A stretch of 64,000 nucleotides of DNA from Labrenzia sp. OB1. Its GTDB lineage: Bacteria > Pseudomonadota > Alphaproteobacteria > Rhizobiales > Stappiaceae. Both the position numbers and the translations under genes were made by a program. The notes under the pieces are model-generated. The model was not told the DNA's origin, made no database searches, and saw nothing but the letters and a program-made list of their open reading frames with translations. The DNA is taken from contig NZ_JSEP01000003.1 in NCBI RefSeq assembly GCF_001624695.1, positions 62,001 to 126,000 on the forward strand, in the 5' to 3' direction. This document shows, in pieces, positions 1 through 64,000 of this stretch; within the stretch, counting starts at the first letter, position 1; each line of letters starts with the position of its first letter.

Positions 1-671
1 TCGAGGCTGAGCCTCAAAAGGTCGTTGAACTGTTCACAAGCCAGGGCTGCTCGTCCTGTCCTCCGGCCGACCATCTCGCGGAACGGCTGGTCGAAGAGGA
101 AAGCGATCTGCTGACACTCGTCATGCCGGTGGATTACTGGGACTATCTTGGCTGGAAGGACACGCTCGCAAGCCCGGTCCATTCCCAGCGCCAGCGTGCT
201 TATTCGGCCCGTCGTGGTGACCGTTCGGTCTATACTCCGCAGATGGTCATCAATGGCAACGAACACGTTGTCGGCAGCCGCGAAAGGGATGTCCGCGCCG
301 CCCTTTCCCGCACCGACCCGTTCACCGCGACCGTCGATCTGAAAATCTCCAACATGGTCGTCAAGGCCACGGTGGACGGAACACTGCCCGGGAACGCGTC
401 GATGGCGACGGTCTATTTCGTTCAGATCGAGGGTGAGGCGGAGGTTGATATCGGCCGCGGCGAAAACGCCGGCCGCAAGATCCGGTATGTCAACGTCGTC
501 CGCAATCTCCAACCCATCGGCATGTGGTCGGGTGGCGCGGAAACCTTCCGCATGCCGAAGTCCAAGCTTATGCTGAAAGGCGACGCCCGCTGCGCGATCT
601 TGATCCAGGTGGAAGACCAGGATGGACCGGGAGCCATAATCGGCGCCACGGTTATGGACTGGAAAGGCTGA
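1..671 (+). CDS. DUF1223 thioredoxin-fold protein (5' truncated by window edge)
   Basis: The reading frame is open from the first base and ends in TGA at 669-671, so the N-terminus (and any signal peptide) lies outside the window. The first visible residues contain VELFTSQGCSSCPPAD, the hallmark of the DUF1223 family, which are secreted thioredoxin-fold proteins with a CxxC-type site. A later VMPVDYWDYLGWKD stretch and a TPQMVING motif fit the same family. The function of the family is not established; a periplasmic redox role is inferred from the fold. An internal ATG at 123 would remove the cysteine motif and is therefore not the true start. Confidence 0.85.
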   Translation, partial: EAEPQKVVELFTSQGCSSCPPADHLAERLVEEESDLLTLVMPVDYWDYLGWKDTLASPVHSQRQRAYSARRGDRSVYTPQMVINGNEHVVGSRERDVRAALSRTDPFTATVDLKISNMVVKATVDGTLPGNASMATVYFVQIEGEAEVDIGRGENAGRKIRYVNVVRNLQPIGMWSGGAETFRMPKSKLMLKGDARCAILIQVEDQDGPGAIIGATVMDWKG

Positions 672-1022
672 TCTTCACGCGTGTTGCACCTGAAGATCGC
701 CAGCACGCTTTCAAATGCCATTCCCCTGCCCAGCGAATGCCGCGCATTTTCCAGGCATTCAGCTGATTTCGCGGGAATAATGGCGCCATGTGCCTTGTAA
801 CCCGCCCAAAAACTGCTACCCCTTGCCCCGGTTTGATCGTCTCATCAGATCGTCAGACCCTTGGCCGGAACCGGCTGAAGGTCTGAAAAGTTGATTTGTT
901 GAAAGTGTTGAGGCTTCTGTCGGCGTTGCATTGAACGCAGGACATGATGGAGCAGCTGGAGTTCGATCGGCATATCCGCTCTCACGCGTGTTGTTCGGAG
1001 CGGATTGACCCGGGGGTATGAC
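672..1022. other. Intergenic region with one copy of a repeat element
   Basis: There is no convincing gene here; short ORFs on both strands lack family features and ribosome sites. The stretch at 885-942 resembles a segment near 49.4 kb (see repeat entries). The region must contain the promoter of the cation transporter that starts at 1023. Confidence 0.6.
885..942 (+). repeat. Intergenic repeat, copy A
   Basis: The segment starts GAAAAGTTGAT, continues with AAAGTGT about 17 bases in, and ends TTGAACGCAGGA. The same three blocks occur in the same order and at nearly the same spacing at 49393-49452 (46 versus 48 bases from the start of the first block to the last block). Here it lies upstream of the cation transporter gene. 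It could be a regulator site or a short interspersed repeat. Confidence 0.5.
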
Positions 1023-1916
1023 ATGGACCTGAAGCGCAGGCTACGGATTGCCTTTTCAAGCATAGTGATCGGCATCGTCGTGCTCGGCCTCAAATTCGCC
1101 GCCTATTGGCTGACCGGATCTGTCGCCCTGTTTTCCGACGCCCTGGAAACCACCGTCAATATCGCGGCCTCGATCGCAACCCTGGCAGCCGTCTGGTTCG
1201 CGGCCAAACCCGCCGACAGCAATCATCCCTACGGTCATGACAAGGCCGAATACTTCGCGGCCGTTCTGGTCGGGGTGATGATCGTCCTGGCAGCGATTTC
1301 CATTTTCTATGCGTCCTGGATCGGCTTCACCAGAGGCCACAGTCCGCATTATTCCCCGTTGGGGATCGCCATGAACCTGAGCGCCGCGATCATCAATGCG
1401 CTCTGGGCGCGCTATCTGATCCACTACGGCAGCAAGACACGGTCACCGGCGCTGCTGGCGGACGGCAGACATCTGATGGCGGACGTCATAACGTCGGCCG
1501 GTGTGCTGACCGGCGTCGTTCTTGTGCTGATCACGGGCTGGAGGATCCTCGATCCTGCCCTCGCAGCTCTCGTCGGCTTCGCCGTGCTCTGGTCCGGCTG
1601 GGGACTGGTCAAGGAGTCTGTCGGAGGCCTCATGGACGAAGCCGCCTCAGCCGACGTCCTCGACAAGATCCGCCTGCAGATTTCCGAACATGGCGAGGGC
1701 GCCCTGGAAGCCCATGACCTTCGGTCCCGAATTGCCGGCAAGTCGACCTTCGTCGATTTTCACCTGGTCGTTCCCGGAGAAATGTCGGTTGAAGCCGCTC
1801 ACGATATCTGCGACAGGATCGAGGTCGCCATCGCGGAAGACGTTCCGGGCGCCCGTGTCACCATTCATGTGGAGCCCGAACACAAGGCGAAACATTCCGG
1901 TATTGTGGTTCTCTAG
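1023..1916 (+). CDS. Cation diffusion facilitator (CDF) family transporter
   Basis: Predicted inner-membrane divalent cation/proton antiporter of 297 residues. Visible family features are a SDALETTVN motif in the second membrane helix (around residues 38-46), HPYGHDKAEYF after it (68-78), and the metal-site pattern HLMAD (150-154) in the fifth helix, followed by a soluble C-terminal domain rich in Asp/His. About six membrane helices are apparent. The TTG-initiated longer version (1005) is less likely than ATG at 1023, which has a GGGGG ribosome site just upstream. Metal specificity (Zn, Fe, Mn, Co) cannot be read from this sequence. Confidence 0.9.
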   Translation: MDLKRRLRIAFSSIVIGIVVLGLKFAAYWLTGSVALFSDALETTVNIAASIATLAAVWFAAKPADSNHPYGHDKAEYFAAVLVGVMIVLAAISIFYASWIGFTRGHSPHYSPLGIAMNLSAAIINALWARYLIHYGSKTRSPALLADGRHLMADVITSAGVLTGVVLVLITGWRILDPALAALVGFAVLWSGWGLVKESVGGLMDEAASADVLDKIRLQISEHGEGALEAHDLRSRIAGKSTFVDFHLVVPGEMSVEAAHDICDRIEVAIAEDVPGARVTIHVEPEHKAKHSGIVVL

Positions 1917-1919
1917 GCG

Positions 1920-1951
1920 TGGTTTCCAATGAGGCTGTTCATTGGAAACCA
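1920..1951. terminator. Long perfect hairpin after the CDF gene
   Basis: A 13-bp perfect inverted repeat, TGGTTTCCAATGA with its complement, surrounds the loop GGCTGT directly after the CDF stop codon. No T-run follows on the plus strand, so termination is likely but not certain. The left arm together with the stop codon also matches 15812-15841 (27 of 30 bases from 1912), which is the end of an alpha/beta hydrolase gene on the minus strand. Confidence 0.55.
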
Positions 1952-1996
1952 CATTTGGCCCGCAAGACCGAATTCTTGAAACAGGACGATCCCAAG

Positions 1997-2824
1997 ATGC
2001 CTTCCTGGCGGCGGTTTCACGCCCAGCTTGCCGATCACATCATTCTGATCGTCGGATCGCTCTTCATGGCGATGCCGGTCTATTCCCTGTTCGCCGCGAC
2101 AACCCACGGGGCCGGTGTCCCCATGATGCCGAGGCTGGACATGGGAGGAAACGCGCTCGAAAACTACGGCCGTTTTCTGACCTCGGACTATGGCTTCTCC
2201 GGCGAGGTGACGGCGCTCACCATGCTGTGGAATTCCTTCCTGCTCGGCGCGGGATTCGCCTCGCTGAAACTGGTCCTCTCGCTCATCACCGCCTATGCGC
2301 TGATCTACTTCCGCGTCAGATTCGCAAGTCTTGTCTTCGCCATTCTTCTGCTCACGCTCCTGCTGCCGCTGGAGTCCCGCTTTCTGCCCACATATGAAGT
2401 GGTTGCGGGCCTTGGCATGGTGAATACGCGCGCCGGGCTCATATTTCCGCTTGTCGCCTCCGGGCTTGGAACGCTGTTCTTTCGCCAATTCCTGCTGACA
2501 GTGCCGGACACACTGATGGAATCCGCACGCCTCGACGGGGCCGGCCCCTTCAGGTTCTTCAGGGACATTCTGCTGCCGATTTCCCTGCCGACTGCCGGAG
2601 CGCTGTTCCTGGTATTGTTCGTCACCGGCTGGAACCAGTATCTGTGGCCCGTCATCGTGACATCCGAGGAGAGTGCCTACACGCTGGTCCGAGGCATGCA
2701 GTTCTTCGGCCGCGCCAGCCCGCACGGATTGATGCTCGCGGTTCTGGCGGTGCTCCCGCCGGCCCTGCTTGTCATCTTGTTTCAAAGACAGGTTGTTAAA
2801 GGTCTGTTCGACGGCTCACACTAG
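1997..2824 (+). CDS. UgpE/MalG-type ABC transporter permease, apparently orphan
   Basis: Integral membrane permease of 275 residues of the carbohydrate-uptake (MalG) type, closest in appearance to UgpE of the sn-glycerol-3-phosphate importer. It has about six membrane helices and the conserved cytoplasmic EAA loop (ESARLDGAGPFRFF) that docks the ATPase. A GTG at 1919 would add 26 residues inside the hairpin; ATG at 1997 gives a start like that of the family (short basic N-terminus then a helix) and has AGGA upstream. The partner permease, binding protein and ATPase expected for this importer are not in the window. The gene sits directly after an unrelated cation transporter, which suggests relocation or loss of the rest of an operon. 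Confidence 0.8.
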   Translation: MPSWRRFHAQLADHIILIVGSLFMAMPVYSLFAATTHGAGVPMMPRLDMGGNALENYGRFLTSDYGFSGEVTALTMLWNSFLLGAGFASLKLVLSLITAYALIYFRVRFASLVFAILLLTLLLPLESRFLPTYEVVAGLGMVNTRAGLIFPLVASGLGTLFFRQFLLTVPDTLMESARLDGAGPFRFFRDILLPISLPTAGALFLVLFVTGWNQYLWPVIVTSEESAYTLVRGMQFFGRASPHGLMLAVLAVLPPALLVILFQRQVVKGLFDGSH

Positions 2825-2840
2825 GTACCGACCCATACAA
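2822..2840. repeat. Short intergenic repeat, variant of the AGGGTACGGACCC family
   Basis: The sequence TAGGTACCGACCCATACAA lies between the permease and the HAD gene. It is a divergent relative of 7396-7412 and 15119-15135, which share AGGGTACGGACCC[G/A]TAA. Confidence 0.35.
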
Positions 2841-2850
2841 TGAGGATGAC

Positions 2851-3534
2851 ATGGCATTTGAGGCGATCCTTTTCGATTGCGACGGCGTTCTGGTCGATTC
2901 CGAAAAGATCTATGTGGAAGTGGAACGCGAGCATCTGGCCAGGATCGGTCTTCATTACGACCTGAATGTCTATATGGACCGCTTCCAGGGCCTCGGTGGC
3001 GCGGACTTCTGGGCCGCTTTGCAAAGCGATCATCAGGCACTCGGCAAGGGTCCCCTGCCGGAGACCTTTGGTCCGGATCTTGACGCAGCCACCTTGGCGC
3101 GGATCGACGCCGAACTCACCGACATAGCCGGCATCAAGGAACTGCTGGAGGCACACAGGGGAGCACGTGCGGTCGCGTCCTCGTCCCGCCTGCAGCGGCT
3201 GCACCACAAGCTGCGCCACACCGGTCTTCACGCCTATTTCGAGCCGCACATCTATTCAGGCGAACAGGTTGAGAACGGCAAACCGGCGCCGGATCTCTTT
3301 CTCTTCGCTGCCGGCAAGCTGGGTGTGCAGCCGGCGTCGACGCTTGTCATCGAAGACAGCGCCAACGGGGTCAAGGCCGGGCTGGCTGCCGGCATGACCG
3401 TCTGGGGGTTTGTCGGCGGCGGTCACAGCCATGACGGCCATGCAGGACAGCTTTCGGCCGCAGGGGCTCACAGGGTTGTCGACAGCCATGACGATCTGGC
3501 GGCCATGCTGTCGGACGCAGGACCGGTGGCTTGA
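2851..3534 (+). CDS. HAD-superfamily phosphatase, beta-phosphoglucomutase/phosphoglycolate phosphatase-like
   Basis: Cytosolic 227-residue HAD hydrolase. Motif I is DCDGVLVDSE (nucleophile and acid/base Asp) near the N-terminus, motif II is ASSS, the motif III lysine is in NGKPAPD, and motif IV is EDSANGV, a typical order with an alpha-helical cap after motif I. The C-terminus carries an unusual His/Gly-rich stretch (GGGHSHDGH). It lies 26 bp after the UgpE-like permease on the same strand and may be co-transcribed. A sugar or glycerol phosphate substrate is plausible from context but not shown. Confidence 0.85.
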   Translation: MAFEAILFDCDGVLVDSEKIYVEVEREHLARIGLHYDLNVYMDRFQGLGGADFWAALQSDHQALGKGPLPETFGPDLDAATLARIDAELTDIAGIKELLEAHRGARAVASSSRLQRLHHKLRHTGLHAYFEPHIYSGEQVENGKPAPDLFLFAAGKLGVQPASTLVIEDSANGVKAGLAAGMTVWGFVGGGHSHDGHAGQLSAAGAHRVVDSHDDLAAMLSDAGPVA

Positions 3535-3568
3535 AGCAGACGGCAGTCTGCCAATCCCCTCCGTCCCT

Positions 3569-3622
3569 GCCTTGAGCCGGGGCCTTCAGAGACGGTGGCA
3601 GGTCCCGGCCCAAGGCCGGGAC
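3569..3622. repeat. GC-rich palindromic intergenic sequence
   Basis: A 9-bp perfect stem, GTCCCGGCC paired across the loop CAA (3602-3622), is preceded by a related motif CTTGAGCCGGGGCC. It lies between the HAD gene and the convergent amt gene. It has the look of a dispersed palindromic repeat or a bidirectional terminator without a T-run. Confidence 0.4.
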
Positions 3623-3679
3623 AGCGCCGCGTGAGTTTGACGCTGCATCAACCGCAAACCGGACCCTGCCTCCGGGCTT

Positions 3680-4900
3680 TTACCTGCCCAGATCGCTTTC
3701 GGGATTTGCGCTGATCTTGTGAATGGAGAGATCGGCACCAAGATGCTCTTCTTCCGCCGTCAGCCGCAGACCCGTTACAACTTTCAGAACACCATAGACG
3801 GCAAAGCCGGCGCCAAGCGCATAAACCGCACCGATGAGTGTGCCCGCGATCTGCGCCAGCGGCGACACGCCACCGAGGCCGCCCAACGCCTCCAGCCCGA
3901 AGAAACCGGCGGCAATTCCGCCCCAGGCACCGCAGATGCCGTGCAGCGGCCAGACACCGAGCACATCATCGACTTTCAGCTTGTTCTGGCAGATCTCGAA
4001 GCCGATCACGAAGATACCGCCTGCGATACCGCCAACAATCAGACAGCCCGCGGGATGCATGATGTCTGACCCGGCGCAGACCGCGACGAGGCCGGCCAGC
4101 GCACCGTTATGGACAAACCCCGGATCGTTCTTCCCGACCACGAGCGCGGCCAGGATGCCGCCTGCCATGGCCATCAGCGAGTTGATCGCGACGAGGCCGG
4201 AAGCTCCCTCCAGCGACCCGGCCGTCATTACGTTGAAGCCGAACCAGCCCACACACAGCATCCAGGATCCCATGGCGAGCCAGGGCAGCGACGACGGCGG
4301 AATGCCGACCGGTCGACCGTTGCGGTCGTAGCGGCCGATACGCGGGCCGAGAAGCAGCACGGCCGCCAACGCGATCCAGCCTCCGACGGCATGGACCACC
4401 ACAGACCCCGCGAAATCGTGGAAGGGCGCGCCGAAGGAGGCTTCGATCCAGGCCTGGATGCCGAAATTGCCGTTCCAGACAACGCCTTCGAAAAGCGGAT
4501 AGACAATGCCGACAAGCACGACGGTCGCAAGACATTGCGGCCAGAATTTCATTCGCTCGGCGATACCGCCTGAGATGATCGCCGGAATGGCGGCTGCGAA
4601 AGTGGTCAGAAAGAAGAACTTGACCAGCGTCAGGCCCTGCAGCTCGAACCCCTCTCCGCCGCCGGACAAGGCCGCGGCATTCACCAGGAAGGTCGTGCCA
4701 TAGGCAACCGCATAGCCGACGAAGAAATAGGTGACGGTCGACAATGCGAAGTCAACGAGAATTTTAACCAGAGCGTTGACTTGGTTCTTTTGCCGCACGG
4801 TCCCCACTTCGAGAAACGCGAACCCTCCATGCATGGCAAAAACGAGGATTGCCCCGACCAGAACAAAAAAGACGTCCCCACCAACCCCTGCTGCACTCAT
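3680..4900 (-). CDS. Ammonium transporter (Amt family), second copy
   Basis: Inner-membrane ammonium channel of 406 residues with about eleven helices. The pore histidines are visible in SVVVHAVGGW and WPLHGICGAWGG, and the extracellular and mid-membrane motifs (FMHGGFAFLEVG-like start, DFAGS) are present. ATG at 4900 is preferred over a TTG at 4921 because it follows a GGGGGTCGG ribosome site and gives the usual short N-terminus. It is separate from the glnK-amtB operon and has its own sigma-54-like site at 4958-4973, so it is probably induced on nitrogen limitation as well. Confidence 0.92.
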   Translation of the reverse strand: MSAAGVGGDVFFVLVGAILVFAMHGGFAFLEVGTVRQKNQVNALVKILVDFALSTVTYFFVGYAVAYGTTFLVNAAALSGGGEGFELQGLTLVKFFFLTTFAAAIPAIISGGIAERMKFWPQCLATVVLVGIVYPLFEGVVWNGNFGIQAWIEASFGAPFHDFAGSVVVHAVGGWIALAAVLLLGPRIGRYDRNGRPVGIPPSSLPWLAMGSWMLCVGWFGFNVMTAGSLEGASGLVAINSLMAMAGGILAALVVGKNDPGFVHNGALAGLVAVCAGSDIMHPAGCLIVGGIAGGIFVIGFEICQNKLKVDDVLGVWPLHGICGAWGGIAAGFFGLEALGGLGGVSPLAQIAGTLIGAVYALGAGFAVYGVLKVVTGLRLTAEEEHLGADLSIHKISANPESDLGR

Positions 4901-5220
4901 TTCCGACCCCCGATTAGGCAAATTGCCGCTTGTTTATGCTTTTGGAGCCACAAGCTATACAAACCGCATGCCAATCGGGCAGAAGACTAGAAAATACGCA
5001 GTAATCAGCCGATCTATTGAGCATGTTCGAAAAGATGCTGCGTTTCGGCATGCCTAATTCTGCTTATTCGATAATCAATTGCCTAATTTTTAGGTCCATC
5101 TAATCACCTTGAGCGAAATCGATTGAATGTCGCTGGATCTTTTCGGAGCTGTCCGAAGATCCAGGGTATCCGTCCAGATGCAGAACGTCCGGGACGCTCC
5201 ATCCGAAGAGAGCGTCAGGC
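4901..5220. other. Intergenic region upstream of the second amt
   Basis: No gene is seen. The region is AT-richer than its neighbours and holds a sigma-54-like promoter (4958-4973) reading towards the second amt. The next supported element is the terminator of the first amtB. Confidence 0.6.
4958..4973 (-). promoter_or_regulatory. Sigma-54-like promoter for second amt
   Basis: On the minus strand the sequence reads TGGCATGCGGTTTGTA. It matches the -24 TGGCA block; the -12 block is TTTGTA, with GT instead of GC, at the correct 10-base spacing after GG. It lies 58 bp from the start codon. Nitrogen regulation of amt genes by NtrC and sigma-54 is established in proteobacteria; its use here is inference. 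Confidence 0.5.
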
Positions 5221-5250
5221 AAAAAAAAGCCCGGAGCGAACTCCGGGCTT
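5221..5250 (-). terminator. Rho-independent terminator of the glnK-amtB operon
   Basis: On the minus strand a 10-bp perfect stem (AAGCCCGGAG with its complement, loop TTCG) is followed by a run of eight T. It lies about 60 bp after the amtB stop codon. Confidence 0.88.
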
Positions 5251-5308
5251 CCAAGTTTGCGGTCTGAGCCAAAAGACCGCCTGGGAGATATTAGGTCAGC
5301 GCATCTTG

Positions 5309-6637
5309 TTAGAGGCGCTGGGACCCCATGCCGAATTCCGGATAGGCTTCCACGCCGACTTCGACCTTGTCGAGCCCGAGCGCTTCTTCTTCTTCCGAGA
5401 CCCGGATACCCATGGTGGCTTTCAGGATGAACCAGACGATTGCCGAAGCGACCAGCGTGAACACGCCGTAGGCAACGATACCGGTGATCTGAACGCCCCA
5501 GGAGGCATCGGCGTTGGAGAGCGGCACGATCAGCGTGCCCCAGATACCTGCGAGCAGGTGAACCGGGATGGCGCCGACCACGTCGTCGATCTTCAGCTTG
5601 TCGAGCATCGGCACGGCGAAGACGACGATCGCACCACCGACAGCACCGATGAACACGGTCTGCCAGACACTCGGAGCCAGAGGCTCGGCGGTGATGGAAA
5701 CAAGACCGGCAAGAGCGCCGTTCAGAGCCATCGTCACGTCAACCTTCTTGTAAAGGATCTGGGTGAGGATGACCGCCGCGACCACACCGGCGGCAGCCGC
5801 CATGTTGGTGTTGGCGAAGATGCGGGAGACGTCGGAGACATCGCTGATGGTGCCCATCGCGAGCTGCGACGCGCCGTTAAAGCCGAACCATCCGAGCCAC
5901 AGGATGAAGGTACCCAAGGTCGCAAGCGGCATGGAGGAACCCGGGAACGGGTGAACCGATCCATCGGCTCCGTATTTGCCTTTACGGGCACCCAGGATGA
6001 TCGCACCGGCAAGAGCGGCCCAGCCACCGACGGAGTGAACCAGCGTAGAACCGGCGAAGTCGGAGAAGCCCATTTCATAGAGCCAGCCCGTGCCCCACTG
6101 CCAGGAACCGGCGATCGGGTAGATGAAACCGGTCAGAACGACCGTGAACACCAGGAACGGCCAAAGCTTGATACGCTCGGCCAGGGTGCCGGAGACGATC
6201 GACGCGGTCGTGGCGCAGAACACCATCTGGAAGAACCAGTCGGACGCCGTGGAATAACCGGTGTCGAGTGCATCGCCACCGACAGCGTCGAAGGCATAAG
6301 GACCGAAGGAGCCCATGAACCCGCCGTCAACACCAGTGTACATGAGGTTGTACCCGGTAATCCAGTACATCAGGCCTGCAATGGAGTAGAGCGTGATGTT
6401 CTTCAGGCACTGCATCGAGACGTTCTTGGAGCGGACCAGACCGGCTTCCAGCATCGCAAAGCCGGCAGCCATCCACATCACGAGGAAACCACCGATCAGG
6501 AACAGCAGCGTGTTCAGGATATAAGCGACCTCAGGGGACACGGCCGGAATGGCAGCAGCGTCCTGGGCGAGGGCCGGCACTGCCGAGAGACTCAGCAAGG
6601 CCAGCGACGTCGCGCCCTTAGCGACAAGTTTTTTCAT
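5309..6637 (-). CDS. amtB: Ammonium transporter AmtB with signal peptide
   Basis: Ammonium channel of 442 residues. It starts with a cleavable-type signal peptide (MKKLVAKG..., cleavage expected after ALAQ), as is usual for proteobacterial AmtB, followed by eleven membrane helices. The twin pore histidines are in STLVHSVGGW and IPVHLLAGIWGT, and the C-terminal GLDKVEVGVEAYPEF tail is the part that contacts GlnK. The start has AAGGAAAC upstream. It is the second gene of the glnK-amtB operon (21 bp gap) and ends before a strong terminator. Confidence 0.95.
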   Translation of the reverse strand: MKKLVAKGATSLALLSLSAVPALAQDAAAIPAVSPEVAYILNTLLFLIGGFLVMWMAAGFAMLEAGLVRSKNVSMQCLKNITLYSIAGLMYWITGYNLMYTGVDGGFMGSFGPYAFDAVGGDALDTGYSTASDWFFQMVFCATTASIVSGTLAERIKLWPFLVFTVVLTGFIYPIAGSWQWGTGWLYEMGFSDFAGSTLVHSVGGWAALAGAIILGARKGKYGADGSVHPFPGSSMPLATLGTFILWLGWFGFNGASQLAMGTISDVSDVSRIFANTNMAAAAGVVAAVILTQILYKKVDVTMALNGALAGLVSITAEPLAPSVWQTVFIGAVGGAIVVFAVPMLDKLKIDDVVGAIPVHLLAGIWGTLIVPLSNADASWGVQITGIVAYGVFTLVASAIVWFILKATMGIRVSEEEEALGLDKVEVGVEAYPEFGMGSQRL

Positions 6638-6658
6638 GATACGTTTCCTTACCTAAAA

Positions 6659-7018
<360 letters not shown>

Positions 7019-7155
7019 TTAGCGCCCCTTCCCATCGAAGAAGCTCCGCCGACCGGTCCGGAAATCGCGCCTGTTTCACATCCCCTCTGGAAGGATCTTC
7101 TCAGGTCTTTGCGTGCGCCACGTTGCGTGGCCCGGACCAGTGTCGGCCATTGCTA

Positions 7156-7171
7156 ATCAAGGACCGTGCCA
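7156..7171 (-). promoter_or_regulatory. Sigma-54 promoter of glnK-amtB
   Basis: The minus strand reads TGGCACGGTCCTTGAT. The -24 element TGGCACG is perfect, and the -12 element TTGAT has GA instead of GC with the correct 10-base spacing after GG. The start site would be near 7145, leaving an untranslated leader of about 150 bases. Confidence 0.65.
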
Positions 7172-7211
7172 ACTTGCGAATTACGGGGATTTTTCCGCAG
7201 AATTCCGCGCG

Positions 7212-7225
7212 TTAACAGCTGTTAA
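7212..7225. promoter_or_regulatory. Perfect palindrome upstream of the glnK promoter
   Basis: TTAACAGCTGTTAA is a perfect 14-bp palindrome, a possible dimeric activator or repressor site. It does not match the NtrC consensus. Confidence 0.35.
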
Positions 7226-7339
7226 GGAATGGAGGAAGGAAAGGGCAGAAACTCAAATGGCCACTTTTAAGGCAGAATTTTTGCCTAAGTAATAATCAGA
7301 CAAAGTGCTTCAGGTTAAAAATTGAGCAGAAGAATCACA

Positions 7340-7373
7340 TTCGGCCTACCGCATAAAAATGCGGCAGACCGAA
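7340..7373 (-). terminator. Hairpin after the DUF924 gene
   Basis: The nested inverted repeat TTCGG ... CCGCAT-AAAA-ATGCGG ... CCGAA lies about 50 bp after the stop codon of the minus-strand DUF924 gene. There is only a short T-rich stretch further on, so termination is probable rather than certain. Confidence 0.45.
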
Positions 7374-7395
7374 CGTGCAAATCATCGAACCAACT

Positions 7396-7412
7396 AGGGT
7401 ACGGACCCGTAA
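7396..7412. repeat. Short intergenic repeat AGGGTACGGACCC
   Basis: AGGGTACGGACCCGTAA lies just past the end of the DUF924 gene. The same 17-mer with one change is at 15119-15135. Confidence 0.45.
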
Positions 7413-7422
7413 AATGGTACTT

Positions 7423-7974
7423 TCAGGCGGAAAACCCGCCGTCTTCCATATAGGCCTGCTCTTTCGACGTTGTGTCCCGCCCGAGTGAACTGTTGCGGTG
7501 GGGAAAGCGGCCGAACCGCCGGATGACATCCATGTGGAGAAGCGCGTAGTAATACAGGTCCTTGTCACCAAGCACCCGAAACAGATCCACGGACCGTTCC
7601 TGATGCGCAATGTCCTCCGAATGTTCGAAAGGCAGATAGAAAAATCCGCGAACAGTTTTCGGAAAGGCACGATCGAACCCGCTCGCAAGCGCTTGCTCGG
7701 CGACGCTCAGGGCCTTCGCATCCGCCTTGAAGGCGTCTGCCGTTCCCCGGAACACGTTTCTGGGCATCTGGTCCAGCAACAGAAGAAGCGCGAGCGATCC
7801 GTCCGCAGTCTCCATCCACGGATCCAGACCGCCTGAAAGCGCTCCTTCGATTGCCGGCAGGAACCCCTCCCGGCACTCACGGTCGAACTCTTTGTCGCTT
7901 GCGAACCATTTTCCGGGGCCGGCCTGCCACCAGAAATCGAGCACATCCAGCGGCGTAATCTGCTGATCGGTCAT
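7423..7974 (-). CDS. DUF924 family protein
   Basis: 183-residue cytosolic protein. The VLDFWWQAGPGKWF start, the LLLLDQMPRNVFRGTADAF block, YLPFEHSED and a closing GRFPHRNSSLGR motif are the conserved features of DUF924, an all-helical TPR-like family of unknown function common in proteobacteria. ATG at 7974 (MTDQQ) is preferred to the longer start at 8013, which adds a non-conserved basic leader. It appears to be a single-gene unit. Confidence 0.88.
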   Translation of the reverse strand: MTDQQITPLDVLDFWWQAGPGKWFASDKEFDRECREGFLPAIEGALSGGLDPWMETADGSLALLLLLDQMPRNVFRGTADAFKADAKALSVAEQALASGFDRAFPKTVRGFFYLPFEHSEDIAHQERSVDLFRVLGDKDLYYYALLHMDVIRRFGRFPHRNSSLGRDTTSKEQAYMEDGGFSA

Positions 7975-8046
7975 GAGAAGTCTTTCGCGGTTGCGTTGAA
8001 ACCAGCCGCCCAAAGCGGCAATCCATCGGTCGGTTATAGCAAACCG

Positions 8047-8856
8047 CTATTGGTCACAGGCAAGTTTCTGCCAGCTTTCGACGTGCTCGGCATAGTGTTT
8101 TTCAAAAAAACCGTTTTCCCTCAAGTCGGCCATTTCCTCCCGGAAGGCTTCGACCAGTTCGGGGTCGCTGCCCTTGCTGAAGACGGCCCACAGCGGCTGC
8201 GCCAGCGCCTCTATGAAGACCACCGGTTTCAGAAGCGACCCGTCATAGCCCTCCCGGCAGACGGAGGCTTCGGCCAGAAACCCCGTCAGCGGAAGAAGAT
8301 CGAGCCGGTCGAGATAGAGCATCTCGATACCCTGGCGGTAATCGGTTATCGGCACCAGGTTACGGCCTTCGTCAAACCCCAACTGTTTCAGATAACTATG
8401 CAGATTGCCGCCATTCTGAACACCGATCCGCAAATTGAGCGACATGAGGTCTTCAATCCGGTCAACTGCGATCTCCGGCCGGGTATCGAGCTGATAGAAA
8501 TACTGACCATAGGGAGACACTTCGCCAAGCCACTCGAACCAGCCTTCACGCTCTTGCGTCCGCGAGAGCGAAAAGAACAGGACGTTCGGTTCCTGGCGCG
8601 CCGTCAGAATTGCCCTTTTCCAGGGCAGAAAGTCGAATGACCCGACCGAGACCGGCAGCCGCTCGCTGACCCGGTCAATCACGGCAAGCATGAAATCGGC
8701 GACGTAGCCGTCGGGCTCTCCGTCATTATCCCATTGCAGCGGCGCGAAATACTGCGTCACGATGCGGATCTGTCCGGACGCGGCCTTCACCAGCTGGCTG
8801 TGCCACAAGCAAGCTGAAATCAAAACGCCCACAAAGATATAAAATGCGGATTTCAA
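8047..8856 (-). CDS. Periplasmic solute-binding protein, amino-acid type (SBP family 3)
   Basis: 269 residues with a signal peptide (hydrophobic core FYIFVGVLISACLW, cleavage expected after VKAA). The mature part follows the bilobal SBP_bac_3 pattern (IRIVTQYFAPLQW, GYVADFMLAVI, LRIGVQNGGN, DRLDLLPLTG). No permease or ATPase is adjacent, so it may be an orphan receptor or binding protein; such orphans are common in Rhizobiales. The ligand cannot be told. Confidence 0.75.
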   Translation of the reverse strand: MKSAFYIFVGVLISACLWHSQLVKAASGQIRIVTQYFAPLQWDNDGEPDGYVADFMLAVIDRVSERLPVSVGSFDFLPWKRAILTARQEPNVLFFSLSRTQEREGWFEWLGEVSPYGQYFYQLDTRPEIAVDRIEDLMSLNLRIGVQNGGNLHSYLKQLGFDEGRNLVPITDYRQGIEMLYLDRLDLLPLTGFLAEASVCREGYDGSLLKPVVFIEALAQPLWAVFSKGSDPELVEAFREEMADLRENGFFEKHYAEHVESWQKLACDQ

Positions 8857-9102
8857 GTGCTTAACACCAATGCACGTTGATCATGATCCTCATGACCAAT
8901 CCTCCTGGCGGAAACAGCAAAACCTGCGAGATTTTTAGAGACCTTTGCCGCAAGTCGCACATCTTGACGTTTCCCGGAACATCCCGATCATATATTCAGT
9001 CTAAATTCGAACTGCTAATCGCATGTAAAGACATGTAGATTCTTACAATACAAAAACAATCCGCGCTATTTTTAAATAGCGTAGCGTCAGGAACTGCAAC
9101 CA

Positions 9103-9330
9103 TTGAGTGAAATCACACTGGACTTGAAAGGCTTGAAATGCCCGCTGCCGGTTCTCAAGACGCGCAAGGCCTTGACCCGACTTGCCACGGGTGACCGAAT
9201 GACGGTGCTGACCACGGACCCGATGGCTGAAATCGACATCCCGCATCTTTGCAGCCAGGACGGTCATACCTTGCTGTCAGCGGAAAAAACCGCAACTGGA
9301 CACAGTTTCCTGCTCTCCAAGGGCGATTAA
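9103..9330 (+). CDS. TusA/SirA-like sulfurtransferase
   Basis: 75-residue small sulfur carrier. The family signature CPxP is present (LKCPLPVLKTRKAL), with the cysteine expected to carry persulfide sulfur for tRNA thiolation, molybdenum cofactor or other sulfur transfer. The start is TTG, with AGGAAC about 9 bases upstream; no in-frame ATG precedes the conserved DLKGLKCP segment. It is a single gene with no sulfur-metabolism neighbours, so the recipient is unknown. Confidence 0.88.
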   Translation: MSEITLDLKGLKCPLPVLKTRKALTRLATGDRMTVLTTDPMAEIDIPHLCSQDGHTLLSAEKTATGHSFLLSKGD

Positions 9331-9410
9331 AGCATCCGCATTCGGTCAACCTGGACGAGTTCCTCAGCAATTTCGAATTCGATTTGAGGTGTATCTATCC
9401 GGCCGCCTCG

Positions 9411-9707
9411 TCAGGAGCGGTTCGCGATCCTGTCAATCTCGGCCGCCAGTTCCAGATCCAGCGCGCTCAACCCGCCGACATCATGGGTCGCCAGCGTGAT
9501 ATCGACACTGCGGTAGACATTGAACCACTCCGGATGGTGATCCATCTTTTCCGCCACCAGCGCCACTTCCGTCATGAACCCGAAGGCATGCCGGAAATTC
9601 TTGAACCTGAAGGATTTGGAAATGGCTTCTCGCTCTTCGCAAAGGTGCCAGTCCGCCAGTGCCTTCAGTCCCGCCGCACGGTCTTCCGGTTTCAGCCGTT
9701 CTGCCAT
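9411..9707 (-). CDS. phhB: 4a-hydroxytetrahydrobiopterin dehydratase
   Basis: 98-residue pterin-4a-carbinolamine dehydratase. The active-site pattern [20 protein letters not shown] is the family signature, with the His pair and the downstream His of the catalytic triad. It recycles the tetrahydrobiopterin cofactor used by phenylalanine hydroxylase. The hydroxylase gene is not nearby. Confidence 0.93.
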
Positions 9708-9872
9708 TTGATCCTCCTTCAGGTCGGGGCCACCCGATCATGAGCCCATACCCTAGCCTAACCCGATGACAAGGCGAAGGCGATGAGGCATACCGTGATA
9801 ACAAAGCTTCGCGTTGCCTTGCCGGAGGCACAGGTTTGCCTCGTGATCGTGGCCGCTGCATCGGAGACTGCC

Positions 9873-10337
9873 GTGCCTCACTCTGTCCTGTTCGTATGCC
9901 TTGGCAACATCTGCCGGTCCCCGCTCGCCGAAGGCATCTTCCGAACCCTCGTCGACGAAAGCGGACAGGGCGACCTGTTCACAATCGACTCTGCCGGAAC
10001 CGGCGCCTGGCACATAGGCAATCCGCCGGACCCGCGCTCGATCGATATCGCCGCGAAACACGGGATCGACCTGTCCGCGCAGCGCGCCCGGCAGGTCGTC
10101 TCCGCGGACTTCACACGTTTCGATACGATCCTTGCCATGGATGCCGCCAACCTCGCGGCGCTCGGCTCGGAAGAAAGCTCCCGCACGGCCCACATTCGTC
10201 TGTTACTCAACGATCCGCCCAAGGATGTTCCCGATCCCTATTTCGGCGGGCCGGACGGATTCGAACATGTCTACCGCCTCGTGCGCTCAGGCTGCGAGAA
10301 ATTTCTCGATACGCTAGATCGGCCCGAACACGTCTGA
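9873..10337 (+). CDS. Low-molecular-weight protein tyrosine phosphatase
   Basis: 154-residue phosphatase. The P-loop VCLGNICRSPLAEG is at the N-terminus with the nucleophilic Cys and Arg, and the general-acid loop DPYFGG is near the C-terminus. I choose GTG at 9873, which has GGAG 7 bases upstream and puts the P-loop at the family position; an upstream ATG (9783) would add 30 non-conserved residues. Such enzymes often act on tyrosine kinases of polysaccharide export, but no such genes are beside it. Confidence 0.9.
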   Translation: MPHSVLFVCLGNICRSPLAEGIFRTLVDESGQGDLFTIDSAGTGAWHIGNPPDPRSIDIAAKHGIDLSAQRARQVVSADFTRFDTILAMDAANLAALGSEESSRTAHIRLLLNDPPKDVPDPYFGGPDGFEHVYRLVRSGCEKFLDTLDRPEHV

Positions 10338-10432
10338 ACCCGGTTCAGGCACTCTCTGCGGACAGGGTTCACAAATACGTCTTGCGGGCCGTTGTATGGA
10401 TTTCACTCCCAGAGATGGTCCCGGGCTCGAAC

Positions 10433-10693
10433 ATGAAACTTCTGTGGTGGTGTATTGCTGCGGTCCTCATTCTGCTCGGACTGGCAACCGTGTGGATGCC
10501 GGTTCCAACCGGAATTCCGCTGCTTGCCCTTGGCCTGATCTTGATTATCGCAACAAGCAGAAGCGCGGCGCGGCAGTTGCGCAGCCACCGGCGCACGACC
10601 CCGCACCTCAATCATGCACTCACATGGGTTGAGGACAGATCTCCCTTGCGCTTTGCCCGGATACTCAAACGCACCCGGCCGCGCAAGAAGTAG
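10433..10693 (+). CDS. Small two-helix membrane protein
   Basis: About 86 residues. The start MKLLWWCIAAVLILLGLATVW is a membrane helix, followed by PVPTGIPLLALGLILIIATS as a second helix, then a basic cytoplasmic tail (KRTRPRKK end). The pattern of a helix, a Pro/Gly turn and a helix resembles small PGPGW-type membrane proteins, but I cannot assign a family firmly. ATG at 10415 is an alternative start adding six residues. It lies 95 bp after the phosphatase and converges on the PAP2 gene. Confidence 0.6.
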   Translation: MKLLWWCIAAVLILLGLATVWMPVPTGIPLLALGLILIIATSRSAARQLRSHRRTTPHLNHALTWVEDRSPLRFARILKRTRPRKK

Positions 10694-10699
10694 GTCCGG

Positions 10700-11557
10700 T
10701 CAGCTTTCCGAAATTTTGCCGAGCGCGTTCTGAAGGGCTCTTCTGGCCGTTACCAGGAATCTCCCCCCTGTCCGCTGCAAACTGCGGCCGGTCACCGTGA
10801 ACCATTCATCCAGCCGGGTGTCGCTCACAAGCGGCGGCTGTTTGACATAGAGCAGCCGGTGGATGAGCAGAATGACCAGCAGGGTCACCCCCCAGGAAAT
10901 CAGCGTGTCGGACAGGAAATGCCCTCCGAACGCGACCCTGTTGACGGAGAGGATGAGACAGAGCGGCAGGATGAACGCCAGGGCCGGCTTGCGCCAGCTG
11001 GCGGGGACCAGGAACACAATCGAGACCAGCCACATGCCCGCTGACGCCTCTCCCGAAACGAAAGAACAATTTCTGTCGCAACTGTCGGTGATTTTCCAGA
11101 CCGGCTGAAACGGCAGATCGCCTCCGAACTCCTCGACCGACCGCGGACGCGGGCGTCCCCAATTGTTCTTCAGGATCAGGTTCACCAGAACACCAGGCCC
11201 CATGATCAGCGTGCTGAGAAGAAAAACCGGCATGCGCAGCGGCAGCAGAGGTGGCCGTCCCGGCGCCAGCAGCTTGATAAGAAGCACCGCCAGGCAGACA
11301 ATTGCAATCAGACGGACGAGAAACGGGCCCAGGTGCCTTACATCCCGCAGGAACGGATCATTCTGGGCGGAAAACCCGGAAGTCGCGGAATAGAACAGAC
11401 CGCTGGCCAGAAAATCGACCCCGGGGAAAATCAGGAAGAACAGCGAGACGATAACCACATAAAGGCTCACCGCGGCCATCGGATGCCGAAAGCACCACGC
11501 GGACGCATTGCGCGGGAATGACGTCATTTTGTTTTTGCTGGAACCGACATGCTTCAT
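10700..11557 (-). CDS. PAP2-family membrane phosphatase, lipid phosphatase-like
   Basis: 285-residue integral membrane protein with about six helices. The three PAP2 motifs are recognisable: KNNWGRPRP (motif 1, K-x6-RP), CSFVSGEAS (motif 2), and NRVAFGGHFLSD (motif 3, R-x5-H-x3-D). Motif 2 normally contains SGH; here the His position is Glu (SGE). It probably dephosphorylates an isoprenoid or lipid A phosphate at the periplasmic face, but the substrate is not determinable. Confidence 0.83.
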   Translation of the reverse strand: MKHVGSSKNKMTSFPRNASAWCFRHPMAAVSLYVVIVSLFFLIFPGVDFLASGLFYSATSGFSAQNDPFLRDVRHLGPFLVRLIAIVCLAVLLIKLLAPGRPPLLPLRMPVFLLSTLIMGPGVLVNLILKNNWGRPRPRSVEEFGGDLPFQPVWKITDSCDRNCSFVSGEASAGMWLVSIVFLVPASWRKPALAFILPLCLILSVNRVAFGGHFLSDTLISWGVTLLVILLIHRLLYVKQPPLVSDTRLDEWFTVTGRSLQRTGGRFLVTARRALQNALGKISES

Positions 11558-11670
11558 GGTGCCATCATCTAGATCACCCCGCCCTCATATGGAACCATGT
11601 GAAAGCAAAAAGTTGATCGCCCTGCGGATCGAGGCGCCCTGAGGACTTCGGGATCCAACCGGGACCCCGT

Positions 11671-12840
11671 TCACTTTTCCTGTGGGCCTGGCTTGCTCCC
11701 CAGCGCACGCACCATGGCCTCATACAGCGCAAGGGGAGACAGGGGCTTGGTAAGCGTTTCCTGAAAACCTGCCTGCTGCAGCCGGTCGTCATCGGCCGAT
11801 TCCAGCGCCGCGGTGACCGCGATCAGCGGCAGCTCGAACTCCGGCCGCAGATGTCTCAGCTCCTCGGCGGTTTCCACGCCGCTCATTCCCGGCATGTGCA
11901 GGTCCAGAAGCACGGCATCGAAGGTGCTCTTGCCAACCAGGCCGATGGCCTGCTCGCCCGACCTGGCGATTTCCGAGGAGATGCCGAAGGATTCCAGCAA
12001 GGCCTCCAGCAACCGGCAATTCGTATCGTTGTCGTCGACAATAAGCACATGAGCGGAAAGCCCGCTCGCGGTTGGAGCTTGTCCGCGCACAGTCGCCGAA
12101 GAAGAGGAAATGTCCACCTTCCCGTCCCTGTCTCCGGCCCCTGCCGTCCCCCCTTCCGCAGGGATGCGCACTTCGAATCGGCTACCGCCGGCCTCCCCGC
12201 GGGTTAACTGCAATTGGCCACCCAAGCCCTGCAGCAACTGTTGCGTTCCCCATAAACCCAGCCCCGTCCCAGGCCCTGTCTCGCGACCATGACGGCCTCG
12301 AACAAACGGCCGGAAAAGCCGTGCCTGTTCCTCCGAGTCGATACCCGGACCGCTGTCTTCAACGCACAGAGACAGCATTTCATGCTCTGCGGTCCCTTCC
12401 GCAGGCAAAAGATGCACCCTCACCGCGATACCCCCCTTGGGCGTATATTTGACCGCATTGTCGAGGAGCGTCGTCAACACCCGGCGCAGTGCACCGCTAT
12501 GCCGGGTGACGATCTGTTTCACCGGTTCCTCGAGTGAAAGCTGGAAGGACAGGCCCTTTTGCTCAGCGGCGATCCGGAAGAGTTCTGCGACATCGGAAAC
12601 GACATCGGCTACCCGTATCGAGGCGCTGCCGGTTCCAGAACCGGTGGAGGGAATGAGATCGCCGGTAAGCTGTGTCAGCGCATCGATGGACCGGATGAGA
12701 ATGGACAGGTGCTCTGTTTGAGTGTCGTCAAGCGGACGATTGCCCATGAGTTCGGCGGTCAGCCGCATCGCCGCCAGCGGCGTTCTCAGATCGTGGGCAA
12801 GCAACGCAATCTTGATGCTGTCGTCGTCCTGACCTGCCAT
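11671..12840 (-). CDS. Soluble hybrid histidine kinase with C-terminal receiver
   Basis: 389 residues without membrane segments. Order: HisKA with phosphorylation site LLAHDLRTPLAAM at about residues 13-25, HATPase_c with LLDNAVKYTPKGG (N box), VEDSGPGID (G1) and GTGLGLWG (G2), then a linker and a receiver domain (VLIVDDNDTN, phosphoacceptor Asp in LLDLHMPGMSG, Lys in LTKPLSP). No sensor domain is present, so it must take its input from a partner or through the receiver. It lies alone, divergent from the AEC transporter. Confidence 0.88.
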   Translation of the reverse strand: MAGQDDDSIKIALLAHDLRTPLAAMRLTAELMGNRPLDDTQTEHLSILIRSIDALTQLTGDLIPSTGSGTGSASIRVADVVSDVAELFRIAAEQKGLSFQLSLEEPVKQIVTRHSGALRRVLTTLLDNAVKYTPKGGIAVRVHLLPAEGTAEHEMLSLCVEDSGPGIDSEEQARLFRPFVRGRHGRETGPGTGLGLWGTQQLLQGLGGQLQLTRGEAGGSRFEVRIPAEGGTAGAGDRDGKVDISSSSATVRGQAPTASGLSAHVLIVDDNDTNCRLLEALLESFGISSEIARSGEQAIGLVGKSTFDAVLLDLHMPGMSGVETAEELRHLRPEFELPLIAVTAALESADDDRLQQAGFQETLTKPLSPLALYEAMVRALGSKPGPQEK

Positions 12841-13199
12841 TCGGCCCAGGCTCCTTCGCGTGGGTGGACGTCAACGGGGCTTGCCAGACGGATGTCAAAA
12901 AGCCAAGTTAACCAATACCGTGCTTACCCTGATGACCGGCCTCTGTCCATCCGGTCGCTTTCCGGTTGCCAGAACCACCAGTCCCATGTCCCGAACCTGC
13001 CTGCCGTCTGATTTCAACATGTGCGTCTCCATGCGGCAGCTCCGGCTGCAAAATATTGAAATCTCTAAAACCACTCGATAAATATCTGTTTCCAATCGGT
13101 CTTTTGAATTTGGCATTTGAACGCGAACCGGCCGCACACGGCTATCCAGCATAAAATGCCATCCATCATATCCGAATCAGCCAGAGGCCGACGCTTCCT
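12841..13199. other. Divergent intergenic region, kinase/AEC transporter
   Basis: This non-coding region contains the promoters of two divergent genes. One 85-codon minus-strand ORF (12895-13152) has low third-position GC unlike neighbouring genes and no family resemblance, so I do not call it. No clear operator is visible. Confidence 0.5.
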
Positions 13200-14174
13200 A
13201 TGCTTGGACAAACCCTTACCATCGTCGCCCCGGTCTTCATTTTGATCGGCATCGGCTATGCGCTGGCAAAGTTTCAGGTGCTCAGGCAGAGCGCCAGTGA
13301 AGCCCTCGGACAATTCGTCTTCGTCGTTGCCATTCCCGTCCTGCTGTTCCGCACCCTGATCGGAGCAGATCTCAGTTCCGGCGTGCCATTTTCCCTGTGG
13401 GCGAGTTATTTCCTCGGGGTCGGCGTCGCCTGGACACTCGGGGCGCTGGTCATCCGTAAGGGCTTCGCACGCGATGCCCGCGCCGGAGCCATCGGCGGCA
13501 TCTCTGCGGCGTTCGCCAACACCATCATGGTCGGTTTGCCCCTGGTCTTCGCCGTCTACGGCGAAGACGGCCTGGTTCCCCTGCTCCTGATAATCTCCAT
13601 ACATCTGGCTGTGATGACAATCCTGATGGCGGTCGCCATGGAACGCGCAGCCGCGCTCGACAGCGGCACAGCCTCGCCGCCACTTGCAGATCTTCTCAAG
13701 GGCGCCGCCAGGAACCTGGTCAGGAACCCTCTCATCCTTGCCATCGTCATCGCCTTTGCCTGGCGCCAGACCGGCCTCGAAATTCCCGAGATCGGTATGG
13801 ACGTCTTGAACCGCATCGCCGCGACGGCCCTGCCCCTGGCGCTGTTGTCACTCGGCATGAGCCTGGTGCAATATGGAATACGCGGCAACGTGCTGCCGGG
13901 TTTCCTGCTCGCTGCGGTCAAAATCCTGATCATGCCCGTCGTGGTCTTCGTCGCCGGGGCCTTCGTCTTTCAACTTCCGCCGCTCTGGACCTCCGTCGCA
14001 ACCCTGACGGCCAGCTGCCCGACCGGAGCCAACGCCTATATCTTCGCCAATCGCTACGGCACCGGCCACGCCATGTCCGCCAATGCGATCACCGTGACGA
14101 CCTTGAGCGCCATCGTCACCACAAGCCTGTGGATCTGGTTTCTGGACATGTGGTTCGGGGCGGGTCTGCGCTGA
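13200..14174 (+). CDS. AEC family transporter (auxin efflux carrier/malonate permease type)
   Basis: 324 residues with about ten membrane helices in two inverted halves. The N-terminal PVFILIGIGYALAK, the central ANTIMVGLPL motif and the C-terminal TASCPTGANAYIFANRYG motif are characteristic of the AEC family. Bacterial members export or import small organic acids such as malonate; the substrate here is unknown. It converges with gluQ, with 9 bp between. Confidence 0.87.
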   Translation: MLGQTLTIVAPVFILIGIGYALAKFQVLRQSASEALGQFVFVVAIPVLLFRTLIGADLSSGVPFSLWASYFLGVGVAWTLGALVIRKGFARDARAGAIGGISAAFANTIMVGLPLVFAVYGEDGLVPLLLIISIHLAVMTILMAVAMERAAALDSGTASPPLADLLKGAARNLVRNPLILAIVIAFAWRQTGLEIPEIGMDVLNRIAATALPLALLSLGMSLVQYGIRGNVLPGFLLAAVKILIMPVVVFVAGAFVFQLPPLWTSVATLTASCPTGANAYIFANRYGTGHAMSANAITVTTLSAIVTTSLWIWFLDMWFGAGLR

Positions 14175-14183
14175 GCGAAAGCC

Positions 14184-15068
14184 TCAAAGACCGATCCGCT
14201 TGCGCAACTGCGCATGGGTCATGCCAGCCTCGCGCAAAGATCTGAGGCTGGTGTCACTGTTGGATTTCGACAATTTGCGGCCGTCTTCACCCAGAACCAG
14301 CCGGTGATGCCGGTAAACCGGTTGCGGCAGTCCGAGCAGTTCCTGAAGCACCCGATGAACACTGGTGGCGTGATGGAGATCCTGCCCGCGCAGCACATCG
14401 GTGACACCCTGACGCGCGTCATCGACCACCACAGACAGGTGATAGCTGGTCGGCGTGTCCTTGCGCGCAAGCACCACGTCCCCCCAGGCCGCCGCATCGG
14501 CCGCGACAGTGACCGCCGGATCGAACAGACAAGCGCCCTCGGCTCCGGCCTCCTGCCAGCCCGGCGAGGCTCCGATCCGTTGAAGAGCCCCTTTCATGTC
14601 GAGACGCAGGGCAAAGGGAGCGTCGCTGGCGGCTCGCTGACGCAGTTCTGCTTCGGACAACACCTCTCCGTCGCCGGGATAGAGCGGTGCCCCGTCCGGA
14701 TCGCGCGGCCACGTGTGACCGCTCGCGTCCCGCTGATTGACGAATGTCTTGATCTCCGCCCGTGTCAGATAGGACGGATAGACCAGTCCCGTATCCTGCA
14801 ACCGTTCCAGAGCTTCCCGGTAGAACGCAAAGCAGTCCGACTGACAGACGACCGGCTGTTCCCACTGAAGCCCCAGCCAGGACAGGTCCTCGAACATGTC
14901 CCGTTCCAGTTCCGGCGTACAGCGGGTCTGGTCGATATCCTCCACCCGCACCAGAAGACGGCCGCGAAGCGCAACGGCCGCGCGGGCGTTGAGCAGCGCC
15001 GACAGCGCATGACCGAGATGCAGATGCCCGTTGGGAGAGGGCGCGAAACGGAAGACGGGTTCGGTCAT
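14184..15068 (-). CDS. gluQ: Glutamyl-Q tRNA(Asp) synthetase
   Basis: 294-residue truncated glutamyl-tRNA synthetase that attaches glutamate to queuosine at the wobble base of tRNA-Asp. It contains the class I signature PSPNGHLHLGHALSA and the KLSKS loop, and lacks the anticodon-binding domain of full GluRS, as expected for GluQ (YadB). The Cys residues that bind zinc in the E. coli enzyme seem to be missing: the matching stretch reads VYPSYLTR. It is divergent from the glycosylase gene. Confidence 0.92.
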   Translation of the reverse strand: MTEPVFRFAPSPNGHLHLGHALSALLNARAAVALRGRLLVRVEDIDQTRCTPELERDMFEDLSWLGLQWEQPVVCQSDCFAFYREALERLQDTGLVYPSYLTRAEIKTFVNQRDASGHTWPRDPDGAPLYPGDGEVLSEAELRQRAASDAPFALRLDMKGALQRIGASPGWQEAGAEGACLFDPAVTVAADAAAWGDVVLARKDTPTSYHLSVVVDDARQGVTDVLRGQDLHHATSVHRVLQELLGLPQPVYRHHRLVLGEDGRKLSKSNSDTSLRSLREAGMTHAQLRKRIGL

Positions 15069-15118
15069 CGGAACCAGGGCAACAGGGTTGACGGGACGGT
15101 GGGCCTGAACTCAAGTCC

Positions 15119-15135
15119 AGGGTACGGACCCATAA
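15119..15135. repeat. Short intergenic repeat AGGGTACGGACCC
   Basis: AGGGTACGGACCCATAA lies in the gluQ/glycosylase divergent region and is identical to 7396-7412 except for one base. Confidence 0.45.
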
Positions 15136-15174
15136 CACCCCCAATGCCGGGTGCAAACAACGAGATCGCTTCGC

Positions 15175-15816
15175 ATGAAACCGATAAACACGGAAGCCGA
15201 TATTCACGCCGGGCTTTCAGAATTGATCAGATCGGATCCGCGTCTTGCCCCCATCGCCCGGATTGCCGGACCCATACCCCTGCGGCGCAGGGCAGCGGAC
15301 TTCGAGGGACTTGCCCAGATCGTCACCGGTCAGCAGGTGTCTGTGGCCAGTGCCTCCGCGATTTTTCAACGGCTTCAGACGCTGGTAACGCCTCTCACCG
15401 CCGACCGGCTTGAAGACTTCACCGACGACGATCTCGCCGGTGCGGGTCTCTCCCGCCCCAAGATCCGGACATTGCGCGCAATCGCAACCGCCTGCCGTGA
15501 AGGCCTCGATCTGGCGCATCTGGCCGAAGCACCGCCACAAGAGGCCCATGCGCGCCTGTGCGCCATCAAGGGTATCGGCCGCTGGACGGCGGATATCTTC
15601 CTGTTGTTTTGCGCGGGCCATCCCGACGTCTTTCCGAGCGGCGATCTCGCCCTGCAGATCGCCGTCCGCGACGCGCTGCAGCTGAGCGAAAAACCGGCCC
15701 CGGCGACCCTGGATGACATCGCGGCCTCCTGGTCACCGCACCGGGCCGTCGCCGCGCGTCTCTTCTGGTCCTGGTACCGGGAGCAGAAACAGGGGCGCGA
15801 CACGATGCCTGTCTAG
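15175..15816 (+). CDS. DNA-3-methyladenine glycosylase II (AlkA-like)
   Basis: 213-residue HhH-GPD base-excision glycosylase that removes alkylated bases. The helix-hairpin-helix with the catalytic region reads LCAIKGIGRWTADIFLLF, and the catalytic Asp is in PSGDLALQ. EGLAQIVTGQQVSVASA at the start of the core is also typical. ATG at 15175 is chosen over 15151. Its stop codon overlaps the convergent hydrolase gene by 4 bp. Confidence 0.9.
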   Translation: MKPINTEADIHAGLSELIRSDPRLAPIARIAGPIPLRRRAADFEGLAQIVTGQQVSVASASAIFQRLQTLVTPLTADRLEDFTDDDLAGAGLSRPKIRTLRAIATACREGLDLAHLAEAPPQEAHARLCAIKGIGRWTADIFLLFCAGHPDVFPSGDLALQIAVRDALQLSEKPAPATLDDIAASWSPHRAVAARLFWSWYREQKQGRDTMPV

Positions 15817-16592
15817 GCGTGCTTTCCAACGAGGTTGTTCACCGCCCGCAGAAGCAGCTCGATGTCCTGCGGCCGCGACAGGCGATGATCGCCATCCGGC
15901 ACGAGAGAGAACGTGACATCGTCGAGCGGCAGGGCCTCGACCAGACGCCGGGCGTGGCTCGCAGGCACATCCGGATCCTGCGCCCCTTGCAGGATCGTGA
16001 CCGGCGCACCGACATGCAGCGGATCGTCCAGCAACAGATGCCTGCGGCCGTCCTCGATCAGCTTGCGCGTGATCACATAAGGCTCATCGCCATAGGCCGA
16101 AGGCTGCGCCCAGCGCCCTTCGGAAAGAATCGTCTGGCGGATTTCCTCCGTGAAGCGCTGCGTCCACATCAGTTCCTCGGTGAAGTCCACCGCCGGAGCG
16201 ATCAGCACAAGCCCCTTTATCTTGCCGGTCGCCCTGCGGCTCAACGCCAGCAGCAACGCAATCCACCCTCCCATGGAGGACCCGACCAGGATGGTTTCAC
16301 CCGGACAGAACCTGTCGACCACGGCTTCCGCCTCCTCCAGCCAGTCGGAAACGCAGCCGTCCTCGAAATCGCCGCCAGATTGGCCGTGGCCGGAGTAATC
16401 GAACCGGACAACCGCCTGCCCGCGCGCCGCGCCATATTCGGCAAGCGCTACGGCCTTGGTGCCGGACATGTCCGACTTGAAGCCCGACAGCCACAGAAGA
16501 GCCGGCGCCTTGCCGGGTGTTTCCAGGACAGCTATCCGACGCTCCCGGGCGTTTTTTCCGGCCTTGATGAATTGCGGTTCGCACGCACCCAT
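15813..16592 (-). CDS. Alpha/beta hydrolase, ABHD10-like
   Basis: 259-residue serine hydrolase. Nucleophile elbow GSSMGGW, oxyanion region WLSGFKSDMSGTKA, a late Asp in GAQDPDVP and the catalytic His in DGDHRLSRP give a complete triad. The layout resembles the ABHD10/acyl-carrier-type thioesterase group. The last residues (NNLVGKHA, stop) are coded by DNA that matches 1912-1941 in 27 of 30 bases. Confidence 0.87.
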   Translation of the reverse strand: MGACEPQFIKAGKNARERRIAVLETPGKAPALLWLSGFKSDMSGTKAVALAEYGAARGQAVVRFDYSGHGQSGGDFEDGCVSDWLEEAEAVVDRFCPGETILVGSSMGGWIALLLALSRRATGKIKGLVLIAPAVDFTEELMWTQRFTEEIRQTILSEGRWAQPSAYGDEPYVITRKLIEDGRRHLLLDDPLHVGAPVTILQGAQDPDVPASHARRLVEALPLDDVTFSLVPDGDHRLSRPQDIELLLRAVNNLVGKHA

Positions 16593-16677
16593 ATTATGGC
16601 TCTCGTTCTGCTATCTTCATCTTTGCATATTCAGCTGATACCGGCCTTGCATCCAAAAGGCTACCCGGAGGGAAGAC

Positions 16678-17850
16678 TTGGACCGATTGCCCCCTGCCAC
16701 GACAGTTCTTCAAGTCATCCCGGACCTGAATTCCGGCGGCGCGGAACAGACGACGCTGGATGTGGCGCGGGCCATCGTGAAGGCTGGTGGAACCGCACTG
16801 GTGGTCAGCCAGGGCGGTCAGATGGAAAGCGGTCTCACGGAGGCGGGCGCGGAACATATCCTCATGCCGGTCAAATCCAAGAACCCGCTGACGCTCCGGA
16901 AAAACGCCGGGCGGCTCGCCGCCCTGATTGCCGAGCGCAATGTCAGCATCGTGCATGCCCGAAGCCGTGCTCCGGCGTGGTCGGCCCTGTGGGCTGCCCG
17001 CCGCGCGAAGATCCCCTTCGTGACGACCTACCACGGCACCTATAATCAGTCGAACGCGCTGAAAGCATTCTACAACTCCGTCATGGCACGCGGCGATACG
17101 GTCATCGCCAACTCCCACTTCATTGCCCGGCTGATTGCCGAAAGACATCCGTTTGCCGAGGACCGGATCACCGTAATCCAGCGTGGTTCGGACCTGAACG
17201 GTCTGGACCCGGCCAATGTCAGCGCACTTCGACAGCAGGCGCTGAAAGACCAATGGGGAATTCCGGCGGGACATCCCATTATTGTGAACATTGCCCGGCT
17301 GACCGCCTGGAAGGGCCAGAAGATCGTCATTGAGGCGATGGCACGGCTGAAGGACACCAACGGCGGCGATCCAATTGCGATATTGGCCGGCGATCACCAG
17401 GGTCGCGAGAGCTATGTCGCCGAATTGAAGAAACTGATTGCCGACAACGATCTGCATGACCGCGTGCGGCTGGTCGGGCACTGCGCGGATGTGCCCGCGG
17501 CCATGGCGCTGGCGGACCTGGCGATCGTCGCCTCGACAGAACCGGAAGCCTTCGGCCGGGCTGCGGTCGAAGCTCAGGCCGCATCGGTTCCCGTCATCGT
17601 CTCGGACCTTGGAGCGGTTCCGGAAACCGTACTGGCCCCGCCCGAGGTTGCCGAAAATCAGCGGACCGGCTGGCGTGTCCCACCGGCCGACCCGGTCGCG
17701 CTGGCCGATGCGATCCAGATGGCGTTGCGTCAGGGTCCGGAAAACCGCGAGCAACTGACGGAACGGGCGCTGACCCATGTCCGGCAGAACTTTTCCGTCG
17801 AGACAATGTGCGCGAAAACGCTGGCCGTTTATGCCGGGCTCATGCCCTAG
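16678..17850 (+). CDS. Glycosyltransferase family 4
   Basis: 390-residue GT-B fold transferase. The N-terminal LQVIPDLNSGGAEQTTLD donor/acceptor region, VNIARLTAWKGQKIVIEAM linker motif, and STEPEAFGRAAVEAQA (EX7E) nucleotide-sugar site are clear. The start is TTG at 16678 with GGAGGGAAG upstream. Probably acts in cell-envelope polysaccharide or lipopolysaccharide synthesis; no sugar pathway genes flank it, so the acceptor is unknown. It overlaps thpR by 4 bp at the convergent ends. Confidence 0.9.
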   Translation: MDRLPPATTVLQVIPDLNSGGAEQTTLDVARAIVKAGGTALVVSQGGQMESGLTEAGAEHILMPVKSKNPLTLRKNAGRLAALIAERNVSIVHARSRAPAWSALWAARRAKIPFVTTYHGTYNQSNALKAFYNSVMARGDTVIANSHFIARLIAERHPFAEDRITVIQRGSDLNGLDPANVSALRQQALKDQWGIPAGHPIIVNIARLTAWKGQKIVIEAMARLKDTNGGDPIAILAGDHQGRESYVAELKKLIADNDLHDRVRLVGHCADVPAAMALADLAIVASTEPEAFGRAAVEAQAASVPVIVSDLGAVPETVLAPPEVAENQRTGWRVPPADPVALADAIQMALRQGPENREQLTERALTHVRQNFSVETMCAKTLAVYAGLMP

Positions 17851-18383
17851 GCGGCCAGCGGATAGGCCTCTTCGACAAGATAGGGCCCGCCGCCGACGCT
17901 GGCTTTGGCGGAGAACAGCACGAAGCGGCCGGCAACGAACGGCGGCGCCTGAAAATTCCCCCGTTCGCTCAGCCATTTCGCCACATCCTCGTTGGTTGAG
18001 GTTTTGCAGCGCGCCACGGTTACATGCGGGATGTATTTGCGCCGTTCCGGCGGCAGATGAATCCGCTGAAGGATACGCTCCTGCTCAGCCTGCAGCTCGG
18101 CCAGCTGCGCGGTCGGCTCGACGCGGGCCCACACCGCATGCGGCCTGCCATTTCCGAAAGAGCCCAGCCCGTTCAGCCGAATCTCGATGGGGTCCCGGCG
18201 GATCCGGTCAAGCGCCGCCACGACCTCATCGGCCGTGCGATCGTCTATGTCGCCAATGAAACGCAAGGTGAGGTGATAGTTTTCCGGGTCGATCCAGCGG
18301 GCGCCCCGAAGGCCCCCCCGGAGCATCGAAAGCATGAGTGCCGTCTGGGACGGAATCTCAAGGCCTGTAAAAAGGCGCGGCAT
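17847..18383 (-). CDS. thpR: RNA 2',3'-cyclic phosphodiesterase
   Basis: 178-residue 2H phosphoesterase (LigT/ThpR). Both signature HxT motifs are present: NYHLTLRFIG near residue 40 and YIPHVTVARC near residue 125. ATG at 18383 (MPRLFTGLEIP) has GGAGGG 7 bases upstream and fits the family start; a longer ORF to 18539 would run through the terminator hairpin. Confidence 0.92.
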   Translation of the reverse strand: MPRLFTGLEIPSQTALMLSMLRGGLRGARWIDPENYHLTLRFIGDIDDRTADEVVAALDRIRRDPIEIRLNGLGSFGNGRPHAVWARVEPTAQLAELQAEQERILQRIHLPPERRKYIPHVTVARCKTSTNEDVAKWLSERGNFQAPPFVAGRFVLFSAKASVGGGPYLVEEAYPLAA

Positions 18384-18492
18384 GGGTTTTCCCTCCGCTG
18401 TCGCTGATGAAACCCATGAGGAATCAACTTCATGAAATTCGCAAGACAAAATTGCAAGTTTCTGAATTCGCGCCCAATTTCCGTTTGCAGAG

Positions 18493-18535
18493 ACAAAAAT
18501 ACCGGATCGGCGAAAAGCCGATCCGGTATTTTTGT
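18493..18535. terminator. Strong bidirectional hairpin terminator
   Basis: A 19-bp perfect stem (ACAAAAATACCGGATCGGC and complement) with loop GAAAA has A-runs and T-runs at its base on both strands. It lies after the aldo/keto reductase gene (minus strand) and before thpR, so it separates the two units. Confidence 0.8.
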
Positions 18536-18586
18536 GCAAATTGATTCTCGTCTGAACCGGTTTTCCTTCAGCTCCGGATTGGAGCT

Positions 18587-19639
18587 TTATGGAGCCGGAT
18601 TGCCAAACTCCTGATGCAGTGCATCGATTTTTTCCAGGACATCTTCGCTCAGCTTCAGTTCGGCTGCCGCGATATCCGTCTCGAGCTGATCCATGCGGGT
18701 GGCCCCGAGGATCACCGAGGTCATGAAGCTGCGCGACATCGCGAAGGCGAGCGCCATCTGCGAAGGGTCCAGCCCTGCTTCCTTCGCAAGGTTCACATAG
18801 GCATCGAACGCCTGGATCGCGCGCGGGTCTTCGTAGCGCTGAAGTCGGTTGAAAAGGGCTTTCCTGGACCCGGCCGGCAGCGCTCCGTCACGATATTTGC
18901 CGGTGAGATATCCCTGCGCCAGCGCCGAATAGGCCAGAAGGCCGACATCCTCCCTGCGCGCGACTTCGGCCAGGTTGGTCTCGAAGGTCCGGTTGACCAG
19001 CGAATAGGCGTTCTGAATCGAGACGATGCGCGGCAAACCGTAACGCTCCGCGGCAGCAACATACTGCATGGTGCCCCAGGAACTTTCGTTGGAAATGCCG
19101 ATGTGCCGGATCTTGCCCGCCTTCACCAGGTCGGCCAGAACTTCCAGCGTGGAATCGATGCTGTTTTCATCTTCCGCCGGCTCCACGTCACTCCAGCGTG
19201 TCGGGTTAGATCCGAACCCTGAGGTGCGCCGGTCCGGCCAGTGGATCTGGTAGAGGTCGATATGGTCGGTCTGGAGATTTTTCAGGCTCCGGTCGACCGC
19301 GAATTCGATCTGCGGCCGGGTGAGCCGGCCGTGCTCTCCGTTTTCCCGAAACCAGTCCATGTCGGTGCGGCCGACAATCTTGGTCGCGACAACCACCTTG
19401 TCGCGGTTGCCGGTTTTCGCGAGCCAGGTCCCGATGATGCGCTCCGTGCGCCCCTGGGTCTCCCTGTTCGGCGGGATCGGATAGAGTTCGGCGGCGTCGA
19501 AAAAGTTGATGCCCTTGTCCAGGGCGTAATCCATCTGCGCGTGACCTTCGGCTTCCGAGTTCTGTTCTCCGAAGGTCATGGTTCCAAGGCACAGGGCGCT
19601 TACCTGCACATCCGTGCGGCCGAGACGGCGTTGTTCCAT
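18587..19639 (-). CDS. Aldo/keto reductase, Tas-like
   Basis: 350-residue (beta/alpha)8 NADPH-dependent oxidoreductase. The catalytic tetrad is visible in order: Asp in NFFDAAELYP, Tyr in the same stretch, Lys in VVVATKI and His in YQIHWPD. The NADP-binding C-terminus (VILGATRMDQLETDI) is typical. The Tas subfamily is suggested by length and the ELYPIPP motif. ATG at 19639 is favoured over 19642 by ribosome-site spacing (AGGAAATC). Confidence 0.9.
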   Translation of the reverse strand: MEQRRLGRTDVQVSALCLGTMTFGEQNSEAEGHAQMDYALDKGINFFDAAELYPIPPNRETQGRTERIIGTWLAKTGNRDKVVVATKIVGRTDMDWFRENGEHGRLTRPQIEFAVDRSLKNLQTDHIDLYQIHWPDRRTSGFGSNPTRWSDVEPAEDENSIDSTLEVLADLVKAGKIRHIGISNESSWGTMQYVAAAERYGLPRIVSIQNAYSLVNRTFETNLAEVARREDVGLLAYSALAQGYLTGKYRDGALPAGSRKALFNRLQRYEDPRAIQAFDAYVNLAKEAGLDPSQMALAFAMSRSFMTSVILGATRMDQLETDIAAAELKLSEDVLEKIDALHQEFGNPAP

Positions 19640-19707
19640 CATGATTTCCTTTGCATTGAAAAGGGCGGTGCGGAAGCGGAAAGGCCGTTGGCCTCAGCTT
19701 TCCCCCC

Positions 19708-20337
19708 TCAAGACGACTTGGCTTTGGCCAAAAGTTCTTCCACTTTCAGCAAAATGTTTTCGACGATGACGGCCACCCCCTCCGCATTGGGGTGCATACC
19801 GTCGGAAAGATTGAGATCCGGATCGAGAGCCACCCCGTCCAGAAAGAAGGGATAAAGCAGAGTATGCTGTGCAGACGCAATATCCGCATAGATCGGATCG
19901 AAGGCATCCGCGTATTCCGGCCCCAGATTGCGGGGCGCCAGCATGCCTGCAAGCAACACTTCTATACCCCGCTCTTTCAGGCGTCGGGTGATTTCTTCAA
20001 GATTTTTTTTGGTAATTTCAGGCGAAATACCCCTGAGCGCATCATTCGCTCCCAGTTCAACGATCACGGCGTCCGTATCGGGACCGACCGACCAGTCGAG
20101 TCGCGAAAGACCGCCGGACGTCGTATCTCCGGACACGCCCGCATTGACGACCTCCACCGAATGACCGCGCGCATCCAGTACTTTCTGAAGCTGTTCGGGA
20201 AACCCTTCTTCGGGTGCGAGCTGGTATCCGGCTGACAGGCTGTCGCCCAGAACCACCAGTTTCAGATCCGCTGAATGAGCCGCAACGGGGACCAGAAAAA
20301 AAGCCACCGCACATAGAAGGGGAATTAACCGGTTCAC
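19708..20337 (-). CDS. Periplasmic GDSL (SGNH) arylesterase/lysophospholipase, TesA type
   Basis: 209 residues with an N-terminal signal peptide (cleavage after VAAHS). The SGNH blocks are complete: GDSLSAGYQ (Ser), SGDTTSGG (Gly), GANDALRG (Asn) and DGMHPNAEG (Asp/His). It is divergent from the YbbA/YbbP pair, an arrangement conserved in proteobacteria with TesA, although there is no direct proof that the genes act together. Confidence 0.92.
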   Translation of the reverse strand: MNRLIPLLCAVAFFLVPVAAHSADLKLVVLGDSLSAGYQLAPEEGFPEQLQKVLDARGHSVEVVNAGVSGDTTSGGLSRLDWSVGPDTDAVIVELGANDALRGISPEITKKNLEEITRRLKERGIEVLLAGMLAPRNLGPEYADAFDPIYADIASAQHTLLYPFFLDGVALDPDLNLSDGMHPNAEGVAVIVENILLKVEELLAKAKSS

Positions 20338-20457
20338 ACTAACCCTCTTTCAGGACTGGAAGACGCGTCACATCAGGCCCATATGGTCGCAAAGCTTCCC
20401 ATTGTCGAGGGCACGCATCTGTCAGGAAGACGATCGCACGCCTGTTGTAAAGGTCAG

Positions 20458-21177
20458 ATGATGACAAATTCGCCCGCGATCGCCTTGAAAAACGTCCACC
20501 TGACCCTCGGAGACGGAGCCGGTCGGGTACATATCCTCAAGGGGATCGACCTGCGGATCGAAAAGGGATCGTCCGTTGGCCTCGTCGGTCCCTCCGGCTC
20601 GGGCAAGTCGACTCTCCTGATGGTAATGGCCGGTCTGGAGCGGGCCGATGAAGGCACCGTTCAGGTCGCCGGCTCCGAACTCGGACCGCTTTCCGAAGAC
20701 AGGCTGGCGCAGTTCAGGGGCCGCAATGTCGGCATTATATTTCAGTCCTTCCATCTTGTTCCCAACATGACCGCCCTGGAAAACGTTGCCGTGCCGCTGG
20801 AGCTCGCCGGAGATCCGCAGGCCTTCGACAAGGCCAAATCCGAACTCGACGCGGTCGGGCTCGGTCACCGGATGCATCATTATCCCGCGCAGATGTCAGG
20901 TGGCGAGCAGCAGCGTGTCGCGGTTGCCCGTGCCCTGGTGGTGGAACCGGAAATCCTCATCGCCGACGAGCCGACGGGCAATCTGGACGACTCGACGGGC
21001 AGTCAGATCGTGGACCTCATGTTCACGGCCCAGCGCGAACGCAAGACAACGCTCGTTCTGGTGACCCATGACCCGGCCCTGGCAACGAGATGCGACCGCG
21101 TGATCCGCGTCCGCTCCGGCGAAATCGACGAGGCCGGGACCACCGGGGCCGACGCGCAGCAAGAGGTTTCCGCATGA
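20458..21177 (+). CDS. ybbA: ABC transporter ATP-binding protein YbbA-like
   Basis: 239-residue MacB/LolD-type ATPase. Walker A is GPSGSGKST, the signature is [15 protein letters not shown], Walker B is ILIADEPTG and the H-loop is VTHDP. The ATG at 20458 (or 20461) follows AAAGG, so the upstream extension to 20383 is not needed. It overlaps the permease by 4 bp (ATGA), so the two are co-translated. Confidence 0.92.
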
Positions 21178-23756
21178 GCGGCTTCGTTCCAGGGCATGCC
21201 CGTACCGGCAACCAGACCTTCGCCCTGGAGACCCGCTTCGCCCTTCGCGAACTGCGCGGCGGCCTCAAGGGATTCTACATATTCATCGCCTGCATCGCCC
21301 TCGGTGTAGCCGCCATCGCCGGGGTTACCTCGGTGTCCCGCGCCCTCACCGAAGGAATATCAAGGGAAGGCCAGTCAATTCTGGGCGGCGACCTCTCTTT
21401 CTCCCTGATACACCGCGAAGCCGAACCGGAGCAGGTCGATTTTCTGAAAACCCTGGGAACCGTATCGCGCGCAGCCACCTTGCGGGCGATGTCGCGCAAG
21501 ACCGACAGCAGCGATCAGGCGCTGGTGGAACTGAAAGCCGTCGACGGCGTTTATCCGCTCTACGGCTCTCTCGACCTCGCCTCCGGCCAGCCGCTGGCGG
21601 CAGCGCTGTCCAAGCAGGACGGCGTCTGGGGCGCCGCCGCGGATCTGGCGCTGCTTGCACGCCTCGATGTCGCCGTCGGCGACACCCTGGCCCTCGGCCG
21701 GACAACGGTGCGTATCACTGACGTTATCGAAGCCGAACCCGACAAGCTGTCAGGCGGGCTGGAATTCGGTCCGCGTCTGATGATTTCCGACGCGGCAATT
21801 GCCGACACCGGGCTCATCCAGCCCGGCAGCCTGGTGCGCTGGCATTATCGTGTCCGCATGAACCCGGCTCCGGATATTCAGGACCTCGACGCGATCGTGG
21901 AAGACTCCGAGCGCGCACATCCTGACGCGGGCTGGCGGGTGCGCTCGCGCGCCAACGCCTCGCCCGGTCTGCAGCGCAGCATCGGACGTTTCGCGCAGTT
22001 CCTGACCCTCGTCGGCCTCACAGCGCTGGTCGTTGGCGGCCTCGGCGTTGCCAATGCCATCCGCGCCTATCTGGAAACCAAACGCGAGGTCATCGCCAGT
22101 TTCAAATGTCTCGGCGCCACCGGCGGCTTCGTCTTCCAGATTTACCTGGTGCAGATGCTGATCCTGGCCCTGATCGGCATAGGCATCGGTCTTGTCGTTG
22201 GCGCAATTCTTCCATTCGCGGCGGCGGCCGCCTTGTCCGGTGTCCTGCCGATACAGCTTGCGGCGAACATTTATCCGGCGGAATTGGGTCTTGGCCTTGC
22301 CTATGGTCTGTTGACGGCGCTCGCCTTCGCGCTCTGGCCCCTTGGCCGGGCACATGACGTCCCGCCAACTGCATTGTTCCGCGATATCGTTTCCGGTGGA
22401 CCGAAGTTTCCACGCAAGCGCTACCTCGCCGCGACCCTGGTCACCGTCCTCGTCCTTGCGGCTATTGCCATCGGGCTGTCTCACGACCAGCGCATGGCGG
22501 GCATCTATATCGCCGCCACGGGCGGGGCCTTCGTCCTCCTGGTCGTTGTTGCCCGCATGATCATGTCCACCGCCCGGCGGCTGCCAACCGTCCGCTCGAC
22601 GGAACTGCGGCTGGCCATCGCCAACATCCACCGGCCCGGGGCGCTGACGCCTTCGGTGGTACTGTCCCTCGGCCTCGGCCTGTCTCTGCTGGTGGCCCTT
22701 GCGCTGATCGACGGCAACCTGCGCCGCGAACTGACCGCGACCATTGCCGACGAGGCCCCAAGCTTCTTCTTCGTCGATATTCAAAGTCACGAGCGCGATG
22801 CCTTCGAGGCGCTCCTGAGGCAGGACGCCCCGGATGCTGCCTTGCAGAGCGTTCCCATGCTGCGCGGACGGATCGTCAACCTGAACGGCGTTCCCTCTGA
22901 CGAGTTCACCCCTGCAAGGGACGGTTCCGGCTGGGTCTTGCGCGGAGATCGCGGCATCACCTATCAGGCGGAAATACCGGAGAATTCAAAACTGGCGGAA
23001 GGGTCCTGGTGGCCGCAGGATTATGCCGGGCCTCCGCTGTTGTCCTTCGACGCGGAAGCCGCCGCAGATCTCGGCATCGGCATCGGCGACAAGATCACGG
23101 TCAATGTGCTCGGGCGCGAACTGACCGCCGAGATCGCCAATCTCCGGGACGTGGAATGGCAGTCGCTGGCGATCAATTTCGTCATGGTGTTCTCGCCCAA
23201 CACCTTCGCAGGCGCTCCGCATGCCCATCTGATGACCCTCGGCTGGGACGACGACGTTCCACAGGAGACGGAACTGGACCTGCTGAAGGCCGTGTCCAGC
23301 GTTTTCCCGACGGTCACCGCCATTCGCGTCAAGGATGCGATTTCCCAGGTGAACGATCTGGTGGCTCAACTGGCCTGGGCCATTCGCGGCGCAAGCTCGA
23401 TCACCCTGATCGCAAGCGTGCTGGTGCTGGCTGGAGCGCTTGCCGCCGGCCATCGCAGCCGCATCTACGACGCGGTTATCCTGAAAACCCTCGGGGCGAC
23501 CAGAACCCGGCTGATCGTTGCCTATGGTCTGGAATACGCTATCTTGGGGCTGGTGACCGCAGTGTTCGCGCTGGTCGCGGGCGGCATCGCCGCCTGGTAT
23601 GTGATCACGCAGATCATGGGCGGATCCTTTGTGCTGATGCCGGTGACAGCCGCGGGCGCGGCCCTGATTGCACTGATCCTGACGGTCGGTTTCGGCCTTG
23701 TCGGGACCTGGCGGATACTCGGCGAAAAACCGGCTCCGGTCCTCCGGAATCTGTGA
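21174..23756 (+). CDS. ybbP: FtsX-like ABC permease, YbbP family
   Basis: 860 residues with about ten membrane helices. It has the YbbP layout: an N-terminal helix (FYIFIACIALGVAAIAGV), a periplasmic MacB-type domain, a pair of FtsX helices (about 240-400), further helices, a second periplasmic domain and a final FtsX block. ATG at 21174 overlaps the YbbA stop. Proposed to handle lipids or lipoproteins with YbbA and the TesA esterase; the exact substrate is unknown in general. Confidence 0.9.
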   Translation: MSGFVPGHARTGNQTFALETRFALRELRGGLKGFYIFIACIALGVAAIAGVTSVSRALTEGISREGQSILGGDLSFSLIHREAEPEQVDFLKTLGTVSRAATLRAMSRKTDSSDQALVELKAVDGVYPLYGSLDLASGQPLAAALSKQDGVWGAAADLALLARLDVAVGDTLALGRTTVRITDVIEAEPDKLSGGLEFGPRLMISDAAIADTGLIQPGSLVRWHYRVRMNPAPDIQDLDAIVEDSERAHPDAGWRVRSRANASPGLQRSIGRFAQFLTLVGLTALVVGGLGVANAIRAYLETKREVIASFKCLGATGGFVFQIYLVQMLILALIGIGIGLVVGAILPFAAAAALSGVLPIQLAANIYPAELGLGLAYGLLTALAFALWPLGRAHDVPPTALFRDIVSGGPKFPRKRYLAATLVTVLVLAAIAIGLSHDQRMAGIYIAATGGAFVLLVVVARMIMSTARRLPTVRSTELRLAIANIHRPGALTPSVVLSLGLGLSLLVALALIDGNLRRELTATIADEAPSFFFVDIQSHERDAFEALLRQDAPDAALQSVPMLRGRIVNLNGVPSDEFTPARDGSGWVLRGDRGITYQAEIPENSKLAEGSWWPQDYAGPPLLSFDAEAAADLGIGIGDKITVNVLGRELTAEIANLRDVEWQSLAINFVMVFSPNTFAGAPHAHLMTLGWDDDVPQETELDLLKAVSSVFPTVTAIRVKDAISQVNDLVAQLAWAIRGASSITLIASVLVLAGALAAGHRSRIYDAVILKTLGATRTRLIVAYGLEYAILGLVTAVFALVAGGIAAWYVITQIMGGSFVLMPVTAAGAALIALILTVGFGLVGTWRILGEKPAPVLRNL

Positions 23757-23836
23757 AATTGGAGCGAGAATCTTAAGTATATTGGTAATTCTTGCGGTAA
23801 GCGGGCCAGAATAACGAAAATTTCAGAATTCCCGGC

Positions 23837-23865
23837 TTGTGCTCGGCTCCGCAATTTCCCATATG
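23837..23865 (+). promoter_or_regulatory. Possible sigma-70-type promoter of the Bax-inhibitor gene
   Basis: TTGTGC and CATATG lie 17 bases apart, about 65 bp before the start codon. The -10 match is weak. Confidence 0.3.
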
Positions 23866-23930
23866 TTGAGAGAGTTGTGTTGCCTGCGATGTCGCATGCA
23901 ATGTCTATCTAAGAGGGGATCTTAACGACC

Positions 23931-24713
23931 ATGTCGACCTTTGACCGTCAACCTCAAGGCGCCTACCAGGTCGCCGGCACACGCGCAGAGGCCGGCATCG
24001 ACCAGGGCCTGCGGACCTATATGCTGGGCGTCTACAACTACATGACCATCGGCCTCGCGCTGACCGGCTTCCTGGCGTTGCTGACCGCAACGATGGCCAC
24101 GACCACCGATCAGAGCGCAGCCGTCGCCAGCCTCGGCAACGGACGCATGCTGACGCAGCTTGGTGTCGCCATCTATGGCAGCCCGCTGAAATGGCTCGTG
24201 ATGCTGGCACCGCTTGGTATGGTGATGTGGTTGTCTTTCCGGATTCAGTCCATGAGCGCCTCTGCCGCACGGACCATGTTCCTGGTCTATTCCGCAGTGA
24301 TGGGTATTTCCCTGTCCTCGATTTTCCTGGTCTACACGCCGGGCTCGATCGCACAGGTATTCTTCATCACCGCCGCATCTTTCGGCGCGCTGAGCCTTTA
24401 TGGCTACACCACGAAGAAGGACCTGTCCGCCATGGGCAAGTTCCTTTTCATGGGCCTGATCGGCATTCTCATCGCAATGGTCGTCAACTGGTTCATGGCG
24501 TCCGCCGCCCTCCAGTTCGCGATCTCGGTGATCGGCGTTCTGGTTTTCGCCGGCCTGACTGCCTATGACACGCAGCAGATCAAGGAAATGTACTACGAAG
24601 GTGACAGCAGCGAAGTTGCCACCAAGAAGTCCGTGATGGGCGCCCTGCGTCTCTACCTCGACTTCATCAACATGTTCCTGTTCATGCTGCAGCTGTTCGG
24701 AAACCGGAACTGA
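23931..24713 (+). CDS. Bax inhibitor-1/YccA family protein
   Basis: 260 residues with seven membrane helices. The GLAYDTQQIKEMY-like motif (here GLTAYDTQQIKEMYYEG) is the family signature. Family members act in calcium leak and membrane protein quality control; the bacterial role here is not established. It has a strong ribosome site (GAGGGG) and its own terminator. Confidence 0.93.
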   Translation: MSTFDRQPQGAYQVAGTRAEAGIDQGLRTYMLGVYNYMTIGLALTGFLALLTATMATTTDQSAAVASLGNGRMLTQLGVAIYGSPLKWLVMLAPLGMVMWLSFRIQSMSASAARTMFLVYSAVMGISLSSIFLVYTPGSIAQVFFITAASFGALSLYGYTTKKDLSAMGKFLFMGLIGILIAMVVNWFMASAALQFAISVIGVLVFAGLTAYDTQQIKEMYYEGDSSEVATKKSVMGALRLYLDFINMFLFMLQLFGNRN

Positions 24714-24744
24714 TCCGGCAGACGCATCACTCAAGATATCGTGG

Positions 24745-24774
24745 AAAGGCCCGGCATTTGCCGGGCCTTTTTCG
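24745..24774 (+). terminator. Terminator of the Bax-inhibitor gene
   Basis: An 11-bp perfect stem (AAAGGCCCGGC, loop ATTT) is followed by T-rich sequence, about 30 bp after the stop codon. Confidence 0.88.
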
Positions 24775-24931
24775 TTCCATGCAAAAGCTGCTTTGACTAA
24801 AAGAACACTGTCTGGCCAGCATTTTCTGCTAGTCTTTGATCCTGCCAGTTTGTTCGCGACAGCAGCCGGTTGGGTGTCGCCGCTCCGGAGCAGCTCCCGT
24901 CCTCTTTTCCGCAAGCGACAATCAGAGCCTG

Positions 24932-25588
24932 ATGCACGATACCCGGAAGCAGACTACAGACCTCGACACATTGACGGCGCGGCTGCGCGAAAAGATGCGG
25001 CACAACGGCATCACGATAGCAGCTGTCAGCGGCTTTGCCGGGGCTGGAAAAACCACGCTGTGCCGGTCAATCCTGAAAGCGCTTCCCGACACGGCATATC
25101 ACTTCGAATGCGACCGGTTTTCCCGCTACAGCTTCAAGGAACGTGAAAAACGCATCGCGGAGCAAATGGCCGGCAGCGACAAGTCCGCCGCCGATGAGCA
25201 AAACCCTCTGCACTGGTACGACTGGAGCGAAATCGAAAAGGCACTCAGCGCTCTGCGCAAGGGACGGCGTTTCGATTTCAGCCGTGCCTGGAATCCGGCA
25301 TCCGGGGAGTTGGATGCACATTACGCATTGCATCTCGGGGAGGATGAACCGGTCCTTGTGCTGTGCGACGGCATCTTCCTGTTGCACGAGCCCGTCAGAG
25401 ACTGGTTCGATGCAACCATATTCGTCGACTGTCCCGCGCCGCTTCGGAAGTTCCGTGGCCGGCGCCGGACAAAGGATCCGGAGCGGCATGCCTATATGAT
25501 GCACCTGGAACGGACGTTTGGTGAGCCCTACTTCCGGGATTTCTCATCCTGCGCGGACAACCTCTACAGAGTTGACGCTTCACCTTGA
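24932..25588 (+). CDS. Uridine kinase-like P-loop NTPase
   Basis: 218 residues. The Walker A is GFAGAGKTT, a DRFSRYS segment follows the first strands, and a LCDGIFLLHEP region and GRRRTKD lid resemble the uridine kinase/phosphoribulokinase superfamily. ATG at 24932 gives the usual distance to the P-loop; the ORF runs further upstream without conserved residues. The true substrate is uncertain. It converges on the DUF2794 gene. Confidence 0.7.
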   Translation: MHDTRKQTTDLDTLTARLREKMRHNGITIAAVSGFAGAGKTTLCRSILKALPDTAYHFECDRFSRYSFKEREKRIAEQMAGSDKSAADEQNPLHWYDWSEIEKALSALRKGRRFDFSRAWNPASGELDAHYALHLGEDEPVLVLCDGIFLLHEPVRDWFDATIFVDCPAPLRKFRGRRRTKDPERHAYMMHLERTFGEPYFRDFSSCADNLYRVDASP

Positions 25589-25598
25589 GACGCGGCCA

Positions 25599-25988
25599 TC
25601 AGGCCCGCACGACCCGCAAGTGTTTCTTTTTCTCCAGAACCCTGAGAACCTGCGCCAGGTCCTGGCCGCGCTTGAGGATCACGCCTCCCGTAGCGACAAC
25701 AGAATAGGCCCCCTGACGCTTGGCCAGCTTCGGATCTTTTTCGATCCGGTAAAGCGGCATTTCCGAAGTCCGCCGGAACACCGAGAAAACAGCCTTGTCT
25801 TTCAGAAGGTCGATGGCATAGTCCCGCCACTCGCCATCCGCGACCATGCGGCCGTACAGCCTGAGGATCGTATCGAGTTCGCGCCGGTTGAAGGCGACGA
25901 TGGGTTTTGGAGGGGGAGCCGGTTGGCTTTGCGGCAACGGGTTGACACCCGCACCGCGATGAAACGCGCTATCATCGGCTTCGCTCAT
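25599..25988 (-). CDS. DUF2794 family protein
   Basis: 129 residues. The block VAFNRRELDTILRLYGRMVADGEWRDYAID matches the DUF2794 family, restricted to alphaproteobacteria and of unknown function. ATG at 25988 has a GGAGGCGGA ribosome site, so the longer frame to 26018 is rejected. The family supports the alphaproteobacterial assignment. Confidence 0.88.
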   Translation of the reverse strand: MSEADDSAFHRGAGVNPLPQSQPAPPPKPIVAFNRRELDTILRLYGRMVADGEWRDYAIDLLKDKAVFSVFRRTSEMPLYRIEKDPKLAKRQGAYSVVATGGVILKRGQDLAQVLRVLEKKKHLRVVRA

Positions 25989-26252
25989 TCCGCCTCCATT
26001 CCGTTTGCGGTTTCGCAATGATCAGGAACATCCCGCCAAAAGGATTTTCTGTCACCTGGCTGTTATGATGCGTCGGCTTTTGCCCCAATGGCAAGTCTGC
26101 AAATCCGAAACGACCCTTTCCGTCGCCGATATCGGTAAACTTGTCATGAATTTTCCTGCGGACAACGTCAAAAAGGACGTAACGGAACTTTGCCCAGAAA
26201 GAATGCCGATATTTCCTTGATTTTGCCGCAATCCAGCCCTTGGCGAGCCATT
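25989..26252. other. Intergenic region upstream of the candidate sRNA
   Basis: This non-coding stretch lies between DUF2794 and the sRNA. Overlapping short ORFs on both strands (26005-26220, 26052-26264) look non-coding. It holds the promoter of the DUF2794 gene. Confidence 0.5.
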
Positions 26253-26280
26253 TTGACTTACCATATTAGCTTCATACCCT
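26253..26280 (+). promoter_or_regulatory. Candidate promoter of the sRNA
   Basis: TTGACT at 26253-26258 and TACCCT at 26275-26280 are 16 bases apart, placing a start near 26287. Confidence 0.4.
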
Positions 26281-26286
26281 GATGGG

Positions 26287-26411
26287 TGTGGTCAGTGGAA
26301 GCTGCGGAATGCATTAGCCCCCCAGCCCCCCGTGGTTTCTTACCGGCCAGCCAGATTTTATGAGTCAAACATCAGGGCAACTGAAGGGCCGGCGCCATGC
26401 CGGCCCTTTTC
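26287..26411 (+). ncRNA. Candidate C-rich trans-acting small RNA
   Basis: Between DUF2794 and the MocR gene there is a promoter-like pair, about 125 transcribed bases with no convincing ORF, and a Rho-independent terminator: a 10-bp perfect stem AAGGGCCGGC with loop GCCAT at 26384-26408, then TTTTC. The body contains a C-rich single-stranded-looking stretch, AGCCCCCCAGCCCCCC, at about 26316-26331. Rhizobial sRNAs that pair with ribosome sites often expose C-rich motifs. I cannot name a family. Confidence 0.5.
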
Positions 26412-26488
26412 ATTTGTGCGGCTTGTTCCAACAGATATCGGCCATGCTATCCACGCCAACAATATAGCGGCCCGCACGCCCCCACGGT

Positions 26489-27901
26489 TTAAACGTTCTC
26501 GCATATCGGCCTGCCCAGAAATTCCTGCAGAAAATTTATGAACCTCGGATCCGTTCCATGGGCCACGTTAACGCGCATGGCTGCCCGCCCGCGGCTTTGG
26601 CGGTTCGGATAAAAGACGGATCCGGGGGCAATGAAAATGCTTTGCTTGCTTGCCTGCGCGCACAGCTCCTGCTCGTCGACGTCCTCGGGAAACTCGACCC
26701 ACAGATAAAACCCGGGGATGGAGCTTTCCATGAGCGAAAGCCCGAGCCTTTCCATCTCTTCGAAAGTCGCCTTGCAGGCCTCCTCGACCCGTCCTCTCAA
26801 TCGTCTGAGGTGACGCAGGTAATGTCCGGCCTGAATGAGATTGAAGACGAACCGTTCGACATGTTCGGAGGAATTGACCAGCGTGACCATCTTGATATCC
26901 GCCAGCCGGCGGACAATCTCGGGTGCCCCGGCGACATAGCCGCACCGAAGACTTGCCGAAAGCGTTTTGGAAAAGGAGCCGAGATAAAGCACACGGTTCA
27001 ACTGGTCGAGCGCGGCAAGCCGTGGCAGCGTGGAGGGCAGGATATCGGCCAGCGCATCGTTTTCCACCAGAAGAAAGCCCCAGCGTTCAGCGAGCTGCAT
27101 CAGCCCGAAGGACCGGGACGGTGACAGGGATCCGCCCGTCGGATTGTGTCCATGCGACTGGGTGACGAACATCTTCGGACGGTGCAGCGCGAGCTTTGCC
27201 GTCAGGTCTTCCAGGTCCGTCCCGTCCCGGTCCCGGCGAATGCCGACGATCTGGACCTTGGCGAATGTCAGTTTGGAGAACAGCGGGTAGTATCCGGGTT
27301 CGTCGACGAAGACTGTATCGCCCGGCTCGGTCAGATGCCGGATGATCAGGTCCAGCCCGTGATTGACCCCATGGGTCAGCAGCAGCCCGTCCGGCTGAAC
27401 GGGAATGGAACGTTCGAGCAGTTGAATCCTCAGGCGCTCCCGCAGCGGACCATAGCCCCAGCAACTGCCGTAACCGAACTGAATGGATTCCGGATAGGGG
27501 GACTTGGCATTGGCGAAATGGCGCCTGAGTTCCGAGCCTTCCATCCACAACGGTGGCGGCCGCCCGTCTCCCGGCCGTACCTCGTAGTGTTTTTCCAGCT
27601 GTTCGCGCAGCAGCGATACGCCATCAACCGCGGCAGCGACATGCGGCGCCGGCGTCAAGGGCGGAGAGAGCCTCACCTGGGCCATGTAGTAACCCGACCC
27701 GGCACGGGCTTCGAGAAGCCCACGGGCCACAAGCCGGTCATAGGCTTCGGCCATTGTGTTCTTCGAAACACCGTTATCGCGCGCAGCCTGACGGATGGAG
27801 GGCAACCGCTCAAAGGTCTTGTAGGCGCCGGCCTCAACCATTAGAGCAACCTTTTCAACGATCTGGTCGACACGGGAAAGACGTCGGCTGCCATCGCTCA
27901 T
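26489..27901 (-). CDS. MocR-family regulator (GntR HTH plus PLP aminotransferase-like domain)
   Basis: 470 residues. The N-terminal GntR winged helix reads LPSIRQAARDNGVSKNTMAEAYDRLVARGLL (quoted in parts), followed by a linker and a class I aminotransferase fold. The PLP lysine is in GSFSKTLSASLR, and the HNPTG motif is present. MocR proteins sense a metabolite through PLP. It is divergent from the TRAP/HMG-CoA reductase operon, with repeated TGATTGTCCC sites between them. Confidence 0.92.
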   Translation of the reverse strand: MSDGSRRLSRVDQIVEKVALMVEAGAYKTFERLPSIRQAARDNGVSKNTMAEAYDRLVARGLLEARAGSGYYMAQVRLSPPLTPAPHVAAAVDGVSLLREQLEKHYEVRPGDGRPPPLWMEGSELRRHFANAKSPYPESIQFGYGSCWGYGPLRERLRIQLLERSIPVQPDGLLLTHGVNHGLDLIIRHLTEPGDTVFVDEPGYYPLFSKLTFAKVQIVGIRRDRDGTDLEDLTAKLALHRPKMFVTQSHGHNPTGGSLSPSRSFGLMQLAERWGFLLVENDALADILPSTLPRLAALDQLNRVLYLGSFSKTLSASLRCGYVAGAPEIVRRLADIKMVTLVNSSEHVERFVFNLIQAGHYLRHLRRLRGRVEEACKATFEEMERLGLSLMESSIPGFYLWVEFPEDVDEQELCAQASKQSIFIAPGSVFYPNRQSRGRAAMRVNVAHGTDPRFINFLQEFLGRPICENV

Positions 27902-27903
27902 CG

Positions 27904-27971
27904 TGATTGTCCCTGTTTTCTGACTGGGACAGTGACCTCACTATTGCCGCTATCCGTCCCTTGATTGTCCC
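27904..27971. promoter_or_regulatory. Putative MocR operators (TGATTGTCCC repeats)
   Basis: Two identical direct copies of TGATTGTCCC are at 27904-27913 and 27962-27971, 58 bp apart. A half site in inverse orientation, TGGGACA, is at 27925-27931, forming TGTCCC...GGGACA with the first copy. They lie between the divergent MocR and TRAP genes, where self- and target-regulation by MocR proteins is usual. Confidence 0.55.
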
Positions 27972-28034
27972 AAAATTTTTTATGACAGTCACGACCATTA
28001 AACCAGAAAGCGAGAGCTTCCTAGGGAGGAAAAC

Positions 28035-29075
28035 ATGACCAGATTGAATAGACGCGGACTTATTGCGGGCGCTGCCTTGGGTGCGGCTGCACTGGCCGCA
28101 TTGGCAGGACAGGGAACAGCACAGGCTCAGGACGCCGTCGAATGGCGCATGCAGGCCCTTTGGGACGCAGGCACGACCCCGTACGAATATGAAAAGAAAT
28201 TCGTTGAGCGCGTCAGCGAGCTGACCGACGGCAAATTCTCCATCAAGCTGTTCTCGGCCGGACAGCTCGTCCCGGCGAACCAGGCATTTGACGCCGTTCG
28301 CGCCGGCGCCTTCGAATTGATGAAAACCTATGACGGTTACGAAGCAGGCAAGATCCCGGCCTTCGCCTTCACATCGTCCATCCCCTTCGGCTTTCCGCAA
28401 TCCGACCAGTACGAAGCCTGGTTCTATGAGCTGGGTGGGCTGGAACTTGCGCGCGAAGCCTACGACAGGGCGGGCCTGTTCTATATCGCCCCCACCGTCT
28501 ACGGCGAAGAGCCGATCCATTCCACTGTTAGGATGGAAACCATTGCCGACATGGCTGACAAGAAAGGCCGGTTCGTCGGCCTTGCCTCGGCTGTGATGGG
28601 AGACATGGATGTCGCGGTCACGCCGATGGCGACGGGCGAGATCTATACGGCGCTCGAAAAAGGCCTCATCGACTTTGCCGACCGGGGCGACCTGACGGCC
28701 AACTACGAGGCAGGTCTGGCGGAAGTCGCCAAGTTCATCATCCTTCCGGGCGTACACCAGCCGACAACGGCCACGAGCTATGTCGCCAACAAGGCGGCCT
28801 ATGAAGCCCTGCCCGACTCCTACAAGGCCGCTCTTGCGGTGGCTGCGCGTGAAATCTCCGGCTCCCTGCGCCAGCACATCATGACGCAGAACGCCGAGGT
28901 TCTCGAAAAGTACAAGGAAAAGGGCGTTGAGGTGATCTACCTGGACGAAGCCGACGTTGCCAGCCATCGCGCCAGTGCCGTCGAATCCTGGAAAAAAGCC
29001 ACCAAGGATGACGATCTGGCCAACCGTGTCCTTGAAAGTCAGGTTAACTTCATGACTGCTCTGGGTCTGCTTTAA
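28035..29075 (+). CDS. TRAP transporter solute-binding subunit DctP, likely mevalonate-type ligand
   Basis: 346-residue periplasmic binding protein. It begins with a Tat-like leader (NRRGLIAGAALGAAA, cleaved after AQAQ). The mature part has the TRAP pattern WRMQALWDAGTTPYEYEKKFVERV, SAGQLVPANQAFDAVRAGAFEL and a catalytic-region Arg before the hinge. It leads an operon with DctQ, DctM and a degradative HMG-CoA reductase, so mevalonate is the best guess for the ligand (inference). Confidence 0.88.
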   Translation: MTRLNRRGLIAGAALGAAALAALAGQGTAQAQDAVEWRMQALWDAGTTPYEYEKKFVERVSELTDGKFSIKLFSAGQLVPANQAFDAVRAGAFELMKTYDGYEAGKIPAFAFTSSIPFGFPQSDQYEAWFYELGGLELAREAYDRAGLFYIAPTVYGEEPIHSTVRMETIADMADKKGRFVGLASAVMGDMDVAVTPMATGEIYTALEKGLIDFADRGDLTANYEAGLAEVAKFIILPGVHQPTTATSYVANKAAYEALPDSYKAALAVAAREISGSLRQHIMTQNAEVLEKYKEKGVEVIYLDEADVASHRASAVESWKKATKDDDLANRVLESQVNFMTALGLL

Positions 29076-29155
29076 GACCTTCCTCCCGCAGAGCGGCGAT
29101 CGGGGCTTCGGCACCGGTCGCCGTTCGGCAGCTTTTATCCTGGCTCCACAGCTTC

Positions 29156-29662
29156 ATGAAACAGATCTGTTCACTCATCACCGGTATCAACCGGGTGCTT
29201 TTCCTCGCAGCAGCCGCGCTGATTTTCGCCGTGGTGCCCATGCTGCTTTTCGAGGTCGTCGCCCGCTACGCGTTCGATTCCCCCACGGTCTGGGCGATGG
29301 AGGCCAGCACGCTTGTCTTCGGTCCCCACTTCCTGTTTGCGGGCCCCTACCTGCTGCATCTCAAGGGCCATGTCGCCGTCGACATTTTCAGCGAGAAGCT
29401 GCACGGCAGGGCGAAAATCGCCTCGGAGGTGTTTTCCTATCTTGTCGTTGCCATCTTCGCAGGCGTCTTCGCCGTGGTGAGCTGGCCGCTGGCCATGAAT
29501 TCCTTCGGCATGGCCGAAACGAGCTTTTCCGCCTGGAACCCGCCGATCTGGTGGCTGAAATTCGTCGTGCCGCTGTCTTTCGCCATGCTTTTCACCCAGG
29601 CGGTCGCAGAAATCCTCCAGGCAGTGTTTTTCTCCGAAAATGAGATCGGAGCGGACGCATGA
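29156..29662 (+). CDS. TRAP transporter small permease DctQ
   Basis: 168 residues with four membrane helices. The motifs FEVVARYAFDSPTVWAMEAS and GPYLLHLKGHVAVDIF are typical of DctQ. It overlaps dctM by 4 bp (ATGA) and follows the binding protein by 80 bp. Confidence 0.9.
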   Translation: MKQICSLITGINRVLFLAAAALIFAVVPMLLFEVVARYAFDSPTVWAMEASTLVFGPHFLFAGPYLLHLKGHVAVDIFSEKLHGRAKIASEVFSYLVVAIFAGVFAVVSWPLAMNSFGMAETSFSAWNPPIWWLKFVVPLSFAMLFTQAVAEILQAVFFSENEIGADA

Positions 29663-30972
29663 GCTCCGAATTCGTCCTTGCCATCATGTTCGCAAGCCTC
29701 ATCGGCCTGCTTCTGACCGGTGTGCCGCTGGCCTTCACGCTCGGCGCTCTGGCCCTGCTTTTCACTTTGCTCTTGTGGGGCTCCGCCGCCCTGTCGGTGA
29801 CGATCCTCAATCTCTATTCCACCATGACGTCGGAAGCGCTGCTTGCCATTCCGCTCTATGTCATGATGGCCAGCACGCTGCAGCGCTCCGGCGTGATTGA
29901 AAGCCTTTACCGCGCAATGGAACTGTGGTCGCGCCGCCTTCCGGGCGGACTGGCGGTCGGCACCATTGTCATCTGCACCATCATCGCCGCCATGACCGGC
30001 ATCGTGGGCGCCGCCGTTGCGGCGATGGGCATGCTTGCGCTGCCTTCCATGCTGAAGCGCAAATACAGTCCCGAACTGGCGATCGGCACGATCTGCGCCG
30101 GCGGAACCCTGGGCATTCTCATTCCCCCGTCGGTCATCACCATCGTTTATGCGGTCACAGCACAGGCTTCCATCGGCCAGATGTTCATCGCCGGCGTCGT
30201 TCCCGGCCTGCTGCTGGCTTCGCTCTATATCGGCTACATCGTCCTGCGCGCCACGTTCAATCCTTCCGTCGCGCCGCGTCCGGACGCCGACGAGCCCACC
30301 ACTTGGGACGAACGGATTGCCTCGCTGAAATCCCTGGTTCTGCCGCTGCTGATCATCGTCGGCGTTCTCGGCACCATCTACATGGGCATCGCCACGCCGA
30401 CGGAAGCCGCCGCTGTCGGCGTGTTTCTAGCCTTCATCTCTGCCCTGATCGAGCGGCGTCTCGGCTGGGAACTTGTCTACGGCGTCGCGCTCGACGTGGT
30501 GAAGGTCACGGCGATGATCCTCTGGATCACTATCGGTGCAAGGGCATTCGTGGCGATTTTCACCGGAACCGGTGGCGCCGACTTCCTGCTGGACTTCATT
30601 CAGAACCTGGACGCCAACCGCTGGGTCGTGCTGGCGGTAATGCTGGGAATTCTCTTCCTGCTCGGCATGTTCCTGGACGAAATCGGCATCATTCTTCTGT
30701 GCGTGCCGGTCTTTCTTCCGGTGATCGACTTCCTCGGTTTCGATCGGCTCTGGTTCGGCATCCTCTTCCTGGTCTCCGCCCAGATGGCCTATATCTCGCC
30801 ACCCTTTGGCTACACGCTTTTCTACATGAAAGGCGTTCTCCCGGCCGGGATCGGCATGGGGACCGTCTACCGCGCCATCATTCCCTTCATTCTTCTCCAG
30901 GCCCTCGGTATCTTCATCTGCGCTCTCTTCCCGGAGCTGGTGCTGTGGCTTCCCAATTCAATGATCAACTAA
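29659..30972 (+). CDS. TRAP transporter large permease DctM
   Basis: 437 residues with about twelve helices. LLTGVPLAFTLGALAL near the start, GAAVAAMGMLALPSMLKRKYSPELAIG and CAGGTLGILIPPSVITIVYAV are DctM hallmarks. It forms the sodium-driven membrane unit with DctQ. Confidence 0.93.
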   Translation: MSSEFVLAIMFASLIGLLLTGVPLAFTLGALALLFTLLLWGSAALSVTILNLYSTMTSEALLAIPLYVMMASTLQRSGVIESLYRAMELWSRRLPGGLAVGTIVICTIIAAMTGIVGAAVAAMGMLALPSMLKRKYSPELAIGTICAGGTLGILIPPSVITIVYAVTAQASIGQMFIAGVVPGLLLASLYIGYIVLRATFNPSVAPRPDADEPTTWDERIASLKSLVLPLLIIVGVLGTIYMGIATPTEAAAVGVFLAFISALIERRLGWELVYGVALDVVKVTAMILWITIGARAFVAIFTGTGGADFLLDFIQNLDANRWVVLAVMLGILFLLGMFLDEIGIILLCVPVFLPVIDFLGFDRLWFGILFLVSAQMAYISPPFGYTLFYMKGVLPAGIGMGTVYRAIIPFILLQALGIFICALFPELVLWLPNSMIN

Positions 30973-30987
30973 CATGCAGGACATCCG

Positions 30988-32265
30988 ATGAGCGACGACA
31001 CATCGTCCCGAATTGAAGGCTTTCACAAAATGGAGCCGGATGCCCGGCTCCAGGCCGTGGCGCGCCAGGCAAAGCTCGGCAACGAAGCCGTCGCCACTCT
31101 AGCGGATGCCGCCTCCGGCCAGATAGAGCTGGCCGACCGCCTTGTCGAAAATGCCATCACCAGCATGGCCATTCCGGTCGGGATCGCCACCAACGTCACC
31201 GTCGACGGACGGGACGTGCTGGTGCCGATGGCTACGGAGGAATCCTCCGTCATTGCCGCTGTCTGCAACTCCGCCAAGCGCTGCCGGTCCACCGGCGGTT
31301 TCAGGACCTCCACAAGCGGCCCGGTCATGGCTGCCCAGATTCAGCTTCTGGGCGCCAGCGATCCGGAAAACGTCCGCCTGAAGGTTCTGGAACGCATCGG
31401 CGAAATCAAGGCGATCTGCGACGAGACCGATCCGCTCCTGCTGAAATTCGGCGGCGGGTTCCAGGATCTCGACATTCGCGTGATCGACACGGCCGAAGGC
31501 CCGATGACCGTGGTGCACATCATTGTCGACACCCGCGACGCCATGGGCGCCAACGCCGTCAACAGCATGGCGGAGGCCCTGGCCCCGAAGCTGGAGGAAT
31601 GGACCGGAGCCCGCAGCCTGCTGCGCATCCTGACCAATCTGGCCGACCGCCGTCTCGCCCGCGTGCGCGCTGTCTGGCCGGCCGAGGAGATCGGCGGCGA
31701 GCAGGTGCGTGATGACATGCTGTCGGCCTATCATTTCGCCGATGCCGACCCCTATCGGGCCGCCACCCACAACAAGGGCATCATGAACGGCATCAGCGCG
31801 GTGGTGCTGGCGACGGGCAACGACACCCGCGCCATCGAGGCCGGCGCCCACGCCTACGCGGCAAAGGACGGCTGGTACCGCTCCATGACCCGTTGGGAAA
31901 AGGACGGCGACGGCAATCTCGTCGGCATTCTTGAAATGCCGCTGGCGGTCGGGCTGATCGGCGGCGCCACGAAGATCCACCCGACGGCGCAGGCCAACCT
32001 GAAGATCCTTGGCGTCAAGACCGCCGACGAACTGGCACGCATCATCGTTTCCGTCGGCCTTGCCCAGAACTTCGGAGCCATGCGCGCGCTGGCGACCACC
32101 GGCATCCAGAAAGGCCACATGGCCCTGCATGCCCAGAACGTCGCCCTGATGGTCGGGGCCGTCGGCACGGAAATCGACAAGGTGGCGGAGGAACTTAAAA
32201 CGCTCGGCAAGGTACGTCAGGACCTCGCTGAAGGCATCCTGGCGCGTCTGCGCGGCGAAGCCTGA
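30988..32265 (+). CDS. mvaA: Degradative hydroxymethylglutaryl-CoA reductase (class II)
   Basis: 425 residues. Catalytic residues of the class II enzyme are in place: Glu84 in ATEESS, Lys263 in THNKGIMNG, Asp279 in GND and His381 in GHMALH. ENAITSMAIPVG is also conserved. Class II enzymes as in Pseudomonas mevalonii oxidise mevalonate to HMG-CoA with NAD. No mevalonate biosynthesis or HMG-CoA lyase gene is near, so the next step must be encoded elsewhere. It starts 15 bp after DctM with AGGA upstream. Confidence 0.92.
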   Translation: MSDDTSSRIEGFHKMEPDARLQAVARQAKLGNEAVATLADAASGQIELADRLVENAITSMAIPVGIATNVTVDGRDVLVPMATEESSVIAAVCNSAKRCRSTGGFRTSTSGPVMAAQIQLLGASDPENVRLKVLERIGEIKAICDETDPLLLKFGGGFQDLDIRVIDTAEGPMTVVHIIVDTRDAMGANAVNSMAEALAPKLEEWTGARSLLRILTNLADRRLARVRAVWPAEEIGGEQVRDDMLSAYHFADADPYRAATHNKGIMNGISAVVLATGNDTRAIEAGAHAYAAKDGWYRSMTRWEKDGDGNLVGILEMPLAVGLIGGATKIHPTAQANLKILGVKTADELARIIVSVGLAQNFGAMRALATTGIQKGHMALHAQNVALMVGAVGTEIDKVAEELKTLGKVRQDLAEGILARLRGEA

Positions 32266-32417
32266 CGAAGAGGACAAACTCTTCCGTAAAATTGCCCAGC
32301 CTGCGACCCTAAGCGGGCATTTCAGAACTGTGCCCGACCCGGCAGCAGCCGATTTTCTCTGCTTTGGATGAGATTGCCTCTTTTCCAATCGATTGCTTGT
32401 TGTATCCTTTTTGCAGG

Positions 32418-32936
32418 ATGACAACGGACCTGATCGATCTGCGCGCGGCCCGAACCGCGGATTGCGACGCGCTAGCCGGGATTCACAGCGAAGCCTGGCT
32501 CGGCGCCTACAGGGGCGTGCTGCACGGCGTCGACCTGCAGAAGATGGTCTCCCGGCGGGGCACTAGCTGGTGGCGGGGTGCCCTTGCGCGCGGTGTGGAC
32601 ATCAAGATCCTCAGCATTGCCGACGTCCCGGCCGGCTACGCGACTTACGGCCCTTGCCGCCTGCGCGATACCGGCATGGAGGGTGAGATATACGAACTCT
32701 ATCTGAAGCCTGAATATCAGGGTCTGGGCTTCGGCCGAACCCTGTTCGGGAATGTCAGGGAAACGCTGTCTTCAAAGAACCTCTCGGGCCTTGCGGTTCA
32801 GGTGCTCAGCGACAACCGGCCCGCGCGTGCCTTCTACAATGCACTCGGCGGAAGACTGGCAGCGAAATCATGGTACCGCCTGGGCGGCAAACGCATGGAA
32901 CTGTCCATCTACGCCTGGCCAGAGAAGAAAACCTGA
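32418..32936 (+). CDS. GNAT family N-acetyltransferase
   Basis: 172 residues with the GNAT acetyl-CoA site ELYLKPEYQGLGFGRTLF and a following VQVLSDNRPARAFYNALGG segment. ATG at 32418 begins MTTDLIDLRAARTAD, the usual first strand; a TTG at 32364 is an alternative. Substrate unknown. Confidence 0.85.
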   Translation: MTTDLIDLRAARTADCDALAGIHSEAWLGAYRGVLHGVDLQKMVSRRGTSWWRGALARGVDIKILSIADVPAGYATYGPCRLRDTGMEGEIYELYLKPEYQGLGFGRTLFGNVRETLSSKNLSGLAVQVLSDNRPARAFYNALGGRLAAKSWYRLGGKRMELSIYAWPEKKT

Positions 32937-32988
32937 AACCAACGGTTTCCGGAGCCACGCCTCGTTTCGGCATTGCTCCGCGCGGGCG

Positions 32989-33573
32989 TCAGTACAGAAT
33001 CCCCGGGGCTCCGATGATAGCCGGCGGATTGGAACAATCGAAGGATCCGGCCATGCTGTCCGCCGCCTGACGGGCCAGGACATTGGCGTTCTTGTTGGCC
33101 TGCGCGTCGATCCGCGCGATCTGGCAGGTGCCTCCGCCGGGCAGAAGCTGGGTGACGATCAGCACGCTGCCGGTCTTGCCGCTGTCGTCCACACTTGGAA
33201 ACCACCGCAGGATGGTCGCGAAAGGCACACCGTCGCGCAACCGCCACTCGAGCGTCTCGTTGACGGTGTTGAAATTCGGCAGTGTCTGTCCGGCCGCCGG
33301 CTCGTCCGCCGCGGCCGGCCCGAAGGAGACGAACATGCGCAGGTCGCCTTCTGCGACATAGACCGGCTGGCCCTTGTATCCGGGGCATTGCCAGGCGCCG
33401 CCGAAAGTGCCCTCTTCCGTATCGGCCGCGGCGATTTGCCTGCAGGCCTCAAGCCGGACCTTGGTATAGTCGCTGGCGACACTTTCCGCAGCGGCTTCAG
33501 GCACAAGGGGAAAGGCCATGGCAAGAACGACGAGAGCCAAAGCCCCCACCAGCTTAAAGGCGAACTGCAGCAT
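32989..33573 (-). CDS. Secreted protein of unknown function
   Basis: 194 residues. Signal peptide: hydrophobic stretch FKLVGALALVVLAMAFPLV, cleavage after EAAA. ATG at 33573 has GGAGGAG 6 bases upstream, so longer starts are rejected. Two cysteine pairs lie in the mature part (EACRQ, AWQCPG; GGTCQI, SFDCSNP), likely disulphide-bonded in the periplasm. No family recognised. Confidence 0.78.
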   Translation of the reverse strand: MLQFAFKLVGALALVVLAMAFPLVPEAAAESVASDYTKVRLEACRQIAAADTEEGTFGGAWQCPGYKGQPVYVAEGDLRMFVSFGPAAADEPAAGQTLPNFNTVNETLEWRLRDGVPFATILRWFPSVDDSGKTGSVLIVTQLLPGGGTCQIARIDAQANKNANVLARQAADSMAGSFDCSNPPAIIGAPGILY

Positions 33574-33704
33574 CTGAACTCCTCCGGAGGAATTGACTAG
33601 CCGGAGAGAGCCAAGATCATCCTTTGGGTGCAATGCAAAATAAAGGACTTGAACTTCTCCTGCGGGATTGCGATAGACCCTGCAACGAAAAACAGGAGTG
33701 TGCA

Positions 33705-34244
33705 ATGCGTATCGACGCCGTGCCGATTGGCAAGAACCCGCCGGAAGACGTCAACGTCATCATCGAGGTGTCCGTTGGTGGCGAACCGATCAAATACGAA
33801 ATGGATAAGGAAGCCGGGGCGATGTATGTCGACCGCTTTCTCTATACCCCGATGCGCTATCCGGGCAATTACGGCTTCGTACCGCACACCCTTTGCGGCG
33901 ATGGCGACCCGATCGACGTGATCGTCGTCAACCAGCGGCCTATCGTGCCGGGTGCGATCATGAACTGCCGCCCGATCGGTGTGCTTCTGATGGAAGACGA
34001 ATCCGGCAAGGACGAGAAGATCATCGCCGTACCGACCCACAAGCTGAGCAAGCGCTACGACAACATCAACGACATTTCCGACCTGCCGGACATCACCATG
34101 GCCCAGGTCAGGCACTTCTTCGAGCACTACAAAGATCTCGAGCCCGGCAAATGGGTGAAGATCACCGGTGTCGAGGGAACCGAAGCGGCCAAGCGGATGA
34201 TCAGCGAATCGATCGAACGCGCCCGCATGGAAGGCGCCGAATAA
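33705..34244 (+). CDS. ppa: Inorganic pyrophosphatase (family I)
   Basis: 179-residue soluble enzyme that hydrolyses pyrophosphate. The active-site block [10 protein letters not shown], with metal-binding Asp residues, and [12 protein letters not shown] are diagnostic. ATG at 33705 has AGGAG 7-8 bases upstream. Monocistronic and divergent from the secreted protein. Confidence 0.96.
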
Positions 34245-34263
34245 AGCGCTCTTTTTCGAGAGT

Positions 34264-34707
34264 TCAGTCGAGGCCGCAATCCGCAGCGGCCTCGATGCGT
34301 TCCATGTCCTGATCCGAAAGCCCGAAATGGTGACCGATCTCATGGATCAACACATGGGCGACGACATCTCCCAATGTCTCGTCCATGGCTGCCCAGTAGT
34401 CCAGGATGGGTCTTCTGAAAAGCCAGATCCGGTTGGGCAGTTGGCCGGTTCCGGCCGCGTCATCGCCGTCGATCAGGCCGTTTCCTTCAAACAGTCCCAG
34501 AAGCTCATGCGGATCCTCGATGGACAGCGCATCGAGAACGTCATCCGGCGCATATTCGGCCATGTTGATCTGGACATGCCCGCAGCGCAGCAAGAGGTCG
34601 TCCGGGAGGCCAGCAAGCGTTTCACTCGCCATGGCCTCGAAATCGCCAAGGTCGGGAGCCTTCAGCTCTGACCAGTCACTCCGGCTGACCGGACGGATCG
34701 ACGCCAT
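34264..34707 (-). CDS. Zincin-like metallopeptidase family protein
   Basis: 147 residues with the HEIGHHFGLSDQDM zinc motif (HExxH plus later Asp) at about residue 125, the family mark of COG3824. ATG at 34707 is preferred because AGAGGA lies 6 bases upstream; an ATG at 34713 would be directly against it. Substrate unknown. Confidence 0.87.
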   Translation of the reverse strand: MASIRPVSRSDWSELKAPDLGDFEAMASETLAGLPDDLLLRCGHVQINMAEYAPDDVLDALSIEDPHELLGLFEGNGLIDGDDAAGTGQLPNRIWLFRRPILDYWAAMDETLGDVVAHVLIHEIGHHFGLSDQDMERIEAAADCGLD

Positions 34708-34737
34708 ACTCATTCCTCTGGCCGCTCAAAATTGTCT

Positions 34738-35046
34738 TTATCGGCCTAATACGTAAGTAACAAAAAGATAAACGGCCAGTCCTATCGCAAAAACAAGTCC
34801 CAGGCCGCGCCCGACCCGCGTCGCCCAGACCTCGACCTGGTCGTCCGCGTCCTTGTCGGCGGCGCTCATGTGATTCCTGGCCCGGTCGGCCATGCGCACG
34901 AACGTCGACCCGCCGATGGTCTCGCTTTCCGCCTCGACCCGGTCGAGCACCCGCAGCGCTTCCTCGCGCTGTTTTTCTTTCGGGTGCTTTTCTTTCATAT
35001 GCCCATCCTTCATGTGCACGCCGTTTTCATGCTCTGAACCGCTCAT
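34738..35046 (-). CDS. Small tail-anchored protein
   Basis: 102 residues: a charged N-terminal part rich in His/Lys/Glu (HMKDGHMKEKHPKEKQREE), a coiled-coil-like middle, and a single C-terminal helix (LGLVFAIGLAVYLFVTYVLG). ATG at 35046 overlaps the DsbB-like stop by 4 bp and has TAGGAGC upstream, so the two are translated together. No family known. Confidence 0.72.
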   Translation of the reverse strand: MSGSEHENGVHMKDGHMKEKHPKEKQREEALRVLDRVEAESETIGGSTFVRMADRARNHMSAADKDADDQVEVWATRVGRGLGLVFAIGLAVYLFVTYVLGR

Positions 35047-35567
35047 GCTCCTACACTTACCCTGTTCGGGCGCTGTTTCAACAGCACGGCCGAAATCAGC
35101 GCAAGCAGGGCGATGCCGGCGGAGGCGACGGCATTCCAGCCCGCGAAGGACAGACCGAACATCCGCCAACTGGCTTCCGTGCAACTGACCACCCGTGTGG
35201 ACTGCAGCGCCTGCAGCATGTCGGCGGCCTTCGCCGGAGCCGCGCTGCCGCCGCCGCAATCGCTGGGCCCCGCCCAGAACTGCCACTCCGCCCCGGCCTG
35301 ATAGACCCCGAGCCCAGCGCCATAGGCGAACACCGCCGTAGCCACCAGCAGGAGCAGCATCGCGAGCCCCCGCCTTTCCCGGCCCATCAGCATCAAAGCC
35401 ACGGCCATAAGCGGCAGGCCGGCATAAAAGGGAAACCGCTGTTCCAGGCAGAGCTTGCAGGGCACATAGCCACCGATCAGCTGAAAGCCCCAGGCCGTCG
35501 AAATAACGGCCAGTCCGCCGATCAGCGCCAGTACCGTCAAGTTTCTCGCCAGTCGCTCTGCGGACAT
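35043..35567 (-). CDS. DsbB family disulphide bond oxidoreductase
   Basis: 174 residues with four membrane helices. The first periplasmic loop has the CxxC pair (VPCKLCLEQR) that contacts quinone, and later single cysteines in PSDCGGG and VVSCTEASW form the second pair. It probably reoxidises a DsbA-type oxidase; no dsbA is near. Confidence 0.9.
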   Translation of the reverse strand: MSAERLARNLTVLALIGGLAVISTAWGFQLIGGYVPCKLCLEQRFPFYAGLPLMAVALMLMGRERRGLAMLLLLVATAVFAYGAGLGVYQAGAEWQFWAGPSDCGGGSAAPAKAADMLQALQSTRVVSCTEASWRMFGLSFAGWNAVASAGIALLALISAVLLKQRPNRVSVGA

Positions 35568-35582
35568 CGTGCCCTCCTGAAT

Positions 35583-36161
35583 TCAGATATATCGAAGCAG
35601 TATGAACCCGCCGACCAGCAGCACCACAAACAAGGTGAACATGAGACCGAGGCGCTTTTCGATGAAGGTCTTGATGGGCGGTCCGAACAGATACAACAAC
35701 CCGGCGACGGCGAAAAACCGCAATCCCCGCGAGACGATGCTGGCGAAGATGAACACCGGCAGGCTGAGCCCGGCGACCCCGGAGGCGATGGTAATCACCT
35801 TGTAGGGAAACGGTGTCAGCCCGGCGATGAACACGAACCACCAGCCATACTGGTTGAAGACATCCGTGAATTCCGTCAGCCAGCCCATCTTGCCGTAGAA
35901 AGTCAGCACCGGCACGGCGACCTGCTCGAACAGGAACATACCGATCAAATACCCCAGAATGCCGCCCAGAACCGACGTCAGGGTGCACAATGCGGCATAC
36001 CACCAGGCCCGCTCCCGCCGCGCTATCACCATCGGGATCAGCAGGATATCCGGCGGGATCGGAAACACCGAGCTTTCGATAAAGGAAACCGACCCCAGCG
36101 CAACAGGCGCACGCGGTCCGGCGGCAAGGGACAGGGTCCAGTCATAAAGACGTCTGATCAT
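35583..36161 (-). CDS. YqaA/DedA-type membrane protein
   Basis: 192 residues, four to six helices. FIESSVFPIPPDILLIPMV, LTSVLGGILGYLIG and GLTPFPYKVITIASG are characteristic of the SNARE-associated DedA/YqaA superfamily, membrane proteins related to lipid scramblases. ATG at 36161 (MIRRLYDW) is preferred over starts further up. 15 bp before the DsbB-like gene, so likely one operon. Confidence 0.87.
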   Translation of the reverse strand: MIRRLYDWTLSLAAGPRAPVALGSVSFIESSVFPIPPDILLIPMVIARRERAWWYAALCTLTSVLGGILGYLIGMFLFEQVAVPVLTFYGKMGWLTEFTDVFNQYGWWFVFIAGLTPFPYKVITIASGVAGLSLPVFIFASIVSRGLRFFAVAGLLYLFGPPIKTFIEKRLGLMFTLFVVLLVGGFILLRYI

Positions 36162-36411
36162 GGCGCTTCCCATAGCGGGCGCGGCGGAAAAAGTCACCTG
36201 ACGATTTTCTGAATGGAGCAAGTACCCGGAATTGAGACGGGTTTGATAGATCTCGCCCCCAAGAAAACTTCATTTGCTTCGATCCGTGACGAACTGGGTG
36301 GCCTTTTGACCATCTTTCTATCCTTCCGAAGCAAACGGTCTCTCTGCCAAGCCGCGGTGTCGGCAGTCATCTGAGGCGGGGCTGCAATCCTTATCTGCGC
36401 CTGTCGACGGA

Positions 36412-37311
36412 TTATGAGTCCGTACCCCACGCAAGGCTGCCGCTGCGTGCCTCTTTCAGCAGCGCGGACAGAACGGGTGTGCGGGGGACACGATGCGGCA
36501 TGATCAGACCAACCGTCTGCTGCTGCGCCGGGCTTTCAAGCGGAATCAGGGCGAGGTCTTTCCCGACGCAAAGAAACTTTGCGATATCTGCGGGCAGAAC
36601 CGTAATGCAATGTCCCGAGGCCACGCTGGAGACAAGTGCGATGATCGAATTGGACTCGATACAGGTAGCGAGGGGCACCCCGAATTCTTCGAATAGCTGA
36701 TTGATGATCCGGCGGTTCTGCATATCCGGCGTCAAGAGGGCTAGCGGCTGATCTTCCAGATCAGACCACGCAATGCTCGCCTTTTTCGCGAATGGAGAGG
36801 TGCCCGCACAGACAAGGAGATAGCTTTCCTCATAAAGCTCGGCCGTTTCGACACGACCCAACGGTTCGTTTGCGAGGTAGGAAATCCCCGCGTCGGCCTC
36901 GAAATCTTCGAGCATTTGCAGAATTTCGCGCGAGTTTCGCGACAGGATCGTAAAGCGGACGTTGGGGTGACGTTTCGCAAACACGGAGCAAAACCGGCCC
37001 GCCCATGTCTGCGCGGTGGGGATTACGGCCAGACGAACCTCTCCGGAAAGCCCCTGGTGGCTCGACCGCATTTCGTCCCGAAGTTGCCGCGCATCGCAGG
37101 TGATGCGCTTGGCCCAGACGAGCGTTGTCTGCCCCTCGGGCGTCAGCCCCCCGAACCGCGAGCCCCGATGCACGAGTTGAACACCAAGCTGTTCCTCAAG
37201 GTGTTTGATACCGGCGGACAAGGTAGGTTGTGCGATGTTCAAACGTTCGGCGGCGCGCCCGAAATGGCTCTCCTTGGCAAGCGCGATGAACATCTCCAGT
37301 TTGTCCAGCAT
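36412..37311 (-). CDS. LysR family transcriptional regulator
   Basis: 299 residues with the N-terminal winged helix (FIALAKESHFGRAAERLNIAQPTLSAGIKHLE, quoted as position about 7-37 in parts) and a C-terminal type 2 binding-protein co-inducer domain. ATG at 37311 has AGGGGA upstream. It lies 89 bp after the oxalate/formate-type transporter on the same strand and may control it or be co-transcribed. The inducer is unknown. Confidence 0.88.
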   Translation of the reverse strand: MLDKLEMFIALAKESHFGRAAERLNIAQPTLSAGIKHLEEQLGVQLVHRGSRFGGLTPEGQTTLVWAKRITCDARQLRDEMRSSHQGLSGEVRLAVIPTAQTWAGRFCSVFAKRHPNVRFTILSRNSREILQMLEDFEADAGISYLANEPLGRVETAELYEESYLLVCAGTSPFAKKASIAWSDLEDQPLALLTPDMQNRRIINQLFEEFGVPLATCIESNSIIALVSSVASGHCITVLPADIAKFLCVGKDLALIPLESPAQQQTVGLIMPHRVPRTPVLSALLKEARSGSLAWGTDS

Positions 37312-37400
37312 GATCGAATTCCCCTGTCGTGAGAGCGGATTTAAGTCGACCAATCAGAAATGGGGTAAAGGGGCACCTGCGACGGCGCCCCTCCAAATCG

Positions 37401-39122
37401 TTACTCTACGGGAACGGCCCGCAGCTCCGCTTCATCGTGATGATGATGCTCCTTCACGGGGCTCATCATCAGGTTGGCGAAGAACGCGACCACCAGCAGC
37501 GCCGCCATGCAGTACATGGTGGTGTTGTAGAGGCTTGGCGTCGGGTCGATGGTACCCTCCGGTGCAATCTCCATCAGCTTGGCGATGGTCACCGTCTTCG
37601 CCGCCACCAGTTGTTGAAGCTGGGCGAGCGGCGCGCCGAACTTCTCTGCGAAGGCGGCCGGATCGACCCGGGCCGCCAGATCGCTGATCGCATTGTTCAC
37701 CGAAAGCTGCCGGAGCGAGGTGATGGCCAGCGGCCCCAGCACCCCGGCGGTCGCCCAGGCGGTCAGCAGCCGGCCGTGGATACCACCCACGTGCATGGTG
37801 CCGAACATATCCGCCAGATAGGCCGGTATGGTCGCAAAGCCCCCGCCGTACATCGAGAAGATGATCATCGTCGCCGCATAAAAGCCGATCAGATAGATCA
37901 ACGCAGGATTGGTTGCCACCGCCGACGCAAAATAGGGGATCGACAGGTACAGGGCCGTGCCCAGCACGAAGAAGCACATATAGGTGGCCTTGCGTCCGAT
38001 ATAGTCGGAGGTCGAGGCCCAGAAGAATCGGCCCACCATGTTGAAGACAGAGATCATCAGAACATAGGTCGAGGCGAAGCTTGCTGTGACCACCAGCGGC
38101 AGACCGGTGCCGAAGATCTCCGACATCATGGTCTTGGCAACACCGATCACACCGATCCCGGCGGTCACGTTGAAGCACAGCATGATCCAGAGCTGCCAGA
38201 ATTGCGGCGTCTTCAACGCCTGATCGATATGCACGTTCTGCTGCGTGACAAGGCCCGAGGCCACCGGCTTCGGCTCCCAGCCCGCGGGTTTCCAGCCCAC
38301 GGCCGGCACGCGATACAAAAAGGAAGCCAGGATCATCACCACAAAATAGACTATGCCCAGCGTCAGGAAGGTCTGCGCCGCGCCGGTATTGCCGGTGCCG
38401 ACCACATAGACCCCGGCATCGCCGCCGAAGGGCGCTGCCTGCGCGGCAGTGGCGAGCACCACCTCGACCTTGCCGGCCGCGGTTTCGGCGAACACCCGGC
38501 CACCTTCAACCACGGTTGCGACAGCATCATGCGCACCGAGGTATTCCGGTGCCTTCTGGTAGAGGTTCAGCAGCCAGCCCTTGACCGGGGCCGCGATCAT
38601 CGCGCCGCCGCCGAAACCCATGATTGCCATACCGGTCGCCATTCCCCGGCGGTCAGGGAACCATCGGATCAATGTCGAGACGGGGGAAACATAACCAAGC
38701 CCCAGTCCGCAGCCGCCGATCACCCCGTAGCCGAGATAGATCAGCCAGAGTTGATGCGTTGCAATGCCCAAGGAGCCGATCATGAAACCGCCGCCCCAGC
38801 AGCACGCAGCGACCACACCCACCATGCGCGGACCGACGTCTTCCAGCCATTTACCGGCGAAGGCGGCCGAAAGGCCAAGGAACACGATCGCCACCGAAAA
38901 GATCCAGACGACGGAACTGAGGCTCCAGTCGTCGGCGGCGGGCGCCACCACGCCAAGCTGGCGGGTCAGCGGCGGGTTGAACACCGACCAGGCATAGACC
39001 GAGCCGATGCACAGATGGATGGCGATGGATGCCGGCGGAACACGCCAACGGTTGAAACCGGGTTCGGCGACGATGTGGCTCTTGTACAAGAACCCCAGCG
39101 CACCGCTTGCAGCGTTGCTCAT
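37401..39122 (-). CDS. MFS transporter, oxalate/formate antiporter (OFA) family
   Basis: 573 residues with twelve helices. ASIAIHLCIGSVYAWSVF, GCGLGLGYVSPVSTLIRWFPDRRGMATG and a PAYLADMFGTMHVGGIHGRLL segment are OFA hallmarks. It is longer than OxlT (about 420): a roughly 100-residue insertion lies after the sixth helix (about 195-300). ATG at 39122 has AAGGGAGGAG upstream. It is next to a two-component system and LysR that may control it. Confidence 0.88.
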   Translation of the reverse strand: MSNAASGALGFLYKSHIVAEPGFNRWRVPPASIAIHLCIGSVYAWSVFNPPLTRQLGVVAPAADDWSLSSVVWIFSVAIVFLGLSAAFAGKWLEDVGPRMVGVVAACCWGGGFMIGSLGIATHQLWLIYLGYGVIGGCGLGLGYVSPVSTLIRWFPDRRGMATGMAIMGFGGGAMIAAPVKGWLLNLYQKAPEYLGAHDAVATVVEGGRVFAETAAGKVEVVLATAAQAAPFGGDAGVYVVGTGNTGAAQTFLTLGIVYFVVMILASFLYRVPAVGWKPAGWEPKPVASGLVTQQNVHIDQALKTPQFWQLWIMLCFNVTAGIGVIGVAKTMMSEIFGTGLPLVVTASFASTYVLMISVFNMVGRFFWASTSDYIGRKATYMCFFVLGTALYLSIPYFASAVATNPALIYLIGFYAATMIIFSMYGGGFATIPAYLADMFGTMHVGGIHGRLLTAWATAGVLGPLAITSLRQLSVNNAISDLAARVDPAAFAEKFGAPLAQLQQLVAAKTVTIAKLMEIAPEGTIDPTPSLYNTTMYCMAALLVVAFFANLMMSPVKEHHHHDEAELRAVPVE

Positions 39123-39330
39123 TGTTTCTCCTCCCTTAGATGCTCTCGGGAAAGCCCCCTCCATGGGCCTGACCCAAGCATGCAAAGCAAGAAAAGCCCG
39201 TGCAGACCTTGTGCTGTCAAGAAAAAATTATTATTTATATCAAATACTTAGAGGCAATCTTGTCTCGCTCGGCGCAGAATTTCCAGGCAGATTGCGCCAT
39301 TCTATTCAGCAGCCGCACAATCGGCGCGCC
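39123..39330. other. Promoter region of the OFA transporter
   Basis: A very AT-rich block (TTTGATATAAATAATAAT on the minus strand, around 39220-39250) lies upstream of a TTGACA box. I found no sigma-54 site with correct spacing. Confidence 0.4.
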
Positions 39331-41313
39331 TTATTGGGACAATTTGTCCAATTCGGGCTCTTGCGATTTTTTTACGGCGGGCAGCCCCACGCGGAAGCTG
39401 CTCCCCTTGCCGATGGTGGAGGTCGCGGAAATATGCCCTCCTACCCGACTCACGATCTGCTGACTGATCGAAAGGCCCAAACCCGTACCCTGCGCCTGCT
39501 TGGTCGTGAAGAAGGGATCGAAGATGCGCGACAGAATATCCGGGGCGATGCCAACCCCGGTGTCCTCGACAATCAGGACGACCTCTCCGGCATCGTCATG
39601 GGACTCGATCCGCAAGTCGCCACCTTCAGGCATGGCCTGAATCGCATTCAGGATGAGATTGACGAAAACCTGTTGCAACTCGGTTCGCGACATGTGGATT
39701 TTTGCCCGGCTGTTCAGGTTCACCTCGCAAGAGATCTCCGCAATCTCGATCTGGTGGTGGGTCAGAACAAGGCAGTCCCGCGCGACTTCGGTCGGGTCAA
39801 TGTGGTTGTCGGCGCCCGAATATTCCTCGGGCCGGGCAAATTGCAGCAGTTTCGACACGATCACACTGATACGATAGACTTGATCGTCGATCAGGCGGAA
39901 CTCCTCTTGCGCATGTTGCATCGCCTCTCCCAGATTGCTGCGCGCCAGATCCAGATTGCCCTGGATCACAGCCACAGGGTTGTTGATCTCATGCGCGACG
40001 GAGGCGGTGATTTCGCCCACCGCGGCCAGTTTTTCCGAGATGATCAGCCGCTCGGTGGTCTTTTCCAGGCGCTGTTTGGCGGCCTGCAATTCGCTGGTGC
40101 GCTCCTCGACCCGGTGCTCAAGCGCCTCGCCCCATTCCCGCAATTCCCGGTCGCGTTCCTCAAGGAGGCCAAGCAAGCTGTCGAAATGCCGCGCGACCTG
40201 TGTGATCTCACCGTCATCTTCGAACAGCATGTTGCGGGCGGTCATGTCGCCGCTTTCGACCCTTCGGATGGTGCGCATCATGCCTTCGAGCGGACGAAAG
40301 ATATGCCCCGCCCACCGCAGAAAAACCGGAACCGAGGCCAGCGCTATCAACAGGAAGGCCACGGTGAGGGTTATGACGGAATTGCGCTTTGCTGCGCTGA
40401 AGGGCGTTTCAAGAAAGCCGACATAGAGCATTCCGACCGGCGCGCCAAAGCTGTCGATGATTGGCTCATACGCCGAGATATACCAATCATTCACGACAAA
40501 GGCGCGGTCCAGCCAGATCTCGCCTTCCTGCAACACCTGGGCGCGCACCTCTGCGGACACCCGCGTTCCAAGCGCCCGGACATTTTCGAACAGACGCACG
40601 TTGGTCGAGACACGCACATCTTCGAGAAACAGGGTCGCTGTGCCTTGGCTGCCCTCCGGCAGGCTCTGCTCGCGGTAGACCAGATCGTTGATCGTGTCGA
40701 TGAAGTCGAGGTTCCGGTTCAGTAACACGCCCCCAACCAATGCCGCCCGCGTGCCGTCCGGCATGATCACGGAGGCTGCGGAATGGATCACCATACCCCG
40801 TGTCTCGACAGTGCGTTCCGTCGGCACGGCACCCTGCGTTGGAACGAGAGGGATTTCGGCCCGCGCGACAAGGTCGGGCGAGAGTGAGGCGAGGTCATCG
40901 CGCACAAAGATATCGATCGCACTTTGCCAGCGCCCAGCCAGGGCACTGCTGATGACCGGCCACTTTTCAGCCTCTGGCCCGTCGGACACGATACGAAGAA
41001 AATCCAACCCGAGCCGTTCTTCTTCTCCTGCAAGAAAATCAGCCCCGGCATCCACCTCAAGCGCCAGGCGTAACTCAAGAGAACGGGCGATCGCGTCAAT
41101 CTGCTCACCGGAACTCTCGATCAACTTCGCCAAATACTGATCGGCGATAGTCAGGTCCCCGGTGACCTTGTTCACCAGCAGGGCATCAACCTTGCCCGAC
41201 CAGCGCCAAATCGTGCCGCCCAGCAGAACCGGCAACAGGACCAGCATCGGCAGCAAGGCGATGACCAGCAGGCGCACTCGGACCGAGCGCATGATGGTTA
41301 GAAGACGCGACAT
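39331..41313 (-). CDS. Membrane sensor histidine kinase (double-Cache, HAMP)
   Basis: 660 residues. The order is an N-terminal helix, a large periplasmic Cache domain, a second helix (around 315-335), HAMP (FRPLEGMMRTIRRVESGDMTARN), a coiled coil, HisKA with SVAHEINNPVAVIQGN, and HATPase (LILNAIQAMPEGG, VEDTGVGIA, GTGLGLSISQQIV). It is 3 bp downstream of the response regulator and divided from the OFA gene by 208 bp. Its ligand is unknown; oxalate or another carboxylate is a guess from context. Confidence 0.9.
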   Translation of the reverse strand: MSRLLTIMRSVRVRLLVIALLPMLVLLPVLLGGTIWRWSGKVDALLVNKVTGDLTIADQYLAKLIESSGEQIDAIARSLELRLALEVDAGADFLAGEEERLGLDFLRIVSDGPEAEKWPVISSALAGRWQSAIDIFVRDDLASLSPDLVARAEIPLVPTQGAVPTERTVETRGMVIHSAASVIMPDGTRAALVGGVLLNRNLDFIDTINDLVYREQSLPEGSQGTATLFLEDVRVSTNVRLFENVRALGTRVSAEVRAQVLQEGEIWLDRAFVVNDWYISAYEPIIDSFGAPVGMLYVGFLETPFSAAKRNSVITLTVAFLLIALASVPVFLRWAGHIFRPLEGMMRTIRRVESGDMTARNMLFEDDGEITQVARHFDSLLGLLEERDRELREWGEALEHRVEERTSELQAAKQRLEKTTERLIISEKLAAVGEITASVAHEINNPVAVIQGNLDLARSNLGEAMQHAQEEFRLIDDQVYRISVIVSKLLQFARPEEYSGADNHIDPTEVARDCLVLTHHQIEIAEISCEVNLNSRAKIHMSRTELQQVFVNLILNAIQAMPEGGDLRIESHDDAGEVVLIVEDTGVGIAPDILSRIFDPFFTTKQAQGTGLGLSISQQIVSRVGGHISATSTIGKGSSFRVGLPAVKKSQEPELDKLSQ

Positions 41314-41316
41314 GAG

Positions 41317-42669
41317 TTACAGACCCCAGACCGCGCATTTCCGATCAATAGTCTTGCGCGACAAGCCCAGACGCCTCGCGGCTTCCGAGCGATTTCCATC
41401 CAGCGCCTCGAGAGCAAGCAGGATCTCGCGTTTTTCCGTATCTTTCAGCGGCGCGATTTCGTCGGCCAATGCCACCTTGCCCAGGGTTTCCAGGGGAAAG
41501 CGTCCGAAGATCAACGCCCGCTCGACGAAATTGTGCAATTCCCGGATATTCCCCGGCCAGTCATAGCGCAGCATTGCAGACCTCGCGGCCGCGGACATCT
41601 CGACTTTCGGCAGGTTCAATGCCACCGAGATTTCGGTCTGGAACAGGTCCGCCAGCTCCAGAACATCGGTGCCGCGATCTTTCAAAGGCGGCATCTCGAG
41701 CTCGACAACGTTGGTCCGAAACAGCAGGTCTTCGCGGAACCGGCCCGCTTCGACCTCAACTTGCAACGGTTTCGTCGACGCAATGACGAACCGAAGGTCG
41801 AGCTGCACGTCACGCCCCGTCCCCATTGGCCGGATCACGCCGTCTTCCAGCACGCGTAGAAACGCTGTCTGCGCGCTTGCATTCAACTCACTCACATCAT
41901 CGAGAAAGACGGTGCCGCCGGAAGCTTGAGTCAGCAGCCCTTCACGCCCTGACTGTGCCCCCGGAAAGGCGCCCGCGCCATGGCCGAACAACTCATACTG
42001 GATCATGTCCGCTTGAATCGCGCCGCATTGTATCGGCACGAAGGGAGCCTCGCCGCGCCCGGAATGACCGTGGATATGCCGTGCTGCCACTTCTTTTCCT
42101 GATCCGGACGGCCCGGTGATCAAGACAGGCGTGGTCAGCGGCGCGACTCGTTCCAGCAAATTCCGCACATCGGCAATTGCGCTGGACCTGCCGATCAGTT
42201 CCCGGCGGCGATTCCCGCTCGCCACAGTATCCAACTCACGCCTCAGAAGAGAATTCTCGCGTTTCAGCCGGGAAAGCTCGAGGCATTTTCGTATCGCGTT
42301 CAGAATCTGGTTGGACCGGAAAGGCTTGATCAGAAAATCAGACGCCCCGGCCCGCATTGCGTCTATAGCGGTCTGAAGATCGGCGTAGGCAGTAATCAGG
42401 ATCGTGTCGGTGAACCCGCCATTCTCACGCTGATCCTGCAGCCATTCCAGGCCCTTCTGCCCAGGCATGATGTTGTCGAGTATCATCACGTCGTACTGGT
42501 GGGACGACAAGAGAGCTTCGGCGGAACGGGCGTCCTGCGCCTCGTCCACATGCCGGCATATCGGTTGCAGCGTCTTGACCAGGAAATGGCGCATGCCGGG
42601 TTCGTCATCAACGACAAGAATTCTCGCGCTGGCAAGCGGATTGCTTCGTTCGCTTGATCCAGCCTGCAT
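41317..42669 (-). CDS. NtrC-like response regulator with altered GAFTGA motif (GAFPGA)
   Basis: 450 residues: receiver (Asp65 in VMILDNIMPG), AAA+ domain with Walker A GPSGSGKE (186-193) and Walker B GGTVFLDDV (251-259), and a Fis-type HTH (GNRSEAARRLGLSRKTIDR). The sigma-54 contact loop, normally GAFTGA, reads GAFPGA at 233-238. The Thr is important for sigma-54 contact in well-studied activators. Partner of the adjacent kinase. Confidence 0.9.
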   Translation of the reverse strand: MQAGSSERSNPLASARILVVDDEPGMRHFLVKTLQPICRHVDEAQDARSAEALLSSHQYDVMILDNIMPGQKGLEWLQDQRENGGFTDTILITAYADLQTAIDAMRAGASDFLIKPFRSNQILNAIRKCLELSRLKRENSLLRRELDTVASGNRRRELIGRSSAIADVRNLLERVAPLTTPVLITGPSGSGKEVAARHIHGHSGRGEAPFVPIQCGAIQADMIQYELFGHGAGAFPGAQSGREGLLTQASGGTVFLDDVSELNASAQTAFLRVLEDGVIRPMGTGRDVQLDLRFVIASTKPLQVEVEAGRFREDLLFRTNVVELEMPPLKDRGTDVLELADLFQTEISVALNLPKVEMSAAARSAMLRYDWPGNIRELHNFVERALIFGRFPLETLGKVALADEIAPLKDTEKREILLALEALDGNRSEAARRLGLSRKTIDRKCAVWGL

Positions 42670-42795
42670 CTGCCACCGCTTGTCCTATGACCCCACTATC
42701 GGGAAAGCCTAGCAAGAATATGCAAAAAGTTGCAAGGCTGGACTTGCAACGGAAAAATATACGCCTTTTGCAGGAAAACGGTGCAAGGTGAAAAC

Positions 42796-42880
42796 TGGTG
42801 CCCCCCGCCGGAATCGAACCGGCACTTCCGAAGAAACGGGATTTTGAATCCCGCGCGTCTACCAATTCCGCCAGAGGGGC
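42796..42880 (-). tRNA. tRNA-Leu (anticodon CAA)
   Basis: 85 bases including an encoded CCA. Acceptor strand GCCCCTC pairs with its 3' partner; the anticodon loop TTCAAAA gives CAA at 42844-42846 (reads UUG). A long variable arm fits a class II tRNA. The T-loop GGTTCGATTCC is normal. Confidence 0.96.
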
Positions 42881-43171
42881 AACCGGCACCGGGAAGGGTG
42901 CCTATCATGGGCATTTGAGCGATGCAAGCGGTTCCATCGGAAACGGGACCCGGCAATACGGCAGAGCCGCTTTTCCGGTCGGTTCACAATCGGTAATTTC
43001 GACAATTTTAGTTTTCGAGAAAACCAAGTTTTTACCATGAATCAAGACAAATCGCAGTTTCCACCAATGGTCGAGGAGGATTCCGGATGGTTTAAGACTC
43101 CGTCAAAGGCCGTTTCATAGATTGATCGCTGATGGAGGAAGAGATGAACTATGGTATTCCGCGAGGATAGG
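42881..43171. other. Intergenic region with an eight-codon leader ORF
   Basis: No full gene. At 43144-43170 an ATG with GGAGG 5 bases upstream (43134-43138) opens an eight-codon ORF (MNYGIPRG) that stops one base before the cupin ATG at 43172, so translation may be coupled. Confidence 0.45.
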
Positions 43172-43666
43172 ATGACCGCCCAGACGGCCAACGCAGCGCG
43201 CATAACGGAGTTGAGAACGACGGGACAGCCGGTCCGCGCTGTTGCACCGGACAACTCCCTGTTCGCCTTTTCGTTTCTAAACAAGGACGCACTCAAACTG
43301 TCTCCGATCGAGCAGAGCTGGATTCTGGAAGGTAATCCCCAGGCACGTTGCGCCAACCTTTCCAGCTTCGGAGACGACTGGACTTTTGTTGATCACTGGT
43401 CCTGCACCTCGGGAAAGTTTCGCTGGCAGTATTTTTATGACGAAACCATTCTCATCATTGAAGGCGAGGCGTTCATCACGGACGACAACGGTGTGACTTA
43501 TCACGTGGTGCCGGGCACAACGCTTTCATTCCCGGACGGCTCCGCCGCAATCTGGGAAGTCCCGTCCTATGTCCGCAAGGTCGCCTTCAACCAGAAGTCC
43601 GTGCCGTCTTATCTTCACAAGCTCTGCCGGTTGATCAACAAGATCCATCGCAACATCTTCACCTGA
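43172..43666 (+). CDS. Cupin-domain protein
   Basis: 164 residues with one small cupin barrel: QYFYDETILIIEGEAFITD and VPGTTLSFPDGSAAIWEV fit the family (EutQ/DUF861-like). Only part of the usual His/Glu metal set is obvious. ATG at 43172 is preferred over 43151, though the latter is possible. Function unknown. Confidence 0.75.
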   Translation: MTAQTANAARITELRTTGQPVRAVAPDNSLFAFSFLNKDALKLSPIEQSWILEGNPQARCANLSSFGDDWTFVDHWSCTSGKFRWQYFYDETILIIEGEAFITDDNGVTYHVVPGTTLSFPDGSAAIWEVPSYVRKVAFNQKSVPSYLHKLCRLINKIHRNIFT

Positions 43667-43788
43667 GTCTCCGGCCCCCCGTAAGCACGGAGGCGGAAGC
43701 TTCGGCCAGAAACGCTTAGGCGGCTCACAAAAGCGCAAATTGTGCGCTTTTTCTGGACAAGTTCATTTGGCTTGTCTAGAAATTTTGC

Positions 43789-45354
43789 ATGAGCAAATCA
43801 GGACGTGAAATCGAGCTCAAGCTCGAACTGGATCCGACGGAGCAGGACGCGCTGAAAAGCGCCGGCACCATTGAAGGCTTCACCGCCGGACGCGCGGTCA
43901 CCAGGACCTTGCAGTCGATCTATTTCGACACGCCGGACCAGGCGCTTCGCAAGGCGAAGATCTCCCTGCGGGTGCGCAAGACCGGCCGGAGCTGGGTGCA
44001 GACGGCCAAGATCGGCACCGGCGTCATGGCCGGATTGTCCACCGCGGTGGAAGCAGAACATCCCGTCAGCACCCGCGCGCTGGATTTTTCCGTCATCGAG
44101 GATGCGAACGTCCGGAAAATACTGGCGGAAACCATTGGCGACGCGCCTCTGGGCGAGTGTTTCGAGACGGTGATGAAGCGGACCACCCGTCAGCTCACCC
44201 GCGACATCGACGGCGCGCAGATCGAACTGGCGCTCGACACCGGTAACATCCTCGCCGGCAGCGGCAGCCAGCCGTTGACGGAACTGGAGATGGAGCTGAA
44301 ATCGGGCCCGGGCCTTGCGGTCTTCGAGGCGGCCAAAGCGCTTCTCAAGGACACGCCTTTCCGGTTTTCCCCCTTCAGCAAGGCCGAACGAGGCTACCGC
44401 TTCGCCGAAGGCATCACCACAGCGGAGAGCGCACCCTATTTCGCCGGGCCGGTCGAATTCGCCTCCGGGATCAGCGCCGAGCTTGCCTTCCGGGACGTCT
44501 TGCGCTCCTGCCTCACCCAGATTGCCGAAAACCGGCTGGTGGTTCTGTCTTCCGATAACCCGGAGGGACCACACCAGCTTCGCGTCGGGCTGCGCCGGTT
44601 GCGCAGCGCCTTCCGGCTGTTCAGGCCGATCCTCAATCCGGTGACACTGATCCCTCTGGACGAAATGGCGCGTAAGATCGCCACCGAGGCGGGCGCCTTG
44701 CGGGATCTCGACGTGCTGATTGAAGAGATCGTCGCGCCGCTGGCCACCAGGGCGCCGGAAAGCCTGTCCTTCGATGCCCTGCTGGAGAATCTGAACGCCA
44801 CACGGGGCCGTGACACCCGCCATACGCTGGAAGTGCACCTTGAGTCAGCCGAGGTGAACGGCTTCCTCCTCGACCTTGCCGCCTATACGGAAGGCCGGGG
44901 CTGGCTGGACCCCGAGAATTTCACACAGACCGAAAAACTGGCGCAGCCGGTTGAAGATTTCGCGGACAAGGCCCTCGCCAGGCAGTGGAAGAAAGTACTC
45001 ACATACGGCAAGCGGCTGGAAGACCTCTCCATTCCCGAGCGCCATGAAATGCGCAAGGTCATGAAGAAGATGCGCTACGGCATCGAATTCTTCGGCTGCC
45101 TTTATCCCAAGGACAAGGTCAAGCCGTTCCTCAAGCGCATGAAGAAGCTGCAGGATATTTTCGGGTATCTGAATGATGTCGCCATGGCCGAAAGGCTGCC
45201 GCAGGCTTACACCGCCTCCGGTCCGCAGGCCGAGGCGGCACGGCAGGCTATCGGCTTCGTGATCGGCTGGCACGAGTGCCGCTGCCAGACCATGTGGCAG
45301 CACGCCAGGGGCTATTGGAACGCCACGAGAGAAACCCCTAAATTCTGGACCTGA
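43789..45354 (+). CDS. CYTH-CHAD domain protein (inorganic triphosphatase-like)
   Basis: 521 residues. The CYTH domain starts with the signature EIELKLELDP and RVRKTGRSWVQTAK; the C-terminal CHAD domain (about 230-500) is helical with basic residues (HQLRVGLRRLRSAFRLFRP). Similar to YgiF-type tripolyphosphatase; CHAD binds polyphosphate. It converges on the split-protease pair. Confidence 0.92.
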   Translation: MSKSGREIELKLELDPTEQDALKSAGTIEGFTAGRAVTRTLQSIYFDTPDQALRKAKISLRVRKTGRSWVQTAKIGTGVMAGLSTAVEAEHPVSTRALDFSVIEDANVRKILAETIGDAPLGECFETVMKRTTRQLTRDIDGAQIELALDTGNILAGSGSQPLTELEMELKSGPGLAVFEAAKALLKDTPFRFSPFSKAERGYRFAEGITTAESAPYFAGPVEFASGISAELAFRDVLRSCLTQIAENRLVVLSSDNPEGPHQLRVGLRRLRSAFRLFRPILNPVTLIPLDEMARKIATEAGALRDLDVLIEEIVAPLATRAPESLSFDALLENLNATRGRDTRHTLEVHLESAEVNGFLLDLAAYTEGRGWLDPENFTQTEKLAQPVEDFADKALARQWKKVLTYGKRLEDLSIPERHEMRKVMKKMRYGIEFFGCLYPKDKVKPFLKRMKKLQDIFGYLNDVAMAERLPQAYTASGPQAEAARQAIGFVIGWHECRCQTMWQHARGYWNATRETPKFWT

Positions 45355-45385
45355 AACTCGGCAGCTTGCCTCATCAGGGTCGGTC

Positions 45386-45419
45386 GATTCTCCGGCATTC
45401 ATGTGAACGCCGGAGAATC
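45386..45419. terminator. Convergent hairpin terminator
   Basis: An 11-bp perfect stem GATTCTCCGGC...GCCGGAGAATC extends inward by TTCA/TGAA after one mismatch. It lies between the converging CHAD and protease genes. There is no T-run. Confidence 0.5.
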
Positions 45420-45474
45420 CATGCGAGAATCGGTTGCGTCCCGGTCGAACGGTTCAAACCAAGCGCAAGGCGCG

Positions 45475-47253
45475 TCAGATCACGTCGAAGACATGGTCCA
45501 GCAACATGATGCCCAGACATCCTGACGGACTGAGCGTATGGGCGCTCAGGAGGTGTCCACCGATCGTCGCTGCGGCCACTTCCGGTTTTGTGCCTTCCGG
45601 AACGTTGTTGATGTTTTGAACCGTCAGATAAACATCCCACTTGCCGGGTTTCGACGTTGCGGGAATACGCACCGAGCCTCTGAAGCAGCATTGCCGGGCC
45701 TTTGCGGCATTCACCTTTATCCGCGCTTCCTGCGCATCCTTGAGGATCGCCTCAAGCTGCTCCTTGGGAAGATCGATCCGGAACTCACCTTCCCGGTCCA
45801 GGCCCTCCACGCAATATTCGAGAAGAACCGCCTCCCCGCCGCCACCGAGGACTTGCGTTGAGGAAATGCCATTGCCCTTGACGGTCAGCGTGTGAACGAC
45901 TCCTTGCGTTCCGTCCGTCGCATCCTCGCCCACAAGAACGCCGCCGGCGAAGGCCCGCAGCCTGACCGGTTGACTGGTGTACTGAACGACTTTGATCCGC
46001 ACCTCGGAGACAGGCTGGTGGCTGAACTGGATGCCGCGGGACGGCAGCAGCAAACCCTTTGCGGGTTCGCCCCAGGACACGATCGACATGTTCTGCTGCT
46101 GGGGCTGCAGATATCCGAGCCAATCGAAACTTCCCTTGTAGACGACTTCCTGGTTTTCCATCTCGAAGAAGCGGATGCAGTCCAGTTCGCCGTCCCCGCC
46201 ACCGCCGAAAGGGTCCTCATCGCAAGGTACTGGCTGCAGGATCGAGCGCACGGCCGTGGACGGCTTGTCATGGGGGATCATGTGCGCAACGACATGATAG
46301 TCGTTGCAACTACGCGCCAGCTGATAATCCCAGATCGAGGCGAAGATTTCCGCCCGCTCACCCGGATCGTAGCTCGCCTTGTTGGTGACCACCTGCTTGC
46401 CGAGCAGGAACTGGGCATTCGCGACCTTCTCGCGTTCCTCATGAACCATAATCCGCTGATCGGTCTCCCGTTCGTAGCGCCAGATCGTCTCGGCACGGAA
46501 CGGATACCCGGGCAGCGGCAGGTCGTAGTAGAGGATCTCGTTCGAAACACGTTCCCGTAACGTCTTCTCCCCGGCCGGGGGAACCGTTTCATCCTGGCCG
46601 CGGCGGGTCTGGTCCTTGTAGTCGGAGCAGGCTGCCGCAATCGCCGCCGCCGCCGCGCCGCCATAAAGGATGGCCGCGATGGGATCCGGGCTTTCCCATT
46701 CGATCAGCGACGTAATCAGCGGCCCGCAAGCCAGCACCTTCCCGATCGCCTCGACATGATCGCCGCCGGTCGGATGCCCGGGCTGGATGATCTGATCCCC
46801 AGCCGAACCACCATCGGCCCATACGTGCCAGTTCGACAGCCCGACAGGTGCACCTGTCGCATTGTCGGTCCCCAGAATACCGAGCGTGCCGTTGCCGTTG
46901 AACCACAGGACATGCTGCTCCGAATTCGAAGACGCCGGTCCACCGAGAAGCGGATCATACTTGCGCTCGTCACGCTGGCCGACCGAGTCCTTCACGTATT
47001 TCTCGTCACGCACATCGGTCGGAAAACCGTCGATCTCCTTCGGGATCGGTCTTGAGCCCTTTGCCTCGATGACCCGCTCCGAAGGCAGTTTTTCGTGAAC
47101 GTGAAACAGGATCGCCAGTCCGTCCCTGGGCTTGCCGCCGCGGACGGGAGATCCGAAGCCGATGGCGATCACATTGGAATCGTCGGCATATTCTGCTCGC
47201 AACCGGCGCACACTCGCCTGAATACGGGCAACGGTTTCATTGACTTCAACCAT
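45475..47253 (-). CDS. Large protein with N-terminal trypsin-like (His half) domain; split-protease partner B
   Basis: 592 residues, no signal peptide. Residues 1-210 match the first part of a bacterial trypsin-like family: NVIAIGFGSPVRGGKPRDG, IPKEIDGFPTDV, GTLGILG at 122-128, catalytic-type His143 in SNWHVWA, and IIQPG at 155-159. The position of the catalytic Asp reads SPDPIAAI (Asp shifted, Ile in its place), and no GDSG follows. The remaining two-thirds is unrecognised, beta-rich, with a CC pair near the C-terminus. GGAGGG precedes the ATG. 15 bp downstream of partner A. Confidence 0.82.
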   Translation of the reverse strand: MVEVNETVARIQASVRRLRAEYADDSNVIAIGFGSPVRGGKPRDGLAILFHVHEKLPSERVIEAKGSRPIPKEIDGFPTDVRDEKYVKDSVGQRDERKYDPLLGGPASSNSEQHVLWFNGNGTLGILGTDNATGAPVGLSNWHVWADGGSAGDQIIQPGHPTGGDHVEAIGKVLACGPLITSLIEWESPDPIAAILYGGAAAAAIAAACSDYKDQTRRGQDETVPPAGEKTLRERVSNEILYYDLPLPGYPFRAETIWRYERETDQRIMVHEEREKVANAQFLLGKQVVTNKASYDPGERAEIFASIWDYQLARSCNDYHVVAHMIPHDKPSTAVRSILQPVPCDEDPFGGGGDGELDCIRFFEMENQEVVYKGSFDWLGYLQPQQQNMSIVSWGEPAKGLLLPSRGIQFSHQPVSEVRIKVVQYTSQPVRLRAFAGGVLVGEDATDGTQGVVHTLTVKGNGISSTQVLGGGGEAVLLEYCVEGLDREGEFRIDLPKEQLEAILKDAQEARIKVNAAKARQCCFRGSVRIPATSKPGKWDVYLTVQNINNVPEGTKPEVAAATIGGHLLSAHTLSPSGCLGIMLLDHVFDVI

Positions 47254-47268
47254 CTCTCATGCCCTCCG

Positions 47269-49137
47269 TCAGATTGTGATGTTAAGGATACGCTGCACGT
47301 CTTCGAGCAGCGAAGCAGTGGCGTTGTCGCCCGATCCGTCGGCGGAACCGGAATGGTTCAGCCCGACCGGACGCAAAGTGTCGGTGTGTATCCAGACCGA
47401 TCCTGAATCGCCCGGCTGGCTTGTCGGCTCGTCGAACGCCGGATCCCGCGTGATCTGCAACTGGTCGATGCTCCAGGCGGCTTCAGAATGCCCGGTCGGA
47501 GACAATCCGGTCACGATCCCGTGGGTAAACCCGGAGGTCGCGCCGGACTTGAAGACCTTGCGCTGCGGGTCATCGAACGGCAGGACCAGCAGGTTGCTGA
47601 CCTCGGCGTGCGTCATCACATTTCCTGTGGCGGCGGTCACCATACCGTTCAGGACCGTCAGCGGGTTCAGGAAATCCTCGTCGCCCTGCGCGTCGAGAAC
47701 GGTGTTCATCGCCAGTGCCCGATCCGTGTCGATCACACACAGCGCCGCATCGATATCATCCTGCTGGAATGCCCCCAGGGTGCCGATGACATTGTCCTCG
47801 TCCTGATAGGCAATGTCGGCGGCCTCGGCGATCATTCCCGCGACCAGGAGGATAACGGCAATGATGATCAGCAGCACCTTCCACCAGGGATCGTCATAAG
47901 GCAGGGGCCCGTACTGGCCTTCGAAAGGTTCTGAAGGCGTCACCGTGTAGTCGAACCTGGTGGGAAAGGCGAGGAAGGGCGGATACTGCCATTTCCCGTC
48001 TCCGGGAAACCTCGGATCGCGGCCGCCGCCCCACGGATCGGTGGGGTCGTATCCACCACCGCCGCCACCAGGAAAGCCCGGCAGATCCTTGCAATTGCAG
48101 TAGCAGGCAAGCAGTTTCTGGATCAGGCAGGGATCGATGTCCTTGCCTTTCAGGAGCGCTTCGAGCGCACGGCGCAGTTCCCTGGCGCCGGGATTGCGCC
48201 GCCGGCCTCCGCCCCGCGGTTTCTCCCCGCCGCCCTTTCCGTCCGAGCCGTCCAGACGCCGGCGCTTTTTCTTGGCGGTGACGCGGTCGATGGCGACTTC
48301 GCGCAGCTGGACGCGAATTTCACCTTCCTGCACCTCCGAAACGATCTGGCCCGTTGTCTCGTCAATATAGGAAGAAGACACGAATATCTGTTTGGTCTTG
48401 AACCGGCGGGGATCGCCGGGATCGGCCATGCCGGCTCGGTTGGTCACCGAAAAGGTGATCTCGTGCTTGCGGGGCGACGCTTCACGCACATCGATCTTGA
48501 AATAGAAGACCCGGGAGCGGCCCGGCTCCAGCCCCTCCAGGCTGATACCGGTTCCCGACAGCTTTTGGCCCAGCATGTCGAGTTCGCTTTGCGTGAAGCT
48601 GTCGATCACATCGATGCCGCGCGCGGTAAGCTGTGCACGGCTTTGCGGAGTGATATCGATCGCGTGATCGGGTCCGAAGGCGAGCCCCCAGTGATTTTCC
48701 ACCCGCACGCCCATGTAATAGACACCAATCGCCGTCTCGAAAATGCCGTCGGGCATTTGCCCGAGATCGAGAATACGCACCGCAAACGGCCTGACCGGGA
48801 TATCGAAGAGTGTGTCCCCCTGCCAGCGCGCGTCCCATTCGATGTCCTCGAAGTCGAGTTGCGGCAGCGGATCTTCCGCTCCGATGGTTGCCCTGATGTC
48901 GATACGGTCCGGCGCCGCATCGATCATCATGTCCGATTCCAACCATGGCTCGCCGGCATTCTCGCGGTATTCCGCCCGCAATTGCCAGTTTACCCCGTCA
49001 ACGACCTTGGCCGGACCGACAACGCCGTCAAACGTGCCGCCGCCCGAGGACGCCCCTTCGATCACATACCGGTTTTCCCAGTTGTGTATCGCCTTGACGA
49101 CCTCAAGCCGCCATTTTCCGTATAAATTGATTGCCAT
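47269..49137 (-). CDS. Large protein with C-terminal trypsin-like (Asp/Ser half) domain; split-protease partner A
   Basis: 622 residues from ATG 49137 (GGAGG upstream). Residues 1-285: beta-rich unknown domain. 286-350: basic, Gly/Arg-rich linker and a Cys cluster (CLIQKLLACYCNC). 355-380: Gly-rich. 419-437: one hydrophobic helix (KVLLIIIAVILLVAGM). 450-622: second half of the trypsin-like fold, with catalytic-type Asp463 in DIDAALCV, KSGATSGFTHGIVTG, and Ser578 in QPGDSGSVWI. No His half precedes it. The missing half is at the start of the next gene. Confidence 0.82.
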   Translation of the reverse strand: MAINLYGKWRLEVVKAIHNWENRYVIEGASSGGGTFDGVVGPAKVVDGVNWQLRAEYRENAGEPWLESDMMIDAAPDRIDIRATIGAEDPLPQLDFEDIEWDARWQGDTLFDIPVRPFAVRILDLGQMPDGIFETAIGVYYMGVRVENHWGLAFGPDHAIDITPQSRAQLTARGIDVIDSFTQSELDMLGQKLSGTGISLEGLEPGRSRVFYFKIDVREASPRKHEITFSVTNRAGMADPGDPRRFKTKQIFVSSSYIDETTGQIVSEVQEGEIRVQLREVAIDRVTAKKKRRRLDGSDGKGGGEKPRGGGRRRNPGARELRRALEALLKGKDIDPCLIQKLLACYCNCKDLPGFPGGGGGGYDPTDPWGGGRDPRFPGDGKWQYPPFLAFPTRFDYTVTPSEPFEGQYGPLPYDDPWWKVLLIIIAVILLVAGMIAEAADIAYQDEDNVIGTLGAFQQDDIDAALCVIDTDRALAMNTVLDAQGDEDFLNPLTVLNGMVTAATGNVMTHAEVSNLLVLPFDDPQRKVFKSGATSGFTHGIVTGLSPTGHSEAAWSIDQLQITRDPAFDEPTSQPGDSGSVWIHTDTLRPVGLNHSGSADGSGDNATASLLEDVQRILNITI

Positions 49138-49392
49138 TGAAAACCTCCAAACTGCAGTCAAATTCCTGCTTCAGGCCAGGCGCGGGCCTCGTCGGAACAT
49201 CTTGCGAAACGTTCCTTTGCGGCCGGGTCGCGACTGGTCTTCCCGGAGTGATCCCGTATTGTCTTTAACCGGCCCCCATGCGGTTGATCGCGCATGGCCG
49301 TGTCATAAAAATCGACTGCGGGACCTGGTTGGTCTCACCCTTTGCGGTCTGGCAAGATCGGCGGACATCCGGGCGCAATAGACCGGCCGCCT

Positions 49393-49452
49393 GAAAAGTT
49401 GATCGGCTTTAAAGTGTCAGAACATCTTGTATGTGTGCAATTGAACGCAGGA
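49393..49452 (+). repeat. Intergenic repeat, copy B
   Basis: GAAAAGTTGAT...AAAGTGT...TTGAACGCAGGA, the same three blocks as copy A at 885-942 with two bases more spacing. Confidence 0.5.
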
Positions 49453-49495
49453 TGCCCCGATCAACGGACGCCAACCGAAACCGATTGAGCGACCG

Positions 49496-49523
49496 CAAGT
49501 TGATCGATCTTTAAAGTGCCAGA
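49496..49523 (+). repeat. Intergenic repeat, partial copy C
   Basis: CAAGTTGATCGATCTTTAAA then GTGCCAGA matches the first half of copy B with few differences; the TTGAACGCAGGA end is absent. Confidence 0.45.
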
Positions 49524-49918
49524 CCACAATCTATTTCTGTCTTTCTGAAAATGTTTCCCGGCTCTGCTTCGACCCGGTTTTTCGTTTCGGCGGTCCACAA
49601 CCGCCATTCAATTAAAGAGTGTTAAAAATAAACAATACACGCACACCATGCCGCTTCATTCGGCTTTTGTAAAGCCTCCGCATAAACGTCCAATGTCCAG
49701 CCAGACGATCGCAAGCCAGACCGGCACGCTGCCCTCACCTCTTCATCGGACGGATTTCAAGGCAAAAACCCGCGCAGGATTCGGACTAAGGTATTGAAAG
49801 ATAAATTAAACAAAGCGCGCGCCAGCAAACGCATCAGATATTCAAAATTGACGAAAGATCACGTTGAGTTGGTCATCAGGCGACTGGAACTTTCCTGAAA
49901 AGGCGCCGGACCGGCCAC

Positions 49919-50659
49919 TCACTCCGCCTCATTCACCACAAGCTGCACCCGGTCCGCAGCCACCCGTGCCCGCGTGTACTGGATCGGACGGCCTTCCATG
50001 TCGAGGTTGACGCTTTCCATGATCATGACGGGCTGGCCCAGCACCATGCCGAGTTGGCGGGCATCGGCGGGGTCGACAAGGTCGGCGGTGATGCGGGTTT
50101 CCTGGCGTCGATAATCGGTGATCCCGGCTCGGGCCAGGGCCTTGGTGATGGAGCCGCTGTCAGCATAGTCGGCGACGAAATTCGGCACCCGCGCCTGTTC
50201 GAACCAGCTTGTGGCGATGATCATCGGCACTCCATCGGCAACCCGCAAGGCTTCCACCCGGGTCAGCACCGTGCCGAGCGGCACGTCGAGCCGGTTGGCC
50301 AGCAGCGCATCGGCTTCCTCGGTTGCCGAGCCGATGATGCGGCCGTCCGGTGCCCGATCCTGGCCGGAGACGATTTCCGAATACCGCGTCCGCGGCCCGA
50401 TCGGATAGGTGAGTGGCGTCGAGGCGACGAAGGTGCCCCGGCCCTGGTCGGCGCGCAGAATGCCTTCGCCCGTCAGCGCGGCGATGGCGCGGCGCACCGT
50501 GTGGCGGTTGACGCCGAACCGGCTTGCCAGCTCGGATTCCGGCGGCAGCCGGCTGCCTCTTTCAAACACACCGCTGACGATCTCGGCCTTGAGCGTTTCC
50601 ATGATCTGCCGCCAGACGGCGATGCCCGCGCCGCGGTCGAGTGTGCTGTTGGTCGTCAT
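49919..50659 (-). CDS. phnF: PhnF GntR-family regulator of phosphonate genes
   Basis: 246 residues: GntR winged helix (LPPESELASRFGVNRHTVRRAIAALTGEGILR, parts) and a UTRA ligand domain (TRVEALRVADGVPMIIATSWFE). Divergent from phnG. ATG at 50659 removes a non-conserved leader. Confidence 0.92.
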   Translation of the reverse strand: MTTNSTLDRGAGIAVWRQIMETLKAEIVSGVFERGSRLPPESELASRFGVNRHTVRRAIAALTGEGILRADQGRGTFVASTPLTYPIGPRTRYSEIVSGQDRAPDGRIIGSATEEADALLANRLDVPLGTVLTRVEALRVADGVPMIIATSWFEQARVPNFVADYADSGSITKALARAGITDYRRQETRITADLVDPADARQLGMVLGQPVMIMESVNLDMEGRPIQYTRARVAADRVQLVVNEAE

Positions 50660-50707
50660 GTATCCGTCATCAAAGTTCGCTACCAAAGAGTCAATCGGAT
50701 TATTTAT

Positions 50708-50735
50708 ATAGACAAATAGACGAATCAAGACTAGA
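50708..50735. promoter_or_regulatory. Candidate PhnF operator
   Basis: ATAGAC at 50708-50713 is repeated at 50716-50721 in tandem, with a third AGAC nearby (50729-50732). It lies between the divergent phnF and phnG genes. Confidence 0.4.
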
Positions 50736-50824
50736 GATTTCAGAAAGCATCACGCCCCCTTCAGGCGGTTGCCCCCGGAACCTCAGTGTTCCGGACAACC
50801 GCCAAGCTTCAGAAGGCACGCTTC

Positions 50825-51322
50825 ATGAGCGAAACCACAGTCGAAGACCGGACCGGAAAGATCCCTGACGTATCCCCGAAGAACTCCTCCGGCGACCGTA
50901 AGAAGATCATGGCCACACTGGCCGCCGCCACGCCGGAAGCCGTTTCCGGAAAATATGAAAACCTCGCCCTGCCTTCCTTCGATCTCGTACGCCAGCCGGA
51001 AACCGGGCTGGTGATGGTGCGCGGCCGCATGGGCGGCACCGGCAGCCCGTTCAATCTGGGTGAGGTCACCGTGACACGCTGCGTCGTGCGTCTGGAAACG
51101 GGCGAGACCGGCAGCGCCTACAGCCTGGGCCGCAGCAAGAAGAAGGCGCTGCATTCGGCGGTGATCGACGCCCTCTGGCAGCGCCCGGAAACGCGCGCGC
51201 TGATCGAAAAGGACATCATCGCCCCGCTTGCCGCCGCGCAGCAAACCGCCAAAGAGACGGTCCGGCAGGAAACAGCAGCAACGAAGGTGGACTTCTTCAC
51301 CATGGTGCGGGGAGACAACTGA
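50825..51322 (+). CDS. phnG: C-P lyase core subunit PhnG
   Basis: 165 residues. DRKKIMATLAAATPE near the start and GRMGGTGSPFNLGEVTVTRC are PhnG signatures. Part of the PhnGHIJ core complex. ATG at 50825 is chosen; TGA overlaps the next ATG by 1 bp. Confidence 0.94.
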   Translation: MSETTVEDRTGKIPDVSPKNSSGDRKKIMATLAAATPEAVSGKYENLALPSFDLVRQPETGLVMVRGRMGGTGSPFNLGEVTVTRCVVRLETGETGSAYSLGRSKKKALHSAVIDALWQRPETRALIEKDIIAPLAAAQQTAKETVRQETAATKVDFFTMVRGDN

Positions 51323-51972
51323 TGACCGCAACACAGGAAACGCAAACCTCGCAGGCGATGACGCCGCTTGCCGCCGGGTTTCATGACCCGGTCCACGATG
51401 CCCAGGCCTGTTTCCGGGCCGTGATGAACGCCATGGCCCGTCCGGGCACCCGGCAGTCGCTGGACATTGCCGGCCTCACCCCTCCCGCACCACTGACGTC
51501 CGTCGCGGCAGCACTTGCACTGACACTCCTCGACTACGACACGCCCGTCTGGCTCGACAAGCCGCTGATGGCATCCGAGGCGGTCAAGGCCTTCCTGCGT
51601 TTTCATACCGGAGCGCCGATCGTCAACGAACCCGTGGAGGCCGCCTTCGCGCTGGTCGCCAATCCGGGACAGATGATCCCCCTGGCGAGTTTCAACCAGG
51701 GCTCGGCCGAATATCCAGACCGCTCGGCAACTGTCATCCTGCTGGGTCAGGGTTTTGGCGCAGCGCGGACGGCAACGCCTGCGGTGACGCTCACTGGGCC
51801 CGGCATTCAGGACAGCACGGCGTTTCCGGTCGGCCCGGTTCCACCGGTGTTCTGGGAGCAGGTTGCTGCCAACAGCCGGCAGTTCCCGCGTGGCATCGAC
51901 CTGATATTTGCCGGCGCCGCGGAGATTGCCGCGCTCCCCCGGTCCACCCGCATCCTGCCGACGGAGGTCTGA
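51322..51972 (+). CDS. phnH: C-P lyase core subunit PhnH
   Basis: 216 residues. FHDPVHDAQACFRAVMNAMARPG is the PhnH start signature, and the closing PRGIDLIFAG is typical. It binds PhnG, PhnI and PhnJ. Overlaps phnG by 1 bp. Confidence 0.94.
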   Translation: MTATQETQTSQAMTPLAAGFHDPVHDAQACFRAVMNAMARPGTRQSLDIAGLTPPAPLTSVAAALALTLLDYDTPVWLDKPLMASEAVKAFLRFHTGAPIVNEPVEAAFALVANPGQMIPLASFNQGSAEYPDRSATVILLGQGFGAARTATPAVTLTGPGIQDSTAFPVGPVPPVFWEQVAANSRQFPRGIDLIFAGAAEIAALPRSTRILPTEV

Positions 51973-51976
51973 CGCC

Positions 51977-53098
51977 ATGTATGTTGCCGTCAAGGGTGGA
52001 GAAAAGGCCATCCGCAACGCCCACAAGCTTACGGCGAAGCGCCGCAGGGGCGATACCTCCGTTCCCGCGCTGACGCTGGAACAGATCGCGCAGCAGCTGG
52101 CGCATTCGGTCGCACGGGTGATGGGCGAAGGCTCGCTCTACGACGAAACGCTGGCCGCGCTGGCGATCAAGCAGGCGCGCGGCGACCTTATCGAGGCCGC
52201 CTTCTTGATGCGCGCCTACCGCACCACCCTGCCGCGCTTCGGCTACAGCACGCCGGTCGACACCGGCACCATGCTGGTCGAGCGCCGGATCTCCGCCACC
52301 TACAAGGATCTGCCCGGTGGTCAGGTTCTGGGCCCGACTTTCGACTACAGCCACCGTCTGCTGGACTTTGCCCTTGCGGCGGAAGATGACGGCGCGGAGC
52401 AGCCTGTCGAGATGACGGATAACGACGATCAGGCCATGCCGCGCGTCACCGACTTGCTGGGCGACGAAGGTCTGATGGAACCGGATCCCGTTTCCGACGG
52501 CGGCACGCCTGTCGGCGACCTGACCCGCGAGCCGCTGTCCTTTCCTGCCGACCGGGACCTGAGGCTCCAGAACCTTGCCCGTGGCGACGAGGGCTTCCTG
52601 CTGGCGCTCGCCTATTCCACCCAGCGCGGTTATGGCCGCACGCATCCCTTTGCCGGTGAGATCCGTTATGGCGAAGTCGAGGTTGAATTCTTCGCCGAGG
52701 AACTCGGGTTCGCCGTCACACTTGGCGCCATCAAAGTCACCGAGTGCCAAATGGTCAACCAGTTCGCTGGCTCCGCCCAGGCCGCGCCGACTTTCACACG
52801 TGGATACGGGCTTGTCTTCGGTCAGGCGGAGCGCAAGGCAATGTCGATGTCAATGGTCGACCGGTCGATGCGCTGGCAGGAGTTGGGCGAGGAGCCGGTC
52901 GCCCCGGCACAGGACGTCGAATTTGTTCTGTCCCACTCCGACAACATCCAGGCGACCGGCTTCGTCGAACACCTGAAACTGCCCCACTACGTTGATTTTC
53001 AGGCCGAACTCGACCTCGTGCACCGCATGCGTACCGAATGGTTCGAAAAGCGCGAGCAGCAGGAACAGGGCGGAGCCGCCCAGGAGGCCGCACAATGA
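51977..53098 (+). CDS. phnI: C-P lyase core subunit PhnI
   Basis: 373 residues. MYVAVKGGEKAIRNAHKL, VARVMGEGSLYDETLAALAIKQARGDL and the late HVDYFQAEL-like region fit PhnI, which attaches the phosphonate to the ribose of ATP with release of adenine. Overlaps phnJ by 4 bp. Confidence 0.95.
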   Translation: MYVAVKGGEKAIRNAHKLTAKRRRGDTSVPALTLEQIAQQLAHSVARVMGEGSLYDETLAALAIKQARGDLIEAAFLMRAYRTTLPRFGYSTPVDTGTMLVERRISATYKDLPGGQVLGPTFDYSHRLLDFALAAEDDGAEQPVEMTDNDDQAMPRVTDLLGDEGLMEPDPVSDGGTPVGDLTREPLSFPADRDLRLQNLARGDEGFLLALAYSTQRGYGRTHPFAGEIRYGEVEVEFFAEELGFAVTLGAIKVTECQMVNQFAGSAQAAPTFTRGYGLVFGQAERKAMSMSMVDRSMRWQELGEEPVAPAQDVEFVLSHSDNIQATGFVEHLKLPHYVDFQAELDLVHRMRTEWFEKREQQEQGGAAQEAAQ

Positions 53099-54036
53099 CC
53101 GATACGGCACGAATTCCCGAAAGCCTCCACGAGCAGGGCGAATACAATTTCGCCTATCTGGACGAACAGACCAAGCGCATGATCCGCCGCGCGATCCTGA
53201 AAGGCATTGCCATTCCCGGCTATCAGGTACCCTTCGCCTCCCGCGAGATGCCGATGCCCTATGGCTGGGGCACCGGCGGTGTACAGGTGACGGCGGCCAT
53301 CCTTGGCAGAAGCGACTGCCTGAAGATGATTGACCAGGGGTCGGACGACACCACCAACGCTGTCTCCCTGCGCGGCTTTTTCGAAAAAACCGCCGGGGTC
53401 AGAACGACTTGCGAGACTGCGGAAGCGAGCATCATCCAGACCCGCCACCGCATTCCCGAAAAAGACCTGCGCGAGGACCAGATCCTTGTATTCCAGGTAC
53501 CGATCCCCGAACCTCTGCGCTTTCTGGAACCGCGCGAGACCGAGACCCGCAAGATGCATGCGCTGGAGGACTACGGCCTCATGCATGTGAAGCTCTACGA
53601 GGACATCGCCAAAAACGGCCATATCGCCACGACCTACGCCTATCCGGTCAAGGTCAACGACCGCTATGTGATGGACCCTTCGCCAACGCCGAAATTCGAC
53701 AACCCGAAGATCGACCGCATGGCCGCGCTGCAACTCTATGGCGCGGGCCGGGAAAAACGCATCTACGCCATCCCGCCCTATACAAAGGTCAAGAGCCTCG
53801 ATTTCGAGGATTATCCCTTCGAGATCCAGAAATTCGACAAGCCCTGCGGCCTGTGCGGCGCGGAAAACGTCTATCTCGACGAGGTCATCCTCGATGACAA
53901 GGGCGGGCGCATGTTCGTCTGCTCGGACAGCGACTACTGCGAGGAACGCCGCGCGGACGGTCATCTCGGTCCGATGGCGGCGGATCCGGCAGCCGCCCGG
54001 GTTGGCAACACAAGAACCGGGGAGACAATCCGATGA
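53095..54036 (+). CDS. phnJ: Radical-SAM C-P lyase PhnJ
   Basis: 313 residues. It cleaves the carbon-phosphorus bond with a 4Fe-4S radical chemistry. Cluster cysteines are Cys251, Cys254 and Cys276 (PCGLCGA...FVC), spaced as in the E. coli protein, and the thiyl-radical Cys is Cys282. Overlaps phnI and phnK by 4 bp each. Confidence 0.96.
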   Translation: MTDTARIPESLHEQGEYNFAYLDEQTKRMIRRAILKGIAIPGYQVPFASREMPMPYGWGTGGVQVTAAILGRSDCLKMIDQGSDDTTNAVSLRGFFEKTAGVRTTCETAEASIIQTRHRIPEKDLREDQILVFQVPIPEPLRFLEPRETETRKMHALEDYGLMHVKLYEDIAKNGHIATTYAYPVKVNDRYVMDPSPTPKFDNPKIDRMAALQLYGAGREKRIYAIPPYTKVKSLDFEDYPFEIQKFDKPCGLCGAENVYLDEVILDDKGGRMFVCSDSDYCEERRADGHLGPMAADPAAARVGNTRTGETIR

Positions 54037-54821
54037 ACCTGTTCCATGCAGAAGACCCGCTGCTGCAGGTCCACAACGTCACCCGTTACTACGGCGATCG
54101 CATCGGCTGTTCGGAGGTCTCCTTTGACCTCTGGCCGGGCGAGGTTCTGGCGATTGTCGGGGAAAGCGGCTCCGGCAAGACAACTTTGCTCAACTGTCTC
54201 TCCACCCGTCTCGCACCGACGGCCGGCGCTATCGAATACCGCATGCGCGATGGCGCCATGCGCAATCTTTATCAGCTCACCGAAGCAGAGCGCCGCCTGC
54301 TGATGCGCACGGACTGGGGCTTCGTGCACCAGAATGCCGCCGACGGCCTGCGCATGAGTGTCTCCGCCGGAGCAAATGTCGGCGAGCGTCTGATGGCGGT
54401 CGGCGCCCGCCACTACGGCAACATCCGGTCCACCGCAGACGATTGGCTGGGCCGGGTCGAAATCGACAGCGAGCGGATCGACGACGATCCGCGCTCCTTT
54501 TCCGGCGGCATGCGCCAGCGGTTGCAGATCGCCCGCAACCTCGTCACGCAACCAAGGCTGGTCTTCATGGACGAACCCACCGGCGGGCTCGATGTTTCCG
54601 TGCAGGCGCGCCTGCTGGATCTGCTGCGCCGCCTGGTAGCCGACCTCGGTCTCTCCGTGGTGATCGTCACCCACGATCTTGCCGTCGCCCGGCTGCTGTC
54701 GCACCGGATCATGGTGATGCGCCACGGCAATGTCATCGAAACCGGGCTGACCGATCAGGTGCTGGACGATCCGCGCGAGCCCTACACCCAGCTTCTCGTC
54801 TCTTCCATTCTCCAGGTGTAA
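54033..54821 (+). CDS. phnK: C-P lyase ATPase PhnK
   Basis: 262 residues, ABC-type ATPase associated with the C-P lyase core. Walker A GESGSGKTT, signature FSGGMRQRLQIARNL, Walker B LVFMDEPTGGLD. Confidence 0.95.
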   Translation: MNLFHAEDPLLQVHNVTRYYGDRIGCSEVSFDLWPGEVLAIVGESGSGKTTLLNCLSTRLAPTAGAIEYRMRDGAMRNLYQLTEAERRLLMRTDWGFVHQNAADGLRMSVSAGANVGERLMAVGARHYGNIRSTADDWLGRVEIDSERIDDDPRSFSGGMRQRLQIARNLVTQPRLVFMDEPTGGLDVSVQARLLDLLRRLVADLGLSVVIVTHDLAVARLLSHRIMVMRHGNVIETGLTDQVLDDPREPYTQLLVSSILQV

Positions 54822-54833
54822 AGGAGGCTCCAG

Positions 54834-55538
54834 ATGCCAGTCCGTCTCTACCTCAACAATGTCGGCAAGGCCTTCACCATGCATCTGCAGGGCGGCACCG
54901 TCATTCCCGTGGTCGAAAACGTGGAATTTTCCGTCAACGCCGGCGAATGCGTCGTGCTTGGCGGCCCCTCCGGTGCGGGCAAGAGCTCGATCCTGAAGAT
55001 GATCTACGGCAATTATCGCTGCGACGACGGCCAGATCCTTGTCACCGTCGGCGACGAGATCATCAACGTGGCAGGCGCCGAACCGCGCAAAATTCTCGGC
55101 CTGCGTGACAGCACCATTGGCTATGTCAGCCAGTTCCTGCGCACCATCCCGCGCGTTTCCGCCGAGGACGTGGTCGCCGAGCCATTGATCGCGCAGGGTG
55201 CCGGGGAGGCGGAAGGCCGGGACACCGCCCGCGCCCTGCTTTCACGGCTCAACGTTCCGGAACGCCTGTGGACCCTGCCGCCCGCGACCTTTTCCGGCGG
55301 CGAACAGCAGCGGGTCAACATCGCCCGCGGCTTCATCGCCCATTATCCGATCCTGCTTCTGGACGAGCCGACCGCTTCGCTTGACGCCGCCAACCGGGCA
55401 GTGGTCGTCCGGCTGGTAGAGGAAAAGAAGGTCAAAGGCGTCGCCATGGTCGGCATCCTGCACGATCAGGATGTGCGCGACCAGATTGCCGACCGGATCG
55501 TGGACGTCGCCAGATTCGGCTCCGAGGCTGCCGCCTGA
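54834..55538 (+). CDS. phnL: C-P lyase ATPase PhnL
   Basis: 234 residues. Walker A GGPSGAGKSS, signature [15 protein letters not shown], Walker B LLLDEPTASLD. Second ABC-type protein of the core pair, 12 bp after phnK. Confidence 0.95.
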   Translation: MPVRLYLNNVGKAFTMHLQGGTVIPVVENVEFSVNAGECVVLGGPSGAGKSSILKMIYGNYRCDDGQILVTVGDEIINVAGAEPRKILGLRDSTIGYVSQFLRTIPRVSAEDVVAEPLIAQGAGEAEGRDTARALLSRLNVPERLWTLPPATFSGGEQQRVNIARGFIAHYPILLLDEPTASLDAANRAVVVRLVEEKKVKGVAMVGILHDQDVRDQIADRIVDVARFGSEAAA

Positions 55539-55665
55539 GAAAATCAGGCACGTGGATGAAAGGGAATACCAGGAAAGCCTTGCGGGCAGATCAAAACTGT
55601 CACAGAAAAGTCACCGCCCCTCTTTAGGTCTTGACCTTCTCCAACATGAGTTCGTGATTCCGGAC

Positions 55666-56415
55666 ATGCGCTACGCAATCTATTTCGCCGCGGAGGCAGA
55701 CGACCGCCTGATGCAGCTCGGCAATACCTGGCTCGGCCGCGATCCGTTTACAGGTGGAGGTCTCTCTCAGCCGGAGATCGCCGGCCTGGCGGCTGACAAG
55801 CTTCGCGAACTCACCGCCAGCCCGCGCCGTTACGGCTTCCACGGTACGCTGAAGGCGCCGTTCTTTCTCCGCGAGGGGAAAAACGAAGCGGCTCTGCTGG
55901 AAACTTGCGCCGAGTTTGCGAACCGGATCGCGCCGTTCGAAATCAAGGGGCTCGACGTCAACCGGCTTGGCAAGTTCCTGGCCCTGACGCCGAATGACAC
56001 CGAACCGGGCCTGCGGGCCTTTGCCGCCCAGTGCCTGCGCGCCTTCGAACCGTTCCGTGCTCCGTTGAGCCCCGCCGATCTGGAGCGGCGGCGCAAGAGT
56101 GATCTTACCCGAAGGCAGGACGCCTATCTGACCGACTGGGGCTATCCCTATATTTTCGACGAATTCCGCTTTCACATGACGCTTTCCAACAAGCTCGAAA
56201 ACGAAGCGGAAGCGGACACACTGGCACAGGCGGCGCAATCCTATTTTGCCGAGGTTACCGGCCGGCCGCGCACCTGCCGGACGTTCGCGCTTTATATGGA
56301 GCGGGAAGCCGGTGGCCCGTTTCAGGTGCTGAACGTCTTTACGCTGACCGGCAACATCACGCCCCAGGCGGCGGAAGACCAGACAGGCGAACCGACCCGC
56401 AAGGAGAACGTATGA
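55666..56415 (+). CDS. DUF1045 2H-phosphoesterase of the phosphonate operon
   Basis: 249 residues. Two HxT-type motifs, RYGFHGTLKAPF and FRFHMTLSNKL, mark the 2H phosphoesterase fold. DUF1045 proteins are regular companions of phnM in alphaproteobacteria and may act on cyclic ribose phosphate intermediates. ATG at 55666 fits the family start. Overlaps phnM by 4 bp. Confidence 0.88.
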   Translation: MRYAIYFAAEADDRLMQLGNTWLGRDPFTGGGLSQPEIAGLAADKLRELTASPRRYGFHGTLKAPFFLREGKNEAALLETCAEFANRIAPFEIKGLDVNRLGKFLALTPNDTEPGLRAFAAQCLRAFEPFRAPLSPADLERRRKSDLTRRQDAYLTDWGYPYIFDEFRFHMTLSNKLENEAEADTLAQAAQSYFAEVTGRPRTCRTFALYMEREAGGPFQVLNVFTLTGNITPQAAEDQTGEPTRKENV

Positions 56416-57557
56416 GCACACATCCGAAAGTCTTCAGGAACGCCAGGCTGATTCTGGCGGATGAGGTCATCGACGGGTCTCTCTCGCTCGACGGCAATGG
56501 ATTGATCGAAGCGATAGGGGCTCCGACGGCGGCAGACGGGCACGATTGTGACGGCGATTACCTGCTGCCGGGGCTGGTTGAACTGCACACCGATCACCTG
56601 GAATCTCACTACGCGCCGCGTCCCAAGGTTCGCTGGAACGCTATTTCCGCCGTACAGGCCCATGACGCGCAGATCGCCTGCGCAGGCATCACGACGGTAT
56701 TCGACGCCCTCAGGGTCGGCATGGATGAGGATGCGGACCTGCGCTATCCGGACATGCGCATTCTCGCAGATGCCATCGAGACCGGCCAGCAGGAACACCG
56801 CCTCAGGGCCTATCACTTCATTCATCTGCGCTGCGAGGTTTCCGCGCCCGACGTTCTGGAAGCCTTCGAGGTTTTCAAGGACGATAACAGCATCCGGCTG
56901 ATTTCGCTGATGGATCACACCCCCGGACAACGGCAATTCGTTTCGCTGGACGCCTACAAGATCTACTATCAGGGCAAGAAAGGCTTTTCCGACGCAGAAA
57001 TGGAAGAGTTCATCCGCCTCCGCAAGGAACGCGCCAGCGGACTGGCGCCGGAGAACCGCAAACAGCTGTCCGCGATCGCGCGTGAGCGCGGCATCACCAT
57101 CGCCAGCCACGACGACGCCACCTGCGACCATGTCGACGAGGCGATCGGTCTGAACACAAGAATTGCTGAATTCCCGACAACAGTAGAGGCCGCCAGGGCC
57201 TCGCACAAAGCCGGCATGGCCGTGCTGATGGGAGCCCCGAACGTGGTACGTGGCGGCTCCCACTCCGGCAATGTTTCCGCCAAGGAACTGGCGGAAGCCG
57301 GCTGCCTCGACGTTCTGTCTTCCGATTATGTCCCGGTGTCGCTGGTGCAGGCGGCTTTCCAACTCGCCGATGAAGTCGAGGCGATTTCCCTTCCGAAGGC
57401 TGTCGCGATGGTCACCTCGACCCCGGCAAAGGCCATTGGCCTGAACGACCGCGGCGTGCTGCAGCCCGGGCTGAGGGCGGATCTCATTCAGGTGAAGCTG
57501 GCCGGTGACGTCCCCATCGTGCGCGGCGTCTGGCGCGAGGGACGGCGCGTTGCCTGA
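56412..57557 (+). CDS. phnM: Alpha-D-ribose 1-methylphosphonate 5-triphosphate diphosphatase PhnM
   Basis: 381-residue amidohydrolase-fold enzyme. The metal site is in GLVELHTDHLESHY, with later SHDDATCDHV and the GAPNVVRGGSHSGN segment. It removes pyrophosphate from the triphosphate intermediate before PhnJ acts. Confidence 0.95.
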   Translation: MSTHPKVFRNARLILADEVIDGSLSLDGNGLIEAIGAPTAADGHDCDGDYLLPGLVELHTDHLESHYAPRPKVRWNAISAVQAHDAQIACAGITTVFDALRVGMDEDADLRYPDMRILADAIETGQQEHRLRAYHFIHLRCEVSAPDVLEAFEVFKDDNSIRLISLMDHTPGQRQFVSLDAYKIYYQGKKGFSDAEMEEFIRLRKERASGLAPENRKQLSAIARERGITIASHDDATCDHVDEAIGLNTRIAEFPTTVEAARASHKAGMAVLMGAPNVVRGGSHSGNVSAKELAEAGCLDVLSSDYVPVSLVQAAFQLADEVEAISLPKAVAMVTSTPAKAIGLNDRGVLQPGLRADLIQVKLAGDVPIVRGVWREGRRVA

Positions 57558-58128
57558 CGCCGCCGTCAAACTCGGACCAGGCCGCATGGTCCTGGTCGTC
57601 GGCCCGAGTGGAGCTGGCAAGGATACGCTGATGGCAGCGCTGAAGGACCGGCTTCGTGGCCGCAGTGACGTGCAATTCGCCCGCAGGGCGATCACCCGGC
57701 AGGCGGATACCGATGCCGAGGACCACGACACGCTGGATCGGGACGGTTTCGAGCATCTGGTCGCAGCCGGCGAGATGGCGCTCGCCTGGGAAGCCCATGG
57801 TCTCGGTTACGTCATTCCGAAGGCCTGTGACGAGATCGTCCGTTCGGGTGGCACCGTCATTGCCAATGGCTCGCGCCAGGTCCTGAAGCAGGCCGAACAG
57901 AAATACGAAAACGCCGTCGTGCTTCTGATCACCGCGCCGGTCGAAATCCTCGCCGACCGCCTCGCCGCCCGCGGCCGCGAAACCAGGGCGGAGATCCGCG
58001 CGCGGCTGGAACGAGCGGACCTGGAACCGGAAAACGTCGCCAATCTCATCCGTATCGAGAACACCGGCACAATCGAAGACGCCGTGGAGAAGATGATGGC
58101 TGCATTGGAAGTCCCTACGTCCCACTGA
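57550..58128 (+). CDS. phnN: Ribose 1,5-bisphosphate phosphokinase PhnN
   Basis: 192 residues. Walker A GPSGAGKDT, guanylate-kinase-like fold. Makes PRPP. TTG at 57550 with GAGGGA 8 bases upstream is chosen; ATG at 57586 is an alternative and would start two residues before the P-loop strand. It overlaps phnM by 8 bp. Last gene of the operon. Confidence 0.9.
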   Translation: MPDAAVKLGPGRMVLVVGPSGAGKDTLMAALKDRLRGRSDVQFARRAITRQADTDAEDHDTLDRDGFEHLVAAGEMALAWEAHGLGYVIPKACDEIVRSGGTVIANGSRQVLKQAEQKYENAVVLLITAPVEILADRLAARGRETRAEIRARLERADLEPENVANLIRIENTGTIEDAVEKMMAALEVPTSH

Positions 58129-58385
58129 ACGCTGCCCGAAGGCTCCGCCGCCTTGGAACACTTCCGCCTGATTTCGACCGGAACTTTACCGTTCCGCCAT
58201 ATTGGAACCTGACCGCAACCCGGGGCAAGCTCCGGAACGACTTGCGATCAATATCGTTAAAAGTGACGATGTTTTCCGCAGACTGAACCAACAATTAAGA
58301 AAATTGGGTTTCATTTCGTCCAGCCGCACTGAAAACGAGCAACTAGACACGTTCAAAATTCACTATGGAGGAGCTCATTTTGGGG

Positions 58386-59213
58386 ATGAAGCTGGAAAGT
58401 TTCAAATCAGCCGTCATCGTCATGGCCCATCCCGACGACGAAGTCCTGTGGGCGAGCTCCATCTTGTCTACTGCCCGAAAAGTCATTCTATGTTATGGTG
58501 AAGCTCCCAATGATGCCCGGACCACCGAAGGGCGACGAACCGTCTTTGACGAGTTCCCGTTGAGCACTGCCTTCAATCTGAACATAGCCGAATCCCATTG
58601 TTACGACTCCACTCACTGGCGCGAGCCGGTGGAGACCAGCTACGGCGTGCGTTGTGGCCGCAACAAGAACAGTTACAAGAAGAACTTCCACCTGCTTGTC
58701 AAAGCTCTCGAAGCCCATATCAAGGACGGAGACCTGGTCGTCACCCACAATCCCTGGGGCGAATATGGGCACGAGGAACATATTCAAGTTTTCCGGGCAG
58801 TCGCGCATATCGGCGAGCGACGCAACATAAGGATATTCGTATCCAGTTATGTCAGCGATCGTGTGCTCTATTTCATGGAAAGAAACACGCCACGGCTCGC
58901 CGCCGCGTCCGACTTGCTGCCGACAGACAAGGCACTCGGCGAAAAGCTGATGCGCCATTACCAAGCTCACAACTGCTGGACCTGGGAAGACGGATACAAG
59001 TGGCCGGATTACGAATGCTTCTACGAGATCGTGAACCCGTGGGCAGCCCTGCGATCCGACAAACTGACCATGTCTTCCATGCCGGTCAACGTGATCTGGC
59101 TGGATGAACAGACACCGACATATACCAATGCCCTCCGCTCTACAAAAAAACGGCTCATCTCCGGAGTCCGAAGCCTGCTACAACGGACCGGAAGCAAGAG
59201 CTTTCCACCTTAA
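58386..59213 (+). CDS. PIG-L family deacetylase
   Basis: 275 residues. The zinc site is AHPDDE at about 14-19 and HEEH in the GEYGHEEHIQVF segment. PIG-L/LmbE enzymes remove N-acetyl groups from sugars. ATG at 58386 is preferred; 58365 is possible. The upstream region is more AT-rich than the phn genes. Substrate unknown. Confidence 0.85.
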   Translation: MKLESFKSAVIVMAHPDDEVLWASSILSTARKVILCYGEAPNDARTTEGRRTVFDEFPLSTAFNLNIAESHCYDSTHWREPVETSYGVRCGRNKNSYKKNFHLLVKALEAHIKDGDLVVTHNPWGEYGHEEHIQVFRAVAHIGERRNIRIFVSSYVSDRVLYFMERNTPRLAAASDLLPTDKALGEKLMRHYQAHNCWTWEDGYKWPDYECFYEIVNPWAALRSDKLTMSSMPVNVIWLDEQTPTYTNALRSTKKRLISGVRSLLQRTGSKSFPP

Positions 59214-59328
59214 ATTGAAGCCTCCTTCTTGATGGAGGCCTCTCCCAGCCTGCAAGATCACGGACTCTCTTGCACCGGGTTGTGACTGACATGGCAGGGA
59301 GTTGACGTGGCCGTGCCTTGCAAGAGTG

Positions 59329-62217
59329 TCAATTCTTCGTTTTCTTGTTCCCGAACACATTGCCGAGCAGACCGGCAGGCAGACCGAAGCCTTCCTCCAC
59401 GGCCTTGAGAACTTCCTCGTCGTTGACGTCGCCTTCGATAACCTTCTGGACATCGATCTGGGTGCGCCCGCCGGTTGCTTTCTGGATCGCCTTGTTGGCC
59501 GTATCGACCAGCGCCTCGGAGGGAGCTTTCTTGCCCTGAAGGATCGAAATCAGTTCGCCGCCGGATTTCTGCAACTGTTTGTAGGCCGCTTCGGGATCTT
59601 CCAGAATGCCATTGATATCCGGATAGATGCGCGGATCGTTCCAGGATCCCTCGATCACGATCGGCACACCCAGTCCGGCAAGCTTCTTGTCCTCACCCTT
59701 GCGACGCGGCTGCGGCGCCTGGCCCTCGAGTGTCGGTACGATTTTCGGCTCTACCCGCCAGGCAAGCGTCTGCTTCGGCATGTCGGTCGTGCCCTTGCCG
59801 CTCATGCGCACCAGCGGGCCGACCAGCGAAAGATCGTTTGTCGTGGCGATACCGTTCTTGATCTGGAACGTCGCTCCAAGAGAGCTGAAATCGGTTTTCG
59901 CGGACGAAGCCTCCTGCCAGCCGAGCAGCGTGTCGAGGGAGAGACCCCTCACCATTTGCGGAATGTTGATACCGCGGATCGCACCGTCGGCGAACTGGTA
60001 GCTTGCCGTGCCGTTCAACCCCTGGACAAGCGCCTGTTCGCTTCCCCCTCTGGAGGTCACGTCCAGGCTGATCGCCGCCTTGCCCTCGATCCAGTCAAAA
60101 TCAACCGCGTCGCGCAGCAGGGGATAGGCATTCAGCTTGGCGAGCGAAACCTTGGCGGCTATTTGCGGCGTTTCCGATGCGCCGTTCAGCGTTACCGTTC
60201 CGCTTCCCGAGCCGCCATAAAGCGAGAGATTTTCCAGATTGGCGGTCAGGACCCCGTTCTTGATCGTGGTCGTCAGCGCGCTCTCGTCAATCTTGATCTT
60301 GTTCCAGCGGATTTCGCGGGTCGTAAGCTTGAAATCGGCATCCACCGCCTGCAGGCCGGAAAAATCGATCTGCGCTGAACTCCAGCCGGACGCGCCTGCC
60401 TTTTTGCCGCCGTTGCCACTGCTCTTGCCGTTGCCGGACGATCCGGATGCACTGCCCCCCGATCCGGACGGTCCGCTCAGATAAGGGTCGAGCACCAGTT
60501 CGCGCAGCGCGAGGCGCGCCGAAACGCTCGGCTTGCCGCCCAGCCGGACCTCGCCGTTTGCCTCGCCGGAGGTCGCGTCCAGGGTAAACCGGGTTTCCTC
60601 GAATGTCAGCGTGTCTCCCTGCATGCCGAAAATGCCGGAAGCCTTGAAGGTTTTCAGTCCGTTCCCCGCCCCGATAGGCTGACCCATCCAGGCCATCAGC
60701 CCGCGCAGATCCGCGGTTTCCAGGTTCACGGCGCCGTCAAGCGCACCCGACGTCGTGGCATTGCCATCAAATCCGGCACTCACCCGGTTCCCCTTCACGG
60801 TCACCGACACCGGCGCGGCATTTCCGGCAAGCAACCTGGCCGTATCCGCCCGTCCGGTCAGGCTGAACGCTTCACCGCGCCAGGACAGGGCACCACTGAG
60901 GGCAATCGGCTTTTCAAGCCCCTGAAGTTCCACATCCATGGCGAGATTTGTCAGTCTGTCCGCTTCGGGGTCGCCGCCCATGGCGGACGCCAGCCCGAGA
61001 CCGCCGATCTCGCCCTCGGCGATCGAGACAGAGCCATTGAGGTCAAGACCCGCAATCAGTTCCTCACCGGTCATGCCGACCGTTTCAAACACCAGGTCCG
61101 CGCTCAACTTTCCGCTGGCAGGCCTATCCTGTCCCGCGAGCAGCATAAGGTCCGAAATGGACCCGTCTTTCAGGACAAGCCTGCCGGAGACTTCCGGTAC
61201 CAGGCCGGAAAGATCCGCATCCGCGGCGCCGCCCAGGGACAGCTGTCCCAGCACCAGATGCAGGTCGGCGACCGAAACAGCCGCTTCACTGCCGTTTATC
61301 TTCGCGTCCAGTTGATAGGCGCCCGGATCGGTGGCGATCTCCTGGCCCGCCAATGCGGCAAGCGCCTTCAGCGAAGGTCCGCCGCCTTCAAGCGCAAGCT
61401 CCGCCCGCAGCGGATCCAGACCGGCCTCGCCCGCAACCTTCACCGTGTTCTCTCCGGAGGAGACAGTCAGGGAAACCGGCCTTTGTTCACCCGCACTCAA
61501 ACCGAGTGGATCGGTCAAGGTGCCGGTGACGTCAAGCGGCATGTCCTTGAATGTGAAAACTGCGGCAAGTTCCACGTCACCACCAAGGTCCGGAGCCTGC
61601 AACTCCAGATCCAGATTGCTTATCCTGAGCGGCTGTGCGCTGGATTGATCCTTGTAGGTCAGCGTTCCACCGGTAATTGTCAGGCTGTCGATGCCAATGC
61701 TCTTCAGATAGCCTGCCGGTGAGGTTTCGGACGGGCCGTCTTCGGCAGCAGGCGTATTCTGTGCGGCGTTCTCCACGACACGAGGCGCGGCGGTGTCCTC
61801 GCCGGACGCGGCCGTTGAACTTTCCAGATTCCGGCGCGGCTCCCAGCTCGTGGCGCCGTCCGGACCGATTTCCAGATAGATGTCGGGCTTGTCCAGCGCG
61901 ATACCTGTCACCTGAACATTGCCCGAGATCAACCCGGCCCAGGCCAATCCAAATGCGACACGTTCGGCCTTCGCGAATTCAATCCCGTCCGCTCCTGCTT
62001 CGCCGGAAAGGCCTATATTTTCCGCAGAGAGCGTAAATCCCGGGAACAGGGACAGGGAGACAGGCCCGTCGAGACGGACACGCCACCCGAGACGTTTGTC
62101 GACTTCCTCGACAACCTGACGCTTGATTTCGTCCTTGGGCAGGAACAGTGGAACCACCAGAATGATGGTCACAAGCATGAACACCAGACTGCCCAGTCCG
62201 ATCAAAAGCCGCCGCAT
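59329..62217 (-). CDS. AsmA family protein
   Basis: 962 residues: one N-terminal membrane helix (LLIGLGSLVFMLVTIILVV), an AsmA N-terminal domain, and a long beta-rich body ending with the AsmA_2 C-terminal region (LAWRVEPKIVPTLEG). A Ser/Gly-rich linker is near 595-620. AsmA-like proteins help carry phospholipid to the outer membrane. ATG at 62217 with GGGAGA upstream. Confidence 0.88.
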   Translation of the reverse strand: MRRLLIGLGSLVFMLVTIILVVPLFLPKDEIKRQVVEEVDKRLGWRVRLDGPVSLSLFPGFTLSAENIGLSGEAGADGIEFAKAERVAFGLAWAGLISGNVQVTGIALDKPDIYLEIGPDGATSWEPRRNLESSTAASGEDTAAPRVVENAAQNTPAAEDGPSETSPAGYLKSIGIDSLTITGGTLTYKDQSSAQPLRISNLDLELQAPDLGGDVELAAVFTFKDMPLDVTGTLTDPLGLSAGEQRPVSLTVSSGENTVKVAGEAGLDPLRAELALEGGGPSLKALAALAGQEIATDPGAYQLDAKINGSEAAVSVADLHLVLGQLSLGGAADADLSGLVPEVSGRLVLKDGSISDLMLLAGQDRPASGKLSADLVFETVGMTGEELIAGLDLNGSVSIAEGEIGGLGLASAMGGDPEADRLTNLAMDVELQGLEKPIALSGALSWRGEAFSLTGRADTARLLAGNAAPVSVTVKGNRVSAGFDGNATTSGALDGAVNLETADLRGLMAWMGQPIGAGNGLKTFKASGIFGMQGDTLTFEETRFTLDATSGEANGEVRLGGKPSVSARLALRELVLDPYLSGPSGSGGSASGSSGNGKSSGNGGKKAGASGWSSAQIDFSGLQAVDADFKLTTREIRWNKIKIDESALTTTIKNGVLTANLENLSLYGGSGSGTVTLNGASETPQIAAKVSLAKLNAYPLLRDAVDFDWIEGKAAISLDVTSRGGSEQALVQGLNGTASYQFADGAIRGINIPQMVRGLSLDTLLGWQEASSAKTDFSSLGATFQIKNGIATTNDLSLVGPLVRMSGKGTTDMPKQTLAWRVEPKIVPTLEGQAPQPRRKGEDKKLAGLGVPIVIEGSWNDPRIYPDINGILEDPEAAYKQLQKSGGELISILQGKKAPSEALVDTANKAIQKATGGRTQIDVQKVIEGDVNDEEVLKAVEEGFGLPAGLLGNVFGNKKTKN

Positions 62218-62328
62218 TTCAACGTCTCCCATTCGCGAATCGGCCCCAATGTAGACCAATCGGACCATAAAGATGCCCGTTGAATTTGACAAAAGCAGGA
62301 AAAGTGCGGGTTTGAGGCCGCATAAATG

Positions 62329-63480
62329 TTACGCAGCGTCGATTTTTGCCAGATTAAACAGATGATTGTCCCAGGAGATCCCCGGCGGCCGGGCAAGGAC
62401 TTCCGCCGGATCGGCCGGATCTGTCACCAGGGAAAGCGCGCCGTTACCGTCCGAAACCAGAAAGCTGCCCCGATCGATCCGGGCAATGCCGCAACCGTCC
62501 GGAATCGAACGGGTGCCGAGATACGCGCCGGAGGAAGCACTCCAGAACAGCGTCTGCCCGCCACGTGGTGCCGAGGTCGCGATTACCTCACCGCCGGCAT
62601 TGGCCGCAACAGAGCCGATATAGTTCTGCAGTCCGGAAGCGACAGGGTCCGGAATGACTGTAAGGTCCGGCGCAGCATCCTGCGAAAAAATCCCGATCAG
62701 CGGTGGTACGTCGTCAGGCGACCCTTCGAACTGGCCGCCAACCCAGACTCGGCCTTCGGCATCCAGCGCCATGTGGCGAAGCGAAAGCTGGTGCAGGTCC
62801 TTTTCCAGCCCATGCTGGGCGAGAATATCCCCGGTGTGGCTGTCCATGAACACGACGGACGGCGCCATCGTTTCCAGATTGAGTTTTTCGCGGCCCTTGT
62901 CCGGATGGGTTTCAATTCCGCCGTTGGCAACGATCAGCGTTCGGCTATCCGGTCCGAGAAGAATGTCATGCGGCCCGATACCGTTGGTTTCGAACTCGCC
63001 GATGCGCCGGGTCGCGCCGCCGCTCATATCATAGATGCCGACGACACCGCGTGCGGCGGCAAAATCATTCTCCACCGCATAAAGCAACCGGCCGTCCGCC
63101 GAAAAACATCCATGACCATAAAAGTGCCGGCCGGGATCGGAGGTGATCAGCTCCGGCTGGGCATCCTCGAAAGGCCTTACGACGACAGCGAAGGTTCCCG
63201 GCCGTCTTGCGAAGGCAACGAAGCGGGAGCCATCCCGCGCGACCGCGATGCCGTGCCCCCTGCCCGGCAGGGAAATCTGTGCGAGCATCTGGCCAAGCTC
63301 GTCCACGATGCCGACGCCATATTCACCGCCGGCTTTCCGGTAGGCGCTGGCGAACAGCGGCGCGCCGTCAGCGGACGCCCGGTTCAGCGGGCTTGCCGCA
63401 AGCGTGGACCCGGAAAAGACCGGCGCCGCCGCCAGGCTGCCCAGGGCGGCAAGAAACCCTCTCCTGGAAACGATTTTCAT
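62329..63480 (-). CDS. DUF1513 beta-propeller-like secreted protein
   Basis: 383 residues with a Tat leader (SRRGFLAALGSLAAAP). The repeated strands and motifs GRGHGIAVARDG, HFYGHGCFSADGRLLYAVENDF and SLRHMALDAEGRVWVGGQ fit DUF1513. Such genes lie next to imelysin proteins, as here, in a periplasmic iron-related cluster. Confidence 0.88.
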   Translation of the reverse strand: MKIVSRRGFLAALGSLAAAPVFSGSTLAASPLNRASADGAPLFASAYRKAGGEYGVGIVDELGQMLAQISLPGRGHGIAVARDGSRFVAFARRPGTFAVVVRPFEDAQPELITSDPGRHFYGHGCFSADGRLLYAVENDFAAARGVVGIYDMSGGATRRIGEFETNGIGPHDILLGPDSRTLIVANGGIETHPDKGREKLNLETMAPSVVFMDSHTGDILAQHGLEKDLHQLSLRHMALDAEGRVWVGGQFEGSPDDVPPLIGIFSQDAAPDLTVIPDPVASGLQNYIGSVAANAGGEVIATSAPRGGQTLFWSASSGAYLGTRSIPDGCGIARIDRGSFLVSDGNGALSLVTDPADPAEVLARPPGISWDNHLFNLAKIDAA

Positions 63481-63495
63481 CTTTGAGCCCGCACG

Positions 63496-64000
63496 CTAGT
63501 CACCGTCCAGGGAGTTGAAACCGCCGGCCAATTCCAGGGCGCCGGCAAGTTCCAGCGCCATGGTGTCGCGAAGGGATTTCACCGTGATGGCCAGCACCGA
63601 TACCCGCGAATAACTGTCATCACCCGTGAAGGTCTGCCGCAACGGCGGGTTCAGTTCGCTCAACAGCTTCTGAGCGTTGTCGAATTCGAATCCAAGTGCA
63701 TTGAAGATCCATTGAAAATCCGACGGTGTCAGTTCTTCCAGACCGAGGCTGGCAACAGCTTCCTGAATACCCAGCAATTCACCTGAAAGATAAACAACAG
63801 AATTGCCGGAACGGGAAAACGGCAGGCGGTTCGCTTTGGCCTTGGCTGCGGAGGTCCCAAGCGCCGGAAGAAGATCCTGGTCGCGGACAATGATCAGACC
63901 GGTGACCAGCGCATTGAAAACATCTTCCATCGCTTCCTTTGGCGTCCTGAAACGGTCGTTCTCAGGTCCACCCGACAACAACAGTGCCCGGTATCCGTCA
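63496..64000 (-). CDS. Imelysin family protein (5' end outside window)
   Basis: The frame is open to the window edge on the minus strand and stops at 63496. Visible residues (DGYRALLLSGGPENDRF, TPKEAMEDVFNALVTGL) fit the imelysin (M75/EfeO-like) fold. No start is visible, so the N-terminus and signal peptide are missing. It is 15 bp before the DUF1513 gene and likely leads it in one operon. Confidence 0.75.
   Translation of the reverse strand, partial: DGYRALLLSGGPENDRFRTPKEAMEDVFNALVTGLIIVRDQDLLPALGTSAAKAKANRLPFSRSGNSVVYLSGELLGIQEAVASLGLEELTPSDFQWIFNALGFEFDNAQKLLSELNPPLRQTFTGDDSYSRVSVLAITVKSLRDTMALELAGALELAGGFNSLDGD

Follow-up and report, generated by a model that had tools for sequence, protein, structure and literature searches.

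Mevalonate is a building block for sterols and other isoprenoids in other organisms. In Pseudomonas mevalonii it is also catabolized, by an operon composed of mvaA, the HMG-CoA reductase (HMGR), and mvaB, the HMG-CoA lyase. The HMGR reaction is reversible, and class II HMGRs have a biosynthetic role in other bacteria and archaea. TRAP systems, for their part, are importers. Among the literature matches listed, there was no natural bacterial mevalonate importer and nothing relevant on a bacterial mevalonate TRAP system or on a MocR regulator linked to mevalonate. One listed report (PMC12405511) concerns a yeast transporter that acquired mevalonate transport through laboratory evolution.

The window, i.e., the whole stretch of 64,000 nucleotides analyzed here, comes from an alphaproteobacterium and contains genes whose products very probably take up mevalonate and break it down as a nutrient. 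The full reading is an inducible operon for external mevalonate, with import, oxidation to HMG-CoA, lyase cleavage, and MocR control, and it is given a probability of roughly 0.83. Relative to the literature matches listed, the proposed link of this TRAP importer type and this MocR regulator type to mevalonate is new. The locus supplies candidate genes for mevalonate import in bacteria, and its presence is a predictor of the bacteria able to use mevalonate as food.

The locus and its HMG-CoA reductase

The operon is made up of four consecutive forward-strand frames separated by 80, -4, and 15 bases. These are DctP, the TRAP solute-binding protein and predicted mevalonate receptor (28035-29075; PF03480, 146.5), DctQ, the small permease (29156-29662; PF04290, 84.7), DctM, the large permease (29659-30972; TIGR00786, 322.3, cut-off 268.45), and HMGR (30988-32265). 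By profile matches, the TRAP subunit set is thus complete. A MocR/GabR-type regulator gene lies divergently on the reverse strand (26489-27901), and the intergenic promoter region is 27902-28034. The range given in the first-pass annotation, 27904-32265, spans the promoter region and the operon, with the regulator falling just outside it.

The reductase is a degradative class II HMGR (mevalonate:NAD oxidoreductase, CoA-acylating). It passes the degradative equivalog cut-off (TIGR00532, 422.8 bits, cut-off 259.95) and is far under the cut-off for the NADPH type. Among solved structures it is closest to the P. mevalonii enzyme (453.8 bits), and archaeal proteins are among the relatives found. 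Residues Glu85, Lys263, Asp279, and His377 align with P. mevalonii Glu83, Lys267, Asp283, and His381, which we take, numbering and roles included, to be the catalytic residues. Asp148 aligns with Asp146, presumably the NAD-specificity residue. Gene calls and alignment therefore agree with the earlier description of a TRAP transporter paired with a catalytically intact class II HMGR. Judged from these features, the enzyme is predicted to oxidize mevalonate with NAD in vivo.

This is the only HMGR in a genome that is 99.99% complete. Whole-genome searches found DXR, and those for HMG-CoA synthase and for mevalonate kinase gave no match, so the statement that isoprenoid pathway genes are missing from the locus extends to mevalonate biosynthesis across the genome. 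A mevalonate-making pathway, which would have counted against the earlier reading, was looked for and did not appear. HMG-CoA lyase, which the first-pass annotation proposed to seek elsewhere, is absent from the window operon and present on contig 46 (453 bits, cut-off 246) in a leucine-degradation-like cluster. Among 25 intact relatives from the bacterial family, 13 have the lyase within the operon, as does Breoghania L002. A degradative role of HMGR is supported by the equivalog score, the genomic lyase, and the lack of biosynthetic gene matches.

The opposite direction, in which HMGR makes mevalonate for isoprenoids or export, draws on the reversibility of the reaction and on biosynthetic class II enzymes elsewhere. 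It is hardly credible here given a genome with DXR and neither of the two biosynthetic genes searched for, a transporter of an importing class, and the lyase within the operon of relatives. A biosynthetic role was rejected on those whole-genome searches (HMG-CoA synthase, mevalonate kinase, DXR).

In common with the P. mevalonii pathway, the genome has a degradative class II HMGR, an HMG-CoA lyase, and no mevalonate biosynthesis match. Unlike in P. mevalonii, the lyase is not beside HMGR, as in the mva operon, but on contig 46; TRAP genes are added, and the HMGR is divergent in sequence. In the proposed pathway, DctP would capture mevalonate in the periplasm, and DctQM would admit it to the cell, driven by an ion gradient. 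HMGR would then convert mevalonate, CoA, and 2 NAD+ to HMG-CoA, which the contig 46 lyase would cleave to acetyl-CoA and acetoacetate.

DctP and its pairing with HMGR

Of 87 genomes from the bacterial family, 28 carry this HMGR type (E below 1e-100), with five marginal matches (E 1e-4 to 1e-3) left out. An orthologous DctP (at least 61% identity) is found in 27 of the 87, all 27 inside the set of 28, and the next-best DctP in family genomes is only 34% identical. The ortholog is missing from all 59 genomes without this HMGR type. The association is strong (Fisher p 1e-21), in a statistic that ignores relatedness. The query was the degradative protein and missed the NADPH-class HMGR of one relative (G031), so the 59 genomes may hold HMGRs of other classes. 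This near-perfect co-occurrence supports the pairing of TRAP and HMGR claimed from the sequence of the window.

Family members have two gene orders, MocR|PQM-HMGR and MocR|HMGR-PQM, where PQM stands for DctP, DctQ, and DctM. The HMGRs of the two orders are divergent and the TRAP is common to both. The lyase lies inside the operon in 8 of 18 intact relatives with the first order and 5 of 7 with the second. Of the 80 HMGR loci retained from the homolog search, 21 have a MocR relative. In other lineages, the MocR-HMGR core adjoins TctA, ABC, or TctC transporter genes in place of TRAP, and in the HMGR tree these lineages are interleaved with TRAP-linked ones. The pathway itself thus does not depend on this TRAP.

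The exchange of transporters bears on a further explanation, that an unrelated TRAP sits by chance beside a catabolic HMGR fed by another transporter. One relative (G048) keeps this HMGR type without this TRAP, as chance would allow. The same TRAP accompanies HMGRs of two lineages that have diverged and differ in gene order, its DctP is absent wherever this HMGR type is absent, and in another relative (G003) the operon genes are decaying together, all of which make a chance neighborhood very unlikely.

The AlphaFold2 model of DctP (pLDDT 79.7) matches the lactate receptor TTHA0766 (Z 35.5, 312 residues, rmsd 2.3) and the 2-oxoacid receptor TakP (Z 30.9), a comparison that places the family and does not tell the ligand. 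TTHA0766 is the closest solved relative. DctP shares with TakP the carboxylate-contacting Tyr102 and Arg179, and with TTHA0766 it shares Asp216 and Gln242. Its ligand-site residues are not identical to those of either receptor: Gly101 is at the position of TakP Tyr99, and Glu159 and Arg217 replace Asn and Phe in TTHA0766 and Gln and Trp in TakP. All 35 HMGR-linked DctPs have Glu159 and Arg217, where three family paralogs have Asn and Tyr.

Mevalonate is the predicted ligand. The TRAP might instead import a lactate-like hydroxy or keto acid, mevalonolactone, or free 3-hydroxy-3-methylglutarate, with HMGR catalyzing a neighboring step. The closest solved receptors do bind lactate and 2-oxoacids, and the residues shared with them would suit such a ligand. 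DctP orthologs are confined to HMGR genomes, the linked receptors have their own invariant Glu/Arg pair, and free 3-hydroxy-3-methylglutarate would call for a CoA ligase, not an HMGR. Another ligand is therefore considered improbable, and mevalonate is the preferred one.

The MocR regulator and its putative operator

The regulator has a GntR winged helix-turn-helix (wHTH) domain and an aminotransferase-like domain (Aminotran_1_2). It scores below the cut-off of every MocR family listed, and PdxR was rejected as its identity (225.9 versus a cut-off of 320, NF052282). The PLP-type Lys312, assigned by motif, is kept in all 46 linked MocRs. Arg319 and Arg443 are also invariant in the 46 and are equated with GabR residues by motif, not by an alignment to GabR. 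The tyrosine at the PLP-ring position (GabR Tyr281) is found in 0 of 46 at the three candidate positions examined, and a tyrosine is nearby in 5 of 5 MocR/aminotransferase-like paralogs of the same genome. The protein thus has the two domains and the PLP lysine of the MocR/GabR class and lacks the ring tyrosine.

GabR and EnuR respond by reaction with a primary amine, forming an external aldimine, and the effector of vitamin-B6-type MocRs is PLP itself. The locus MocR has the domain pair and a putative repeat-type operator in common with GabR, EnuR, and PdxR. Unlike GabR and EnuR, it is without the ring tyrosine, and its predicted substrate, mevalonate, is without an amine. It is a puzzle that the lysine is retained and the tyrosine is gone where mevalonate offers no amine to PLP.

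The putative operator is the inverted repeat TGTCCC-N12-GGGACA at 27908-27931. Further half-sites lie at 27955-27989 (CGTCCC at 27955, TGTCCC at 27966, inverted GACAGT at 27984), and similar ones were seen by eye at other loci. Of 20 promoter regions, the same 20 from which the pattern was derived, 16 have the repeat type (shuffle mean 0.09); it is lacking in L005, L010, L023, and L062. It is also found in 17 of 17 intact relatives of the first gene order not used for the pattern, which are close relatives, and in only 2 of 7 of the second. Two degenerate matches occur elsewhere in the window (52060 and 56619). The strict repeat is at only two places in the genome, and a genome-wide search placed none near HMG-CoA lyase. 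The second strict repeat (contig 90) is inside a 679-aa ORF and was taken as chance, not as an operator. A scan for sigma-70 promoters found none.

MocR is predicted to bind the TGTCCC/GGGACA repeats in the intergenic region and would control the genes on either side. The recurring repeat backs the regulator link drawn by the first-pass annotation, whereas the mevalonate sensing it proposed is a misfit with the amine chemistry of GabR and EnuR. It is conceivable, though somewhat doubtful, that a MocR with a PLP pocket answers an amine-less compound, mevalonate or HMG-CoA, and heads a widespread mevalonate regulon with interchangeable TRAP, TctA, or ABC importers; the TctC receptor is placed in that regulon by gene neighborhood alone. 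On this reading, a protein that retains the PLP-type lysine and the arginines and has no ring tyrosine in any of the 46 members would sense its ligand without a GabR/EnuR-type external aldimine. This raises a chemical question, how a PLP-type regulator would sense a molecule without an amine. For isoprenoid engineering, the locus also provides a candidate sensor and a candidate importer of mevalonate.

HMG-CoA synthase matches in relatives

HMG-CoA synthase matches occur in 9 of 27 HMGR-positive relatives, of which three were inspected (G074, G003, and G031). In G031, the match is above the HMG-CoA synthase cut-off and inside a second operon, which seems to encode the whole of mevalonate biosynthesis and includes an NADPH-class HMGR; there is no DXR match. 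This genome thus has two HMGRs in separate contexts. Seemingly able to both make and degrade mevalonate, G031 would lend itself to studying how a cell reconciles the two opposing pathways.

The matches in G074 (locus L187) and G003 (locus L186) were rejected as mevalonate biosynthesis and lie in polyketide-like neighborhoods instead. A P450 adjoins the match in L187 (by Pfam) and L186 (by eye), and ACP- and ketosynthase-like frames are beside it in L187 (by eye). These neighbors point to polyketide-like HMG-CoA synthases.

The probable mevalonate-use operon and its genome

The window operon is composed of tightly packed DctP, DctQ, DctM, and HMGR genes (28035-32265, + strand), with the MocR gene as divergent partner (26489-27901, - strand). 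Among the NCBIfam equivalogs, HMGR clears the degradative cut-off of 259.95 with 422.8 bits and, at 57 bits, stays far short of the 441.8 required for the NADPH type. Its best match among solved structures is 1QAX, the P. mevalonii enzyme. Alignment and motif positions agree with the first-pass annotation of a class II HMGR with all catalytic residues kept.

The genome (6.0 Mb, 99.99% complete) contains a single HMGR match. Neither the HMG-CoA synthase N-terminal domain nor mevalonate kinase has a match anywhere in it, and DXR is found (443.7 bits). The proposed search for an HMG-CoA lyase elsewhere in the genome yielded one protein over cut-off, on contig 46. Its neighbours are an enoyl-CoA hydratase and acyl-CoA synthetase-like, biotin carboxylase-like, and carboxyltransferase-like proteins, the latter three under specific-family cut-offs, and we infer a layout resembling that of leucine or isovalerate degradation. 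With the single HMGR and this lyase, the enzymes for converting mevalonate to HMG-CoA and then to acetyl-CoA and acetoacetate are therefore present. The interpretation first proposed was correct in substance, and a real mevalonate-use operon, a variant of an already known pathway, is well supported. For Ruegeria pomeroyi, HMGR is reported to work mainly with NADH, in a paper where the term "operon" is absent (PMC12292504).

Next after the operon are genes for a GNAT acetyltransferase (32415-32936) and an inorganic pyrophosphatase (33624-34244). Of the 11 HMGR-bearing relatives within the genus, 8 also have the GNAT gene after the operon. In other genera, the TRAP-HMGR loci gave no match to either gene.

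Distribution and gene order in the family

Window-type HMGR (E < 1e-100) is found in 28 of 87 family genomes (12 of 45 within the genus), a count that leaves out five weaker matches (E 1e-4 to 1e-3) and, the query being the degradative protein, misses NADPH-class enzymes, e.g., the second HMGR of relative G031. Orthologous DctP (at least 61% identity) is encoded by 27 of the 87, every one HMGR-positive. The next DctP among the matches listed has 34% identity and, judged by best E-value, an orthologue is absent from the remaining 59 genomes. The sole HMGR-positive genome without orthologous DctP is G048 (locus L137), where a different TRAP receptor lies near HMGR. The Fisher test on this co-occurrence (p 1e-21) takes no account of relatedness; better guides are the patchy distribution and the decaying operon of G003 (Breoghania genus, g2; L139, G003:C36:30000-43000). 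Here, MocR, DctP, and HMG-CoA lyase matches are fragmented, alongside a short DctM and an interrupted HMGR.

Family relatives have two operon ARRANGEMENTS. The window's order, MocR|DctP-DctQ-DctM-HMGR, is observed in 18 relatives (L130 without a MocR match), 8 of which have HMG-CoA lyase downstream. The second order, MocR|HMGR-DctP-DctQ-DctM, occurs in seven (L140-L146), with HMGRs only 50-52% identical to that of the window and lyase downstream in five. A lyase over cut-off is located elsewhere in 13 of 13 genomes, namely the 10 first-type relatives without an operon lyase plus G048, G072, and G025; in three of them the matched lyase sequence includes a stop.

DXR is found in 26 of 27 HMGR-positive relatives. 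It has no match in G031, a same-genus relative, in a search covering DXR itself rather than DXR-like alternatives. Besides its degradative operon, G031 has an apparently complete mevalonate-making operon (L189, G031:C1:2659500-2672500, positions 3173-9723). Type 2 IPP isomerase, HMG-CoA synthase, and diphosphomevalonate decarboxylase are over cut-off there; the NADPH-class HMGR (266 bits) and two mevalonate-kinase-like kinases are below it.

In G074, an HMG-CoA synthase-like gene lies beside a P450 and ACP/ketosynthase-like frames (L187, G074:C1:4400500-4412500, about 8713-9969), ~15 kb from the HMGR operon. G003 has a similar synthase-like/P450 pair (L186), and similar synthase matches, recorded as matches only, are present in G073, G078, G080, and G084.

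Receptor, regulator, and putative operator

The predicted DctP model (pLDDT 79.7) best matches the lactate receptor TTHA0766 (Z 35.5, 36% identity, 312 residues); other matched receptors include the 2-oxoacid receptor TakP (Z 30.9). TakP contacts its ligand through Tyr100, Gln156, Arg177, Glu214, Trp215, and Glu240 (PMC1839085, in part). At these positions the window DctP has Tyr102, Glu159, Arg179, Asp216, Arg217, and Gln242, whereas TTHA0766 has Asn158, Arg178, Asp216, Phe217, and Gln247 at the last five. The six window residues do not vary across 35 linked DctPs, L002 and L130 being one genome. Three family paralogues have Asn/Tyr in place of Glu159/Arg217 and are otherwise the same, and the distant receptor near the G048 HMGR aligns Glu at 159 and Phe at 217. 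The pattern is consistent with one common carboxylate ligand of the linked DctPs that would differ from lactate.

In 46 linked MocRs, Lys312 (the PLP-type lysine), Arg319, Asn253, and Arg443 are invariant, equated with GabR residues by motif rather than alignment. In GabR, Tyr281 stacks on the PLP ring (PMC6917764, in part). Tyr is absent from the three candidate positions (283-285) throughout the 46 linked MocRs, and one is nearby in five of five own-genome MocR/aminotransferase-like paralogues. Where the paralogues share a conserved Asp, probably equivalent to GabR Asp279, the linked MocRs have Asn (25), Asp (18), or Ser (3), followed by an invariant Asp (register uncertain). An amine is absent from mevalonate and from its known breakdown products. 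The internal-to-external aldimine switch requires a primary amine in the inducer, and PLP is the only effector of vitamin-B6 regulators (PMC8739950, in part). The linked MocR either senses without an aldimine or has another effector. The available main text of a MocR regulon survey has no "HMG" (PMC5320631).

The putative operator is an inverted repeat, TGTCCC-N12-GGGACA (27908-27931), within the 133-base MocR/DctP gap, which has additional half-sites. A degenerate form recurs in 16 of the 20 operon-upstream regions compared (TRAP 7/10, TctA 6/7, ABC 3/3; TctC locus L015 left out), compared with a mean of 0.09 and a maximum of 2 regions in 300 shuffles; this test is not independent because the pattern was drawn from the same regions. 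Those loci total 377 kb and contain 18 matches, 15 of them within the 6.3 kb that the promoter regions make up; two further matches lie elsewhere in the window. Among intact first-type operons new to the pattern, 17 of 17 have the repeat in the promoter gap, with half-sites kept and variable spacers. Second-type operons have it in 2 of 7, and L140, L141, L142, and L146 have, by eye, AACTGTACC half-sites. The strict repeat occurs at two places in the window's own genome.

Apparent importer exchange in other lineages

The HMGR scan of genome contigs confirmed at least 590 places, of which many are archaeal and some lie on short contigs; the analysis covered the best 80. In the stretches compared, a MocR relative occurs at 21 of these 80 loci and HMG-CoA lyase at 15. 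Window-type TRAP genes lie upstream of HMGR in nine (L002, L003, L005-L007, L010, L012, L016, L023), seven with MocR. A TctA permease is paired with HMGR at 11 loci (four confirmed by Pfam, seven by tblastn), 10 with MocR; a Peripla_BP_6 receptor at L009, L011, and L013; and a TctC receptor at L015, beyond which lies a 3-oxoacid CoA-transferase subunit. In the HMGR tree, the TctA, Peripla_BP_6, and TctC lineages are interleaved with TRAP lineages, and thus the importer seems to have been swapped around a constant HMGR-MocR core.

L028, L036, and L038 form a separate bacterial HMGR clade with no MocR match. CaiB-like CoA-transferase frames, identified by eye, are near HMGR in L036 and L038 and are perhaps another means of using HMG-CoA or mevalonate.
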